Shown piece by piece: positions 1 to 45,745 of a DNA stretch of 45,745 nt. A model generated the notes under the pieces. The model did not search any database. It was given only the letters and a program-made list of their open reading frames with translations, and was not told where the DNA came from. How positions within the stretch are numbered: position 1 is the first letter of the stretch; every line of letters begins with the position of its first letter. Position numbers and translations under genes: made by a program. The stretch covers positions 1-45,745 of the forward strand of contig CANHSL010000011.1 of NCBI GenBank assembly GCA_947463385.1, in the 5' to 3' direction. The DNA comes from Flavobacteriales bacterium. Lineage in GTDB: Bacteria > Bacteroidota > Bacteroidia > Flavobacteriales_D > Crocinitomicaceae.

Positions 1-656
1 ACTGTTCTTCCTGCACTGGCCACATCCTTCATTTTCCCGATGCATTTTTTTTGAAAATCTACATCCCCCACTGCCAACACTTCGTCTACAATTAAAATCT
101 CTGGTTCAAGATGAGCCGCTACAGCGAAGGCTAAACGAACATACATCCCTGAGGAATAGCGTTTAACGGGTGTATCAATATATTTTTCAACGCCACTGAA
201 GGAAACGATTTCATCAAATTTTCTAGCAATCTCTTTTTTCGTCATCCCCAAAATAGCTCCATTCAAGTAAATGTTTTCCCTTCCTGTCAGCTCAGGATTA
301 AACCCTGTTCCAACCTCTAATAAGGAGGCTACTCGTCCATTTAGCGTTATTCTTCCTTTGGTTGGCGAAGTTACCTTAGAAAGGATTTTTAACAAGGAAC
401 TCTTACCTGCCCCATTGCGTCCAATAATCCCGAGTACTTCCCCTTGATTTACAGCGAAATTAATGTCTTCCAGTGCCCATACAAAATCACCTTTGCCTTT
501 CGTCGTTCGATCGTTTGTTTCAGTGATTACCTCATACGGATCTGCCTTTCCTTTGATCTTATGCCACCAGCGATTTAAATCCTGAATTAAGGACCCAGTG
601 CCTACTTGCCCCAGTCGATATTGTTTAGATAAATGTTCTACCTTGATTACCTCCAT
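1..656 (-). CDS. Polysaccharide-export ABC transporter ATP-binding protein (3' part cut by window edge)
   Basis: This is the nucleotide-binding subunit of an ABC exporter of the Wzt/TagH type, which powers export of O-antigen or other glycans across the inner membrane. Read from ATG at 656, the protein starts MEVIKVEHLSKQYRLG. It shows Walker A GRNGAGKSSLLK, the signature segment YSSGMYVRLAFA, and Walker B EILIVDEVLAVGD. The insertion before Walker A (around LIQDLNRWWHKIKG) is typical of the polysaccharide/teichoic acid export subfamily. About 218 codons lie in the window and no stop is reached, so the C-terminus, including any substrate-recognition extension, is missing. It follows the permease gene by 8 nt on the same strand, so the two form one transporter operon. 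The family is sure; the transported glycan is unknown. Confidence 0.93.
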   Translation of the reverse strand, partial: MEVIKVEHLSKQYRLGQVGTGSLIQDLNRWWHKIKGKADPYEVITETNDRTTKGKGDFVWALEDINFAVNQGEVLGIIGRNGAGKSSLLKILSKVTSPTKGRITLNGRVASLLEVGTGFNPELTGRENIYLNGAILGMTKKEIARKFDEIVSFSGVEKYIDTPVKRYSSGMYVRLAFAVAAHLEPEILIVDEVLAVGDVDFQKKCIGKMKDVASAGRT

Positions 657-664
657 GCCTCCAA

Positions 665-1513
665 CTATACGGTATCCATAAAGGACTGTTCAATGCGATT
701 AAAAACCAAAATTCCTAAGACCAAAATCACCATGGTAAAACCCGTGGTATAAAGTAATCCGAATGCATCGAATTGACCAATGCCATAGATTGAATACCTC
801 ACATTTTCAAGAATTGAAGTCAAGGGATTAAAAGCTAGGGCAGCATGAATTCTACCGCTTGTAAACGATAAGGGATAAATGATTGGCGTTGCATACATTA
901 ACAACTGAACGCCAAACGTAAGTAGAAAACTTAAATCCCGATATTTCGTGGTCAAGGCAGAAAATAAGATGCCAAGACCTAAGCCTAAGAATGCCATGAG
1001 CAACACGTAAAAAGGAAACAAAATAATGGTCCAATCCAAGGAAATTTGTTGCATCCCGCTCAAGCTAAATATGCCGATCAATATAATGAGAATTACCAGT
1101 TGGATTAATAATTTGAACAAACCAGAAATTACAATGGAAAGTGGAACCGTTAAGCGAGGAAAATAAACCTTTCCGAATAAATTTGCATTGGCAATGAAGG
1201 TACCTGATGTTTTAGTAAAACACTCGGAAAAATATCCCCAAATGGTTAATCCGGTGAAATAAAATAAAAATTGATGCACACCCTGTGTAGGAATTGAAGC
1301 AATCATTCCAAAAACAACATAAAACATGAAGGCCGTAAGCACGGGTTGAATTATAAACCAAAGGGGACCGAGAATGGTTTGTTTATATTGTGCAACAAAA
1401 TCTCTTCGAACAAACAAAAGAATTAAATCTCTATATCCCCACAGTTCGTGCAAGCGAACATCAAAAATGCCTCGCTTAGGGGTAATTACTTCGGTTTTAC
1501 GCAACGATTCCAT
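665..1513 (-). CDS. ABC-2 type permease of polysaccharide exporter
   Basis: This is the membrane subunit (282 aa) of the glycan exporter whose ATPase follows 8 nt downstream. It fits the ABC-2/Wzm/TagG family in length and in motifs such as VRRDFVAQYKQTILGPLWF near residues 36-54, the amphipathic interface region that precedes the first membrane helix. About six hydrophobic helices follow, ending with a short charged tail (RIEQSFMDTV). In Bacteroidota such pairs export O-antigen or capsule-like chains; the substrate cannot be told here because no glycan synthesis genes adjoin in the window. A perfect -7 element on the minus strand at 1547-1540 gives a leader of about 26 nt with GGAG in it. 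The gene is divergent from the T9SS protein gene at 1685. Confidence 0.93.
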   Translation of the reverse strand: MESLRKTEVITPKRGIFDVRLHELWGYRDLILLFVRRDFVAQYKQTILGPLWFIIQPVLTAFMFYVVFGMIASIPTQGVHQFLFYFTGLTIWGYFSECFTKTSGTFIANANLFGKVYFPRLTVPLSIVISGLFKLLIQLVILIILIGIFSLSGMQQISLDWTIILFPFYVLLMAFLGLGLGILFSALTTKYRDLSFLLTFGVQLLMYATPIIYPLSFTSGRIHAALAFNPLTSILENVRYSIYGIGQFDAFGLLYTTGFTMVILVLGILVFNRIEQSFMDTV

Positions 1514-1539
1514 CTACAATACTCCTACATGTAAGAAGA

Positions 1540-1547
1540 CAAAGGTA
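1540..1547 (-). promoter_or_regulatory. -7 promoter element TACCTTTG for the ABC exporter operon
   Basis: On the minus strand the sequence reads TACCTTTG, a perfect match to the Bacteroidota -7 consensus TAnnTTTG. It ends 26 nt before the permease start at 1513. A TTG lies 23 nt further upstream, at the loose end of allowed spacing. Assigned by consensus match only. Confidence 0.6.
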
Positions 1548-1671
1548 CACTTTATAAAACAACATGTACCCAAGCCCTACGGTATTCGAAGAAATGCTAC
1601 CCTTTAACGAATAAATATTCAATATGGTTGAAGATGTAATCAAAGAGCGCAATAACTAGTCAATTATTTCT

Positions 1672-1679
1672 TATTTTTG
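1672..1679 (+). promoter_or_regulatory. -7 promoter element TATTTTTG for the T9SS protein gene at 1685
   Basis: TATTTTTG matches TAnnTTTG exactly. It ends 5 nt before the first ATG (1685) and 14 nt before a second in-frame ATG (1694). Because the first ATG would sit at or very near the transcription start, translation may begin leaderlessly at 1685 or conventionally at 1694. GGAGG lies between the element and 1685, but it would probably not be transcribed as a full ribosome-binding site. Confidence 0.55.
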
Positions 1680-1684
1680 GGAGG

Positions 1685-4600
1685 ATGCATCAAATGTTTC
1701 ACCTAAGACTCCTTCAACTTATTCTGATATTTTCATCAGGATTAGGAAGCTATTTTGCGCAACCTTTGAGCGGTATTTTACCCAAAAACCAATCGAATCT
1801 TAGCACCTTCAACGTATCCTTTCAATGGAACAGCTCCCCAAACGCTGTTAATTATCGGGTTCAGCTTGCGAGCAACAATACCTTTAGTAGTAATTATTCG
1901 CAATCTCCGCTTACTAACCTCACCTCTTGGAGTTCATTCGTCCCTACTCAAGGGACCTATTATTGGCGTATAAAAGCATACACGGCAAATGATTCCACCT
2001 GCTCGCCAACGTACACGTTCACCTATTTTACCCCCTCCAGTTTAAATTCTACCAGTTTATGGTTGAAAGCGGATGCTGGAGTTACCCCGGATGCCAGTAA
2101 TAAAGTTCAACAATGGGCTGACTTGAGCGCGAACGCACATGTGATGAGTCAAAACCTAGCAGCAAAAAGACCAAGCGTAGTAAATAATTCGGTTAATGGT
2201 TATCCAAGCATTAGTTTTGCTGGAGCTCAAGTCTTGAGTGGTGGAGACATCCTTGATCTTGCGTTCAATTCTCGTGCGATGTTTGTCATTGGGAAAATGG
2301 CGGCAAGTAACCAAACCCTTCTCGCCAAATCAAAAGCAGCAAATGCTACCTTCCGTTACGGAATCATTAAAGATGGCGCTAATACAGCCTTCCTATTTCA
2401 AAGCGACAACAACACCAGTAATTATTCTGCTTTTAATACCACTAATTTTGCCTTGTATAATGCGTTTGTAAATCGAACTACTGCCAAGAATCACCTGGAT
2501 GTGAATAATTCTTCCTTAGGCATAAGTTCTTTTAACAGCAATCTACTTTTTGAATCTAACTTTCGTTTTTTAATCGGTGCATATAACAATGCAAATGACG
2601 ATGGCGAACTCCTTTTTTTAAACGGAAATATTTGTGAGATAATTTTTGCCGACACTAACGATTCCTTGGATATTCAAAAAATTAAGAACTATTTAAAATT
2701 CAAATATACGCCTGTGTTTAATTTAGGTAGTGACATTGCAATAAGCAATGGATTTTGTCCACAAGCCTTAACTGCACCCGCAGGGTACACAAATTACCAA
2801 TGGAGCACTGGTTCAACCACAGCCAGCATTTCAGTGAATCAATCGGGATCCTATTGGGTTTCAGCCAAAGATGCCTTCGGATTTAAATGGACCGACACTA
2901 TTTTTGTAAAATTCCCTGCGATTGCTCCTCCTCCAAGCACGTCGATTTGCTCAAACAATTCTATTTTATGGAATACTGGATTAGGTGCTGGATTTACCCA
3001 CCTGTGGAATACCGGATCCACTGCAAACCAGCTCTCAATTACTCAAGGCGGAATCTATAGCGTACAAGTTACAGGAGCAGGCGGATGTCCATCAGTTCTT
3101 CAACAAAACACATTTAGCATAGACACCTACCCATTGACTGCGTCGCTAGGCAACGATACCTCCTTGTGCATTGGAAATGTTGTTTCGTTGCAGCAAGGGG
3201 CACAGCAAACAACATCCTATGCATGGAACAACGGGACCACGGGTAGCACCTTCCCTATTACTAACGGAGGAATGGCTGTTATTTCGTTAACCTCAACGAA
3301 TGTTAATGGATGTGTTGCGCAAGACACGATACTGGTCAACGTGAACGGAACCGCCCCAACGATAAACCTATCGCTTCCAATTACGCAATGCACAAATGCC
3401 TTATTTCAAGGTTCAAATCAATCCAGCGTTCCGTTGCCTGCTGCGATAACAAGTCAGGTATGGAGCTTTTCAAACGGAATTCAATTAAATGGAAACACGG
3501 TTCAAGCGGCCTTTCCAAACCCTGGATGGATTAATGGTTCAATCGAGGTCACGGCTAGTGATAATTGTATGTCCTTAGATACATTCTCGGTTTATGTTCA
3601 AGTACCTCCTACCTTAGACATACAACACAGTGGATCATGCAATAATGAGCTTATTTTATTTCAAGCGTCGGACCTAAGCGGCAATTCACTTAGTACGTTT
3701 GCTTGGGATTATCTTGGAGGTTTTGTAGATACAGACAGCATTGGAAGCCATATGTTTAGTCAGGCTGGATTGAATCAAATTACCTTAGTTGCACAGAACA
3801 CCTATGGATGCTCGGACACGCTTAATTATACATTTCAAATTACAGCTGCACCATCCGCCTTATTTACATTGAATAATAGCTGTGAACATACGCTAACAAC
3901 TCCAATAAACGCAAGCATTGCAAACGACAGCACCGGAATTCAATCCGTTCTGTGGGATTTTGGAAATGGCGCAATTGATACGGCATTCAATGCTCCATGT
4001 TTTTATTCGAGCGAGGGGAACTATTCGGTTTCATTGATTTGTTATGCGGGGAATGGGTGTTCGGATACTAGTATTCAAAGCGTAAGCATTCATCCGATGC
4101 CCGAATTAACTTGGAACCTAGCTCCCGCCTGCAGAGACAATCCAACGGCATTTTCAAGTTTAAGTACCATACCGAGTGGTAGCATTGATAGCACCTTTTG
4201 GCTGGTCAATTTACAATATCCATTTACTGGAATTGAGGGACAATTCACCTTTACCACCTTAGGGATTCAGTTTTTAACCCTTTCAGTTGTTTCTAATTTG
4301 GGCTGTCAAGCCGACACCTTAATTCAGGTCAATGTAAATCCCGGACTGAGCAGTAGTTTTATTTATGAACCCGCTATTTGTGTTGTTGGCGACGAATTAG
4401 AACTCAACTCCACTGCTGCTGGTGTGAATCAAATCAACTGGATAATCAATGGCATTTCGTATCTCGATACAAACGCAATAAATTATACCATACCCGACTC
4501 ACTTGTTGGAGAACTTATATCAGTGTATAGCATTACAAGCAACCCATACGGATGCCAGGACACAACGCTCACCTTGATTCCTGTTAATGAAACCATTCTT

Positions 4601-5185
4601 GATATTGGCATCAAACAACTTTACTTAGGAAGTCAAAATGGACAGGCAATCATAGGTTGTGAGCTCCAAAACCTTGGTACGGTGCCCATTATTGGTGGCA
4701 GGTTATTTTTATCCGTTTCAGGTATTCCGCGACTGAGTGGTTTATTAACTGATACCATAATGCCGGGTAACTCCTTCTACTATGTGTTCGAAAATAGTCC
4801 AGCCTTAGATGGGATATCCCAAAACGAAATAGAAGATTTCCTTTGTGTTAACGTCGATCTATCTACAAGTCACTTAATTCCTGAACTGACGCTTACTAAC
4901 AACTATGAGTGTTTACTTATAGAAGATGGGGATTTTTCTGTAAGCCCCATTTCACCAAATCCATTGGAAGAACTCGGGGAATTCACGTTGATTCTTAGAG
5001 ATTCAAGCGAAGTGAGCATTGAAGTCCTTGATCTCATGGGAAAACGTTGTTATTATGCTATTGAAAGTTTTGATGCAGGTTCACATCTGTTTAACTTGAA
5101 TACAATGAGCTGGCGTGCAGGCATCTATTTTCTTCGAATAAAGGTAGGTTCCCAATATAAAATTTCACAATTCATCAAAATTTAG
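1685..5185 (+). CDS. Large secreted protein with LamG-like, Ig/PKD modules and T9SS sorting domain
   Basis: A 1166-residue exported multidomain protein. An N-terminal signal peptide ends near YFAQP (residues 23-27). A fibronectin III-like stretch follows at about 30-110. Next is a LamG/concanavalin-like domain at about 120-340, opening with SLWLKADAGVTPD, a motif common in Flavobacteriales surface proteins. Several Ig-like/PKD modules follow, with repeated (W)NTGSTxxxxxITxxGxYxVxV and FDFGNG-like turns. The C-terminus from about 1085 (SPISPNPLEELGEF to FIKI) is a type A T9SS sorting domain, so the protein should cross the outer membrane by the type IX system and be anchored or released. The start may be 1685 or 1694. 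No catalytic motif is visible; adhesion or a structural role is inference. It is divergent from the ABC exporter genes and followed by the LolA-like gene. Confidence 0.9.
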   Translation: MHQMFHLRLLQLILIFSSGLGSYFAQPLSGILPKNQSNLSTFNVSFQWNSSPNAVNYRVQLASNNTFSSNYSQSPLTNLTSWSSFVPTQGTYYWRIKAYTANDSTCSPTYTFTYFTPSSLNSTSLWLKADAGVTPDASNKVQQWADLSANAHVMSQNLAAKRPSVVNNSVNGYPSISFAGAQVLSGGDILDLAFNSRAMFVIGKMAASNQTLLAKSKAANATFRYGIIKDGANTAFLFQSDNNTSNYSAFNTTNFALYNAFVNRTTAKNHLDVNNSSLGISSFNSNLLFESNFRFLIGAYNNANDDGELLFLNGNICEIIFADTNDSLDIQKIKNYLKFKYTPVFNLGSDIAISNGFCPQALTAPAGYTNYQWSTGSTTASISVNQSGSYWVSAKDAFGFKWTDTIFVKFPAIAPPPSTSICSNNSILWNTGLGAGFTHLWNTGSTANQLSITQGGIYSVQVTGAGGCPSVLQQNTFSIDTYPLTASLGNDTSLCIGNVVSLQQGAQQTTSYAWNNGTTGSTFPITNGGMAVISLTSTNVNGCVAQDTILVNVNGTAPTINLSLPITQCTNALFQGSNQSSVPLPAAITSQVWSFSNGIQLNGNTVQAAFPNPGWINGSIEVTASDNCMSLDTFSVYVQVPPTLDIQHSGSCNNELILFQASDLSGNSLSTFAWDYLGGFVDTDSIGSHMFSQAGLNQITLVAQNTYGCSDTLNYTFQITAAPSALFTLNNSCEHTLTTPINASIANDSTGIQSVLWDFGNGAIDTAFNAPCFYSSEGNYSVSLICYAGNGCSDTSIQSVSIHPMPELTWNLAPACRDNPTAFSSLSTIPSGSIDSTFWLVNLQYPFTGIEGQFTFTTLGIQFLTLSVVSNLGCQADTLIQVNVNPGLSSSFIYEPAICVVGDELELNSTAAGVNQINWIINGISYLDTNAINYTIPDSLVGELISVYSITSNPYGCQDTTLTLIPVNETILDIGIKQLYLGSQNGQAIIGCELQNLGTVPIIGGRLFLSVSGIPRLSGLLTDTIMPGNSFYYVFENSPALDGISQNEIEDFLCVNVDLSTSHLIPELTLTNNYECLLIEDGDFSVSPISPNPLEELGEFTLILRDSSEVSIEVLDLMGKRCYYAIESFDAGSHLFNLNTMSWRAGIYFLRIKVGSQYKISQFIKI

Positions 5186-5209
5186 TGTGTAAGTTTTGGC
5201 ACAATGTGT

Positions 5210-5217
5210 GATATTTG
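5210..5217 (+). promoter_or_regulatory. Near-consensus -7 element for the LolA-like gene
   Basis: GATATTTG differs from TAnnTTTG only at the first base. It ends 17 nt before the ATG at 5235, a spacing like that of other genes here. This supports 5235 rather than the alternative in-frame GTG/ATG upstream as the real start. Confidence 0.4.
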
Positions 5218-5234
5218 CACTGAAAAATATTCCT

Positions 5235-5879
5235 ATGAAGTCATTTCTATTATTCTCCTTGCTCTTTATTATGTCCTATCAGGTGTCAGCACAACCTGAA
5301 CTTAGTAAATCTCAGAAAATCCTGAATAAGCTTTCAAAAAAAATGAAAGGATTGAAGTCCTTTTATTTGGAATACAGCGCCAACATAAAAAATGAAGAAA
5401 TGGGTCAGAATGATGATTATTCTGGAAAAGGTTGGGTAAAAAACAGTAAATATTATGCGACCTATGGAGACAATTCCATCATTTGCAACGGAATTAAAAC
5501 CTGGACGATCATTGCAAAAGACAAAGAGGTGTATGAAAGTGATAATTCAGATGACGAAGATGGAATCAACCCCAAGAAATTAATGACGATATGGGAAACT
5601 GGATTTAAAAATAAATTCATTAAGGAAGATAAAATCAGTGGTGAAACCGTGAGTGTAATTGATTTGTATCCTAAAAATCCTAAAACCGCGGATTACAATA
5701 CGATTGTTCTTTACATTTCTAAATCAAAAAACGAACTTAAGAAAGCGGTTATGAAATCTAACGACGGTACCATCATGACGTACTCCGTAACTAAATTCAC
5801 ATCGAACCCAGAGGTGAAAGACACAAAATTCGCATTCGACAAGAAAAACTATCCTGGGTATAAAGTGATCAAGAACTAA
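5235..5879 (+). CDS. LolA-like outer-membrane lipoprotein carrier protein
   Basis: A 214-residue protein of the LolA/LolB-like fold, expected to work in the periplasm in moving lipoproteins to the outer membrane. The start is set at 5235 because the signal peptide MKSFLLFSLLFIMSYQVSAQ begins there; in-frame codons upstream would add a non-signal extension. After the cleavage site it runs LSKSQKILNKLSKKMKGLKSFYLEY, the amphipathic opening typical of Bacteroidota LolA-like proteins, followed by beta strands including GKGWVKNSKYYATYGD and a C-terminal half with VIDLYPKNPK and a FDKKNYPGYKVI end. It lacks any lipobox, so it is soluble. Its stop overlaps the convergent smpB stop by 4 nt. The family is likely; the exact partner is unknown. 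Confidence 0.8.
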   Translation: MKSFLLFSLLFIMSYQVSAQPELSKSQKILNKLSKKMKGLKSFYLEYSANIKNEEMGQNDDYSGKGWVKNSKYYATYGDNSIICNGIKTWTIIAKDKEVYESDNSDDEDGINPKKLMTIWETGFKNKFIKEDKISGETVSVIDLYPKNPKTADYNTIVLYISKSKNELKKAVMKSNDGTIMTYSVTKFTSNPEVKDTKFAFDKKNYPGYKVIKN

Positions 5880-6328
5880 CGTTTCAAGGCGCGATCCATT
5901 TCACGTTGATCATCTTTCATTTTAAGGTCGTGGCGTTTGTCGTGTAATTTTTTACCTACTGCGCAAGCAATTTCAATCTTTACCCAACCCTTATCTGATA
6001 AAAACAATTTGAGCGGAATCATGGTATTCCCCTTTACCTTTAGAAACTTTTCAATGCGATTAATTTCCTTTTTATTGAGTAAAAGTTTTCGATCTGCTCT
6101 TGGCTTGTGATTAAAAAACGTACCGTTTTCATATTCATTTACAAACATGTTGCGGATCCATACTTCCCCTTCATGAAAGATACAATATGCTTCTAAAATA
6201 CTTGCCTTACCATTACGAATACTTTTGATTTCAGTTCCTGAAAGTACAATTCCCGCAAGAAAGGTGTCTTCCAAATGATACTCAAACCGGGCGCGTTTGT
6301 TTTTAATATTTAATTGTGGGGCGGCCAT
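5876..6328 (-). CDS. smpB: SsrA-binding protein SmpB
   Basis: SmpB (150 aa, the usual length) binds tmRNA and carries it into stalled ribosomes for trans-translation. Recognisable motifs are LSGTEIKSIRNGKASILEAY, IRNMFVNEYENGTFFNH with the conserved P-R-R/L-D segment (HKPRADRKLLLNKKEI), and the basic tail KKLHDKRHDLKMKDDQREM that folds in the decoding centre. No tmRNA gene is visible nearby. The start ATG at 6328 lies exactly 4 nt after a perfect -7 promoter element (6340-6333), which predicts a leaderless mRNA. It is divergent from recR, with the two promoters about 23 bp apart, and convergent with the LolA-like gene, overlapping it by 4 nt at the stop codons. Confidence 0.97.
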   Translation of the reverse strand: MAAPQLNIKNKRARFEYHLEDTFLAGIVLSGTEIKSIRNGKASILEAYCIFHEGEVWIRNMFVNEYENGTFFNHKPRADRKLLLNKKEINRIEKFLKVKGNTMIPLKLFLSDKGWVKIEIACAVGKKLHDKRHDLKMKDDQREMDRALKR

Positions 6329-6332
6329 AACG

Positions 6333-6340
6333 CAAAAGTA
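6333..6340 (-). promoter_or_regulatory. -7 element TACTTTTG, 4 nt before the smpB start
   Basis: The minus strand reads TACTTTTG, then CGTT, then ATG. A start site some 5-8 nt beyond the element falls on or inside the start codon, predicting a leaderless transcript. No good -33 TTG is evident. Confidence 0.6.
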
Positions 6341-6362
6341 CGCAAAGCGAAACGAAAATAAC

Positions 6363-6370
6363 TACATTTG
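6363..6370 (+). promoter_or_regulatory. -7 element TACATTTG, 4 nt before the recR start
   Basis: The plus strand reads TACATTTG, then TTTC, then ATG at 6375. The spacing is identical to that seen for smpB and uvrA. It overlaps the divergent smpB promoter region, so the two genes share a 46-bp intergenic space. Confidence 0.6.
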
Positions 6371-6374
6371 TTTC

Positions 6375-6986
6375 ATGCAAATTCCATCTAAATACCTTGA
6401 ACAAGCAACAGAACAGTTGGCGACACTTCCTGGTATTGGAAAAAGAACTGCATTGAGACTTGCATTGCATTTACACCGAAGGGACGCTGACGAAATTAAA
6501 ACCTTTGTTGAGGCATTCATTCAACTCAAGACGCAAACCTTCGCATGCAGGCTTTGCGGGAACATATCCGATACGGAAACCTGTTCAATTTGCTCGAATG
6601 AACGCAGAGCGAATGATGTGATATGTATCGTGGAAGATGTTAGAGATATTATGGCCATTGAAAGTACAGAAACCTTTAAAGGAAGATATCACGTCTTGGG
6701 TGGAATTATTTCACCAATGGATGGAATTGGTCCTCAAGATTTGAATATAGATTCCTTGGTGGAGCGCAGTAAAAACCCTGAAATCACCGAAATTATTTTT
6801 GCTTTAAGTCCTACCATGGAAGGTGATACTACGAATTTTTATTTGTTTAAGCGAATAGACCGTGAAGGCTTGGTGATTACAACCTTATCTCGTGGGGTAT
6901 CGATAGGTTCAGAATTGCAATATGCAGATGAAATCACCCTCGGTAGATCTTTACAACAGCGTCAAGTATTTAAATTGAACGCTTAA
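6375..6986 (+). CDS. recR: Recombination mediator RecR
   Basis: RecR (203 aa) acts with RecO/RecF in loading RecA at single-strand gaps. The sequence shows the helix-hairpin-helix region LATLPGIGKRTALRLA (15-30), a zinc finger C58-x2-C61-x8-C70-x2-C73, and a Toprim domain beginning DVICIVEDVRD (81-91) with the GGIISPMDGIGP loop and the EIIFALSPTMEGD segment. The start at 6375 gives the normal family length; a longer in-frame reading from 6297 would add residues overlapping smpB and lacks family support. The -7 element stops 4 nt before this ATG, predicting leaderless initiation. The 3' end overlaps the convergent methyltransferase gene by 17 nt. Confidence 0.97.
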   Translation: MQIPSKYLEQATEQLATLPGIGKRTALRLALHLHRRDADEIKTFVEAFIQLKTQTFACRLCGNISDTETCSICSNERRANDVICIVEDVRDIMAIESTETFKGRYHVLGGIISPMDGIGPQDLNIDSLVERSKNPEITEIIFALSPTMEGDTTNFYLFKRIDREGLVITTLSRGVSIGSELQYADEITLGRSLQQRQVFKLNA

Positions 6987-7704
6987 GCCAACGGCGTACA
7001 ACTACATATTTAAAAAAACGCCCACCAAAACCAATAAACAAGCCTGCAATAATCCATCCAGCTATTCGATAGCACATTGCATCATCCAATTCAAAATAAA
7101 TAAAACGGAGGATGTCAATCATCAGTAAGCCCGCTACAATAGATACCCAGGTTGGATATTCAGTCGCCAACACTCGAATACCGTCCAATGGAATGACTGA
7201 AGGCTTAAACTTCAGCGGATTGATGTGAAAAACGGGCGTAGCCCTACTCCATGTGTTATATTCTTCACCAAACTTATTTCTTAAAAATTCCGCTTCATGT
7301 TTAATGATAAGGTAGAGCATCAAAACAGAAAACACCAATGCCCCGAATATGAAGATTATATTATTAAATCGAATGCATATTCCAATCCAAATTAGAAAAC
7401 TCCCCATGTATAGGGGATGCTGAGTAACGGAATACAATCCGCTGGTATTTAAGGAATGTGCTACTTGTTCATGCCGATTTCTTCCCGATGTGTGCGGTGC
7501 TTTTTGTGCAATAACCCAGGCCCTTAAGGCGATACCTAAAAGTATAAGAAGCAAAGAAATTACCTGAACTATGCATATTGAATTCGCTGGATACAAAGGG
7601 TATTTAACGGAAAAACTTAACGGAATAAGAATTACTAAAAAAACAAGTGGTAATTGACCGCGAAATCGAAAAAAAAATCCCCCAAGGGATTGAAAATTAG
7701 GCAT
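6970..7704 (-). CDS. Membrane methyltransferase of the isoprenylcysteine/phospholipid methyltransferase family
   Basis: A 244-residue integral membrane protein with about six hydrophobic segments. The core SGLYSVTQHPLYMGSFLIW (around 112-130) matches the GxYxxxRHPxYxG motif of ICMT/PEMT-like methyltransferases, and HEAEFLRNKFGEEYNTWS (about 161-178) matches the distal E...FGxEYxxY motif that helps bind S-adenosylmethionine. The conserved arginine before the HP pair is replaced by glutamine (TQHP). The substrate (a lipid or prenyl group) cannot be assigned. The gene is convergent with recR, overlapping it by 17 nt, and divergent from the START-like gene. Confidence 0.75.
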   Translation of the reverse strand: MPNFQSLGGFFFRFRGQLPLVFLVILIPLSFSVKYPLYPANSICIVQVISLLLILLGIALRAWVIAQKAPHTSGRNRHEQVAHSLNTSGLYSVTQHPLYMGSFLIWIGICIRFNNIIFIFGALVFSVLMLYLIIKHEAEFLRNKFGEEYNTWSRATPVFHINPLKFKPSVIPLDGIRVLATEYPTWVSIVAGLLMIDILRFIYFELDDAMCYRIAGWIIAGLFIGFGGRFFKYVVVRRWLKRSI

Positions 7705-7772
7705 TGAACGGTAACTAATTAATTTGTATATTGCAGGATAAAACCAAAGATAACACGCTTTTTCCTAACCTG

Positions 7773-8156
7773 ATGAAAGAAAAATTTCAAATCGAGCAAT
7801 TGATCAAAACTTCTCCGAAGATTTTGGATTCAAAATTAACGACAGCGGAAGGGTTAAGCGAATGGTTTGCTGACGATGTCAATATTCGAAATGGTAAGTA
7901 TTATTTTATGTGGGACGGTTATGAAGAAGAAGCTGCCCTGCTTAGTCATAAAGCCAACAATCACATCCGTTTTCAATGGCAAACAGACATCGATGAAGAA
8001 CTTGATACCTATTTTGAGCTTGCCTTCTCTCTAGACCCTATGACGCAAGCCATCATGTTAACCATCACCGATTTTGCTGAAGCTGGCGATAAGGATAGCA
8101 GCATCTTAATGTGGGAACAACAACTTCAAAAACTACGCAGGCTTATCGGTGCATAA
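7773..8156 (+). CDS. START-like (SRPBCC-fold) domain protein
   Basis: A small protein (127 aa) opening MKEKFQIEQLIKTSPKILDS, followed by LTTAEGLSEWFADDVN, a pattern of SRPBCC/AHSA1-like proteins in Bacteroidota in which the GLxxWFAD segment caps a hydrophobic pocket. The start at 7773 is preferred because the first strand begins there as in relatives; an upstream in-frame TTG at 7731 would add 14 residues of unlike character. The C-terminal helix (SILMWEQQLQKLRRLIGA) closes the fold. The ligand is unknown. It precedes the LptF/G-like gene by 40 nt; I recall this adjacency from other Bacteroidota, but it was not checked. Confidence 0.75.
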   Translation: MKEKFQIEQLIKTSPKILDSKLTTAEGLSEWFADDVNIRNGKYYFMWDGYEEEAALLSHKANNHIRFQWQTDIDEELDTYFELAFSLDPMTQAIMLTITDFAEAGDKDSSILMWEQQLQKLRRLIGA

Positions 8157-8174
8157 TTATTCAATTAGTAGCCC

Positions 8175-8182
8175 TATTTTTG
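8175..8182 (+). promoter_or_regulatory. -7 element TATTTTTG before the LptF/G-family gene
   Basis: A perfect TAnnTTTG match that ends 14 nt before the TTG start at 8197. It lies just beyond the stop of the START-like gene (8156), so the permease gene may have its own promoter as well as read-through. Confidence 0.5.
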
Positions 8183-8196
8183 TAAAAAATTAGTTT

Positions 8197-9657
8197 TTGA
8201 AACGCTTATACCTGTTTAGTATTCGGTCGTTCATTGGCCCTTTTCTCATTACCTTGGTCATATCCATGTTCATCCTGATTATGCAATTTTTCTGGGTTTA
8301 CATTGACGACCTCATGGGAAAAGGCTTGAGTATTTGGGTTATCCTTGAACTGCTTTTTTATGTTTCGGCGAGCTTAATTCCATTAGCCCTACCCCTTGCG
8401 ATCTTACTTTCCTCTTTAATGACCTTTGGAAACATGTCGGAAAACAACGAATTGACGGCATTAAAATCGAATGGATTCTCGCTGGTTCGAATCATGCGCC
8501 CCTTAACGGTTGTTGTGTTACTCATTGCTGGATTCACGTTTTACTTCGCCAATTATGTAATCCCAGTTTCAAACTTAAAATGGCATTCGCTGATCTATGA
8601 TATACAAAACACAAAGCTTTCCTCGCTTATTGTTCCAGGCGTATATACGACCGAAATTGATGGGTATGCGATCAAGGTAAACAAGGGAAAAGATAGCAGC
8701 TTTACAAACATTACCATTCACGACCATACGGAACCGAATGTACTTAAAACGGTCAAGGCAAAATATGCAAACATCTATCGTTCAACCAGCGGGAACTATT
8801 TATTTTTCGACCTGAAAAAAGGTACCATATATGAAGAATTAGAATTAGAAAATGGGGAGATTGGTCCGAATGGCATGCCCTTGGTTGGAAAAATAAGCTC
8901 TCACCCTGACCGAATTTCCACCTTTGAGCGGGCCACGTACAAGATGAATGTGACTGGATTCAGTCTGAAACGTTCGGATGAGGAAATCTTCCAAGACAAA
9001 TATGAAATGATGAATGTGTTTCAAATTGGAAGGGCAACGGATTCTATCCAAAAGCGAAGGGCATCCTTAGACAGCACCTTTTTAGCGAGCATAAAAGGAA
9101 GTTTTGCCACCTTTCATGTGATTGACAACAAGATAAAATCTATGCCTAACATTGACCCGAGCATACAAACGCCTGCTGTTCGATATATGGCATTCTCATC
9201 CATTCCATTTGCAGAGAAAGAAGTACTCATGCAGGATGTTATTACCAAGCTGTATCAGATCAATGAGAACGTTCGAAACCAAGAAACCTTCATGGAAACC
9301 TTACGTCATGAAGAAGATCAGTTTTGGATTGAATTTCATAGAAAATTCGCCTTAACCTATGCCATTATTGTGTTGTTCTTCGTTGGTGCTCCGCTGGGTG
9401 CACTCGTAAAAAAAGGTGGATTTGGAGCGCCGGTTGTCATTGCAGCACTCATTTTCATGATCTATTTTATTATATTAAGTATCGGAGACAACCTAGCAGA
9501 CACCTACGTAATTTCTCCATGGTTAGGCATGTGGCTTTCAGGCATATTCTTCACTCCTATTGCAATATTAGTAAGCTACACGGCAAATAACGACATACCT
9601 ATAGCCAGTTTTGAAACGTGGAAATCCTGGATGAAACGAATAAGAAAGCGGGCATGA
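8197..9657 (+). CDS. LptF/LptG family lipopolysaccharide export permease
   Basis: A 486-residue YjgP/YjgQ family protein. LptF and LptG form the inner-membrane part of the Lpt machine that extracts LPS for delivery to the outer membrane. The N-terminus (MKRLYLFSIRSFIGPFLIT) is the typical interface helix running into TM1; TM2-3 follow by about residue 120. A beta-jellyroll periplasmic domain spans about 125-260, a low-similarity helical insert about 260-385, and three more TM helices end the protein (AIIVLFFVGAPLGALVKKGG is the hallmark TM4 region). The start codon is TTG at 8197, chosen because the family N-terminus begins there and no ATG fits. Its stop overlaps the next gene's ATG as ATGA, so translation is coupled to the glycosyltransferases. 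Confidence 0.92.
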   Translation: MKRLYLFSIRSFIGPFLITLVISMFILIMQFFWVYIDDLMGKGLSIWVILELLFYVSASLIPLALPLAILLSSLMTFGNMSENNELTALKSNGFSLVRIMRPLTVVVLLIAGFTFYFANYVIPVSNLKWHSLIYDIQNTKLSSLIVPGVYTTEIDGYAIKVNKGKDSSFTNITIHDHTEPNVLKTVKAKYANIYRSTSGNYLFFDLKKGTIYEELELENGEIGPNGMPLVGKISSHPDRISTFERATYKMNVTGFSLKRSDEEIFQDKYEMMNVFQIGRATDSIQKRRASLDSTFLASIKGSFATFHVIDNKIKSMPNIDPSIQTPAVRYMAFSSIPFAEKEVLMQDVITKLYQINENVRNQETFMETLRHEEDQFWIEFHRKFALTYAIIVLFFVGAPLGALVKKGGFGAPVVIAALIFMIYFIILSIGDNLADTYVISPWLGMWLSGIFFTPIAILVSYTANNDIPIASFETWKSWMKRIRKRA

Positions 9658-10805
9658 AACGCGTACTTTATATAACGCAAAAGCCCCACTCCCCTGTGGT
9701 TGATGGCGGAACACAAGCGATTGCATCGTGTTATTACCTTTTAAGTAGGTGCAAAGACCTTGAACTAACCTATGCGCCAATTTGTACACCAAAACATCCC
9801 GGTGATTTTTCGGAAGTTGATCAGGCCATCCGACTAATTCCGCTTCGAATAGAGCCAAAGGTCTCCCTGAAGGTCCTATTGGAATCCATTTCATACCCAA
9901 TGAATGTAGCGCGATATACACATTCGAATGCCGCTTCGCTCCTCCAATCGGATGACTCAAACAATGCGTTCGATGTTGTCATTTGCGATGGATTTTATGC
10001 CTTATCAATCATCCCTCGATCTTGGTTTACATCAAAGCATGTAATTTACCGTTCACACAACCTAGAGTATCTGCACTGGAAACAACGCGCAACGCTTAAA
10101 CCTTGGTATCTGCGATGGTTTTACAATCGAATAAGTCGTCAACTCTATGCACTCGAGCAAACCTTGGTGAGCGCTTCAAACGAGGTACTTAGTATTTCAC
10201 ATGAGGAAACGCAGCGATTAACTCAGTGGAATATAAACACACGAACGTGGTATCCACGAATCAATTCAAAACAAGCATTAACCGAGCATATAGTGCATGA
10301 AAAACGTATTGGATTTGTAGGGAATTTCGAATGGTTTCCAAATGTTGACGCCATGAAGTGGTTCATAAGTGCCATTTGGCCTATTGTTTTAAAGGAACAA
10401 GCGTCCGTAAGCCTAGAAATTGCTGGAAAAGGATCTGAAGTATTTAATAACCCGTCGCAACAAATCGCAGGAATTGGATTTGTAGATTCACTGGATGAAT
10501 TTTATATGCGACAATCTTTAATGATAAGTCCTTTACGTTATGGCACCGGACTCAACATGAAAATATTAGAAGCCTTGTCCTATGGAAAGTTGGTAGTAAC
10601 AACCTCTACCAGCATCCAAGGATTTGAGAATAAAACACCATTTGTTATCGCAAATTCACCGAGTGATTTCGCGAAATTCGTGATTGAACTGTTAGCCAAT
10701 GACTCAGCGCGATTAAATAAAGAAGCCGAAATCTCTGAATATGTAAGTACTGTATTCGATGATACAACGCTCTTAAATCAACTTGAACAAGGCATTCATG
10801 GATAA
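9654..10805 (+). CDS. Glycosyltransferase (GT4-like)
   Basis: A 383-residue GT-B fold glycosyltransferase. The N-terminal half starts MKRVLYITQKPHSPVVDGG, a GT4-type acceptor domain with the glycine-rich DGG loop. The C-terminal half contains IGFVGNFEWFPNVDAMKWF and the nucleotide-sugar-binding stretch SPLRYGTGLNMKILEALSYGKLVVTT, where the EALSYGK glutamate corresponds to the second E of the E-x7-E motif. ATG 9654 overlaps the stop of the permease gene (ATGA); an in-frame GTG at 9618 is less likely. The next gene, another glycosyltransferase, begins inside this one (8-nt overlap). Context with an LptF/G-type gene suggests work on a lipid-linked glycan; donor and acceptor are unknown. Confidence 0.88.
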   Translation: MKRVLYITQKPHSPVVDGGTQAIASCYYLLSRCKDLELTYAPICTPKHPGDFSEVDQAIRLIPLRIEPKVSLKVLLESISYPMNVARYTHSNAASLLQSDDSNNAFDVVICDGFYALSIIPRSWFTSKHVIYRSHNLEYLHWKQRATLKPWYLRWFYNRISRQLYALEQTLVSASNEVLSISHEETQRLTQWNINTRTWYPRINSKQALTEHIVHEKRIGFVGNFEWFPNVDAMKWFISAIWPIVLKEQASVSLEIAGKGSEVFNNPSQQIAGIGFVDSLDEFYMRQSLMISPLRYGTGLNMKILEALSYGKLVVTTSTSIQGFENKTPFVIANSPSDFAKFVIELLANDSARLNKEAEISEYVSTVFDDTTLLNQLEQGIHG

Positions 10806-11976
10806 GCGCCCAAGCCTCGTATTCATTGCCTCTCGGTTTCCATATCCGCTGGAAAAAGGGGATAAATTGCGCGCATTCAATTTATTGAAAGGATTATCCA
10901 AAACACATCAAATACATTTAATTGCTTTAAGCAACGAAGACATCAAGGAATCCTGGTATAATGAAGTGAAGCCTTTTACATCAGAAGTCACTGTATATAA
11001 GCTAAATCCTTTACTCCAATGGTTTCGCATCATTTTTTGTCTATTCACAAATCAACCGTTTCAACTGGCATATTTTACCTCATTCACAATCAAACGAAGC
11101 ATCAAAAAACAATTAGCTTCACTCTCCCCGGATCATATATTTTGTCAAATGATACGTCCTGCCGAGTATGTAAAGAATTATCACCATTGCAATAAAACCA
11201 TCGATTACATGGATACGCTATCCGTTGGTATGGAACGTAGGGCTCAAAAAGCGCCTTGGGTAACGCGTTGGATCTATAAAATGGAAGCCCAACGCTTGAA
11301 AGAATATGAACAGCGAATATTCAATTACTTTGAATTTCAAACCATGATTAGTCAGCAAGATGTGCACTACATTGCGCATCCTGACCAACGAAAAATACAG
11401 GTGATACCGAATGGCATTGATACCGATTTTTTCTACCCAATGAACCGTTCGGAGGCTACGTATGACCTCGTGTTTGTTGGTAATTTATCGTATGCTCCAA
11501 ACATCGATGCTATGCAGTGGTTTGCTGAACATGTATTAACGCACGAACCGAATTGGCGCTTACTAGTTGCAGGAGCTAACCCATCTGCCGCGTTTGTACA
11601 ATCCTTGAAAAAATATCCTAACATTTCAGTTGAAGGTTGGCAACCTGATATTCGTACAGCCTATGCTCGTGGAAGCGTATTTATTGCACCCATGCAAATC
11701 GGTACTGGCATGCAGAACAAGCTCCTTGAGGCCATGGCTATGGGAATCCCTTGCATAACGACACCTTTAGCAAGCGAAGCACTTGACGTAATTCCAGGCA
11801 AGGATTTGTTAGTGGCAAGAAACGAAGAAGAGTTTTTGAAACATATTCGCTTCTTACTTAACAATAAGGAAGAGGCTGAAGTCCTCGGAGGGCAAGGAAG
11901 AATTACGGTAACTAAAATCTATAGTTGGGAACGTGCGATTACAGCGCTAGACGACTTGCTTATTCCCCTGCGTTAA
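10798..11976 (+). CDS. Glycosyltransferase (GT4, Stp1-like sugar transferase)
   Basis: A 392-residue GT4 family protein whose N-terminus (IASRFPYPLEKGDKLRAFNL) and middle (DYMDTLSVGMERRA, FQTMISQQD) resemble the Stp1-type sugar transferases known from exopolysaccharide/exosortase loci. VIPNGIDTDFFYP marks the start of the C-terminal Rossmann domain, and PMQIGTGMQNKLLEAMAMG carries the nucleotide-sugar binding residues (second Glu in LLEAMAMG). ATG at 10798 overlaps the preceding glycosyltransferase by 8 nt. The end overlaps the convergent gene at 11960 by 17 nt. There is no exosortase here, so only the enzyme class is claimed. Both glycosyltransferases share the GTGxxxKxLEA motif, so a gene duplication is possible. 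Confidence 0.88.
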   Translation: MDKRPSLVFIASRFPYPLEKGDKLRAFNLLKGLSKTHQIHLIALSNEDIKESWYNEVKPFTSEVTVYKLNPLLQWFRIIFCLFTNQPFQLAYFTSFTIKRSIKKQLASLSPDHIFCQMIRPAEYVKNYHHCNKTIDYMDTLSVGMERRAQKAPWVTRWIYKMEAQRLKEYEQRIFNYFEFQTMISQQDVHYIAHPDQRKIQVIPNGIDTDFFYPMNRSEATYDLVFVGNLSYAPNIDAMQWFAEHVLTHEPNWRLLVAGANPSAAFVQSLKKYPNISVEGWQPDIRTAYARGSVFIAPMQIGTGMQNKLLEAMAMGIPCITTPLASEALDVIPGKDLLVARNEEEFLKHIRFLLNNKEEAEVLGGQGRITVTKIYSWERAITALDDLLIPLR

Positions 11977-12673
11977 AACGTTTGAAATGCTCGTATTTAT
12001 CCTTGATGTAAGTAATCAACTCTAATTCTGACGCTGTTTTCAAGAAATCCACATCCAAGTTCAAAAACAACAAAAAGGCATCAAAATCTGCCTCAGGGAG
12101 GTCAATAATGTCATAAGCCACATACAAGCGTAAGAGCTCTTGTACCACCTTACGTTGGTCATCTCGATATACTTGTTCCGCAATCCAACGTTTATTTTGC
12201 TCTTTTTTAGAAAACGCTTGATACAGGGCCGTAATTGGACTTTCTAAGATGTTTATTCCAGACACCATCCGAGTATCTACCATGGCTAAGGCGGCACGCT
12301 CCTCTTTAATTTGTTCCAAGGTTTTCAAGGGTTTAACAACAACTTCTGCAACCTCTTGCGGAAGCCGATCAATATAAGCCAATACTTGACATTGGCAATT
12401 AGAATCGGGAGTTACGATAAATTCATAAATCGGATATTGCTTAACCGAAAGCGCAATGCGCTCATTAGCTAAACCATATACACTGAATGAGCCGTTGGGT
12501 TGACCAAAACTCGCTTTTCCGCTGCTTCGGTTCACGACCATAATATTGTAAAAACTTTGCGGACGCAAGGAATCAATCACTCTTCCTCGAATTAACACCT
12601 TATCGCATTGAGCCTGAATCAAGGAAGGCAAGCAAAGCGTTGCGTAAAGTAATATGGCATTAAAGTTTTTCAA
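11960..12673 (-). CDS. Exported carboxypeptidase-regulatory-like domain protein
   Basis: A 237-residue secreted or periplasmic protein. The signal peptide MKNFNAILLYATLCLPSLIQAQ is followed by a CarboxypepD_reg-like beta sandwich (about 28-95: VLIRGRVIDS through NGSFSVYGLANERIALSV), the kind of module found at the N-terminus of Bacteroidota TonB-dependent receptors. Here there is no plug or barrel. Instead a helical C-terminal half follows (ALYQAFSKKEQNKRWIAEQV, then FLKTASELELITYIKDKYEH). The function is unknown. It begins 14 nt inside the end of the M50 protease gene and belongs to the ffh operon, hinting at a membrane-protein quality-control setting, though this is inference only. The 3' end overlaps the convergent glycosyltransferase. 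Confidence 0.75.
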   Translation of the reverse strand: MKNFNAILLYATLCLPSLIQAQCDKVLIRGRVIDSLRPQSFYNIMVVNRSSGKASFGQPNGSFSVYGLANERIALSVKQYPIYEFIVTPDSNCQCQVLAYIDRLPQEVAEVVVKPLKTLEQIKEERAALAMVDTRMVSGINILESPITALYQAFSKKEQNKRWIAEQVYRDDQRKVVQELLRLYVAYDIIDLPEADFDAFLLFLNLDVDFLKTASELELITYIKDKYEHFKRFNAGE

Positions 12674-13598
12674 AATACCAATTAAAATTTAAGGTCAACA
12701 TCAAATAAATGGGTATAGCAAACAATAAAATCCATGCGATAAACAAGGAGATTTTACCGACCCAACTTAAATCTTTATGAATTGGTGCAATTAATAGTTC
12801 ACTCACGTGGGAAGCTAAAATAGTATTCCCTTCTTCCATAGAAAACTCATCCAATTCAGCCAGTATCGGTTTGTCTTTTATTAAAACTTGTTTAATCATG
12901 TGATAATCTCGGTTGGACAGCTCCTCATAGGTAGAAATATAATTCACGTGTAGTTCATTTAGCTCTTTCCGAAGTTGGTAATTCTTTTGCATGGCTCTAA
13001 CCCTTATGCCCATTAAAAAACCAAATCCGGCAACGAGCCAATCCTTCATCAAGAATCCGACCACAATTAGCGTCAAGGAAGATATTAACGCAAAGACCAT
13101 CAAATACAAATCGCGCTGACGGATAACGAGTAGTTTTAAAATCTGTCCCCCATCCAAGGGATCGATTGGTAATAAATTGATGGCATTAACAAAAATGAAA
13201 ATAAACGACAGTAACAAGAGCCAATCCACCTGATAAACACCACTCAGGTAAAGACCAATAGAACCCAATATGATTCCAGGAAAGGGACCAAAAATAACAA
13301 CCAATAAACTTTCTTTTTGGGAATAACGTTCTTTGCTTCCTTGAACAAAAGCACCCATTAAGGGAATAAAAAGCATGCGCACATTGTCATAATTAAAGCG
13401 CTTCATCATACTAAAATGACCGAACTCATGCACGAGTAAAACAAAGACTAAAAAAAAGACAAAATCAGCACGGTCACTGTACAGACTTAAAAAAACTGCA
13501 ATAAATAGTACAATGGTAAATACAGTGAGTCCCCAATTACTTCGAACAACCTGTTTTTGAAGCTGCGGTTTTTCAGGGTATAATTCAAATTCAGCCAT
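12660..13598 (-). CDS. Site-2 type membrane metalloprotease (M50 family)
   Basis: A 312-residue polytopic membrane protein with the zinc-binding motif HEFGHF near residues 57-62 (LLVHEFGHFSMMKRF) and the second M50 motif NLLPIDPLDGGQILKLL around 140-156, where Asp completes the zinc site. About six TM helices are visible. There is no PDZ domain and no CBS domain, so it is a minimal S2P-like enzyme; these cleave membrane-embedded substrates in regulated proteolysis. It starts 3 nt after ffh and overlaps the next gene by 14 nt, so translation is probably coupled. No anti-sigma factor is in view; the substrate is unknown. Confidence 0.88.
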   Translation of the reverse strand: MAEFELYPEKPQLQKQVVRSNWGLTVFTIVLFIAVFLSLYSDRADFVFFLVFVLLVHEFGHFSMMKRFNYDNVRMLFIPLMGAFVQGSKERYSQKESLLVVIFGPFPGIILGSIGLYLSGVYQVDWLLLLSFIFIFVNAINLLPIDPLDGGQILKLLVIRQRDLYLMVFALISSLTLIVVGFLMKDWLVAGFGFLMGIRVRAMQKNYQLRKELNELHVNYISTYEELSNRDYHMIKQVLIKDKPILAELDEFSMEEGNTILASHVSELLIAPIHKDLSWVGKISLFIAWILLFAIPIYLMLTLNFNWYFEKL

Positions 13599-13601
13599 TA
13601 A

Positions 13602-14933
13602 TTAGCGAAGGTTTTTCATTTGTCCCATCATACTCGCCATATTTCTTGGATTGCTCATCATTTTCATCATCTTACGCATGTCTTCAAACTGCTTAATGAG
13701 CTTATTTACATCTTGTATGGTGGTACCACTTCCACTGGCTATCCTTGCCTTTCTGGAAGGATTTAAAATGGCCGGCGTGGAACGCTCTTTCGGTGTCATG
13801 GATCGGATAATTGCCTCAACCCCTTTGAATGCATCTTCAGGAACATCAACTTCTTTCATAGCCTTTGACATGCCTGGTATCATTCCCATGAGGTCTTTAA
13901 CATTTCCCATCTTTTTAATTTGCTCCAATTGTCCTAAGAAATCATTAAAATCAAATTGATCTTTCATGATTTTCTTTTGCAACCTTCGCGCCTCCTCCTC
14001 ATTAAACTGTTCTTGCGCCCGTTCAACTAAGGAAACAACATCTCCCATCCCAAGAATACGATCTGCCATTCTAGACGGATAGAAAACATCCAAGGCATCC
14101 ATTTTCTCGCCTGTACCAACAAATTTGATGGGCTTATTCACAATGGACTTGATCGACAAGGCTGCACCGCCTCGCGTATCACCATCCAATTTAGTCAATA
14201 CAACCCCATCAAAATCGATTCGTTCGTTAAATGCTTTCGCGGTATTCACGGCATCTTGTCCGGTCATGGAATCCACCACAAACAAGGTTTCTGAAGGCTG
14301 AATCGCTGCTTTTACTTGCGCAATTTCATCCATCATCGCTTCATCAACGGCCAATCGTCCCGCGGTATCCACGATAACTACATTAAAGCCTTTTGAGCGT
14401 GCATGAATTATTGCTTTGGTGGCTATATTCACCGGACTTTTTTCATCCCGGTCAGAAAATACTTCAATGCCTAATTGCTCGCCGAGTACATGCAATTGGT
14501 CAATCGCTGCCGGACGATAGACGTCACACGCGACAAGCAGGACATTTTTACCTTTTTTTGATTTCAGGTAGCTTCCAAGCTTTCCAGTGAATGTTGTTTT
14601 ACCCGAACCTTGAAGTCCCGACATTAAAATGATAGCAGGGTTTCCTTTGAGGTTTATTTCTGCCTCGTTTCCGCCCATTAATTCTACCAATTCCTCATGA
14701 CAAATCTTAATCATGAGTTGTCCCGGAGAAACGGCGGTTAAGACATCCCTTCCAAGTGCTTTCTCTTTTACGGTATTGGTGAACTGTTTCGCGGTATTAA
14801 AGCTTACATCGGCATCCAGTAAGGCACGACGAACCTCTTTCAAGGTTTCAGCGACATTGATTTCTGTAATTTGACCTTGACCTTTCAGGACTTTGAACGC
14901 ACGTTCAAATTTTTCCGTTAAATTTTCAAACAT
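13602..14933 (-). CDS. ffh: Signal recognition particle protein Ffh (SRP54)
   Basis: The SRP GTPase (443 aa, usual length) binds 4.5S RNA and signal sequences and delivers ribosomes to FtsY. Domain order is: N domain 1-85; G domain with P-loop SGLQGSGKTTFTGK (about 105-118), DTAGRLAVDE and TKLDGDTRGGAALS; then the methionine-rich M domain (IKKMGNVKDLMGMIPGMSKAM, and a tail ending FEDMRKMMKMMSNPRNMAS). It heads an operon with the M50 protease and the carboxypeptidase-regulatory-like gene. A perfect -7 element (14962-14955, minus strand) lies 21 nt before the start, in the short gap after the amino-acid permease. The 4.5S RNA gene is not seen. Confidence 0.98.
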   Translation of the reverse strand: MFENLTEKFERAFKVLKGQGQITEINVAETLKEVRRALLDADVSFNTAKQFTNTVKEKALGRDVLTAVSPGQLMIKICHEELVELMGGNEAEINLKGNPAIILMSGLQGSGKTTFTGKLGSYLKSKKGKNVLLVACDVYRPAAIDQLHVLGEQLGIEVFSDRDEKSPVNIATKAIIHARSKGFNVVIVDTAGRLAVDEAMMDEIAQVKAAIQPSETLFVVDSMTGQDAVNTAKAFNERIDFDGVVLTKLDGDTRGGAALSIKSIVNKPIKFVGTGEKMDALDVFYPSRMADRILGMGDVVSLVERAQEQFNEEEARRLQKKIMKDQFDFNDFLGQLEQIKKMGNVKDLMGMIPGMSKAMKEVDVPEDAFKGVEAIIRSMTPKERSTPAILNPSRKARIASGSGTTIQDVNKLIKQFEDMRKMMKMMSNPRNMASMMGQMKNLR

Positions 14934-14954
14934 AATCTTAAGCTATTGAAGCCA

Positions 14955-14962
14955 CAAAAATA
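14955..14962 (-). promoter_or_regulatory. -7 element TATTTTTG for ffh
   Basis: The minus strand reads TATTTTTG, a perfect TAnnTTTG match, ending 21 nt upstream of the ffh ATG and located in the 54-bp gap after the amino-acid permease gene. Confidence 0.55.
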
Positions 14963-14987
14963 AGGAAATGTAAGCAAAAACAGAAGA

Positions 14988-16943
14988 TTAATCTTCGATA
15001 AGCGCCGGTTTAGCCAATTTAGAATGCGTCCTTCCGTACCCGAAATAAATAAATAAACCCAAAGCCAACCAAATCGAGAAATACAACCAATTTTCAGCCT
15101 TGATTTCACTCATCATGTACAAACAACTTAAGAGACCGAGTAAGGGAATCATGGAAAGGTTTTTTAACACGGTCATTACGGTTATGAAGATGGTGAAAAG
15201 GATAAAAATCCATGTTGGGATCTTATGGGCAAAATGCTTAAAGCCATACTGATAGAAATGCGACTTAGGTAAATTTAAAAACTTCAAATCCTCAACTAAG
15301 GCCACTTTACCATGCAGCTCATAATATTTATCAATGTTTCTTTTTGAAAATGAAAACGCTTGATTTTTATCATGAATGAGGTGGTTTTTTAAGGCCATGA
15401 TTTGATTCGGATTCAATCCTTCAATCATTTCAGCCTTGGTTTTCAATTGTTCTTTGTTGCTTACAAAATCCAAGGTTTGTTGTTTAAACGCCGTAAATAA
15501 TAGGACAATGGTTCCAATTAGCAATACAGGCATGATGTATTTCCCATTCAAATAGGGTGTTCTGAATTTACCACGAGGTATATCCGTTCTATTCTGCAGC
15601 ATGAGCACACCGCCACAGACCAGCACAAAGGCAAACAAGGTACCAATGCTACAAAGATCTGTCACCATGGTTAAATTCATGAAAAGCGCGGGCACCGCAA
15701 CTACAAAACCAACTACGATGGTTGCAAAAGATGGGGTCTTGTATTTTGGGTGAACCTTTGCAAAACGACTTGGCAGCAAGCCATCACGGCTCATGCTCAT
15801 CCAAATTCGTGGTTGTCCCATTTGAAATACCAAGAGCACTGAGGCCATAGCTACAACAGCACTTACTGAAATAATTCCACTGAGATAAGACAGGTTTATC
15901 TCATTAAAAACAAAGGATAGTGGTTCACCAACCCGTAAGGTTTTGTAGGACACAACGCCTGTTAAGACTAAGGCAATCGCAATGTACAAGATGGTACAAA
16001 TGATTATCGCCCACATCATCCCACGGGGTAAATCGCGTTGTGGGTCTTCGCATTCTTCAGCGGTTGTAGAGATGGCATCAAACCCAATGTAGGCAAAGAA
16101 AACCGCAGACACCCCTTTCAATACGCCCCCAATACCCTTTGGGGCAAACGGATTCCAATTAGATACATCGATATAGAAAACCCCTACTCCAATCACCAAT
16201 AAAATAACAGCTAATTTGACAATTACCATGGCATTGGAAGCGTTTCTACTCTCTTTAATTCCTCGATAAACCAAGGCCGTAATTAAAATGATAATAAACA
16301 ACGCAGGCAAGTCTAATATTACATGAAATCCTAAAAACGTGGGACTTTGCTCGTACGCGCTATATGCAGTCTGAATTGCTTCAGGTATATCTTTCAATGA
16401 TTTTCCCGACTCTAATAAAATCATCGCTTGCTGGTGCCCTTTAAATGCGGAGAAATAATCCATTTGAGACCACAAGGGAATATGAATCCCATCGATCCCC
16501 ATAGCCGCAATTTTTATATTACTGAGCATGTCGGTGAAATAATCCGACCATGAAATAGCTACCGTAATGTTACCAATCGCGTATTCCATAATCAAAGCCC
16601 ACCCAATGATCCAGGCGATAATTTCACCAAAAGCCACATAGGAATAGGTGTATGCACTTCCTGAAACAGGCACAATGGATGCAAATTCAGCATAGGCAAA
16701 AGCGGCAAATCCACAAGCAATCGCTGTGAATAAAAACAAGAAAATTACGGCAGGTCCGGCCTGATAACTTGCTTCACCAATGGTACTAAAAATTCCCGCA
16801 CCGATAATGGCTGCTATACCAAATGCGGTTAAATCCCTTACTTTGAGATGTTTTCCAAGCGAACTATGTCCATCCGCTAATTGATTTGCTTCAAGTTGTT
16901 TTAAAATATCTGGTATTTGTTTTCTTCGAAATAAGGTTCGCAT
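14988..16943 (-). CDS. APC-family amino acid permease (CAT-like)
   Basis: A 651-residue amino-acid/polyamine/organocation transporter. The N-terminus carries LKVRDLTAFGIAAIIGAGIFSTIG (about residues 32-55), the signature TM1 unwound region GxG, followed by ASIVPVSGSAYTYSYVAFGE in TM3. YIGFDAISTTAEECEDPQRDLPRG (about 288-311) is the conserved TM8 stretch of the cationic amino-acid transporter group. It is longer than typical 450-500 aa members because of two soluble insertions, about 145-215 and about 500-590, the latter between late TM helices. The substrate is an amino acid; which one is not known. It is divergent from uvrA with 75 bp between starts. Confidence 0.88.
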   Translation of the reverse strand: MRTLFRRKQIPDILKQLEANQLADGHSSLGKHLKVRDLTAFGIAAIIGAGIFSTIGEASYQAGPAVIFLFLFTAIACGFAAFAYAEFASIVPVSGSAYTYSYVAFGEIIAWIIGWALIMEYAIGNITVAISWSDYFTDMLSNIKIAAMGIDGIHIPLWSQMDYFSAFKGHQQAMILLESGKSLKDIPEAIQTAYSAYEQSPTFLGFHVILDLPALFIIILITALVYRGIKESRNASNAMVIVKLAVILLVIGVGVFYIDVSNWNPFAPKGIGGVLKGVSAVFFAYIGFDAISTTAEECEDPQRDLPRGMMWAIIICTILYIAIALVLTGVVSYKTLRVGEPLSFVFNEINLSYLSGIISVSAVVAMASVLLVFQMGQPRIWMSMSRDGLLPSRFAKVHPKYKTPSFATIVVGFVVAVPALFMNLTMVTDLCSIGTLFAFVLVCGGVLMLQNRTDIPRGKFRTPYLNGKYIMPVLLIGTIVLLFTAFKQQTLDFVSNKEQLKTKAEMIEGLNPNQIMALKNHLIHDKNQAFSFSKRNIDKYYELHGKVALVEDLKFLNLPKSHFYQYGFKHFAHKIPTWIFILFTIFITVMTVLKNLSMIPLLGLLSCLYMMSEIKAENWLYFSIWLALGLFIYFGYGRTHSKLAKPALIED

Positions 16944-17006
16944 AATCTAAATTGAACCTCTAAAATAGAAATATTTTTAGGATGAACCCTTTTTACCTAC
17001 AAGTGT

Positions 17007-17014
17007 TACCTTTG
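17007..17014 (+). promoter_or_regulatory. -7 element TACCTTTG, 4 nt before the uvrA GTG start
   Basis: The plus strand reads TACCTTTG, TATC, GTG (start at 17019). The distance is the same 4 nt as for smpB and recR, so transcription should begin on or next to the start codon. Confidence 0.6.
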
Positions 17015-17018
17015 TATC

Positions 17019-19790
17019 GTGTCAAGATTCATAGAAATAAAAGGGGCTGCAGCAAATAATTTAAAGCAAATTGATGCGCAGATTCCACATGGAAAAATAA
17101 CCATTATCACCGGGGTTTCAGGTTCCGGGAAATCAACCCTCGCCTTCGACACGCTTTACGCGGAAGGGCAACGTCGTTTCATTGAATCCATGTCTTCCTA
17201 TGCGCGTCAATTTCTTGGTAAATTGGAAAAACCTAAGGTTGATTACATCAAAGGGCTTTCCCCCGCCATTGCGATTCAACAAAAAGTAATTTCCTCCAAC
17301 CCAAGATCTACGGTCGGGACGACTACAGAAATTTATGACTTTTTGAAATTACTCTTCGCTCGAGAAGGAAAAACCTATTCACCCGTTTCAAACCAAGAAG
17401 TAGTAAAAGATACGCCGTCAAGTATTCTACACGCGATTCTTTCTCAAGAAGATTCCTCCTTTGCCGTACTTTCACCGATTAAAGTAAATCCTAAAAGAAG
17501 CGCAACAGAAGAATTACAAATACTTGCTAATGAGGGATTTATTAGGGTATATGTAAATAATAAGATAACATTAATTTCGGATATCACGGAATTAGCGCCG
17601 TGCGAAGAATTAACCGTTGTCGTTGATCGATTCAAAACCAATCAATTAAATGAGCAAGAACAAGCGCAATTAGTTGACTCCATTCAAATGGCCTTTGCGA
17701 AAAACGGTGGAACCTGTGGGATTATTAACATGACGAACCAAGAAATCACCTGGTTCAACAACCGATTCGAACGCGATGGCATGACCTTTCAGGAACCAAG
17801 CTTACATTTCTTCACCTTCAACAATCCCTTTGGAGCGTGTAAAACGTGCGAAGGATTCGGGAGTGTATTAGGCATCGATCCGAACTTAGTAATTCCTGAT
17901 CCAAATTTAAGCATATATGAAGGCGCCATTCATCCTTGGAAAGGGGATGTGATGGGTGAATACCTGCAGCAGCTATTGGTTCAAGCGCATAAATTCGAAT
18001 TCCCTGTGCACAAACCATATCGGCTTTTAACGACAACGCAGCAAGAATTACTTTGGAAAGGAAACAGCTATTTTGCAGGAATCCAGGAGTTTTTCAAGTT
18101 CTTAGAAAGTCAAACCTATAAAATACAATACCGCGTGATGCTTTCTCGGTATAGAGGAAAGACCCAATGTCAAGAATGCCAGGGCACGCGCCTCAGGGGG
18201 GATGCGGGGTACGTTAAATTCTATGGTAAATCACTCCAAGAGGTAGTCCTGATGCCCGTGAGTAAATTGCAGGGATTTTTTGAAGAAGCACAAGCGTCAA
18301 TACCAACAAACAATGTACTTAAACGCCTACTTCCGGAAATCATTCAACGCATTCGATTCTTAAACGAAGTTGGCCTCGGCTACCTTACCCTGAATCGATC
18401 TACCAATACATTATCCGGCGGAGAATCTCAACGCATTCATTTGGCAACCTCCTTAGGCTCAAGCCTTGTGGGTTCTACCTATGTGTTGGATGAACCATCG
18501 ATTGGACTTCATCCAAGAGACACTAAAAACTTAATTCGCGTATTAAACTCCTTAAAAGAAATTGGAAATACGCTCGTGATCGTGGAGCACGAAGAAGAAG
18601 TTATTAAAGCCGCAGATCACCTGATTGATATAGGTCCTTACGCTGGAGAAAACGGAGGGACCGTTGTATTTCAGGGTAATTTAAGCGCATTTAAAAAGAA
18701 TAAGGGCTTAACAGCGAACTATTTTAATGGCACAACGCGTATCCAAGGTCCGAGTACTCGCCGAAAAGCGAGTTATTCCATTACCTTGAGCAATGCTAAC
18801 CTACACAACCTAACAGACGTTCAAATCGAAATCCCGCTTCGCCAATTGGTTTGTGTATCCGGGGTGTCTGGATCTGGAAAATCTACCCTCCTTAAAACCT
18901 TGTGCTACCCGGCGATAAAGCAAGCGTTATTTGATGCTAAAAACACCTTGTACCGTGGGTGTACGCTATCCGGAGATATTAATAAAATCAAGGAGATTGA
19001 ACTCATTGATCAAAATCCGATTGGAAAAAGCTCTCGTAGCAATCCGATTACCTACCTTAAAATTTTCGATGAAATTCGGGACCTATACGCACGGCAGCCC
19101 TTAGCTAAAAATCGGAACTATAAACCCGGTTTCTTTAGCTTTAACGTGGAAGGTGGACGCTGTGATGCCTGTGATGGCGAAGGACTGGTAACCATTGGCA
19201 TGCAATTCATGGCGGATATTCAACTGAAATGCGATGCCTGTCATGGAACTCGATTCAAAGAAGAAACCTTGGAAATTGTGTATCGCCAAAAATCTATTGC
19301 CGATTTATTGGAAATGACCTTAGACAATCTTTCTTCATTTTTTCATGAAAGTTCCGATAAAAAAGAAAAGCACATCGCTTCAATGATACAACCCTTACTG
19401 GATGTTGGATTGGGATATTTACGTGCAGGTCAAGCATCGAGCACCCTTTCCGGTGGTGAAGCGCAACGAATCAAACTCGCTTCGTTTTTGGCGAAAGGAA
19501 ACAATCAGGCTCCTACCCTCTTTTTATTTGATGAACCCTCGACTGGACTTCATTATTACGACATTGAGAAGCTGTTGCAATCGTTCCAAGCCTTGATCGC
19601 AAACGGACACAGCATTGTTGTGATTGAACACAATTTAGACATTATTAAAACCGCAGACCATGTGATCGATATTGGTCCGGAAGGTGGTGAAGGCGGTGGA
19701 AAGATTGTATTCACAGGAACTCCAGAGGAACTGGTGAACCAAACAAACAACTACACTGGAATTGCCCTTGCAGAAAAAGGCTTGAATTAA
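17019..19790 (+). CDS. uvrA: Excinuclease ABC subunit A (Bacteroidota-type UvrA)
   Basis: UvrA (923 aa) recognises DNA damage in nucleotide excision repair with UvrB/UvrC. Two ABC cassettes are seen, each with Walker A GVSGSGKST (32-40 and in the second half) and signatures LSGGESQRIHLA and LSGGEAQRIKLA with Walker B plus DEPSxGLH. The second-cassette zinc finger is intact (CDACDGEG and CDACHGTRF). In the first cassette CKTCEGFG (C274, C277) and CQECQGTRL are present, but the paired CxxC expected near 251-254 reads ERDG. The segment around GKTYSPVSNQEV also lacks the CP of E. coli UvrA. This matches the Bacteroidota paralogue as I remember it. The start is GTG at 17019, 4 nt after the -7 element. 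Confidence 0.96.
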   Translation: MSRFIEIKGAAANNLKQIDAQIPHGKITIITGVSGSGKSTLAFDTLYAEGQRRFIESMSSYARQFLGKLEKPKVDYIKGLSPAIAIQQKVISSNPRSTVGTTTEIYDFLKLLFAREGKTYSPVSNQEVVKDTPSSILHAILSQEDSSFAVLSPIKVNPKRSATEELQILANEGFIRVYVNNKITLISDITELAPCEELTVVVDRFKTNQLNEQEQAQLVDSIQMAFAKNGGTCGIINMTNQEITWFNNRFERDGMTFQEPSLHFFTFNNPFGACKTCEGFGSVLGIDPNLVIPDPNLSIYEGAIHPWKGDVMGEYLQQLLVQAHKFEFPVHKPYRLLTTTQQELLWKGNSYFAGIQEFFKFLESQTYKIQYRVMLSRYRGKTQCQECQGTRLRGDAGYVKFYGKSLQEVVLMPVSKLQGFFEEAQASIPTNNVLKRLLPEIIQRIRFLNEVGLGYLTLNRSTNTLSGGESQRIHLATSLGSSLVGSTYVLDEPSIGLHPRDTKNLIRVLNSLKEIGNTLVIVEHEEEVIKAADHLIDIGPYAGENGGTVVFQGNLSAFKKNKGLTANYFNGTTRIQGPSTRRKASYSITLSNANLHNLTDVQIEIPLRQLVCVSGVSGSGKSTLLKTLCYPAIKQALFDAKNTLYRGCTLSGDINKIKEIELIDQNPIGKSSRSNPITYLKIFDEIRDLYARQPLAKNRNYKPGFFSFNVEGGRCDACDGEGLVTIGMQFMADIQLKCDACHGTRFKEETLEIVYRQKSIADLLEMTLDNLSSFFHESSDKKEKHIASMIQPLLDVGLGYLRAGQASSTLSGGEAQRIKLASFLAKGNNQAPTLFLFDEPSTGLHYYDIEKLLQSFQALIANGHSIVVIEHNLDIIKTADHVIDIGPEGGEGGGKIVFTGTPEELVNQTNNYTGIALAEKGLN

Positions 19791-19855
19791 AAGGTTAACG
19801 CGCGATGATTTTTCGCTCCGAAGCTAGACAAATATGAAATGAAATTGAAGGGAAA

Positions 19856-19887
19856 TTGAACCGATCTTAAGTTAACCTGTATCTTTG
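19856..19887 (+). promoter_or_regulatory. Bacteroidota promoter TTG-N21-TATCTTTG
   Basis: The -33 TTG (19856-19858) and -7 TATCTTTG (19880-19887) are separated by 21 nt, within the usual range. The element ends 22 nt before the start at 19910. This is one of the clearest bipartite promoters in the window. Confidence 0.65.
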
Positions 19888-19909
19888 GTTGAACTCAACA
19901 TAATATCAT

Positions 19910-20632
19910 ATGAAAACACATCAATCCATCCTTGCAATCCTTTGTATTTCCTTTTTTTACTCGATTCATTACGGTCAAACAAAACCCACAGAAGAAATCC
20001 CCTACATTGAAGTCAATGGCTATGCGGAAAAGGAAGTAATTCCAAATGAAATTTACATCGGAATCACCTTACGGGAGCGGATGGAAAATAAAGAAAAGGT
20101 TACCATTGAAGCGCAAGAAAAACAACTGCGAGAAGCGCTTACTACCTTAAGCATTCCGATCTCCAACCTTTCTGTTGCTGATGCCAATGCCGACTATGTA
20201 AAAGTGAGCTGGCAGAAACGTGATGTACTCACGAAAAAAGAATATCAACTCAAGGTGGGCAACGCCACAACCGTAGGTAAGGTATTTCAAGAATTAGAAA
20301 AAATGAAAATCCAAGATGGATACATCGATCATGTGAGCCATTCTGCCATCGATAGCTTAAGAAAGCAAGTGCGAATTGAAGCAATCAAAGCGGCTAAAGA
20401 GAAATCAGATTATTTATTAAATGCCATTGGACAAGAAACAGGCAAGGCCTTGATCATTAGTGAAACAGAAAACAGCACCATAACACGACAAGACATTGAA
20501 CGCATGCCGATTAAAACCCTTAATTATATTAGCGGTAATGTTCTATTTGAGTCTGTAGATAAAGAAGCCGAGATTGAATTTCAAAAGATAAAATTAAGCT
20601 ATTCGATTTACACGAAGTTTTCTATAAAATAG
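19910..20632 (+). CDS. SIMPL (DUF541) domain exported protein
   Basis: A 240-residue periplasmic/envelope protein. A signal peptide ends near HYGQT (about residue 24), then a SIMPL/DUF541 domain follows: YIEVNGYAEKEVIPNEIYIGITL opens the first strands, and RIEAIKAAKEKSDYLLNAIGQ (about 155-175) is the characteristic helix with A(A)xxKA. Family members form oligomeric barrels in the envelope and have been linked to oxidative-stress protection; that role is family knowledge. It begins a plus-strand run with two lipoprotein genes and, after 140 bp, an exported catalase-peroxidase, so a shared stress context is possible. It is followed after 4 nt by the next gene. Confidence 0.85.
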   Translation: MKTHQSILAILCISFFYSIHYGQTKPTEEIPYIEVNGYAEKEVIPNEIYIGITLRERMENKEKVTIEAQEKQLREALTTLSIPISNLSVADANADYVKVSWQKRDVLTKKEYQLKVGNATTVGKVFQELEKMKIQDGYIDHVSHSAIDSLRKQVRIEAIKAAKEKSDYLLNAIGQETGKALIISETENSTITRQDIERMPIKTLNYISGNVLFESVDKEAEIEFQKIKLSYSIYTKFSIK

Positions 20633-20636
20633 CCTG

Positions 20637-21371
20637 ATGAAATGCGTAAATTATGTAGCCAATTGCCTTGCATTCGCGTTGGTATTTGGATGTAGTCCAT
20701 CACCAAAAAACACCAAAACCACGCTGGAAAAACCAGTATATAAACAGCAGGAAAACAAGACCACGCATCAACACGTAGCGCTCAAAACGCAAGAACCGAA
20801 TAAAGACAAAGAACTCGCTGAGGTGCACGGTGACATCCGAAGGTACTACACCCTTTCCTACCGCAATATTGTGGGGTACGATACCTTAACTAGTCAACTT
20901 AGCATCTGCAAGAATGTGTTCACATTTTTTGTGGAGAATCCAGACGTAAGTACAATAAAGCGATTCAGAACGGACGGATTTCCCATAGAATTCTGGAGCA
21001 CCAACATGTGTTCTTTTTACGGAGTTCCTTCCAGCCAGGTGAAGTATTTTATCAAGAAAGCGAATAGGCTGGGATACCGACGTGTGGGCTATGATGCGGA
21101 ACTTTTTAGCGAAACAGACAGCACACGATTTATTGTTTCAAACCGATTCAATGTTCATTTTGATCGGCGCACGGCACAAGAAGACTTGAACCAAGTACTT
21201 CAAGAAATTAAGGGCATTCGCCTTGAGGGTGGCAGCTTGGATTACGCCTTCGTTGTATCAGTTACATCGTATGAATTGCCACTAATTCTAGAAAAATTTA
21301 AGCAACTCAACAATCATCGACTGGTTCGCTTTGTGGAATTTATTCCGGAAGCTTGCGGGGCGATGTTTTAG
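20637..21371 (+). CDS. Lipoprotein of unknown function
   Basis: A 244-residue predicted lipoprotein. The N-terminus MKCVNYVANCLAFALVFGC has a lipobox-like VFGC with Cys19. After it comes a low-complexity polar linker (residues 20-65, rich in Lys/Gln/Thr), then a globular region of about 170 residues without a recognised fold. Distinct points are the FWSTNMCSFYGVPSSQVKYFI stretch in the middle and a FVEFIPEACGAMF end, with several cysteines. It starts 4 nt after the SIMPL gene and is probably co-transcribed. I do not recognise the family. Confidence 0.7.
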   Translation: MKCVNYVANCLAFALVFGCSPSPKNTKTTLEKPVYKQQENKTTHQHVALKTQEPNKDKELAEVHGDIRRYYTLSYRNIVGYDTLTSQLSICKNVFTFFVENPDVSTIKRFRTDGFPIEFWSTNMCSFYGVPSSQVKYFIKKANRLGYRRVGYDAELFSETDSTRFIVSNRFNVHFDRRTAQEDLNQVLQEIKGIRLEGGSLDYAFVVSVTSYELPLILEKFKQLNNHRLVRFVEFIPEACGAMF

Positions 21372-21376
21372 TTTAC

Positions 21377-21384
21377 TATCTTTA
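21377..21384 (+). promoter_or_regulatory. Near-consensus -7 element TATCTTTA
   Basis: Differs from TAnnTTTG only in the last base and ends 15 nt before the lipoprotein start at 21400. It may give that gene its own transcript. Confidence 0.4.
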
Positions 21385-21399
21385 CGTAAATTATTCAGT

Positions 21400-21849
21400 A
21401 TGAAACACCTACTTCCCTTATTCGCTCTTATTTTATTAGCCACGGCATGTAAAAAGAATGAAACGAAAACTTATGCAATAGGCGAAGAAGCATTCGGAGG
21501 TATTGTGATTCAAGTAGATGAAACCAAAGAGCATGGCTTAGTGGTTGCAAAAACTGATCAAGTTACGTTTGCCATGCACAAGAATTGGAACGATTCTAAG
21601 GCGCTCGTTGAAGCATATAGCGAAGGCGGTGAAGGGTGGCGCTTACCTACTAAAACTGAACTTGAATTAATCTACAGCACCAAAGCTTCCTTAAGTGGAT
21701 TCGATAACAGAGATTATTGGTCTTCTACCCTCGGATCAGGTACTGCTTGGTCCAAATATTTCGGAAGCACCATGGGAGGATTTACTTCCAGTCCGTGGAA
21801 AGCCCTTTCCAATTGCACCTTGTGCTCTAGAGGTGTAAAGGAATTTTAA
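21400..21849 (+). CDS. Lipoprotein with Lcl/DUF1566 domain
   Basis: A 149-residue lipoprotein. The start at 21400 is set because MKHLLPLFALILLATAC forms a clean signal with the lipobox TAC at Cys17; an upstream in-frame GTG/TTG would place this inside the protein and overlap the previous gene. The mature part has the DUF1566/Lcl C-terminal domain marks EGWRLPTKTELELIYSTK (residues about 84-101) and DYWSSTLGSG, which in this family form a C-type-lectin-like surface module. The C-terminus has paired cysteines (CTLCSRG). Binding partner unknown. Confidence 0.82.
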   Translation: MKHLLPLFALILLATACKKNETKTYAIGEEAFGGIVIQVDETKEHGLVVAKTDQVTFAMHKNWNDSKALVEAYSEGGEGWRLPTKTELELIYSTKASLSGFDNRDYWSSTLGSGTAWSKYFGSTMGGFTSSPWKALSNCTLCSRGVKEF

Positions 21850-21854
21850 GCTTT

Positions 21855-21873
21855 AATGTTGAACATTTTTTTT
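21855..21873 (+). terminator. Weak possible terminator after the Lcl-domain lipoprotein gene
   Basis: AATG and CATT can pair around TTGAA, followed by eight T residues (21866-21873). The stem is only four base pairs, so this is a weak candidate. Confidence 0.25.
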
Positions 21874-21898
21874 GCTACTCAGATATTAGGCAAATGAA

Positions 21899-21914
21899 TC
21901 ATTTAAATAAATGA
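21899..21914. promoter_or_regulatory. Perfect 16-bp inverted repeat upstream of katG
   Basis: TCATTTA-AA-TAAATGA has perfect 7-bp arms and lies 52 bp before the katG -7 element. It could be a regulator site for a peroxide sensor, but it is A/T-only apart from one C and one G and may be chance. Confidence 0.3.
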
Positions 21915-21965
21915 ATTTGATAGCCTTATAAAACAATTCGATACTTTCTTGGGTTTATATGATAA

Positions 21966-21973
21966 TACCTTTG
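21966..21973 (+). promoter_or_regulatory. -7 element TACCTTTG for katG
   Basis: A perfect TAnnTTTG match that ends 17 nt before the katG ATG at 21991. A TTG lies 14 nt upstream, shorter than typical spacing. Confidence 0.6.
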
Positions 21974-21987
21974 ATAAAATTCAATAA

Positions 21988-24303
<2,316 letters not shown>

Positions 24304-24331
24304 AAGGTTGATTTAAATAATCAAAAGAAAA

Positions 24332-24357
24332 GCCTCCTGCTCGCGGGAGGCTTTTTT
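24332..24357. terminator. Rho-independent terminator shared by katG and the arsenic operon
   Basis: GCCTCCTG and CGGGAGGC pair around CTCG (24340-24343), with one G-T wobble, then six T residues follow on the plus strand. An A-rich run (24322-24331) precedes the stem, so the structure also works on the minus strand. The arsC gene ends at 24357, directly against it. Confidence 0.85.
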
Positions 24358-24755
24358 CATATCAGAGTTTTACAAAAGGACTTAATCTCATCGCGTACCG
24401 AGCGGAATGCGATCATAAGCTCTTCTTCGGTACCCCTTGCTTTCACAGGATCTGGGAAATTATGATGAATGCGCTTCACCGCACCGGGAAACACCGGACA
24501 TTGCTCGCTGGCGTGGTCGCACACGGTAAAAACTAAATCAAAGGGAATATGCACGTATTCATCCACATGATTGGAGGTATGCATTGAAATGTCGATTCCA
24601 TCTTCTGCCATCACTGCAATCGCGCGCGGATTAACCCCATGCGTTTCAATACCCGCGCTATAAACGGTGGCAACATTCCCGTGAAAATGACGAAGATATC
24701 CTTCGGCCAACTGACTTCTACAGCTATTCCCTGTACACAACACTAAAATATTCAT
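24357..24755 (-). CDS. arsC: Arsenate reductase ArsC (thioredoxin-coupled, low-MW phosphatase fold)
   Basis: A 132-residue arsenate reductase. The phosphatase-like P-loop C7-x5-R13 (CTGNSCRSQ) attacks arsenate; the other redox cysteines are C79 and C86 (VFTVCDHASEQCPVFPG), spaced as in the S. aureus pI258 ArsC type, which is recycled by thioredoxin. The FPDP motif follows near residue 100. It is last in the arsR-DUF6428-acr3-arsC operon, overlapping acr3 by 4 nt, so translation is coupled. It produces the arsenite that Acr3 exports. Its stop lies against the shared terminator with katG. Confidence 0.96.
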   Translation of the reverse strand: MNILVLCTGNSCRSQLAEGYLRHFHGNVATVYSAGIETHGVNPRAIAVMAEDGIDISMHTSNHVDEYVHIPFDLVFTVCDHASEQCPVFPGAVKRIHHNFPDPVKARGTEEELMIAFRSVRDEIKSFCKTLI

Positions 24756-25786
24756 GACTTCCTAGATTTATTCTTCAATGCTAAACTGGCTTTAACCAAG
24801 AGAATTAACGCCGGTACCTCTACTAAAGGCCCGATCACCCCGGCAAAGGCTTGTCCTGAATTCAGACCAAATACACCGATTGAAACGGCGATGGCCAATT
24901 CGAAATTATTTCCAGCAGCAGTGAACGCTACGGTGGCGGTGTCTTTGTAGGAAGAACCCAAGGCTTTGGCTACAAAAAACATGAGAAAGAACATGACCAA
25001 AAAGAATATTACCAAGGGAAGCGCTACCCGAAGTACATCCAAAGGTAAGGTGGCAATGAGTTTTCCTTTTAAACTGAACATAACCACAATGGTAAAGAGT
25101 AAGGCCATCAACGTAATAGGAGAAATTTTCGGAAGGAACTTATGTTGAAACCAATCTTGTCCGAATTTCGGGATTAACAGCGCCCTACTCAGCATCGCCG
25201 CTGCAAAGGGAATTCCTAAATAAATCCCAACCGTTTTCGCAATTTCAAGCATGCTGATGTCAATGGTTATAGCATCGAATCCGAACAGGGGAAGCATAAT
25301 CTCCAGATAGAAATACGCATAGAAACTAAAGAAAAGTACCTGCAATAGGCTGTTTACACCTACTAAACCAGCCACCAACTCCCGGTTACCTCCGGCAAGG
25401 TCGTTCCAAACAATAACCATGGCAATGCATGGCGCCAGACCTATTACAATTAACCCCGTTAAATATTCAGGGTCCTTTGGGAGAAAGGTAATTGCCAACA
25501 AAAACATTAAAAAGGGACCAACAATCCATGTGATAAACAGGGACGAAAACAACAAGCGTTTATTACTCAAAGTAGCGGGAACTTTGGCGAAATCTACCTT
25601 GGTTAAGGGTGGATACATCATGAGGATGAGCCCAATAGCCAGGGGAACATTCGTAGTACCGATGGCAACATTCGACAATAATCCTTCGACATCAGGTATT
25701 ATATTCCCAAGTAAGATCCCCACCCCCATGGCTAAAAAAATCCAAAGGGTTAAAAAGCGATCTAAAAATTTAAGGCGTGTATTCAT
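24752..25786 (-). CDS. acr3: Arsenite efflux transporter Acr3
   Basis: A 344-residue BASS-superfamily permease with about ten TM helices that exports arsenite. The conserved TM4 motif GLAPCIAMVIVWNDLAGG (about residues 115-132) holds the essential cysteine of Acr3 proteins, and FTAAGNNFELAIAVSIGVFG (about 287-306) is the second conserved motif with the glutamate. The length is normal for bacterial Acr3. It lies 12 nt after the DUF6428 gene and overlaps arsC by 4 nt. Confidence in function is high because of the operon. Confidence 0.96.
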   Translation of the reverse strand: MNTRLKFLDRFLTLWIFLAMGVGILLGNIIPDVEGLLSNVAIGTTNVPLAIGLILMMYPPLTKVDFAKVPATLSNKRLLFSSLFITWIVGPFLMFLLAITFLPKDPEYLTGLIVIGLAPCIAMVIVWNDLAGGNRELVAGLVGVNSLLQVLFFSFYAYFYLEIMLPLFGFDAITIDISMLEIAKTVGIYLGIPFAAAMLSRALLIPKFGQDWFQHKFLPKISPITLMALLFTIVVMFSLKGKLIATLPLDVLRVALPLVIFFLVMFFLMFFVAKALGSSYKDTATVAFTAAGNNFELAIAVSIGVFGLNSGQAFAGVIGPLVEVPALILLVKASLALKNKSRKS

Positions 25787-25798
25787 AAATCCAAGAAT

Positions 25799-26242
25799 TT
25801 AACAACAACCACTATTTGGTGTACAACTTGGTTTAGGCAATTCCGCTGAAGGAATACCACAATGATCCGGTGCTAAACACTCAGTAAACAAGGGAGTTAA
25901 ATTGAAGACACCCTCAGAAAATGAAATGCCATAACGTTCAATGGTTTGACCTTGAAATTCTATTTCAACCGGCTCATCGGTCAGTCCGTAATCTAACTCC
26001 CCTTTTTTTATAATCCCCAACCACTTAAGCGATGAAAGTCGGTGATCGATATCATTTGCCACCCAGAGCTGAAAGGTGATTTTTCGTTCTACGCGTGCCA
26101 CTCCGCCACAATCAATAAAGTTCTTACTGATTAAAGCCAATTCAGTAACATGAAAATGGGCAGGTACTAAGGTTCCGTTGGGAAGCATCAGTTTAATATG
26201 AGTAACTTCGTTTAAGGTAGATTTGAATTCAGACAGTTTCAT
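25799..26242 (-). CDS. DUF6428-like protein in the ars operon, Cys-rich tail
   Basis: A 147-residue protein without known biochemical role. It opens MKLSEFKSTLNEVTHIKL and contains GTLVPAHFHVTELALISKNF, with clustered His (PAHFHVTE) that look like a cupin-type metal site. It ends in SCTPNSGCC, a cysteine-rich tail. I place it in the DUF6428 family from memory of Bacteroidota ars operons, where it sits next to arsR. The gene begins 14 nt inside the end of arsR and is followed by acr3. A role in arsenic or thiol-metal handling is inference from position and the Cys/His residues. Confidence 0.72.
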   Translation of the reverse strand: MKLSEFKSTLNEVTHIKLMLPNGTLVPAHFHVTELALISKNFIDCGGVARVERKITFQLWVANDIDHRLSSLKWLGIIKKGELDYGLTDEPVEIEFQGQTIERYGISFSEGVFNLTPLFTECLAPDHCGIPSAELPKPSCTPNSGCC

Positions 26243-26564
26243 CGCAACACGTTTTTGGAATGGATAATTTAATGGAATTAATCAGGGTAAGCATCGTTTC
26301 AAGGTGTTCGTCAGACAAACAATAACACACGGAGGTGCCCGAAATTTGTCCTTTGATTATTCCTGCATTTTTTAGCTCTTGCAAATGCCTCGAAATACTG
26401 GCTTGCGCTAGCGGAAGTTCGTCAACGATATCCCCGCAAATACACGTTCCCTTTTGCAGCAAATAAGATACAATCGACAAACGCGCCGGATGACCTAAGG
26501 CTTTAAAAACCTCCGACAAGGCGAGTACACTTGGTGAATAAGAATCGATTTTTGTAACTCCCAT
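26229..26564 (-). CDS. arsR: ArsR-family arsenite-responsive repressor
   Basis: A winged-helix repressor (111 aa). FKALGHPARLSIVSYLL is the helix that opens the DNA-binding domain, and ELPLAQASISRHLQELKNAG (about 49-68) is the recognition helix. Candidate arsenite-binding thiols are C41 and C43 (KGTCICGDI, at the place of the classical alpha-3 motif), with more cysteines at C80/C82 and C106/C107. It heads the ars operon and overlaps the DUF6428 gene by 14 nt. Its likely operator, an 18-bp palindrome at 26576-26593, lies directly upstream over a -7-like element, consistent with autoregulation. Confidence 0.95.
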   Translation of the reverse strand: MGVTKIDSYSPSVLALSEVFKALGHPARLSIVSYLLQKGTCICGDIVDELPLAQASISRHLQELKNAGIIKGQISGTSVCYCLSDEHLETMLTLINSIKLSIPKTCCDETV

Positions 26565-26575
26565 GATTAACTATA

Positions 26576-26593
26576 TATCGCAATATTACGATA
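26576..26593. promoter_or_regulatory. Probable ArsR operator (18-bp near-perfect palindrome)
   Basis: TATCGCAATATTACGATA equals its reverse complement except at the symmetric pair of positions 6 and 13. It sits 12 bp before arsR and contains the minus-strand -7-like TAATATTG (26588-26581), so bound repressor would block polymerase. It also lies 38 bp before the divergent gene at 26631 and could affect that one too. Confidence 0.75.
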
Positions 26594-26630
26594 AATACCT
26601 GACATGCATATATTTTTTCTATTTTTACCT

Positions 26631-26960
26631 ATGATTATTTCCATCACCGGCTTGAGGCCTAAGTCTATTCTGCATAGCATTCCCTTTTGGTTTCGGGCAA
26701 TCCCTTCGTTTAATCAAGCTAAACATGCGCCTGGCAATCAGTACTGTGAGGTAAAACGAATCCAAGGCATACAGCATACCATAACCGCATGGGACGACAT
26801 GGGAACCTTGCGTGCGTTTGTTGGTTCAGGAGCTCATTTAAAGGCCGTAAAATCCTTTCGAAAAATAGCCACAGGAAGTACTTATCATTACGAAAGTGAT
26901 GTCATTCCTACATGGGAAGAAGCGCGACGTTTGTGGGAAGCAAATTATAGGGAGTATTAA
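26631..26960 (+). CDS. DUF3291-like small protein (dimeric alpha-beta barrel type)
   Basis: A 109-residue cytosolic protein divergent from arsR. The start at 26631 (MIISITGLRPKS) is preferred over 26604, since the extra MHIFFLFLP is not like the family and a TATTTTTA element ends 3 nt before 26631. The body has FWFRAIPSFNQAKHAPG, RIQGIQHTITAWDDMG and FVGSGAHLKAVKSFRKIA, a pattern of DUF3291-like or antibiotic-monooxygenase-type folds. I suggest the family by resemblance only; the substrate is not known. Downstream is a solo palindromic element at 26970-27023. Confidence 0.6.
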   Translation: MIISITGLRPKSILHSIPFWFRAIPSFNQAKHAPGNQYCEVKRIQGIQHTITAWDDMGTLRAFVGSGAHLKAVKSFRKIATGSTYHYESDVIPTWEEARRLWEANYREY

Positions 26961-26969
26961 AATTCACAG

Positions 26970-27023
26970 GGTGCGGCCCTTCGATTTGCCCTAATCAGAG
27001 CGTACTCAGGGACCAATCGCACC
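26970..27023. repeat. Solo, diverged copy of the CTGAGT...TCGAAG palindromic element
   Basis: Outer arms GGTGCG (26970-26975) and CGCACC (27018-27023) pair, and inside them CCCT and AGGG pair. The plus strand carries CTTCGAT (26979-26985) and TACTCAG (27003-27009), the same borders as the repeat modules at 43245-44522. It sits in the only gap between the DUF3291-like gene and the 3' end of the M43 protease gene. Confidence 0.5.
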
Positions 27024-27041
27024 TGGTCGTTACATCTTTCC

Positions 27042-29972
27042 CTACTCTTTGATCACTTTAAATACCCCGTGCTGGCCGTTAACGCTAATTCTTAATGAAT
27101 AAACGCCTGCACTCAAGGCTTGGGTATTTAGCGTTGTTTTACCCAATCCGTTGCCGTTTTGCACCAAGCGACCTCGCGCATCGAGCAATTCAAACTGAAA
27201 GGCATTCGCGATATCAATGATTAAGGTGCTTTGCATTGGATTTGGGTACACTGAGGCATTAATCGCCGATTCCCCTACTCCAGCCCCACACTGATCCACA
27301 ATAATGTTTGCTGAAACCACCGTTTCACAGGTCCCATCCGAAACTACACAACTGTATTGCGATGTGGCACCGGGCGTTACGGTAATGCTTGCGGTGTTCC
27401 CTAGAACAGATGGACCATCATACCACGTATATGTGGTTCCTCCGCCCGCGGTAATCGTAGCTGTTTCTCCAACACAAATGGTTGTTCCAGGCGTAATGGT
27501 GGCTGTAAGTTCCGTTGACCCTGTGATCGCACGCGTATAGGTTTGTACGCAGCCGCTTCCTGAAGTCCGAATCCGAGCCACATAGGTTCCTGCAGGTAAA
27601 TTACCAAAATTAGGTGATGCTTGATAGTTCACACCGTCTAAGCTATATTCATAGGTTGGTGGTACTCCACCGGTTGGACTTGTAAATACAATGGTCCCGT
27701 TGTTTTGACCACAGGTTGTATTTGTTTTTGTGCAGGTTGCTGCAGGTTTAGCATTAACGACTATCGGTAAATAAATTCCCGCAGTTCGACAAGAACCATC
27801 AGCAAACAAATAGATCCGTCGATTAGCCACTTGATTAAACGTGAAGGTATTTGCTGCGGTATTGTGGGTGGAAATCACGGTAGTAAAGGGGTCGTCGGTA
27901 ATGTACCATAAATAGCTATTGGTATTGGTAGATCCCGAACCATTCACTGTAATTTGTCCTCCGGTACAGATTGCGGATTCAGAAAATGTGAAATTGGCAA
28001 CAGGATTTGGGCCATTCGAGGTCAGCACATCCATCCAAAGGCTGGTCATAATTACCGGATTTATATCCGTTGTTGGATGCCAAGTACCCGTGGTATTGGT
28101 CAAGCCCCCGTAATAACATTTTAAGGTACTTAAGCCACTGGCATTGGTTCCGTTTCGCTGATTTATGTCAACACACATGAAGGTTACCGTGTCTTGCGGA
28201 GAGCCATAAAACAACTCAAAAGTCACCCAGAAGTTTCCAGTTACGGTAGGCGGATTGGTAAAATCGAATTCGTTATAAAACCCTGGGTCCATATCGGCAA
28301 TCAGTAAGGTGTCTGTAACTAATACCGTCCCAGGATTTCCGGCATTGTCCTGCTGAACACGGATTTTCACTAGGCCATTTCCAGAGGAATTCACTGCCTT
28401 AATAATTGGCATGCGAAGCCTTCTCACTTGTGTTGAAGCTGGCGCCGTATATCGGTCCGCATATTGATGAATCAAGGAGGTATTTGTTGAAGAAAAGCGG
28501 CCAGAACCCGGAAGGAAGCCCCAACCGGTAGACCAGTTGTAATAGGCATAATCCTCTGTAATTGGATTATAATTTCTTAGCGTATCACACGCTGTGCCTG
28601 GCGCAGCTCCAACTACCTGCACATGGGCGGTTTTCGTCTCGGTATCAGCCCCGAACGCATTGGAAGCGGTGAGTGAAACGGTGTAGTTTCCCACGGCATT
28701 AAATACAGCACTTGGGTTTTGGTTATTGCTGTTTGTAGCACCCCCTCCAAAATTCCACGTCCATGAGGTTGGAACGTTCGTTGACGCATCAAAAAAGTTA
28801 ACCGAGCCTCCCACAGGAATAATAATTGGATTTGAAATGTCTGCTGTGAAATCGGCCACTGGCGGCGTATTGGTAGGATCACAACCCGGAGAAAGCAACA
28901 AGGAAGCGCGGGCACCAGTGAGGGTGTTGAGCATGTAATTGGCTTGCGCCTGTGAAAACATTACCGTACAATTGCTGTAATCCATATAGTTCTCGTATTG
29001 CGTTTGTGTAGAACCACAGGTCATTTGATTTCCAGAACATGACCCTGCGTAATTAAACGAGGGGCCGATGGTGTTTGGTGTATCATTAAATCCGTCATCT
29101 AGGGTACAGCTACCCGAACCACCCCAGGTATGGTCAAGCCCCAAATAATGTCCGATTTCATGCGTAAGCACATTGTCGTTATTCATTCCAATGTTATAAT
29201 CCAAAACAATTCCATCAATGGAAGCACCTGGCAACATGTTGTTAGTTGGACGATAAGCATAGCCCGCAGTTCCCGAATTCGCACCATTCGAAATATCGCA
29301 TATCCAAACATTTAAGTACTTATTTCGGTCCCAAATCTGTGAACCTCCGGTAGCTGAAGCTTTCATCTTATTCTCCTCTCCCCCGTTATGATTGTAGTAA
29401 TCTTCGTTGGTTGAAACACGAATTACTCCTTGCTCAGCTAAAGGAACGCCTGCAGCATCCTTAGTGGCTAAACAGAAATTAATATTGACATCGGCTGGAA
29501 CGAAACCAAAATTTGCTCGCGCATTGGCTGCATCTTGATTTAAGAGTTGGAAATCCTCTTGTATGTCATTGAACACTTGCATAATGAGCGCATTCGACAC
29601 ATTCTCCGACGGATTATTTGGATTGTGTACCACATGAAAAATAACCGAAATGGTATTAATCCCAGGTGTTTTCTCTGGTTTGTACGGTTTAGTTTTTGCG
29701 GCTTCTTCAAGGTAGGTTTGATTGAACTCTGCCCACTTCCCTATTTCCTCATAATACTTCTTGGTCAGTTCATGCGAAGCACAGGAATGCTGGTTTAATC
29801 CATGATTTCTTGGCGCTAAAGGCTTGTCAACCTTTGGTGTAAGCGCTGTAATTGTTGTTGATTTTTTAGTGCTATTGGGTAATGAATTAACAGCACCAGG
29901 CTGTACATTTTGTGCATTAATCCCCAAAAAAGCAAGCCCAGAAAACAAGGCCGAAATATAGATTTTTCTCAT
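27042..29972 (-). CDS. Secreted M43 (pappalysin-like) zinc metalloprotease with T9SS sorting domain
   Basis: A 976-residue secreted protease. The signal peptide ends at INAQN (about 21). The catalytic domain contains HEIGHYLGLDH (271-281), the extended zinc motif of M43 peptidases, followed by the family's CTLDDGFNDTPNT loop. A PKD domain follows at about 372-455 (PVADFTADIS to VQVVG), then a lectin-like beta region, then Ig-like modules (CTKTNTTCGQNNGTIVF and ATITPGTTICVGETATITAGGG). The C-terminus from about 900 (VYPNPMQSTLIIDI to VIKE) is a type A T9SS signal. The enzyme should be exported to the cell surface or outside. Its upstream region shares a leader motif with the gene at 37070. Confidence 0.95.
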   Translation of the reverse strand: MRKIYISALFSGLAFLGINAQNVQPGAVNSLPNSTKKSTTITALTPKVDKPLAPRNHGLNQHSCASHELTKKYYEEIGKWAEFNQTYLEEAAKTKPYKPEKTPGINTISVIFHVVHNPNNPSENVSNALIMQVFNDIQEDFQLLNQDAANARANFGFVPADVNINFCLATKDAAGVPLAEQGVIRVSTNEDYYNHNGGEENKMKASATGGSQIWDRNKYLNVWICDISNGANSGTAGYAYRPTNNMLPGASIDGIVLDYNIGMNNDNVLTHEIGHYLGLDHTWGGSGSCTLDDGFNDTPNTIGPSFNYAGSCSGNQMTCGSTQTQYENYMDYSNCTVMFSQAQANYMLNTLTGARASLLLSPGCDPTNTPPVADFTADISNPIIIPVGGSVNFFDASTNVPTSWTWNFGGGATNSNNQNPSAVFNAVGNYTVSLTASNAFGADTETKTAHVQVVGAAPGTACDTLRNYNPITEDYAYYNWSTGWGFLPGSGRFSSTNTSLIHQYADRYTAPASTQVRRLRMPIIKAVNSSGNGLVKIRVQQDNAGNPGTVLVTDTLLIADMDPGFYNEFDFTNPPTVTGNFWVTFELFYGSPQDTVTFMCVDINQRNGTNASGLSTLKCYYGGLTNTTGTWHPTTDINPVIMTSLWMDVLTSNGPNPVANFTFSESAICTGGQITVNGSGSTNTNSYLWYITDDPFTTVISTHNTAANTFTFNQVANRRIYLFADGSCRTAGIYLPIVVNAKPAATCTKTNTTCGQNNGTIVFTSPTGGVPPTYEYSLDGVNYQASPNFGNLPAGTYVARIRTSGSGCVQTYTRAITGSTELTATITPGTTICVGETATITAGGGTTYTWYDGPSVLGNTASITVTPGATSQYSCVVSDGTCETVVSANIIVDQCGAGVGESAINASVYPNPMQSTLIIDIANAFQFELLDARGRLVQNGNGLGKTTLNTQALSAGVYSLRISVNGQHGVFKVIKE

Positions 29973-29994
29973 GGTAGTAGGTAGTTTAGGTCAG

Positions 29995-30024
29995 TGAATT
30001 TACAAAATAAACAGCATGAACAAA
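29995..30024 (-). promoter_or_regulatory. Promoter of the M43 gene: TTTG-N18-TAAATTCA
   Basis: On the minus strand TTTG (30024-30021), 18 nt, then TAAATTCA (30002-29995), followed by ACCTAAACTA (29991-29982) and the ATG at 29972. The same order occurs upstream of the gene at 37070. Confidence 0.45.
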
Positions 30025-30062
30025 TGCATTCATTTAATTTTGTTTTGTTATAACTTAGCCAC

Positions 30063-31664
30063 ATGAAACAGAACATTGAGTGGATCAGAAATAACAAGAC
30101 CAATAAATCTACCGCATTTTCAAGCGAAGAGAAGAAAGCGTTAAACTTGGAAGGACTACTTCCGTATAAGCAGACCACGCAAGAATTACAGGAAAAACGG
30201 GTGCTTCAAAATCTTGAACGAAAACCGAATGACATTGAACGATACTTATATTTATCAGCCTTACAAGCTCGAAATGAACGGCTTTTCTATCGCGTAATTA
30301 TCAACAACATAGAACGCCTACTCCCAATTATTTACACCCCTACGGTTGGCGAAGCCTGTAAAGCATTTTCACATGTATATACCGAAGCCAAAGGATTTTA
30401 CATAACCCCTGAAGACAAGGGCAACATCTTTAATATCCTAGGTAATTGGCCAGAAGAAGAAATTAAAGTGATTGTTGTTACAGACGGTGAACGAATTCTT
30501 GGTTTAGGCGACCTCGGAGCCAATGGTATGGGAATTCCAATTGGGAAACTCATTCTTTATGCAGCCTGCGGAGGAATACATCCATCTGCCTGCTTACCCG
30601 TAATGATTGATGTTGGAACGAACAATGAAACCCTTCGCAACGACCCCCTTTATTTAGGACTTCCAACGGCACGAATTGGTGGACAAGAATACCTCGACTT
30701 AATGGATGAATTCATGGAGGCAGCAACCCAACGATTCCCCGGTGTTTTAGTACAATTTGAAGATTTCTTGACACCAAATGCCTTCGCATTGCTGGATCGA
30801 TATCAATTTAAGTATCGGTGTTTTAACGATGACATTCAAGGAACAGCTGCTGTTGCTCTAGCTGGACTCATGTGTTCAACGCGAATTACAGAAATTCCAC
30901 TTCAAGAAAACCGGTTTCTATTTCTTGGTGGTGGCTCAGCCGCAACTGGAATTGCCGATTTATTGGTGAAAGGACTTATGCTTAATGGATTAACAGAGGA
31001 ACAGGCCTATGAACACATCGCCATGTGCGATATTCATGGACTCATAGTAAGCGAGCGAACAGACTTGCAAGACCACAACCTTCCCTACGCTAAGAACCTA
31101 CCGGGAATGAGTTTTTTAGAAACAATCCAGCAGTTTAAACCTACCGCCCTGATTGGCGCAACGGGTTCGGGCGGTGCCTTTACTAAAGAAATCATCGAAG
31201 CAATGTCAGTCATAAATAATCGTCCGGTGATCTTTGCCTTGTCAAACCCAACATCTAAGGCTGAATGTACGGCCGATCAAGCGTACACGTGGAGCAAGGG
31301 AAAAGCCATTTTTGTAAGCGGAAGTCCGTTTCCGAATGTGACTTTTGAAGGAACAACCTTTGATCCTGGGCAAGGAAATAATGCCTACATTTTTCCAGGA
31401 TTAGGTCTTGGTGTTGTAGCAGCTCAGATTGAACACGTGAACGATGAATTGTTAATTACTGCCGCGCAAGCACTTGCTCAATTGGTTGAAGGAGAAGATT
31501 TAACCAAGGGTTCACTTTACCCGCCCATCAATGAAATACGTGAAGTATCTGTTGAAATCGCTAAAGCGGTCATGAAAAATGCAATAAGCCAAGGTCTTAC
31601 AGGAATTAAAGAAAACGAAATCGAAGGACTAATTAATCAAGAGCTATACGATCCGACGTACTAG
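30063..31664 (+). CDS. maeA: Malic enzyme (NAD-type, MaeA-like)
   Basis: A 533-residue oxidative decarboxylase of malate to pyruvate. Motifs of the large malic enzyme family are YTPTVGEACKAFSHVY (near residue 97), VTDGERILGLGDLGANGMGIPIGK (about 139-162), FEDFLTPNAFALLDRYQ, the catalytic/metal stretch CFNDDIQGTAAVALAG, and the Rossmann GGGSAATGIADLL. The length is in the range of bacterial MaeA; NAD preference is assumed from the family, not shown. It is divergent from the M43 gene (90 bp) and convergent with the SDR gene: both stops share CTAG at 31661-31664. A weaker -7-like TAACTTAG lies at 30051-30058. Confidence 0.93.
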   Translation: MKQNIEWIRNNKTNKSTAFSSEEKKALNLEGLLPYKQTTQELQEKRVLQNLERKPNDIERYLYLSALQARNERLFYRVIINNIERLLPIIYTPTVGEACKAFSHVYTEAKGFYITPEDKGNIFNILGNWPEEEIKVIVVTDGERILGLGDLGANGMGIPIGKLILYAACGGIHPSACLPVMIDVGTNNETLRNDPLYLGLPTARIGGQEYLDLMDEFMEAATQRFPGVLVQFEDFLTPNAFALLDRYQFKYRCFNDDIQGTAAVALAGLMCSTRITEIPLQENRFLFLGGGSAATGIADLLVKGLMLNGLTEEQAYEHIAMCDIHGLIVSERTDLQDHNLPYAKNLPGMSFLETIQQFKPTALIGATGSGGAFTKEIIEAMSVINNRPVIFALSNPTSKAECTADQAYTWSKGKAIFVSGSPFPNVTFEGTTFDPGQGNNAYIFPGLGLGVVAAQIEHVNDELLITAAQALAQLVEGEDLTKGSLYPPINEIREVSVEIAKAVMKNAISQGLTGIKENEIEGLINQELYDPTY

Positions 31665-32326
31665 ACTTTCAAGTTCCCCATTCCGCCATCTACGGCTAAG
31701 ACTTGTCCGGTCATCCAAGCACTGTCATCGCCGAGTAGAAAGCTTATTGCATTGGCCAAATCAGATGGATTCCCCAATCTTTTGAGCGGGTGCCGTTGTG
31801 CACCAGCCTCAATTTTTTCAGGTGAATTAGTAAGTTTCTCGGCCATGGGGGTTAGGGTAAGCGACGGCGCAACCACATTCACACGAATTTTTGGTGCCCA
31901 TTCCGCAGCCAAAGACCTTGCAAAGCCCTCAAGAGCTGCTTTTACAGATGCGACGGACGCATGAAAGGGCATTCCCGTAGTTGCAGCAACACTTGAAATC
32001 AGGACAACACTTGCGCCTTCATTTAGATTCGACTGATAGGTTTTCAAAACATTTACCGCACCCAACACATGAATATTAAAATCCGACTGGAAATCTTCCA
32101 ATTTAAGGGACCTAAAGGGTTTCAAGTTGATTGATCCCGGAAAGTATACGATGCCATCAAAGCGTGTATCAATTGAAGGCAAAGTGCCCAAATAATCGGT
32201 TAGTTCATAATCCGAAATGGATTGATTCCTTGAAAGTTGAGTAACCTGATACCCTTTAGCGAGTAGTGTAGATTTTGTGGTTTGAGCGATGGCCGATGAA
32301 GCACCGACAAGTAAGAAATGTTTCAT
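31661..32326 (-). CDS. SDR-family protein lacking the catalytic tyrosine
   Basis: A 221-residue short-chain dehydrogenase/reductase-like protein. The cofactor loop GASSAIAQ (8-15) replaces the usual TGxxxGxG, and S112 in VVLISSVAATTG fits the catalytic serine. The YxxxK motif reads VASVK (125-129), so the tyrosine is valine while K129 remains. The rest (FARSLAAEWAPKIRVNVVAPSLTLTP and the GQVLAVDGGMG end) is canonical. I recall a similar Tyr-less clade; it may be a weak reductase or use another acid. It lies 33 nt after emrB on the same strand and may belong to the efflux operon. The stop shares CTAG with maeA. Confidence 0.88.
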   Translation of the reverse strand: MKHFLLVGASSAIAQTTKSTLLAKGYQVTQLSRNQSISDYELTDYLGTLPSIDTRFDGIVYFPGSINLKPFRSLKLEDFQSDFNIHVLGAVNVLKTYQSNLNEGASVVLISSVAATTGMPFHASVASVKAALEGFARSLAAEWAPKIRVNVVAPSLTLTPMAEKLTNSPEKIEAGAQRHPLKRLGNPSDLANAISFLLGDDSAWMTGQVLAVDGGMGNLKV

Positions 32327-32359
32327 GGATGTTAAACACCCAAGCCAGGCAGATGTTCA

Positions 32360-33937
32360 TTAATGCCCGTCGGAGACCACTACCTTCTCTTTCTTTTTAT
32401 ACCGAATCAGATATACGACAGGAAAGATGATAAGCACCATCAATCCCACCATAAAAAACCCATGATCATAACTCACCAAGGCCTGTTGTTTAAATAGCAT
32501 ACCTTCGAGCGATTGATTCGCCAAGGCCTCCGCTTGGTCCATAGAATAGCCGCGCGCTAAAAAATTCTGTTTCATCATTGCAATTCGTTCTGCGGTTTGT
32601 TGCGAATAATCCGTTACATACCCGAGCATTGAACCTCGAACCTGTGCGTTTTTTTGTGTTAAAAAAAGATTAATCAAGGCAATCCCAACCGCACCCCCTA
32701 ATTGTCGAACTGCATTCGAAAGACCAACGGCCTGACCAATATCTCTTGGATTTAATCCAGCCACAGACAGCGTAATGATCGGAGACATCATGCAGGCCAT
32801 TCCGATACCGCGTAATACAAATGGAAAGTAAAAATTCCCTTGCGATGACGTTGGTGAAGAAAAGGACAACATCATTAAAAATACAACGGTTAGTCCGGCT
32901 CCGGTCCAAATGATAGCTTTTGGATTCACCCCATTACCTAACATTTTACCCACCATGGGCATAGTAATCGCAGAGAATAAAGCCCCCGGAATCATAAACA
33001 TACCGGTTTGAGTTGCAGTCCAACCCAGTGAAATTTGAACGAATAAGGGAAAAATAAACACGGACCCAAAGAGAATCAAGCCGAGGAGAAAATTCAAGAC
33101 ACTTCCAAGTACCAAGTTATAATTCTTGTAGAGCCTCAAATTTACGGCCGCATAGTCAATGCTCAAGGACCGTTTAATTAAAAGTACAAATCCCAAAATG
33201 GCTAGAAAGGTAAAGAACACAATTTCCGAACTATCAAACCAATCCTTCGAATTTCCTTCTTCTAAAACGAATTGCAAACTCCCTACCCCAATGATTAAAA
33301 ACACAATCCCCCAATAATCGATGCGCTTCGGTTTAACTGCCGAAGGATCATTGGTAACGAATGAATACGAAAGAAAAGCCGCTATAATTCCGATCGGTAC
33401 ATTCACAAAGAAAATCCAGTGCCAACTAAAATTATCCGTGATTAATCCACCAATGGTCGGTCCAAACGTAGGTCCCATGATGATTCCCATGCCGAAAATG
33501 GCATTCGCCATTCCGATTTTCTCTGGTGGAAAGGCTCCCATGATAATGGTTTGTGCATTAGAAAGCAAGCCTCCTCCGCCTAATCCTTGAATAAATCGCC
33601 AAAACACCAAGGTCCATAAGCTGGTAGACATGCCACACATGAGCGACGAAAAGGTGAAGATGATGACTGAGGTCGTGAAGTATGCTTTTCTTCCAAAATA
33701 ATTGGAAAGCATCCCTGTCAGTGGAATAATAATCACATTCGATATGCCATATGCGGTTACCACCCATGCAATTTCGGTCGTTGTTGCTCCAATGCTGCCG
33801 GAAATTTCACGCAGCGAGACATTCACTACGGTGGCGTCAATTAATTCAAGCAAGGCACAGGTAATCGCGGTAAGTACCAAAATCACGCGGGCAGCTCCTT
33901 GCGGATAACTCAAGGTGGTGGCAGACGCTTGACTCAT
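32360..33937 (-). CDS. emrB: DHA2-family multidrug efflux MFS transporter (EmrB-like)
   Basis: A 525-residue drug:H+ antiporter with about 14 TM helices. ELIDATVVNVSLREISGSIG (TM1 region, residues 27-46) has the family's D-ATVVNVAL-type motif, and WVVTAYGISNVIIIPLTGML and FWRFIQGLGGGGLLSNAQTI carry the motif A/C region. It forms the inner-membrane pump of a tripartite exporter with the EmrA-like adaptor and TolC-like channel encoded just upstream; only 1 nt separates it from emrA. Substrates are unknown and presumably include a ligand of the TetR regulator. Confidence 0.95.
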   Translation of the reverse strand: MSQASATTLSYPQGAARVILVLTAITCALLELIDATVVNVSLREISGSIGATTTEIAWVVTAYGISNVIIIPLTGMLSNYFGRKAYFTTSVIIFTFSSLMCGMSTSLWTLVFWRFIQGLGGGGLLSNAQTIIMGAFPPEKIGMANAIFGMGIIMGPTFGPTIGGLITDNFSWHWIFFVNVPIGIIAAFLSYSFVTNDPSAVKPKRIDYWGIVFLIIGVGSLQFVLEEGNSKDWFDSSEIVFFTFLAILGFVLLIKRSLSIDYAAVNLRLYKNYNLVLGSVLNFLLGLILFGSVFIFPLFVQISLGWTATQTGMFMIPGALFSAITMPMVGKMLGNGVNPKAIIWTGAGLTVVFLMMLSFSSPTSSQGNFYFPFVLRGIGMACMMSPIITLSVAGLNPRDIGQAVGLSNAVRQLGGAVGIALINLFLTQKNAQVRGSMLGYVTDYSQQTAERIAMMKQNFLARGYSMDQAEALANQSLEGMLFKQQALVSYDHGFFMVGLMVLIIFPVVYLIRYKKKEKVVVSDGH

Positions 33938-33938
33938 C

Positions 33939-35024
33939 TTATTTTACCGAAACAGAAACAAATGCACTTAAGCCAGGCAACAACAAGGCACGTTGCTCAG
34001 CTGTTAATCCAGTAAGTTTAATCTTGACGGGGACGCGCTGTACAATTTTCACAAAATTACCGGTTGAGTTATCAGGAGGTAATAAGGAGAACTTGGCACC
34101 CGTTGCTCCGATATAAGAATCTACCTTACCCGTAATACTTAACGAAGGATAGGCATCAATTTTAACTGCTACGGATTGATTCATTTTAATATGCTCGATT
34201 TGCGTTTCTTTGAAGTTGGCCGTAACCCACAAGGTGGTATTATCAATGGCGGAACAAACCGGCGTACCAACCGTAACAAACTGCCCTTGATCAACGCTAC
34301 GCTTGGATACAAGACCGTCACATGGTGCCTTAACAATGGTATACCCCAATTGTGTTTTCGCCAAGGACAACTCCGCACTCCGTTGCTTAATCAAGGCCTC
34401 CGCTAATGCAATCATAGATTTTTGTCCTGTAGCCTGAGACTTCACCCCTGCACTTTGGGCAGATGAAGCTTTATATTGGTTTGTTGCTGCTTTAAATTGT
34501 GCTTCGGCCACTGCTAATTCAGCTTCGATGGCATCAAGTTCTGCTTTGGTAGCTGCCTTTGACGCATACATGTTTTTGATTCGTTTGTAATCCTCCTTTA
34601 TTTTATTCAATCGAGTTTTCGCTACATCAATATTTTGAGCCGTCGTTTCGCTGGAAAGAAATGCCGCAGAGGCATTCAAATCGCCTGCATCCGCATTATT
34701 CTTCACGGCGACTAAATTAGCCTTCGCATTTTCTAAGGCTGCCTCGGCTTGAAGCACACGCGCCTGAAACTCATCATCATTGATAATCAATAAGGTATCC
34801 CCTTTTTTTACCATGGCATTATCGGAAAACCGAACTTCCTTCACATACCCCGACACGCTGGTACGAATCGGAATGATATCGGCATCAATCTGCGCATTAT
34901 CCGTGGTTTCAAATCCTTTGGAGCGGATGTAAAAAAATACGCCGACAATCAAGGCCAATCCAAGTATGCTACCGATAATTAAAAGTCGTTTCCGTTTTCC
35001 TGTTTTTTTCGTTGAATCTTCCAT
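33939..35024 (-). CDS. emrA: HlyD/EmrA-like membrane fusion protein
   Basis: A 361-residue periplasmic adaptor with one N-terminal TM helix (LLIIGSILGLALIVGVFFYI, 14-33). The biotinyl-lipoyl half motif (SGYVKEVRFSDNAMVKKGDTLL, about 54-75) and its partner (YTIVKAPCDGLVSKRSVDQGQF, about 228-249) flank a long coiled-coil hairpin of about 130 residues. The beta-barrel (VTANFKETQIEHIKMNQSVAVKID) follows. It bridges EmrB and the outer-membrane channel. The gene begins 1 nt after tolC and lies 1 nt before emrB. Confidence 0.95.
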   Translation of the reverse strand: MEDSTKKTGKRKRLLIIGSILGLALIVGVFFYIRSKGFETTDNAQIDADIIPIRTSVSGYVKEVRFSDNAMVKKGDTLLIINDDEFQARVLQAEAALENAKANLVAVKNNADAGDLNASAAFLSSETTAQNIDVAKTRLNKIKEDYKRIKNMYASKAATKAELDAIEAELAVAEAQFKAATNQYKASSAQSAGVKSQATGQKSMIALAEALIKQRSAELSLAKTQLGYTIVKAPCDGLVSKRSVDQGQFVTVGTPVCSAIDNTTLWVTANFKETQIEHIKMNQSVAVKIDAYPSLSITGKVDSYIGATGAKFSLLPPDNSTGNFVKIVQRVPVKIKLTGLTAEQRALLLPGLSAFVSVSVK

Positions 35025-35025
35025 A

Positions 35026-36288
35026 TTAAAAATTTATTAATCCCATTGTTATATTATAATTCGACCACGCATTTATTTTCTTTATTTCATGAATTTTCAA
35101 ATTAAGACGTGCAGCCATTTCATCATTTAATTGGATTAGGTAAACTGTTGACGTGATTTTTCCATTTGCCAATTGGGCCGCGGAAACCGCAGATATCTCC
35201 GCTTTTTTCGCTAAAATTAACGCATCTAATTTCATCAATTGATCTAAGGCGCTAAGTTGTGACGTATAGGTAGAAAGCGTAATCTCAATGTTCTTATTGA
35301 GTTGCTCTCGCTGGATTTCCAGCATCTTTTTATTTAGATCAAAGGTTCGCTGTTCGCGTCCCAAGCCATAAAGGGTTGAGATATTCCAACGAAGTGACAC
35401 ATTACCCGATCCAAAAAATCGCAGCTCTTGGTTAATGAAATTCGGTCCAGGTCGCCCATAATTACCGACTGCACCCACATACAATTTAGGAAGCGCAACA
35501 TTGGTGGCGAGCTTGTAACGCTCATCTAATAAAGATTCTTGCATTAACAAAAGCTTTGTTTCCGGTCGCATAATACTCATAACGATTGAAGACCCACCCG
35601 CAGGAATTAAACTCAAGGTAGTTTTGGGGGTAATATCTTTGCCTGTCATTAAGGTTAAGGAAGCGCAAAGACCGTTCAAATTCTCAGTGGCTTCAATTAG
35701 GTTTTGTTGTGTTTTCAATAATTCGACTTCAATCTCATCCAAGTTTGTTTGTAACATTAATCCATTCGATACCGCTGCCGCTACGCTGGTAGAACGTTGC
35801 ATTAAATTATCCTTGAACAACTCAAGCATCGAAATATTCTCTTTTGCCAACAACATGGCCATGTAGATTTGATTTACGCGGTCTGCTGTCTTATATAATT
35901 CTACGGTGTTTTTTTGAATTTCAATCTCCGTGGAAAGCGCTTCTAAGCGTTGTTGTCTTTTTCCGATTCCGCCATCAAACACAAGTTGCTCCATCGACAA
36001 GGACCCTAAATACGCATCATGCGGAAAGTTGGTGGTGAATCCCGGGATATTAAACTGAACCACTTCTGACTGATAGGTAGCCGAAGCATTCAGATTTAGT
36101 TTAGGCAACCATGCTTCGCGAATGGCCGAAACCTTTATTGCTTGCTGCGTCTTGTACAACTCAGACTGCTTGTAGATTGGGAAATTTCGTTTAGTCCATT
36201 GAATGCATGAATCCAACGAAATAGATGTTTCTTGCGCGAAGAAAACATTTAAACTAAAAAGCAAAAACAAATAAGTTAAAAACTTCAT
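35026..36288 (-). CDS. TolC-family outer-membrane efflux channel
   Basis: A 420-residue outer-membrane factor. The signal peptide MKFLTYLFLLFSLNVFFAQ precedes the mature part. Typical OMF features are LDSCIQWTKRNFPIYKQSE (about 25-43), then ASATYQSE-like beta strand segments and long helices rich in Ala/Leu/Gln; the structure repeats in the second half. It supplies the exit duct of the EmrAB-type pump. The gene starts directly after the tetR stop, with no gap, and 1 nt separates it from emrA. Confidence 0.92.
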   Translation of the reverse strand: MKFLTYLFLLFSLNVFFAQETSISLDSCIQWTKRNFPIYKQSELYKTQQAIKVSAIREAWLPKLNLNASATYQSEVVQFNIPGFTTNFPHDAYLGSLSMEQLVFDGGIGKRQQRLEALSTEIEIQKNTVELYKTADRVNQIYMAMLLAKENISMLELFKDNLMQRSTSVAAAVSNGLMLQTNLDEIEVELLKTQQNLIEATENLNGLCASLTLMTGKDITPKTTLSLIPAGGSSIVMSIMRPETKLLLMQESLLDERYKLATNVALPKLYVGAVGNYGRPGPNFINQELRFFGSGNVSLRWNISTLYGLGREQRTFDLNKKMLEIQREQLNKNIEITLSTYTSQLSALDQLMKLDALILAKKAEISAVSAAQLANGKITSTVYLIQLNDEMAARLNLKIHEIKKINAWSNYNITMGLINF

Positions 36289-36900
36289 TTACAATGGTTT
36301 AATTTTATTATTAATAAATTCATGAACGGAGGAACGAAAAGAAATCTCCTGTTCGACTCCCCACAACGCATCATTTTTAGCAGCCACCACCTTAAAAATT
36401 GGACGAGCCACAAAGGGATAGGTGCACAAGGAAACAAGATTGACAAAAAATAGCATCGGGTCGATGATCTGAATTTCTTCTCGTTGGATCCCATGATTAA
36501 TCACTGCGATCAACGATGGATTTTCTTTAATGTGACTTTTTACTTTTTCCTCAAATAAGGCCTGATTTAGACTCACCTCTTTAATGAGAAAGATCGCCAT
36601 TTGTGGATATTCTGTAAGAAAATCAATAAACCGGTCTGCATAGGAATGAACACGATCAATGATTGGTAGAGATTCATCTAGCAATACTTCCATATTCTGA
36701 AAATAGCGAGAAAGCGCATTTTCAAATACCCGATCAAACAAGCGTTCTTTATTCCGGAAATAATAGTGCAAGAGGGCTTTATTTATTCCAGCGCGGTCTG
36801 CAATCTGCTGCATTCTAGCACCATACAAGCCATATTCCATAAACACGACTTTAGCCGCATCCAAGATAACTTCTTCAGTTTTGGAATCTTTTAACTTCAT
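36289..36900 (-). CDS. TetR-family transcriptional regulator of the efflux operon
   Basis: A 203-residue TetR regulator. The N-terminal HTH is clear: EEVILDAAKVVFMEYGLYGARMQQIADRAGINKALLHYYFRNKERLFDRVF (residues about 9-59), with the GARMQQIADRAGINKALLHYYF recognition part. The C-terminal ligand domain is diverse and gives no hint of the effector. It is the first gene of tetR-tolC-emrA-emrB and likely represses its own operon: a palindrome of 16 bp (36904-36919) lies between the -7 element and the start codon. Confidence 0.95.
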   Translation of the reverse strand: MKLKDSKTEEVILDAAKVVFMEYGLYGARMQQIADRAGINKALLHYYFRNKERLFDRVFENALSRYFQNMEVLLDESLPIIDRVHSYADRFIDFLTEYPQMAIFLIKEVSLNQALFEEKVKSHIKENPSLIAVINHGIQREEIQIIDPMLFFVNLVSLCTYPFVARPIFKVVAAKNDALWGVEQEISFRSSVHEFINNKIKPL

Positions 36901-36903
36901 GGT

Positions 36904-36919
36904 TTAACCAAATGGTTAA
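36904..36919. promoter_or_regulatory. Probable TetR-family operator (7-2-7 inverted repeat)
   Basis: TTAACCAAATGGTTAA has perfect 7-bp arms around AA. It sits directly downstream of the minus-strand -7 element and 3 bp before the tetR start codon, covering the expected transcription start. Confidence 0.65.
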
Positions 36920-36927
36920 CAAAGGTA
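36920..36927 (-). promoter_or_regulatory. -7 element TACCTTTG for the tetR-efflux operon
   Basis: A perfect TAnnTTTG match on the minus strand, 19 nt before the tetR ATG and abutting the operator palindrome. Confidence 0.6.
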
Positions 36928-36950
36928 TGAATTAAATTAATTCCGCGAAC

Positions 36951-36979
36951 ATTAAAGTCACCAAGTAGGTGATCTTAAT
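36951..36979. promoter_or_regulatory. Imperfect inverted repeat between tetR and the 37070 gene
   Basis: Twelve-base arms (36951-36962 and 36968-36979) pair around AAGTA, with one A-C mismatch and one G-T wobble. No T-run follows, so a terminator is unlikely. It lies about 40 bp upstream of the putative -33 element for the gene at 37070. Confidence 0.35.
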
Positions 36980-37017
36980 TGGCTACATTAAACCTATGTA
37001 AAATCAACAACGAAAAG

Positions 37018-37048
37018 TTGGTCTCAAGTAAATAATAACGTAATTTCA
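37018..37048 (+). promoter_or_regulatory. Putative promoter TTG-N20-TAATTTCA for the large T9SS gene
   Basis: TTG at 37018-37020 and TAATTTCA at 37041-37048, followed by ACCTAAACTA (37053-37062). Similar to the M43 promoter region; not a perfect -7 consensus. Confidence 0.4.
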
Positions 37049-37069
37049 CACCACCTAAACTAAATTACT

Positions 37070-40000
37070 ATGAAAAATTCAAGTCTACACGTTTGTAAAC
37101 TCATTACACTTGTTTTCGCACTACTTTCCACTGCCTTGCATAGCTACAGCCAGTGTATATTACCTAATCCAACGGTAAATAATGCAAGTACTACATGTGG
37201 ACAAACAGTTACATTAACTGCATCTGGTGGAATCAACTACAATTGGTATTCAAATGCCGCTGGGTCCCAATTTCTTGGAAGCGGAGCAAGCTACATCACG
37301 CCTGTATTAACTACTAATACAACGTATTATGTTCAAGCTGTTTCAGGTGTTGCAAATAACTTATTGCAGTTCACAAATTGTTCTGCTACGGGTGAGACAG
37401 GTCCAACCTTAGCGCAAATGACGGCCGCATATGCTGGAACAAGTTTAGCTGGTTTAGTTACTTCATCTACACAAGGAATTCAAGAGTGGACTGTACCTAC
37501 CACGGGTACCTATACAATTACCGCAGCTGGTGCGAAGGGTGGAGATGCGAATAATGCAATTGGTGGCAGTGGTCGTTCTATAACTATCACCACTACATTA
37601 ACGCAAGGACATGTAATTAAAATTTTAGTAGGTCAGCAAGGTGGAAACCTAAATTTCACTACCGGATGGGCCGGAGGCGGTGGCGGTGGAACGTTTTTAT
37701 ACAATCAAACCACGAATCAACTCATTCTAGTTGCTGGCGGCGGTGGTGGCGCTGCGCAGGGAAGTCCTACCTACCCATATACTCAAAATGGACTGGATGC
37801 CAGCAGTTATAACAACACCTCAGGCAGTAATGGTACGATGTCTGGTGGAAGTTGGTGTCAAGGTGGAAACGGCGGAAGCAATGGATCTGGCGGTGGTGGT
37901 ATTGGGGGTTCTGGTGGAGCTGGATGGTTAAGCAATGGTACAGCAGGTTATTATGGTTTGCCTGGGATTATGTTTTCAAGTGGTGGATTAGGTGGTGTAA
38001 ACTTTTCTGCTTGTGGAAATTGGAATACGAGTACCAACGGTGGTTTTGGAGGAGGTGCTGGAGCAGGTATGTGTACCAGTTATGAAGCGAATGGTGGCGG
38101 CGGTGGCGGCTATTCAGGTGGTGGCGGTGGCGCATGCCGAGTTGGTGCCGGAGGTGGTGGCGGATGTTTTTTCACTGGTACCTATGTATCGGAGAGCTTA
38201 AATGCGGGACACGGATTAGTGGATATTAGTTACGCAGGTGTGCTTTGTACTTCTGCCTTGGTACCTGCAACGGTTACAGTGAATGCGAACATTAACAACC
38301 CGGTAGTTTCTAACGCTGTAGTTTCATGTAATCAATCTGCAACGCTAACAGCTACTGGTGCAAACAATTATAATTGGTATTCAAATGCCAATGGAGCTCA
38401 ATTGCTTGGAACCGGAGCAACATACATTACCCCTTTACTGAATCAAAATACTACATACTATGTTCAATCAACTGCGGGTGTAGGAAATTCCGTATTGAAT
38501 TTCACAAATTGTGGAGCAACTGGCGAAAATGGTCCTACCCTAGCCCAAATGACTTCTGCGTACACGGGTACTTCGTTGGCAGGATTAGTTAGTTCATCCA
38601 TACAAGGAATTCAAGAATGGACGGTACCTTCTACGGGTACATACACCATTACTGCAGCAGGAGCGAAAGGTGGAGATGCAAACAATGCGATTGGCGGAAG
38701 TGGTCGATCGATTACCATAACTACTCCCCTAACCCAAGGACATGTAATCAAAATACTTGTAGGTCAGCAAGGAGGTAACTTGGCCTTTTCAACCGGTTGG
38801 GCCGGAGGCGGAGGCGGAGGAACCTTTGTATATAATCAAACAACCAATCAACTTATTGTAGCTGCTGGTGGCGGTGGTGGCGCAGGAAAAGGCGATCCTA
38901 ATCAATATAACTTTACCTTGAACGGTGGAGATGGCAGTGTTTACAACAACACCTCTGGTGGAACAGGTATTAATTGTCCGCAAAGTTGGTGTTCTGCTGG
39001 AAGTGGAGGTGCTAATGGAGCAGGAGGACTTGCCGGAGGATCACCAAATAATCAAGGTGGTGCAGCTGGTTCAGGTTGGAATTCTCAAGGATCTACAGGT
39101 ACTTATGGAGGAGCAATAGGGCAAACCTTTAATCAAGGTGGTCTTGGAGGCGTTAACCAAGCCGCATGCGGTAACTGGACAAGCAGCAACAATGGCGGCT
39201 TTGGTGGTGGTGGTGGTGCTGGAATGTGCACCAATTACGAAGCGCTTGGTGGCGGCGGTGGAGGATATTCTGGTGGTGGTGGTGCTGGATGCCGAGTTGG
39301 TGCCGGAGGTGGTGGTGGAAGTTATTACACCGGGACATTTGTTACTGAAGGATTGAACGCAGGACATGGCTTAGTAACTGTTAGTTTCACCGGAGTGGTT
39401 TGCTCATCCCCGTTAATTCCAGTTGTTGTTACCGTCAATTCAAATATTAATACACCAACCGTTTCAAATGCCGCTATATCATGTGGTCAAACGGCGACAC
39501 TGGTTGCTTCAGGTGTAAATAATTATATTTGGGCAGGTGATTCACTTGGAACACAAATTTTAGGAAATTCAGCGACCTATACTACGCCAAATCTTACAAC
39601 TACAACCACATATTATGTACAATCTAGTGCTGGTGTAGGAAATTCCGTATTGAATTTTACAAATTGTGGAGCAACAGGCGAGAATGGTCCTACCCTAGCC
39701 CAAATGACTTCTGCATACACGGGAACTTCGTTAGCAGGATTGGTAAATTCATCCACACAAGGAATCCAAGAATGGACAGTTCCCTCCACAGGTACATATA
39801 CGATTACCGCAGCTGGAGCTAAAGGAGGTGATGCGAATAATGCGATTGGTGGAAGTGGACGTTCAATTACAATAACTACAACTTTAACGCAAGGACATGT
39901 AATCAAAATACTTGTAGGACAACAAGGAGGAAACTTGGCCTTTTCAACCGGTTGGGCCGGAGGCGGAGGCGGAGGAACCTTTGTATATAATCAAACAACC

Positions 40001-43000
40001 AATCAACTTATTGTAGCTGCTGGTGGCGGTGGCGGCGCAGGAAAAGGTGACCCCAATCAATATAACTTCACTTTGAACGGTGGAGATGGCAGTGTTTACA
40101 ACAACACCTCTGGTGGAACAGGTATTAACTGTCCGCAAAGTTGGTGTTCTGCTGGAAGTGGAGGTGCTAATGGAGCAGGAGGACTTGCCGGAGGATCACC
40201 AAATAATCAAGGTGGTGCAGCTGGTTCAGGTTGGAATTCTCAAGGAGCTACAGGTACTTTTGGCGGAGGAATTGGACAAACCTTTAACCAAGGTGGACTT
40301 GGAGGCGTTAACCAAACCGCATGCGGTAACTGGACAAGCAGCAATAATGGCGGTTTTGGTGGTGGTGGTGGTGCTGGTATGTGCACCAATTACGAAGCGC
40401 TTGGTGGCGGCGGTGGAGGATATTCTGGTGGTGGTGGTGCTGGATGCCGAGTTGGTGCCGGAGGTGGTGGCGGAAGCTATTACACTGGAACTTTTGTTAG
40501 TGAAGGATTAAATGCCGGACATGGCTTAGTTAATATCAACTATAATGGTGTTGTATGCTATTCTCCATTTGTTCCTGTTACAGTAACTGTCAATGGTATT
40601 CAAACCCCAAGTGTAGCAGGAAATTTAAACCTTTGTGGGAACGGCAACAACACCACAACCCTTGTTGCTAGTGGTAGTCCAGCTGGTTATGCATGGTGGT
40701 CCAATGCAAATGGTACAGGTTCACTTGGAAACAGTGCTAGTTATACTACACCAGCAATCAATACTACTACAACCTATTATGTACAATCCATAAACCCACA
40801 AGGTGGATCACAAGTGTATTCATACACAGGTTCAGCTCAAACCTTTACAGCCCCTGTGTCTGGCGTGTATACCTTAGAAGCTTGGGGTGCACAAGGTGGA
40901 AACGACCCTGTTTACCCGAATACTGCGCTCGGAGGAAGAGGAGGATATGCTAAGGGAGATGTTTATCTTGCTGCGGGATCAACGATTTATGTGTATGTTG
41001 GTGAACAAGGTTCAGGCTGTATGAATTCCACTTGGAAGTCAACTGGAGGTGGTGGTGCCACAGATTTCAGGTTATCAGGAGGATTATGGAACGATAACGC
41101 AGGGTTGTATTCCCGTATTGTTGTTGCAGGTGGTGGCGGTGGTCGTCATGGCACTAACTATGAGAATGCCTTGTATGTAGGAAACGACGGTGGCGGATTA
41201 AGCGCCCCAAGTTTTGTTTCCAATAGCACATCCATCACTGGATCTAATCAAACCTCGGGTGGAGCTTCAAATTATGGATCGGCCGTTGTACCTGGATCTT
41301 TTGGCTTTGCTACACCTAATAATCAAAGTAACTCCTGTTCACTTGGTGGATGGAACGGTGGTGCACGCGGTTCTGACAACTGGGCTAACGGCGGAGCAGG
41401 TGGTGGATGGTATGGTGGATGCACCAGTTGGCCAACATCTTCTGGTGGATCAGGATATGTTTACACTTCTAGCTCCTTCATACCTGCAGGATACACACCG
41501 GTTGCAGCGTATCAATTGACCAACACGCAGTTAATCGCTGGTGACGCAACGATGCCTGATATTAATGGAAACTTGGTAACTGGAAACAGTGGAAATGGTA
41601 ATGCGAAAATCTCTTGGAGTGGAACTGGTTGCAGTTCAAGTATTGTCCCAGTGACTGTAATTGCCGGACAAAGTCCGACGGTGACAGCCGGAGCCAATCA
41701 AAGCATTTGTTCTGGAACATCGATTACACTAAACGGATCGGGTGCCGCAACCTACTCATGGGATAATAATGTTCAAAACGGCGTAGCATTTACTCCAAAT
41801 ACAACACAAACTTACACTGTTACAGGAACAGCAGCTAATGGGTGTACCAATACCGCACTAGTTACTGTTACCGTCAATGCATTACCAACTGTATCTGGTG
41901 GTCAAAATCAAACAGTGTGCGCAGGTAACCCTGTTACCTTAGCAGGCTCAGGTGCTTCAAGCTATGCGTGGAGTAATAATGTGCAAAACGGCGTAGCATT
42001 TACTCCAAATACAACACAAACTTACACTGTTACCGGAACAGCAGCCAATGGGTGTACGAATACCGCTCAAGTTACTGTTACCGTCAATGCATTACCAACT
42101 GTATCTGGTGGTCAAAACCAAACGGTGTGTGCAGGCAACCCTGTAACCTTAGCAGGCTCAGGTGCTTCTAGCTATGCATGGAATAATAATGTACAGAACG
42201 GCGTAGCATTTACTCCAAATACAACGCAAACCTATACCGTTACCGGAACAGCAGCCAATGGGTGTACGAATACCGCACAAGTTACTGTTACCGTCAATGC
42301 ATTACCAACTGTATCTGGTGGTCAAAACCAAACGGTGTGTGCAGGCAACCCTGTTACCTTAGCAGGATCTGGTGCTTCAAGCTATGCGTGGAATAATAAT
42401 GTACAAAACGGCGTAGGATTTACTCCAAATACAACGCAAACCTATACCGTTACCGGAACAACAGCTAATGGATGTACGAATACCGCACAAGTTACTGTTA
42501 CCGTCAATGCATTACCAACTGTATCTGGTGGTCAAAACCAAACAGTGTGTGCAGGTAACCCTGTTACCTTAGCCGGATCTGGTGCTTCTAGTTATGCATG
42601 GAATAATAATGTGCAAAATGGCGTAGCATTTACTCCAAATACAACACAAACGTACACAGTTACCGGAACAGCAGCCAATGGGTGTACGAATACCGCTCAA
42701 GTTCAAGTAACGGTGAATCCATTACCAACTGTAAGTCTTGGAAACGACACCTTGGTTTGTGAATACAATTTCCCAATTACCATTCAAGCAAATGGCAACG
42801 CGAATTTGACATATACCTGGAATAACGGATCTCTAGGACAATCGCTTTTAGTAAATGGAGCAGGAACTTATGATGTAACAGCAAGCGACAACAACGGATG
42901 TTCGGCTACTGATGACATCATTATTGAATCTGATCCGTGCGCTGGAATCGTTGAACACGAGATTGGTATCCAACTTTACCCGAATCCATTTAATGAAAAC

Positions 43001-43192
43001 GTAATCATTCACTCCACTGAATCAATCGATGCACATCTTGAAGTGTATGGTTCAGACGGACGAGTGGTCTTTGCAATGGAAATGACTGGCGATATAGCGA
43101 CTATTAACTTGGCAACGCTAGCACGCGGAAATTATGTGGTGAAAATCTTATACAACGGAAAAACACAGATGACTAAGCTTATCAAGCAATAA
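37070..43192 (+). CDS. Giant glycine-rich repeat protein with Ig-like repeats and T9SS sorting domain
   Basis: A 2040-residue surface protein. Signal peptide 1-28 (MKNSSLHVCKLITLVFALLS to HSYSQ). Three blocks of 377, 385 and 384 residues (from about 34, 411 and 796) each hold an Ig-like start, a TGExGPTLAQM segment and a glycine-rich domain with WAGGGGGGTF, VAGGGGGA and repeated GGGG loops. A fourth, diverged glycine-rich domain (about 1180-1535) resembles the Gly_rich domain (FTAPVSGVYTLEAWGAQGG). Five tandem 70-residue Ig-like repeats follow (1536-1885), then one PKD-like module and a C-terminal T9SS signal (YPNPFNENVIIHS to LIKQ). No catalytic motif; an adhesin or matrix/gliding role is inference. 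A clear terminator follows. Confidence 0.93.
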   Translation: MKNSSLHVCKLITLVFALLSTALHSYSQCILPNPTVNNASTTCGQTVTLTASGGINYNWYSNAAGSQFLGSGASYITPVLTTNTTYYVQAVSGVANNLLQFTNCSATGETGPTLAQMTAAYAGTSLAGLVTSSTQGIQEWTVPTTGTYTITAAGAKGGDANNAIGGSGRSITITTTLTQGHVIKILVGQQGGNLNFTTGWAGGGGGGTFLYNQTTNQLILVAGGGGGAAQGSPTYPYTQNGLDASSYNNTSGSNGTMSGGSWCQGGNGGSNGSGGGGIGGSGGAGWLSNGTAGYYGLPGIMFSSGGLGGVNFSACGNWNTSTNGGFGGGAGAGMCTSYEANGGGGGGYSGGGGGACRVGAGGGGGCFFTGTYVSESLNAGHGLVDISYAGVLCTSALVPATVTVNANINNPVVSNAVVSCNQSATLTATGANNYNWYSNANGAQLLGTGATYITPLLNQNTTYYVQSTAGVGNSVLNFTNCGATGENGPTLAQMTSAYTGTSLAGLVSSSIQGIQEWTVPSTGTYTITAAGAKGGDANNAIGGSGRSITITTPLTQGHVIKILVGQQGGNLAFSTGWAGGGGGGTFVYNQTTNQLIVAAGGGGGAGKGDPNQYNFTLNGGDGSVYNNTSGGTGINCPQSWCSAGSGGANGAGGLAGGSPNNQGGAAGSGWNSQGSTGTYGGAIGQTFNQGGLGGVNQAACGNWTSSNNGGFGGGGGAGMCTNYEALGGGGGGYSGGGGAGCRVGAGGGGGSYYTGTFVTEGLNAGHGLVTVSFTGVVCSSPLIPVVVTVNSNINTPTVSNAAISCGQTATLVASGVNNYIWAGDSLGTQILGNSATYTTPNLTTTTTYYVQSSAGVGNSVLNFTNCGATGENGPTLAQMTSAYTGTSLAGLVNSSTQGIQEWTVPSTGTYTITAAGAKGGDANNAIGGSGRSITITTTLTQGHVIKILVGQQGGNLAFSTGWAGGGGGGTFVYNQTTNQLIVAAGGGGGAGKGDPNQYNFTLNGGDGSVYNNTSGGTGINCPQSWCSAGSGGANGAGGLAGGSPNNQGGAAGSGWNSQGATGTFGGGIGQTFNQGGLGGVNQTACGNWTSSNNGGFGGGGGAGMCTNYEALGGGGGGYSGGGGAGCRVGAGGGGGSYYTGTFVSEGLNAGHGLVNINYNGVVCYSPFVPVTVTVNGIQTPSVAGNLNLCGNGNNTTTLVASGSPAGYAWWSNANGTGSLGNSASYTTPAINTTTTYYVQSINPQGGSQVYSYTGSAQTFTAPVSGVYTLEAWGAQGGNDPVYPNTALGGRGGYAKGDVYLAAGSTIYVYVGEQGSGCMNSTWKSTGGGGATDFRLSGGLWNDNAGLYSRIVVAGGGGGRHGTNYENALYVGNDGGGLSAPSFVSNSTSITGSNQTSGGASNYGSAVVPGSFGFATPNNQSNSCSLGGWNGGARGSDNWANGGAGGGWYGGCTSWPTSSGGSGYVYTSSSFIPAGYTPVAAYQLTNTQLIAGDATMPDINGNLVTGNSGNGNAKISWSGTGCSSSIVPVTVIAGQSPTVTAGANQSICSGTSITLNGSGAATYSWDNNVQNGVAFTPNTTQTYTVTGTAANGCTNTALVTVTVNALPTVSGGQNQTVCAGNPVTLAGSGASSYAWSNNVQNGVAFTPNTTQTYTVTGTAANGCTNTAQVTVTVNALPTVSGGQNQTVCAGNPVTLAGSGASSYAWNNNVQNGVAFTPNTTQTYTVTGTAANGCTNTAQVTVTVNALPTVSGGQNQTVCAGNPVTLAGSGASSYAWNNNVQNGVGFTPNTTQTYTVTGTTANGCTNTAQVTVTVNALPTVSGGQNQTVCAGNPVTLAGSGASSYAWNNNVQNGVAFTPNTTQTYTVTGTAANGCTNTAQVQVTVNPLPTVSLGNDTLVCEYNFPITIQANGNANLTYTWNNGSLGQSLLVNGAGTYDVTASDNNGCSATDDIIIESDPCAGIVEHEIGIQLYPNPFNENVIIHSTESIDAHLEVYGSDGRVVFAMEMTGDIATINLATLARGNYVVKILYNGKTQMTKLIKQ
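37169..40606 (+). repeat. Three tandem about 1.13-1.16 kb coding repeats
   Basis: Block boundaries set at the (N/T)P(T/V)V segment give 1131, 1155 and 1152 bp (37169, 38300, 39455, end 40606), all multiples of 3. Blocks 2 and 3 are nearly identical over long stretches at nucleotide level (compare 38790-39350 with 39945-40505), while block 1 is more diverged. Confidence 0.9.
41675..42724 (+). repeat. Five 210-bp tandem repeats encoding Ig-like domains
   Basis: Units start at 41675, 41885, 42095, 42305 and 42515. Each encodes 70 residues with NQTVCAGNPVTLAGSGASSY, TPNTTQTYTVTGT and ANGCTNTAQVTVTVNALPTV. The first is the most diverged; units 2-5 differ at few bases. Confidence 0.93.
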
Positions 43193-43215
43193 GCATAGTT
43201 TCTAATTAAAACACC

Positions 43216-43239
43216 AAAGGGACTTCGGTCCCTTTTTTT
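43216..43239 (+). terminator. Rho-independent terminator after the giant T9SS gene
   Basis: AAAGGGAC and GTCCCTTT pair around a UUCG tetraloop (43224-43227), followed by a T run through 43239. The repeat array starts 5 bp later. Confidence 0.9.
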
Positions 43240-43244
43240 ATTCC

Positions 43245-43725
43245 CCGTGGACTGAGTGGTCCGCCGTGGCGGAGTTGTATCGAAGGCCACTTCACCTTAT
43301 CGCAGGCTTCGATACACTGCGTTACTCAGCCTGCTTTACCTCCCCGTGGACTGAGTGGTCCGCTGTGGCGGAGTGTATCGAAGGCCACATCATCACATCG
43401 CAGGCTTCGATACACTGCGTTACTCAGCCTGCTGAAGACCCGTGGACTGAGTGACCCGAAGGATTGTATCGAAGGCCACATCATCATAATCGCAGGCTTC
43501 GATATACTGCGTTACTCAGCCTGCTTTTACCTCCCCGTGGACTGAGTGGTCCGCTGTGGCGGAGTGTACCGAAGGCCACTTCACCATAACCGCAGGCTTC
43601 GATACACTGCGTTACTCAGCCTGCTGAAGACCCGTGGACTGAGTGACCCGAAGGATTGTATCGAAGGCCACATCACTACAATCGCAGACTTCGATACGTA
43701 TGCCGCAGCATACTACTCAGCCTGC
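43245..43725. repeat. Left part of palindromic repeat array (units 1-5)
   Basis: Five units at 43245-43334, 43344-43432, 43440-43524, 43535-43624 and 43632-43725. Each has module A, a hairpin from GTGGACTGAGT to GTATCGAAGGCCAC with outer 7-bp arms, and module B, a hairpin with arms GCAGGCT/AGCCTGC. Read on the minus strand, module B starts CTGAGTAACGC and ends GTATCGAAG, so A and B are related elements in opposite orientation. Units 3 and 5 have the short inner segment GACCCGAAGGATT. Module B of unit 5 has a longer inner stem (GTATGC/GCATAC around CGCA). Spacers alternate between TTTACCTCC-like and TGAAGAC. Together with the terminator this fills the 591-bp gap before 43784; 43726-43783 shows nothing else. 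Confidence 0.93.
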
Positions 43726-43783
43726 TTGTAAATAATGGGCAATAATTTTAGAACCTATCGTTTTCTTCTAACCAAAATTATCT

Positions 43784-44095
43784 ATGGCTGGATTCATGTA
43801 TATTCTCAAATGTGCAAACGGAACGTTTTACGTCGGGAGTACAAAAAATTTAATAAGAAGAATTCAAGAACATGAAACTGGAAATGGAGCTAATCACACG
43901 AAGCGTTATGGTCCAGTTGAGCTAGTTTACTTTGAAATATACCAACGAATTGATTTTGCTTATTACCGAGAAAAACAAATACAGGGTTGGACAAGAAAAA
44001 AGAAACAAGCCCTAATTGATGGAGAATATCCAAACTTAAAATATGCTGCTAAGAAAATCTTTAGAGCCAACTCAATAAATCTACCCGTGGACTGA
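43784..44095 (+). CDS. GIY-YIG endonuclease embedded in the repeat array
   Basis: A 103-residue single-domain GIY-YIG nuclease. FMYILKCANGTFYVGST (4-20) gives the two-strand motif with Tyr6 and Tyr16-Val-Gly18; R25/R26 and H30 lie in NLIRRIQEH, and E63 in YYREKQIQGWTRKKKQAL is the metal ligand, so the active site looks intact. There is no extra DNA-binding domain, as in UPF0213-type proteins. The last codons (Pro, Val, Asp and TGA) come from the first bases of repeat unit 6, so the repeat provides the stop. Repeat units flank it on both sides. It has no clear own promoter and no co-directed neighbour. Cutting or copying the repeats is a hypothesis. Confidence 0.9.
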   Translation: MAGFMYILKCANGTFYVGSTKNLIRRIQEHETGNGANHTKRYGPVELVYFEIYQRIDFAYYREKQIQGWTRKKKQALIDGEYPNLKYAAKKIFRANSINLPVD

Positions 44096-44522
44096 GTGGT
44101 CCGCTGTGGCGGAGTGTACCGAAGGCCACATCACCTTATCGCAGGCTTCGATATACTGCGTTACTCAGCCTGCTTAATTACACCGTGGACTGAGTGGTCC
44201 GCCGTGGCGGAGTGTATCGAAGGCCACATCATCACATCGCAGGCTTCGATACACTGCGTTACTCAGCCTGCTTTTACCTCCCCGTGGACTGAGTGGTCCG
44301 CTGTGGCGGAGTGTACCGAAGGCCACATCATCACATCGCAGGCTTCGATACACTGCGTTACTCAGCCTGCTTAATTACACCGTGGACTGAGTGGTCCGCT
44401 GTGGCGGAGTGTATCGAAGGCCACATCACCTTATCGCAGGCTTCGATATACTGCGTTACTCAGCCTGCTTAATTACACCGTGGACTGAGTGGTCCGCCGT
44501 GGCGGAGTGTATCGAAGGCCAC
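44085..44522. repeat. Right part of palindromic repeat array (units 6-10)
   Basis: Units at 44085-44173, 44183-44271, 44282-44370, 44380-44468, and a half unit (module A only) at 44478-44522. The inner hairpin is TCCGC/GCGGA around TGTG or CGTG. Spacers are mostly TTAATTACA, unlike the left part, once TTTTACCTC. The last unit breaks off right after GGCCAC, 9 bp before the stop codon of the minus-strand gene at 44532. This accounts for the 436-bp gap; no gene is supported in it. Confidence 0.93.
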
Positions 44523-44531
44523 GTACTAGAA

Positions 44532-45152
44532 TTATTTCGAATTTGATTGAATATATTGAACCCAAGCCTCTTGATATTCCTGGGCCAAGGCTGGTGTTAA
44601 TTCAATCCCTACAGAAGCAAAGGATTCTCCAGTCATCCAATTTAGAATCCACGAGGCTCGTCCAGCAATGGTGAAAATATCCTCTTGCATCCCTCCTCCA
44701 TGCCCATAAAATTTCAGCTCACCGGTTCGAATTCGATCCCAAATGATTAAATCGGCGGTATTTACCAAGCCAATTTTAGTTTTATTCGACAACCTGCAAA
44801 TTAAATGCGGGAACACCTCCGAGGGATGAGCGAAACACCATGTTTTTGCAGCACATAATCTCCAAAACTCCTGTTCCGTATCGATGATTTCTAGCACACT
44901 ATTTAAAGAAAACCCAAGCGTATCGTTCGAACTATAAAACCTATATTCACGCTGTTCTTCAATCCAAGCGGTTGGTTTTTTGAACGATGGAGGTAACGAA
45001 TAGCTCGCTCGAAGGGAATCTTGGTGATTGAAATATAGAAAGGTATCGGCCACAGGTTTCCAAAAATCGTTGGATTCAACGGTGATTTCTTGCTGAGCCG
45101 TCAAACGAACCGCAAGAAGTAATAAAATACCCGCTAAGAGAATTCTAATCAT
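44532..45152 (-). CDS. Exported protein of unknown function, coupled to acs
   Basis: A 206-residue predicted periplasmic protein. The signal peptide [20 protein letters not shown] is clear. The mature part has no recognised domain. It shows aromatic-rich stretches ([18 protein letters not shown]), a cysteine pair region ([23 protein letters not shown], about residues 97-119), and [26 protein letters not shown] near 150-175. Its ATG overlaps the stop of the acetyl-CoA synthetase gene (ATGA), so the two are translationally coupled. The repeat array begins 9 bp after its stop. I do not recognise the family. Confidence 0.7.
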
Positions 45153-45745
45153 TCTTTCGCGCGCTGAATAATCTCATCCACCACGCCAGGATCCAATAAG
45201 GTGCTGGTATCTCCAAGGTTTGAAACCTCCCCTTCCGCAATTTTGCGTAAAATTCTACGCATGATTTTACCGCTTCTCGTTTTGGGTAAACCCGGTACTA
45301 CCAGGATGCGGTCAGGCTTCGCAATGGGACCAATTTCTTTAGATACTGTGGAGAGTACCTCAGATTGAATTACATGGGGCTCAAAGGAACCACCATCCAA
45401 AATCACGTAAGCAAAAATCCCTTGTCCTTTGATTTCGTGTGGATAACCCACCACTGCACTTTCAATGACGCGATCATGCATATTTATTGCATTTTCCACT
45501 TCAGCCGTTCCAATGCGGTGGCCACTCACATTCAATACGTCGTCCACCCTACCGGTAATTCGATACATTCCGTCCGCATCACGCAAGCATCCATCTCCTG
45601 TGAAATATTTCTCTGCGTACACCGAAAAATACGTCTGACGACAACGCTCATGGTCGTTATACGTGGTTCGAATCATTCCAGGCCATGGGAATTTTATACA
45701 TAAATTTCCATTGACATCATTTCCTTGTATTTCTTCTCCTTGATC
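45149..45745 (-). CDS. acs: Acetyl-CoA synthetase, C-terminal part (5' end outside window)
   Basis: The C-terminal 198 residues of an AMP-forming acetyl-CoA synthetase, read through to the window edge without a start. The first in-window residues are [15 protein letters not shown]. Family motifs are the PWPGMIRT stretch, [38 protein letters not shown] (the hinge and A8 core region) and [21 protein letters not shown], whose lysine in the SGK motif is the one acetylated in the family to switch activity. The enzyme makes acetyl-CoA from acetate, ATP and CoA. An internal ATG at 45676 is not the true start. Its stop overlaps the next gene by 4 nt. Confidence 0.95.

Follow-up and report, generated by a model that had tools for sequence, protein, structure and literature searches.

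The window analyzed in this study, a contig stretch of 45,745 nucleotides (45.7 kb) from a Flavobacteriales bacterium, carries an array of palindromic repeats that is broken once, by a small gene for a GIY-YIG nuclease. The boundaries (43245 to 44522) and the number of units (nine full, one half) given in the initial annotation proved to be correct, as did its placement of the two edges: the left edge lies closely 3′ of a terminator-like hairpin (approximately 43216 to 43239, read by eye), and the convergent ORF at 44532 has its stop 9 bp from the right edge. A property absent from that annotation is that the array units are hairpins with a conserved GA/GA mismatch. Ten A-type hairpins on the plus strand alternate with nine B-type hairpins on the minus strand at a spacing of 92 to 101 bp, and the nuclease ORF is placed between B5 and A6. 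Using 5-bp arms, the GA/GA detector called 19 hairpins in the array versus 3 elsewhere in the window; since nine altered cores gave 0 to 15 matches in the whole window, these 3 were regarded as background. The gene and the hairpins called by this detector are the following:

43247..43290, + strand, hairpin A1
43302..43334, − strand, hairpin B1
43346..43388, + strand, hairpin A2
43400..43432, − strand, hairpin B2
43442..43479, + strand, hairpin A3, different inner stem
43492..43524, − strand, hairpin B3
43537..43579, + strand, hairpin A4
43592..43624, − strand, hairpin B4
43634..43671, + strand, hairpin A5, different inner stem
43684..43725, − strand, hairpin B5, long inner stem, adjoins the gene start
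43784..44095, + strand, GIY-YIG nuclease gene, 103 aa, PF01541 match of 66 bits
44087..44129, + strand, hairpin A6, supplies the nuclease TGA stop (44093-44095)
44141..44173, − strand, hairpin B6
44185..44227, + strand, hairpin A7
44239..44271, − strand, hairpin B7
44284..44326, + strand, hairpin A8
44338..44370, − strand, hairpin B8
44382..44424, + strand, hairpin A9
44436..44468, − strand, hairpin B9
44480..44522, + strand, hairpin A10, half unit

The outer stem of the A type is formed by GTGGaCT pairing with AGgCCAC and that of the B type by GCAGGCT pairing with AGCCTGC. In both types the outer stem is followed by GA opposite GA, then by a G-C pair, and then by a unit-specific loop or inner hairpin. 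The 9 nt located 5′ of GAG read CCGTGGACT in A and AAGCAGGCT or CAGCAGGCT in B; a GTAG tag was not found at the foot of the window hairpins, and a CGTC, TGTC, or CCTC tag was present in 0 of 19. Upstream of the array lies a 2040-aa ORF (37070-43192, plus strand) with glycine-rich repeats, in which four near-identical tandem modules are preceded by a more divergent one and whose C-terminal tail (IQLYPNPF...) we take to be sorting-like. The sequence at the site of this ORF is different in the nearest relative (G024).

The annotated presence of one intact GIY-YIG gene was borne out by the PF01541 score, which compares with a cut-off of 22.6 bits. Residues Y6, Y16, G18, R26, H30, and E63, presumably the catalytic residues of the GIY-YIG domain, were invariant across 24 sequences, and the stop codon is the TGA of the CTGAG foot of A6. 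An AlphaFold model of the protein (pLDDT of 88) had as its nearest solved folds the UPF0213 proteins 1zg2 and 1ywl, titled only UPF0213 protein and protein EF2693, and then Slx1, and the sequence search agreed. Of the solved folds with an established nuclease function, Slx1, a structure-specific nuclease, is the nearest, and its entry titles name branched DNA as the substrate. The UPF0213-like small GIY-YIG family, which we take to be COG2827, resembles the window protein in fold and in length (1zg2, 1ywl, and Bacillus subtilis YazA); unlike the window gene, a plasmid copy of yazA is located among tRNA/rRNA methyltransferase genes without flanking hairpins. TIGR01453 and phrog_314 matched the nuclease weakly, TIGR01453 below its cut-off. 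PADLOC, which searches for defense systems, returned no match, and a reading as a defense system was dropped. The protein of G024 has the same sequence, and the codons of the two genes show 8 synonymous and 0 nonsynonymous changes, pointing to strong purifying selection. The downstream neighbor differs between the two genomes at a dN of 0.052 and a dS of 0.152; their arrays consist of differing units and are preceded on the left by unrelated sequence.

The search of the own genome (G000) proposed in the initial annotation, for CTGAGTN{8,25}GTATCGAAG, revealed 32 exact matches (reversed control, 0), of which 13 belong to the array and the remaining 19 are spread over 11 further contigs. The dispersed copies mostly have a CCCT/AGGG outer stem, unlike those of the array, and one (C112) is of the B type. 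Those with another outer stem on contigs C38, C82, and C100 (L398, L403, and L404) are located in mosaic intergenic regions with many other repeats. The genome contains one small GIY-YIG gene, two further PF01541 matches in ORFs as long as UvrC and DnaQ-type proteins (618 and 459 aa, respectively), and four Y1_Tnp matches. Within the genus, a close homologue (best E value of <1e-25) was present in 10 of 60 other genomes, a patchy distribution. In G042, the 1.5 kb past the end of the orthologue of the downstream gene contained neither repeats nor the nuclease when inspected by eye, in DNA too diverged for calling an empty site.

Hairpins at homologous nuclease loci

Among 30 homologue loci from the genus search, 17 had at least one CTGAG-N(5-30)-CGAAG motif and 13 had none. 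Four of these 13 (L018, L023, L025, and L026) encode proteins 53 to 60% identical to that of the window, and inspection of L018, L023, and L026 by eye showed different feet (e.g., CGAG/CGAG) around a retained GA/GA. Therefore, we adopted a structural detector, X-GAG-N(3-34)-CGA-X′, which requires a 6-bp arm and tolerates no more than one mismatch. Homologues were searched with a profile from an alignment of 16 homologues picked by similarity and not by their flanks, and the flank sample consisted of the best 80 of at least 580 relatives in genome contigs. These 80 were mostly from Bacteroidota; by record label, a minority came from Calditrichota, Ignavibacteriales, Rhodobacteraceae, Sulfurovum, “Candidatus Electronema,” Fibrobacter, and “Candidatus Kuenenia,” all of them metagenome-assembled genomes and represented by single or few records each.

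Close homologues were usually flanked, in line with the initial annotation: 77 of these best 80 loci had a hairpin within 600 bp. The detector gave 331 matches in 92.8 kb near the genes (nested ones included) versus 82 in 673 kb far from them, and nine altered cores gave 3 to 18 near and 16 to 44 far. When only noncoding sequence was counted (ORFs of ≥90 aa masked, overlaps removed, and L045, the contig of query row L016, dropped), the hairpin density was 6.01/kb near versus 0.25/kb far, and four altered cores yielded 0 to 0.08/kb. Chance or base composition was therefore rejected as the source of the hairpins. At two of the three unflanked loci (L083 and L089), a hairpin that contains a second mismatch lies at the stop codon. 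A hairpin within 600 bp was found at 28 of the 30 best Bacteroidota loci, the window being one of them, and at 15 of 20 loci with homologues scoring 88 to 113 bits (L234 repeats L154). The expectation that homologues are flanked thus held for close ones and failed for distant Bacteroidota homologues (72 to 84 bits), of which 5 of 19 had a hairpin.

An agnostic bracket test, which asks for an exact inverted repeat of ≥14 nt around the gene, gave a similar separation, with 23/75 and 12/27 homologue loci versus 0/274 and 0/106 control windows. The result was 1/19 versus 0/76 for the distant Bacteroidota homologues and 11/29 versus 1/114 for Y1 transposases, which served as a positive control with their own repeats. 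The 0/17 obtained for UvrC/DnaQ-type genes is uninformative, because these windows lie mostly within the gene. The idea that any GIY-YIG gene attracts hairpins was rejected using 30 PF01541 loci of 16 repeat-rich genomes without the family: a hairpin lay within 600 bp of 3 of 13 small genes (one G239 element accounts for two of them) and of 1 of 17 genes of UvrC/DnaQ size, which are weak controls because much of the 600-bp window is coding. Small GIY-YIG genes of a distant group also occur in tandem, with five copies at a 450-bp period in one genome (G343:C1:120132-122135) and three at a 317-bp period in another (G239:C1:1733881-1734727).

The placement of the hairpins relative to the gene was regular. 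In the best 80 of at least 580 loci, a hairpin was present within 400 bp upstream in 58, at a median distance of 37.5 bp from the start codon, and downstream in 62, where the median distance to the stop was 3.5 bp; many nuclease ORFs run into the downstream hairpin. Both sides were occupied in 45 of the 80, most commonly by a plus-strand hairpin upstream and a minus-strand hairpin downstream with the tags pointing outward (21/45); the window represents the rarer (−,+) arrangement (7/45). At L017 (1501-2616) and L021 (1501-2232), the nuclease frame continues through the hairpins into long tails of PQSRPE-type repeats (371 and 243 aa), and the repeats are therefore read as protein.

At these loci the hairpin is an imperfect palindrome with a variable, covarying outer stem, an invariant GA/GA, a G-C pair, and a variable loop or inner hairpin. 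In 297 matches selected by the core only (75 of 80 loci), the outward positions 1 to 6 were paired in 95, 94, 88, 88, 80, and 69% of cases versus 90, 55, 33, 42, 51, and 34% with shuffled right arms. Covariation was assessed within the CGNAGY loop class with one hairpin per locus (38 sequences, reduced to 37 by the removal of one that contained Ns). Outer-stem cells were paired in 91.5% versus 66.7% after shuffling, double changes numbered 69 versus 22.4, and the covariation score was 0.661 versus 0.196, with 0 of 500 shuffles as high; the covariation was lost when the partner was slid. Two of five covariation measures were not clearly above the shuffles, namely, double-change pairs (180/500) and further pair types (47/500). 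A DNA folding program paired the outer stems at modest energies (−6 to −8.2 kcal/mol; z scores of −1.5 to −3.1). Tandem mismatches of the 5′-Py-GA-Pu type form stable sheared pairs in DNA. Since the GA/GA mismatch is absent from duplex DNA and yet is invariant amid compensating stems, these patterns suggest that a self-folded strand is the target.

Hairpin type, nuclease clade, and repeats without the gene

Hairpin types were compared with a tree of 127 nuclease proteins (94 columns, few well-supported branches). Six hairpin-class labels, including “none” and “other,” required 34 changes on this tree versus 68.3 after shuffling (0 of 200 shuffles as low), a clustering that may be inflated by near-copies and host kinship. 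In a clade of 27 that contains the Kuenenia protein, the main loop class was 5 nt at every locus. The tag, located on the 5′ side of the hairpin at the outer stem edge, also differed between nuclease clades and was of a GG type or [CT][GC]TC at homologous loci outside the window. In a sub-clade of 25 (24 with hairpins), [CT][GC]TC was the majority tag at 17 of 24 loci versus 0 of 100 elsewhere (P = 1e-15), and 75 of 109 hairpins of the sub-clade carried it versus 6 of 422 in the rest; this contrast was spotted by eye and then counted on the same loci. Five genomes have one nuclease of each clade, and among the hairpins listed for them the [CT][GC]TC tag was found only by the sub-clade nuclease (5/5); at L233 it was present on half of the six hairpins listed. 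Two same-genome pairs in which both nucleases belong to the main clade (L052/L093 and L071/L079) differ in loop class. Loop class and tag follow the nuclease clade, also within single genomes.

These observations bear on two readings that do without a partnership of the kind we favor. The window hairpins lie between convergent genes beside a terminator, and the folded strand could be RNA. It is nevertheless very improbable that the hairpins are RNA elements (terminators, mRNA stabilizers, or parts of a feedback on the nuclease message) having no direct dealings with the nuclease, given the clade-specific tags at the outer stem edge and the occurrence of hairpins to either side of the gene and on either strand. 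Alternatively, the enzyme could be a free-standing homing endonuclease for which REP hairpins are the sites of cutting and landing, so that its gene ends up between them, with something else multiplying the hairpins. Free-standing GIY-YIG homing endonucleases have the same catalytic domain in a solitary gene, the domain is typical of homing enzymes, the TIGR01453 and phrog_314 matches are in keeping with it, and repeats occur without the gene. Tag and loop follow the nuclease clade even inside one genome, however, which homing enzymes could match, as they also coevolve with their target, and the gene is tightly bracketed, most often by inverted hairpins. Unlike homing endonuclease genes, the gene discussed here has a clade-specific hairpin bracket and no intron was seen, and the 103-aa window protein lacks a second DNA-binding domain. 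We consider a homing enzyme rather unlikely and prefer to regard nuclease and hairpins as partners.

Repeats and gene are associated across genomes, incompletely so. In 296 Bacteroidota genomes, the repeat excess (CTGAGN{5,6}CGAAG minus its reversed control) had a median of 21 in the 45 genomes with a close homologue, 13 in the 93 with a remote one, and 6 in the 158 with none (P = 6.5e-8 and 5e-6). The co-occurrence proposed in the initial annotation was thus seen among all genomes and was not upheld by permutation within families (P = 0.10). The opposite outcome, abundant repeats in the absence of the gene, was found in part, with an excess of ≥15 in 38 of the 158 genomes without a homologue at an E value of <1e-15. 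One of these, G111 (one contig), has 236 repeats versus 6 control matches and lacks both a small GIY-YIG gene and a Y1_Tnp match; eight plus/minus doublets were among the first matches listed, and several matches form regular doublets approximately 43 bp apart (L186-L213). Therefore, either the repeats last longer or spread farther than the gene, or additional agents are at work. A Y1 (RAYT-like) transposase located elsewhere, with the GIY-YIG gene as a passenger, would be one such agent, and the four Y1_Tnp matches in the own genome would allow for it. It was rejected as the mover and is hardly credible, since a GA hairpin lay near 2 of 30 Y1_Tnp loci and the repeat-rich genomes G111, G384, and G350 contained no Y1_Tnp match at an E value of ≤0.001.

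Comparisons between related loci bear on mobility indirectly. G017 and G047 are 96.5% identical over 5.2 kb and differ by one unit of approximately 141 bp beside the nuclease; a comparison of the two for insertion polymorphism led nowhere, because no dispersed copy of their hairpin type was found in 400 kb of G047. At L133 and L143, which represent the same locus, the arrays differ greatly. L135 and L143 are 89% identical over 319 bp and have nothing else in common across 3.3 kb, and the similarity between L050 (Bacteroidales) and L099 (Kuenenia record) is confined, within 12 kb, to 249 bp at 84%. Neither a clean empty site nor a target duplication was found among the loci compared. The enzyme might instead be a cruciform resolvase, on the side of the host or of an element, that protects replication at the arrays and does not move hairpins; the proximity to Slx1 and the strong purifying selection would fit. 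Such a role appears distinctly improbable in view of the selfish-unit look of the gene, which is patchy in the genus and tightly bracketed, and of the similar genes in records of different phyla (L050 and L099), whose surroundings are unshared. Under the partnership that we prefer, the nuclease would mobilize or amplify the repeats, as the initial annotation suggested; this role, like cleavage, transposition, and the direction of benefit, we infer.

Relation to REP systems and the CGTC superfamily

REP, BIME, and REPIN elements with their RAYT (TnpA-REP) transposases resemble the system described here in several respects: short imperfect hairpins are arranged in inverted doublets or arrays, further hairpins are dispersed in the genome (here mostly with another outer stem), and a single-gene enzyme is bracketed by hairpins that have a foot tag and a conserved stem irregularity. 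Here, the enzyme is a GIY-YIG nuclease and not an HUH Y1 transposase, the tag is not GTAG, and the irregularity is GA/GA, whereas it is AA-GC in REP. According to the accessible part of PMC8266576, the stem irregularity is required for cleavage of the E. coli REP. The accessible text of Di Nocera 2013 (PMC3733652) sorts most REPs into a GTAG and a CGTC superfamily; the latter, with TGTC and CCTC variants, is commonest in Alphaproteobacteria, includes dRS3 of Neisseria and RPE-4/RPE-6 of Rickettsia, and apparently lacks a dedicated transposase. Tyrosine transposase genes are likewise reported there to show no obvious correlation with REP families.

We therefore extended the analysis to 289 genomes of the class of G404, named Alphaproteobacteria after its Rhodobacteraceae label. 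A homologue at an E value of ≤1e-8 was present in 114 of them. The prediction that close homologues are flanked held here too, with a GA hairpin within 200 bp at 27 of 29 loci (of the 30 best, L306 was left out, as it appears to equal L084); both sides were occupied in 16, in (+,−) order in 11, and ten altered cores gave 0 to 6. Many of these tags read CCTC, and GTC and TTC variants were also noted by reading, uncounted. Among 20 lower-scoring loci (66 to 79 bits), 3 had a GA hairpin, and several were bracketed by perfect-stem CGTC-type repeats (e.g., L344); the bracket test gave 7/20 versus 2/80 control windows. A loose tag-plus-stem detector showed no separation at these loci (2.10/kb near versus 1.56/kb far), and a stricter one found 12 matches near, in 7 of 20 loci (1.2/kb), versus 6 far (0.12/kb), a result weakened by the fact that this detector was set after the outcome of the loose one.

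The REP-like pairing suggested in the initial annotation is thus strongly supported for close homologues, by the flanks of 77/80 and 27/29 loci and by the hairpin type that follows the clade; distant homologues are mostly unflanked by GA hairpins. Position, covariation, and clade-specific matching make the nuclease-hairpin partnership well supported. We assign a probability of roughly two-thirds to the reading that nuclease and hairpins are cognate partners, which together make up a REP-like system with a GIY-YIG enzyme at its core. Since most close relatives from distant bacteria have hairpins of this unusual design on either side, the GIY-YIG family is likely, as judged from genome comparison, the partner of a widespread class of genome repeats. 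A class of mobile elements driven by a lone GIY-YIG nuclease outside homing would, to our knowledge, be without precedent.

A mechanism can be proposed on this basis. The enzyme would recognize a self-folded strand, either single-stranded DNA or a cruciform, reading the GA/GA kink and the tag and nicking near the tag. Hairpin-gene-hairpin would form a self-sufficient unit, and the hairpin doublets (A+ B−) would be REPIN- or MITE-like derivatives of it, amplified and moved in trans via cleavage, repair, or recombination. The family (COG2827/UPF0213-like) could then supply the enzyme that the CGTC REP superfamily appears to lack, in the way that RAYT serves GTAG REPs. A CGTC/TGTC/CCTC-type tag is present by one nuclease sub-clade, as its majority tag, and at many alphaproteobacterial homologues, and the phyla overlap. 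The tag of the window hairpins differs from it, and the GA/GA core is missing from some CGTC-type repeats, such as the perfect-stem type at L344. The full proposal, that GIY-YIG nucleases mobilize, in a transposition-like manner, a second REP superfamily whose hairpin is read in single-stranded form by a tandem G-A kink and a clade tag, whose doublets spread in trans, and whose gene-plus-hairpin module crossed phyla, is accordingly tentative, and we would put it somewhat below even odds.

A link between GIY-YIG enzymes and REPs was not found in the literature searched, which comprised neither bioRxiv nor subscription papers. The accessible part of PMC9465073 has one gene table in which a RayT is listed as well as a GIY-YIG endonuclease and names them only there, and GIY-YIG is not mentioned in the accessible portions of the REP papers PMC12306157 and PMC5082802. 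REPs are abundant and widespread bacterial repeats, and the nuclease family constitutes a concrete transposase candidate for the CGTC superfamily. The system offers a readable specificity code (tag, GA/GA, and loop) together with natural enzyme/substrate pairs inside single genomes; if the nuclease moves DNA, an enzyme class would be added to those of mobile genetic elements.

Homologues are also encoded on plasmids, and nine of 22 matches were looked at by eye. Hairpins were not seen by the homologues of Bacillus subtilis, Cupriavidus, Acetoanaerobium, and Sphingomonas paeninsulae, and flanked homologues were found in Methylobacterium (two), Sphingomonas parapaucimobilis, Planktothrix, and Spirosoma. 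On the Planktothrix agardhii plasmid (L298), the homologue and its TGTC hairpins have drmA of DISARM on one side and a gene for a type IIL restriction enzyme on the other.
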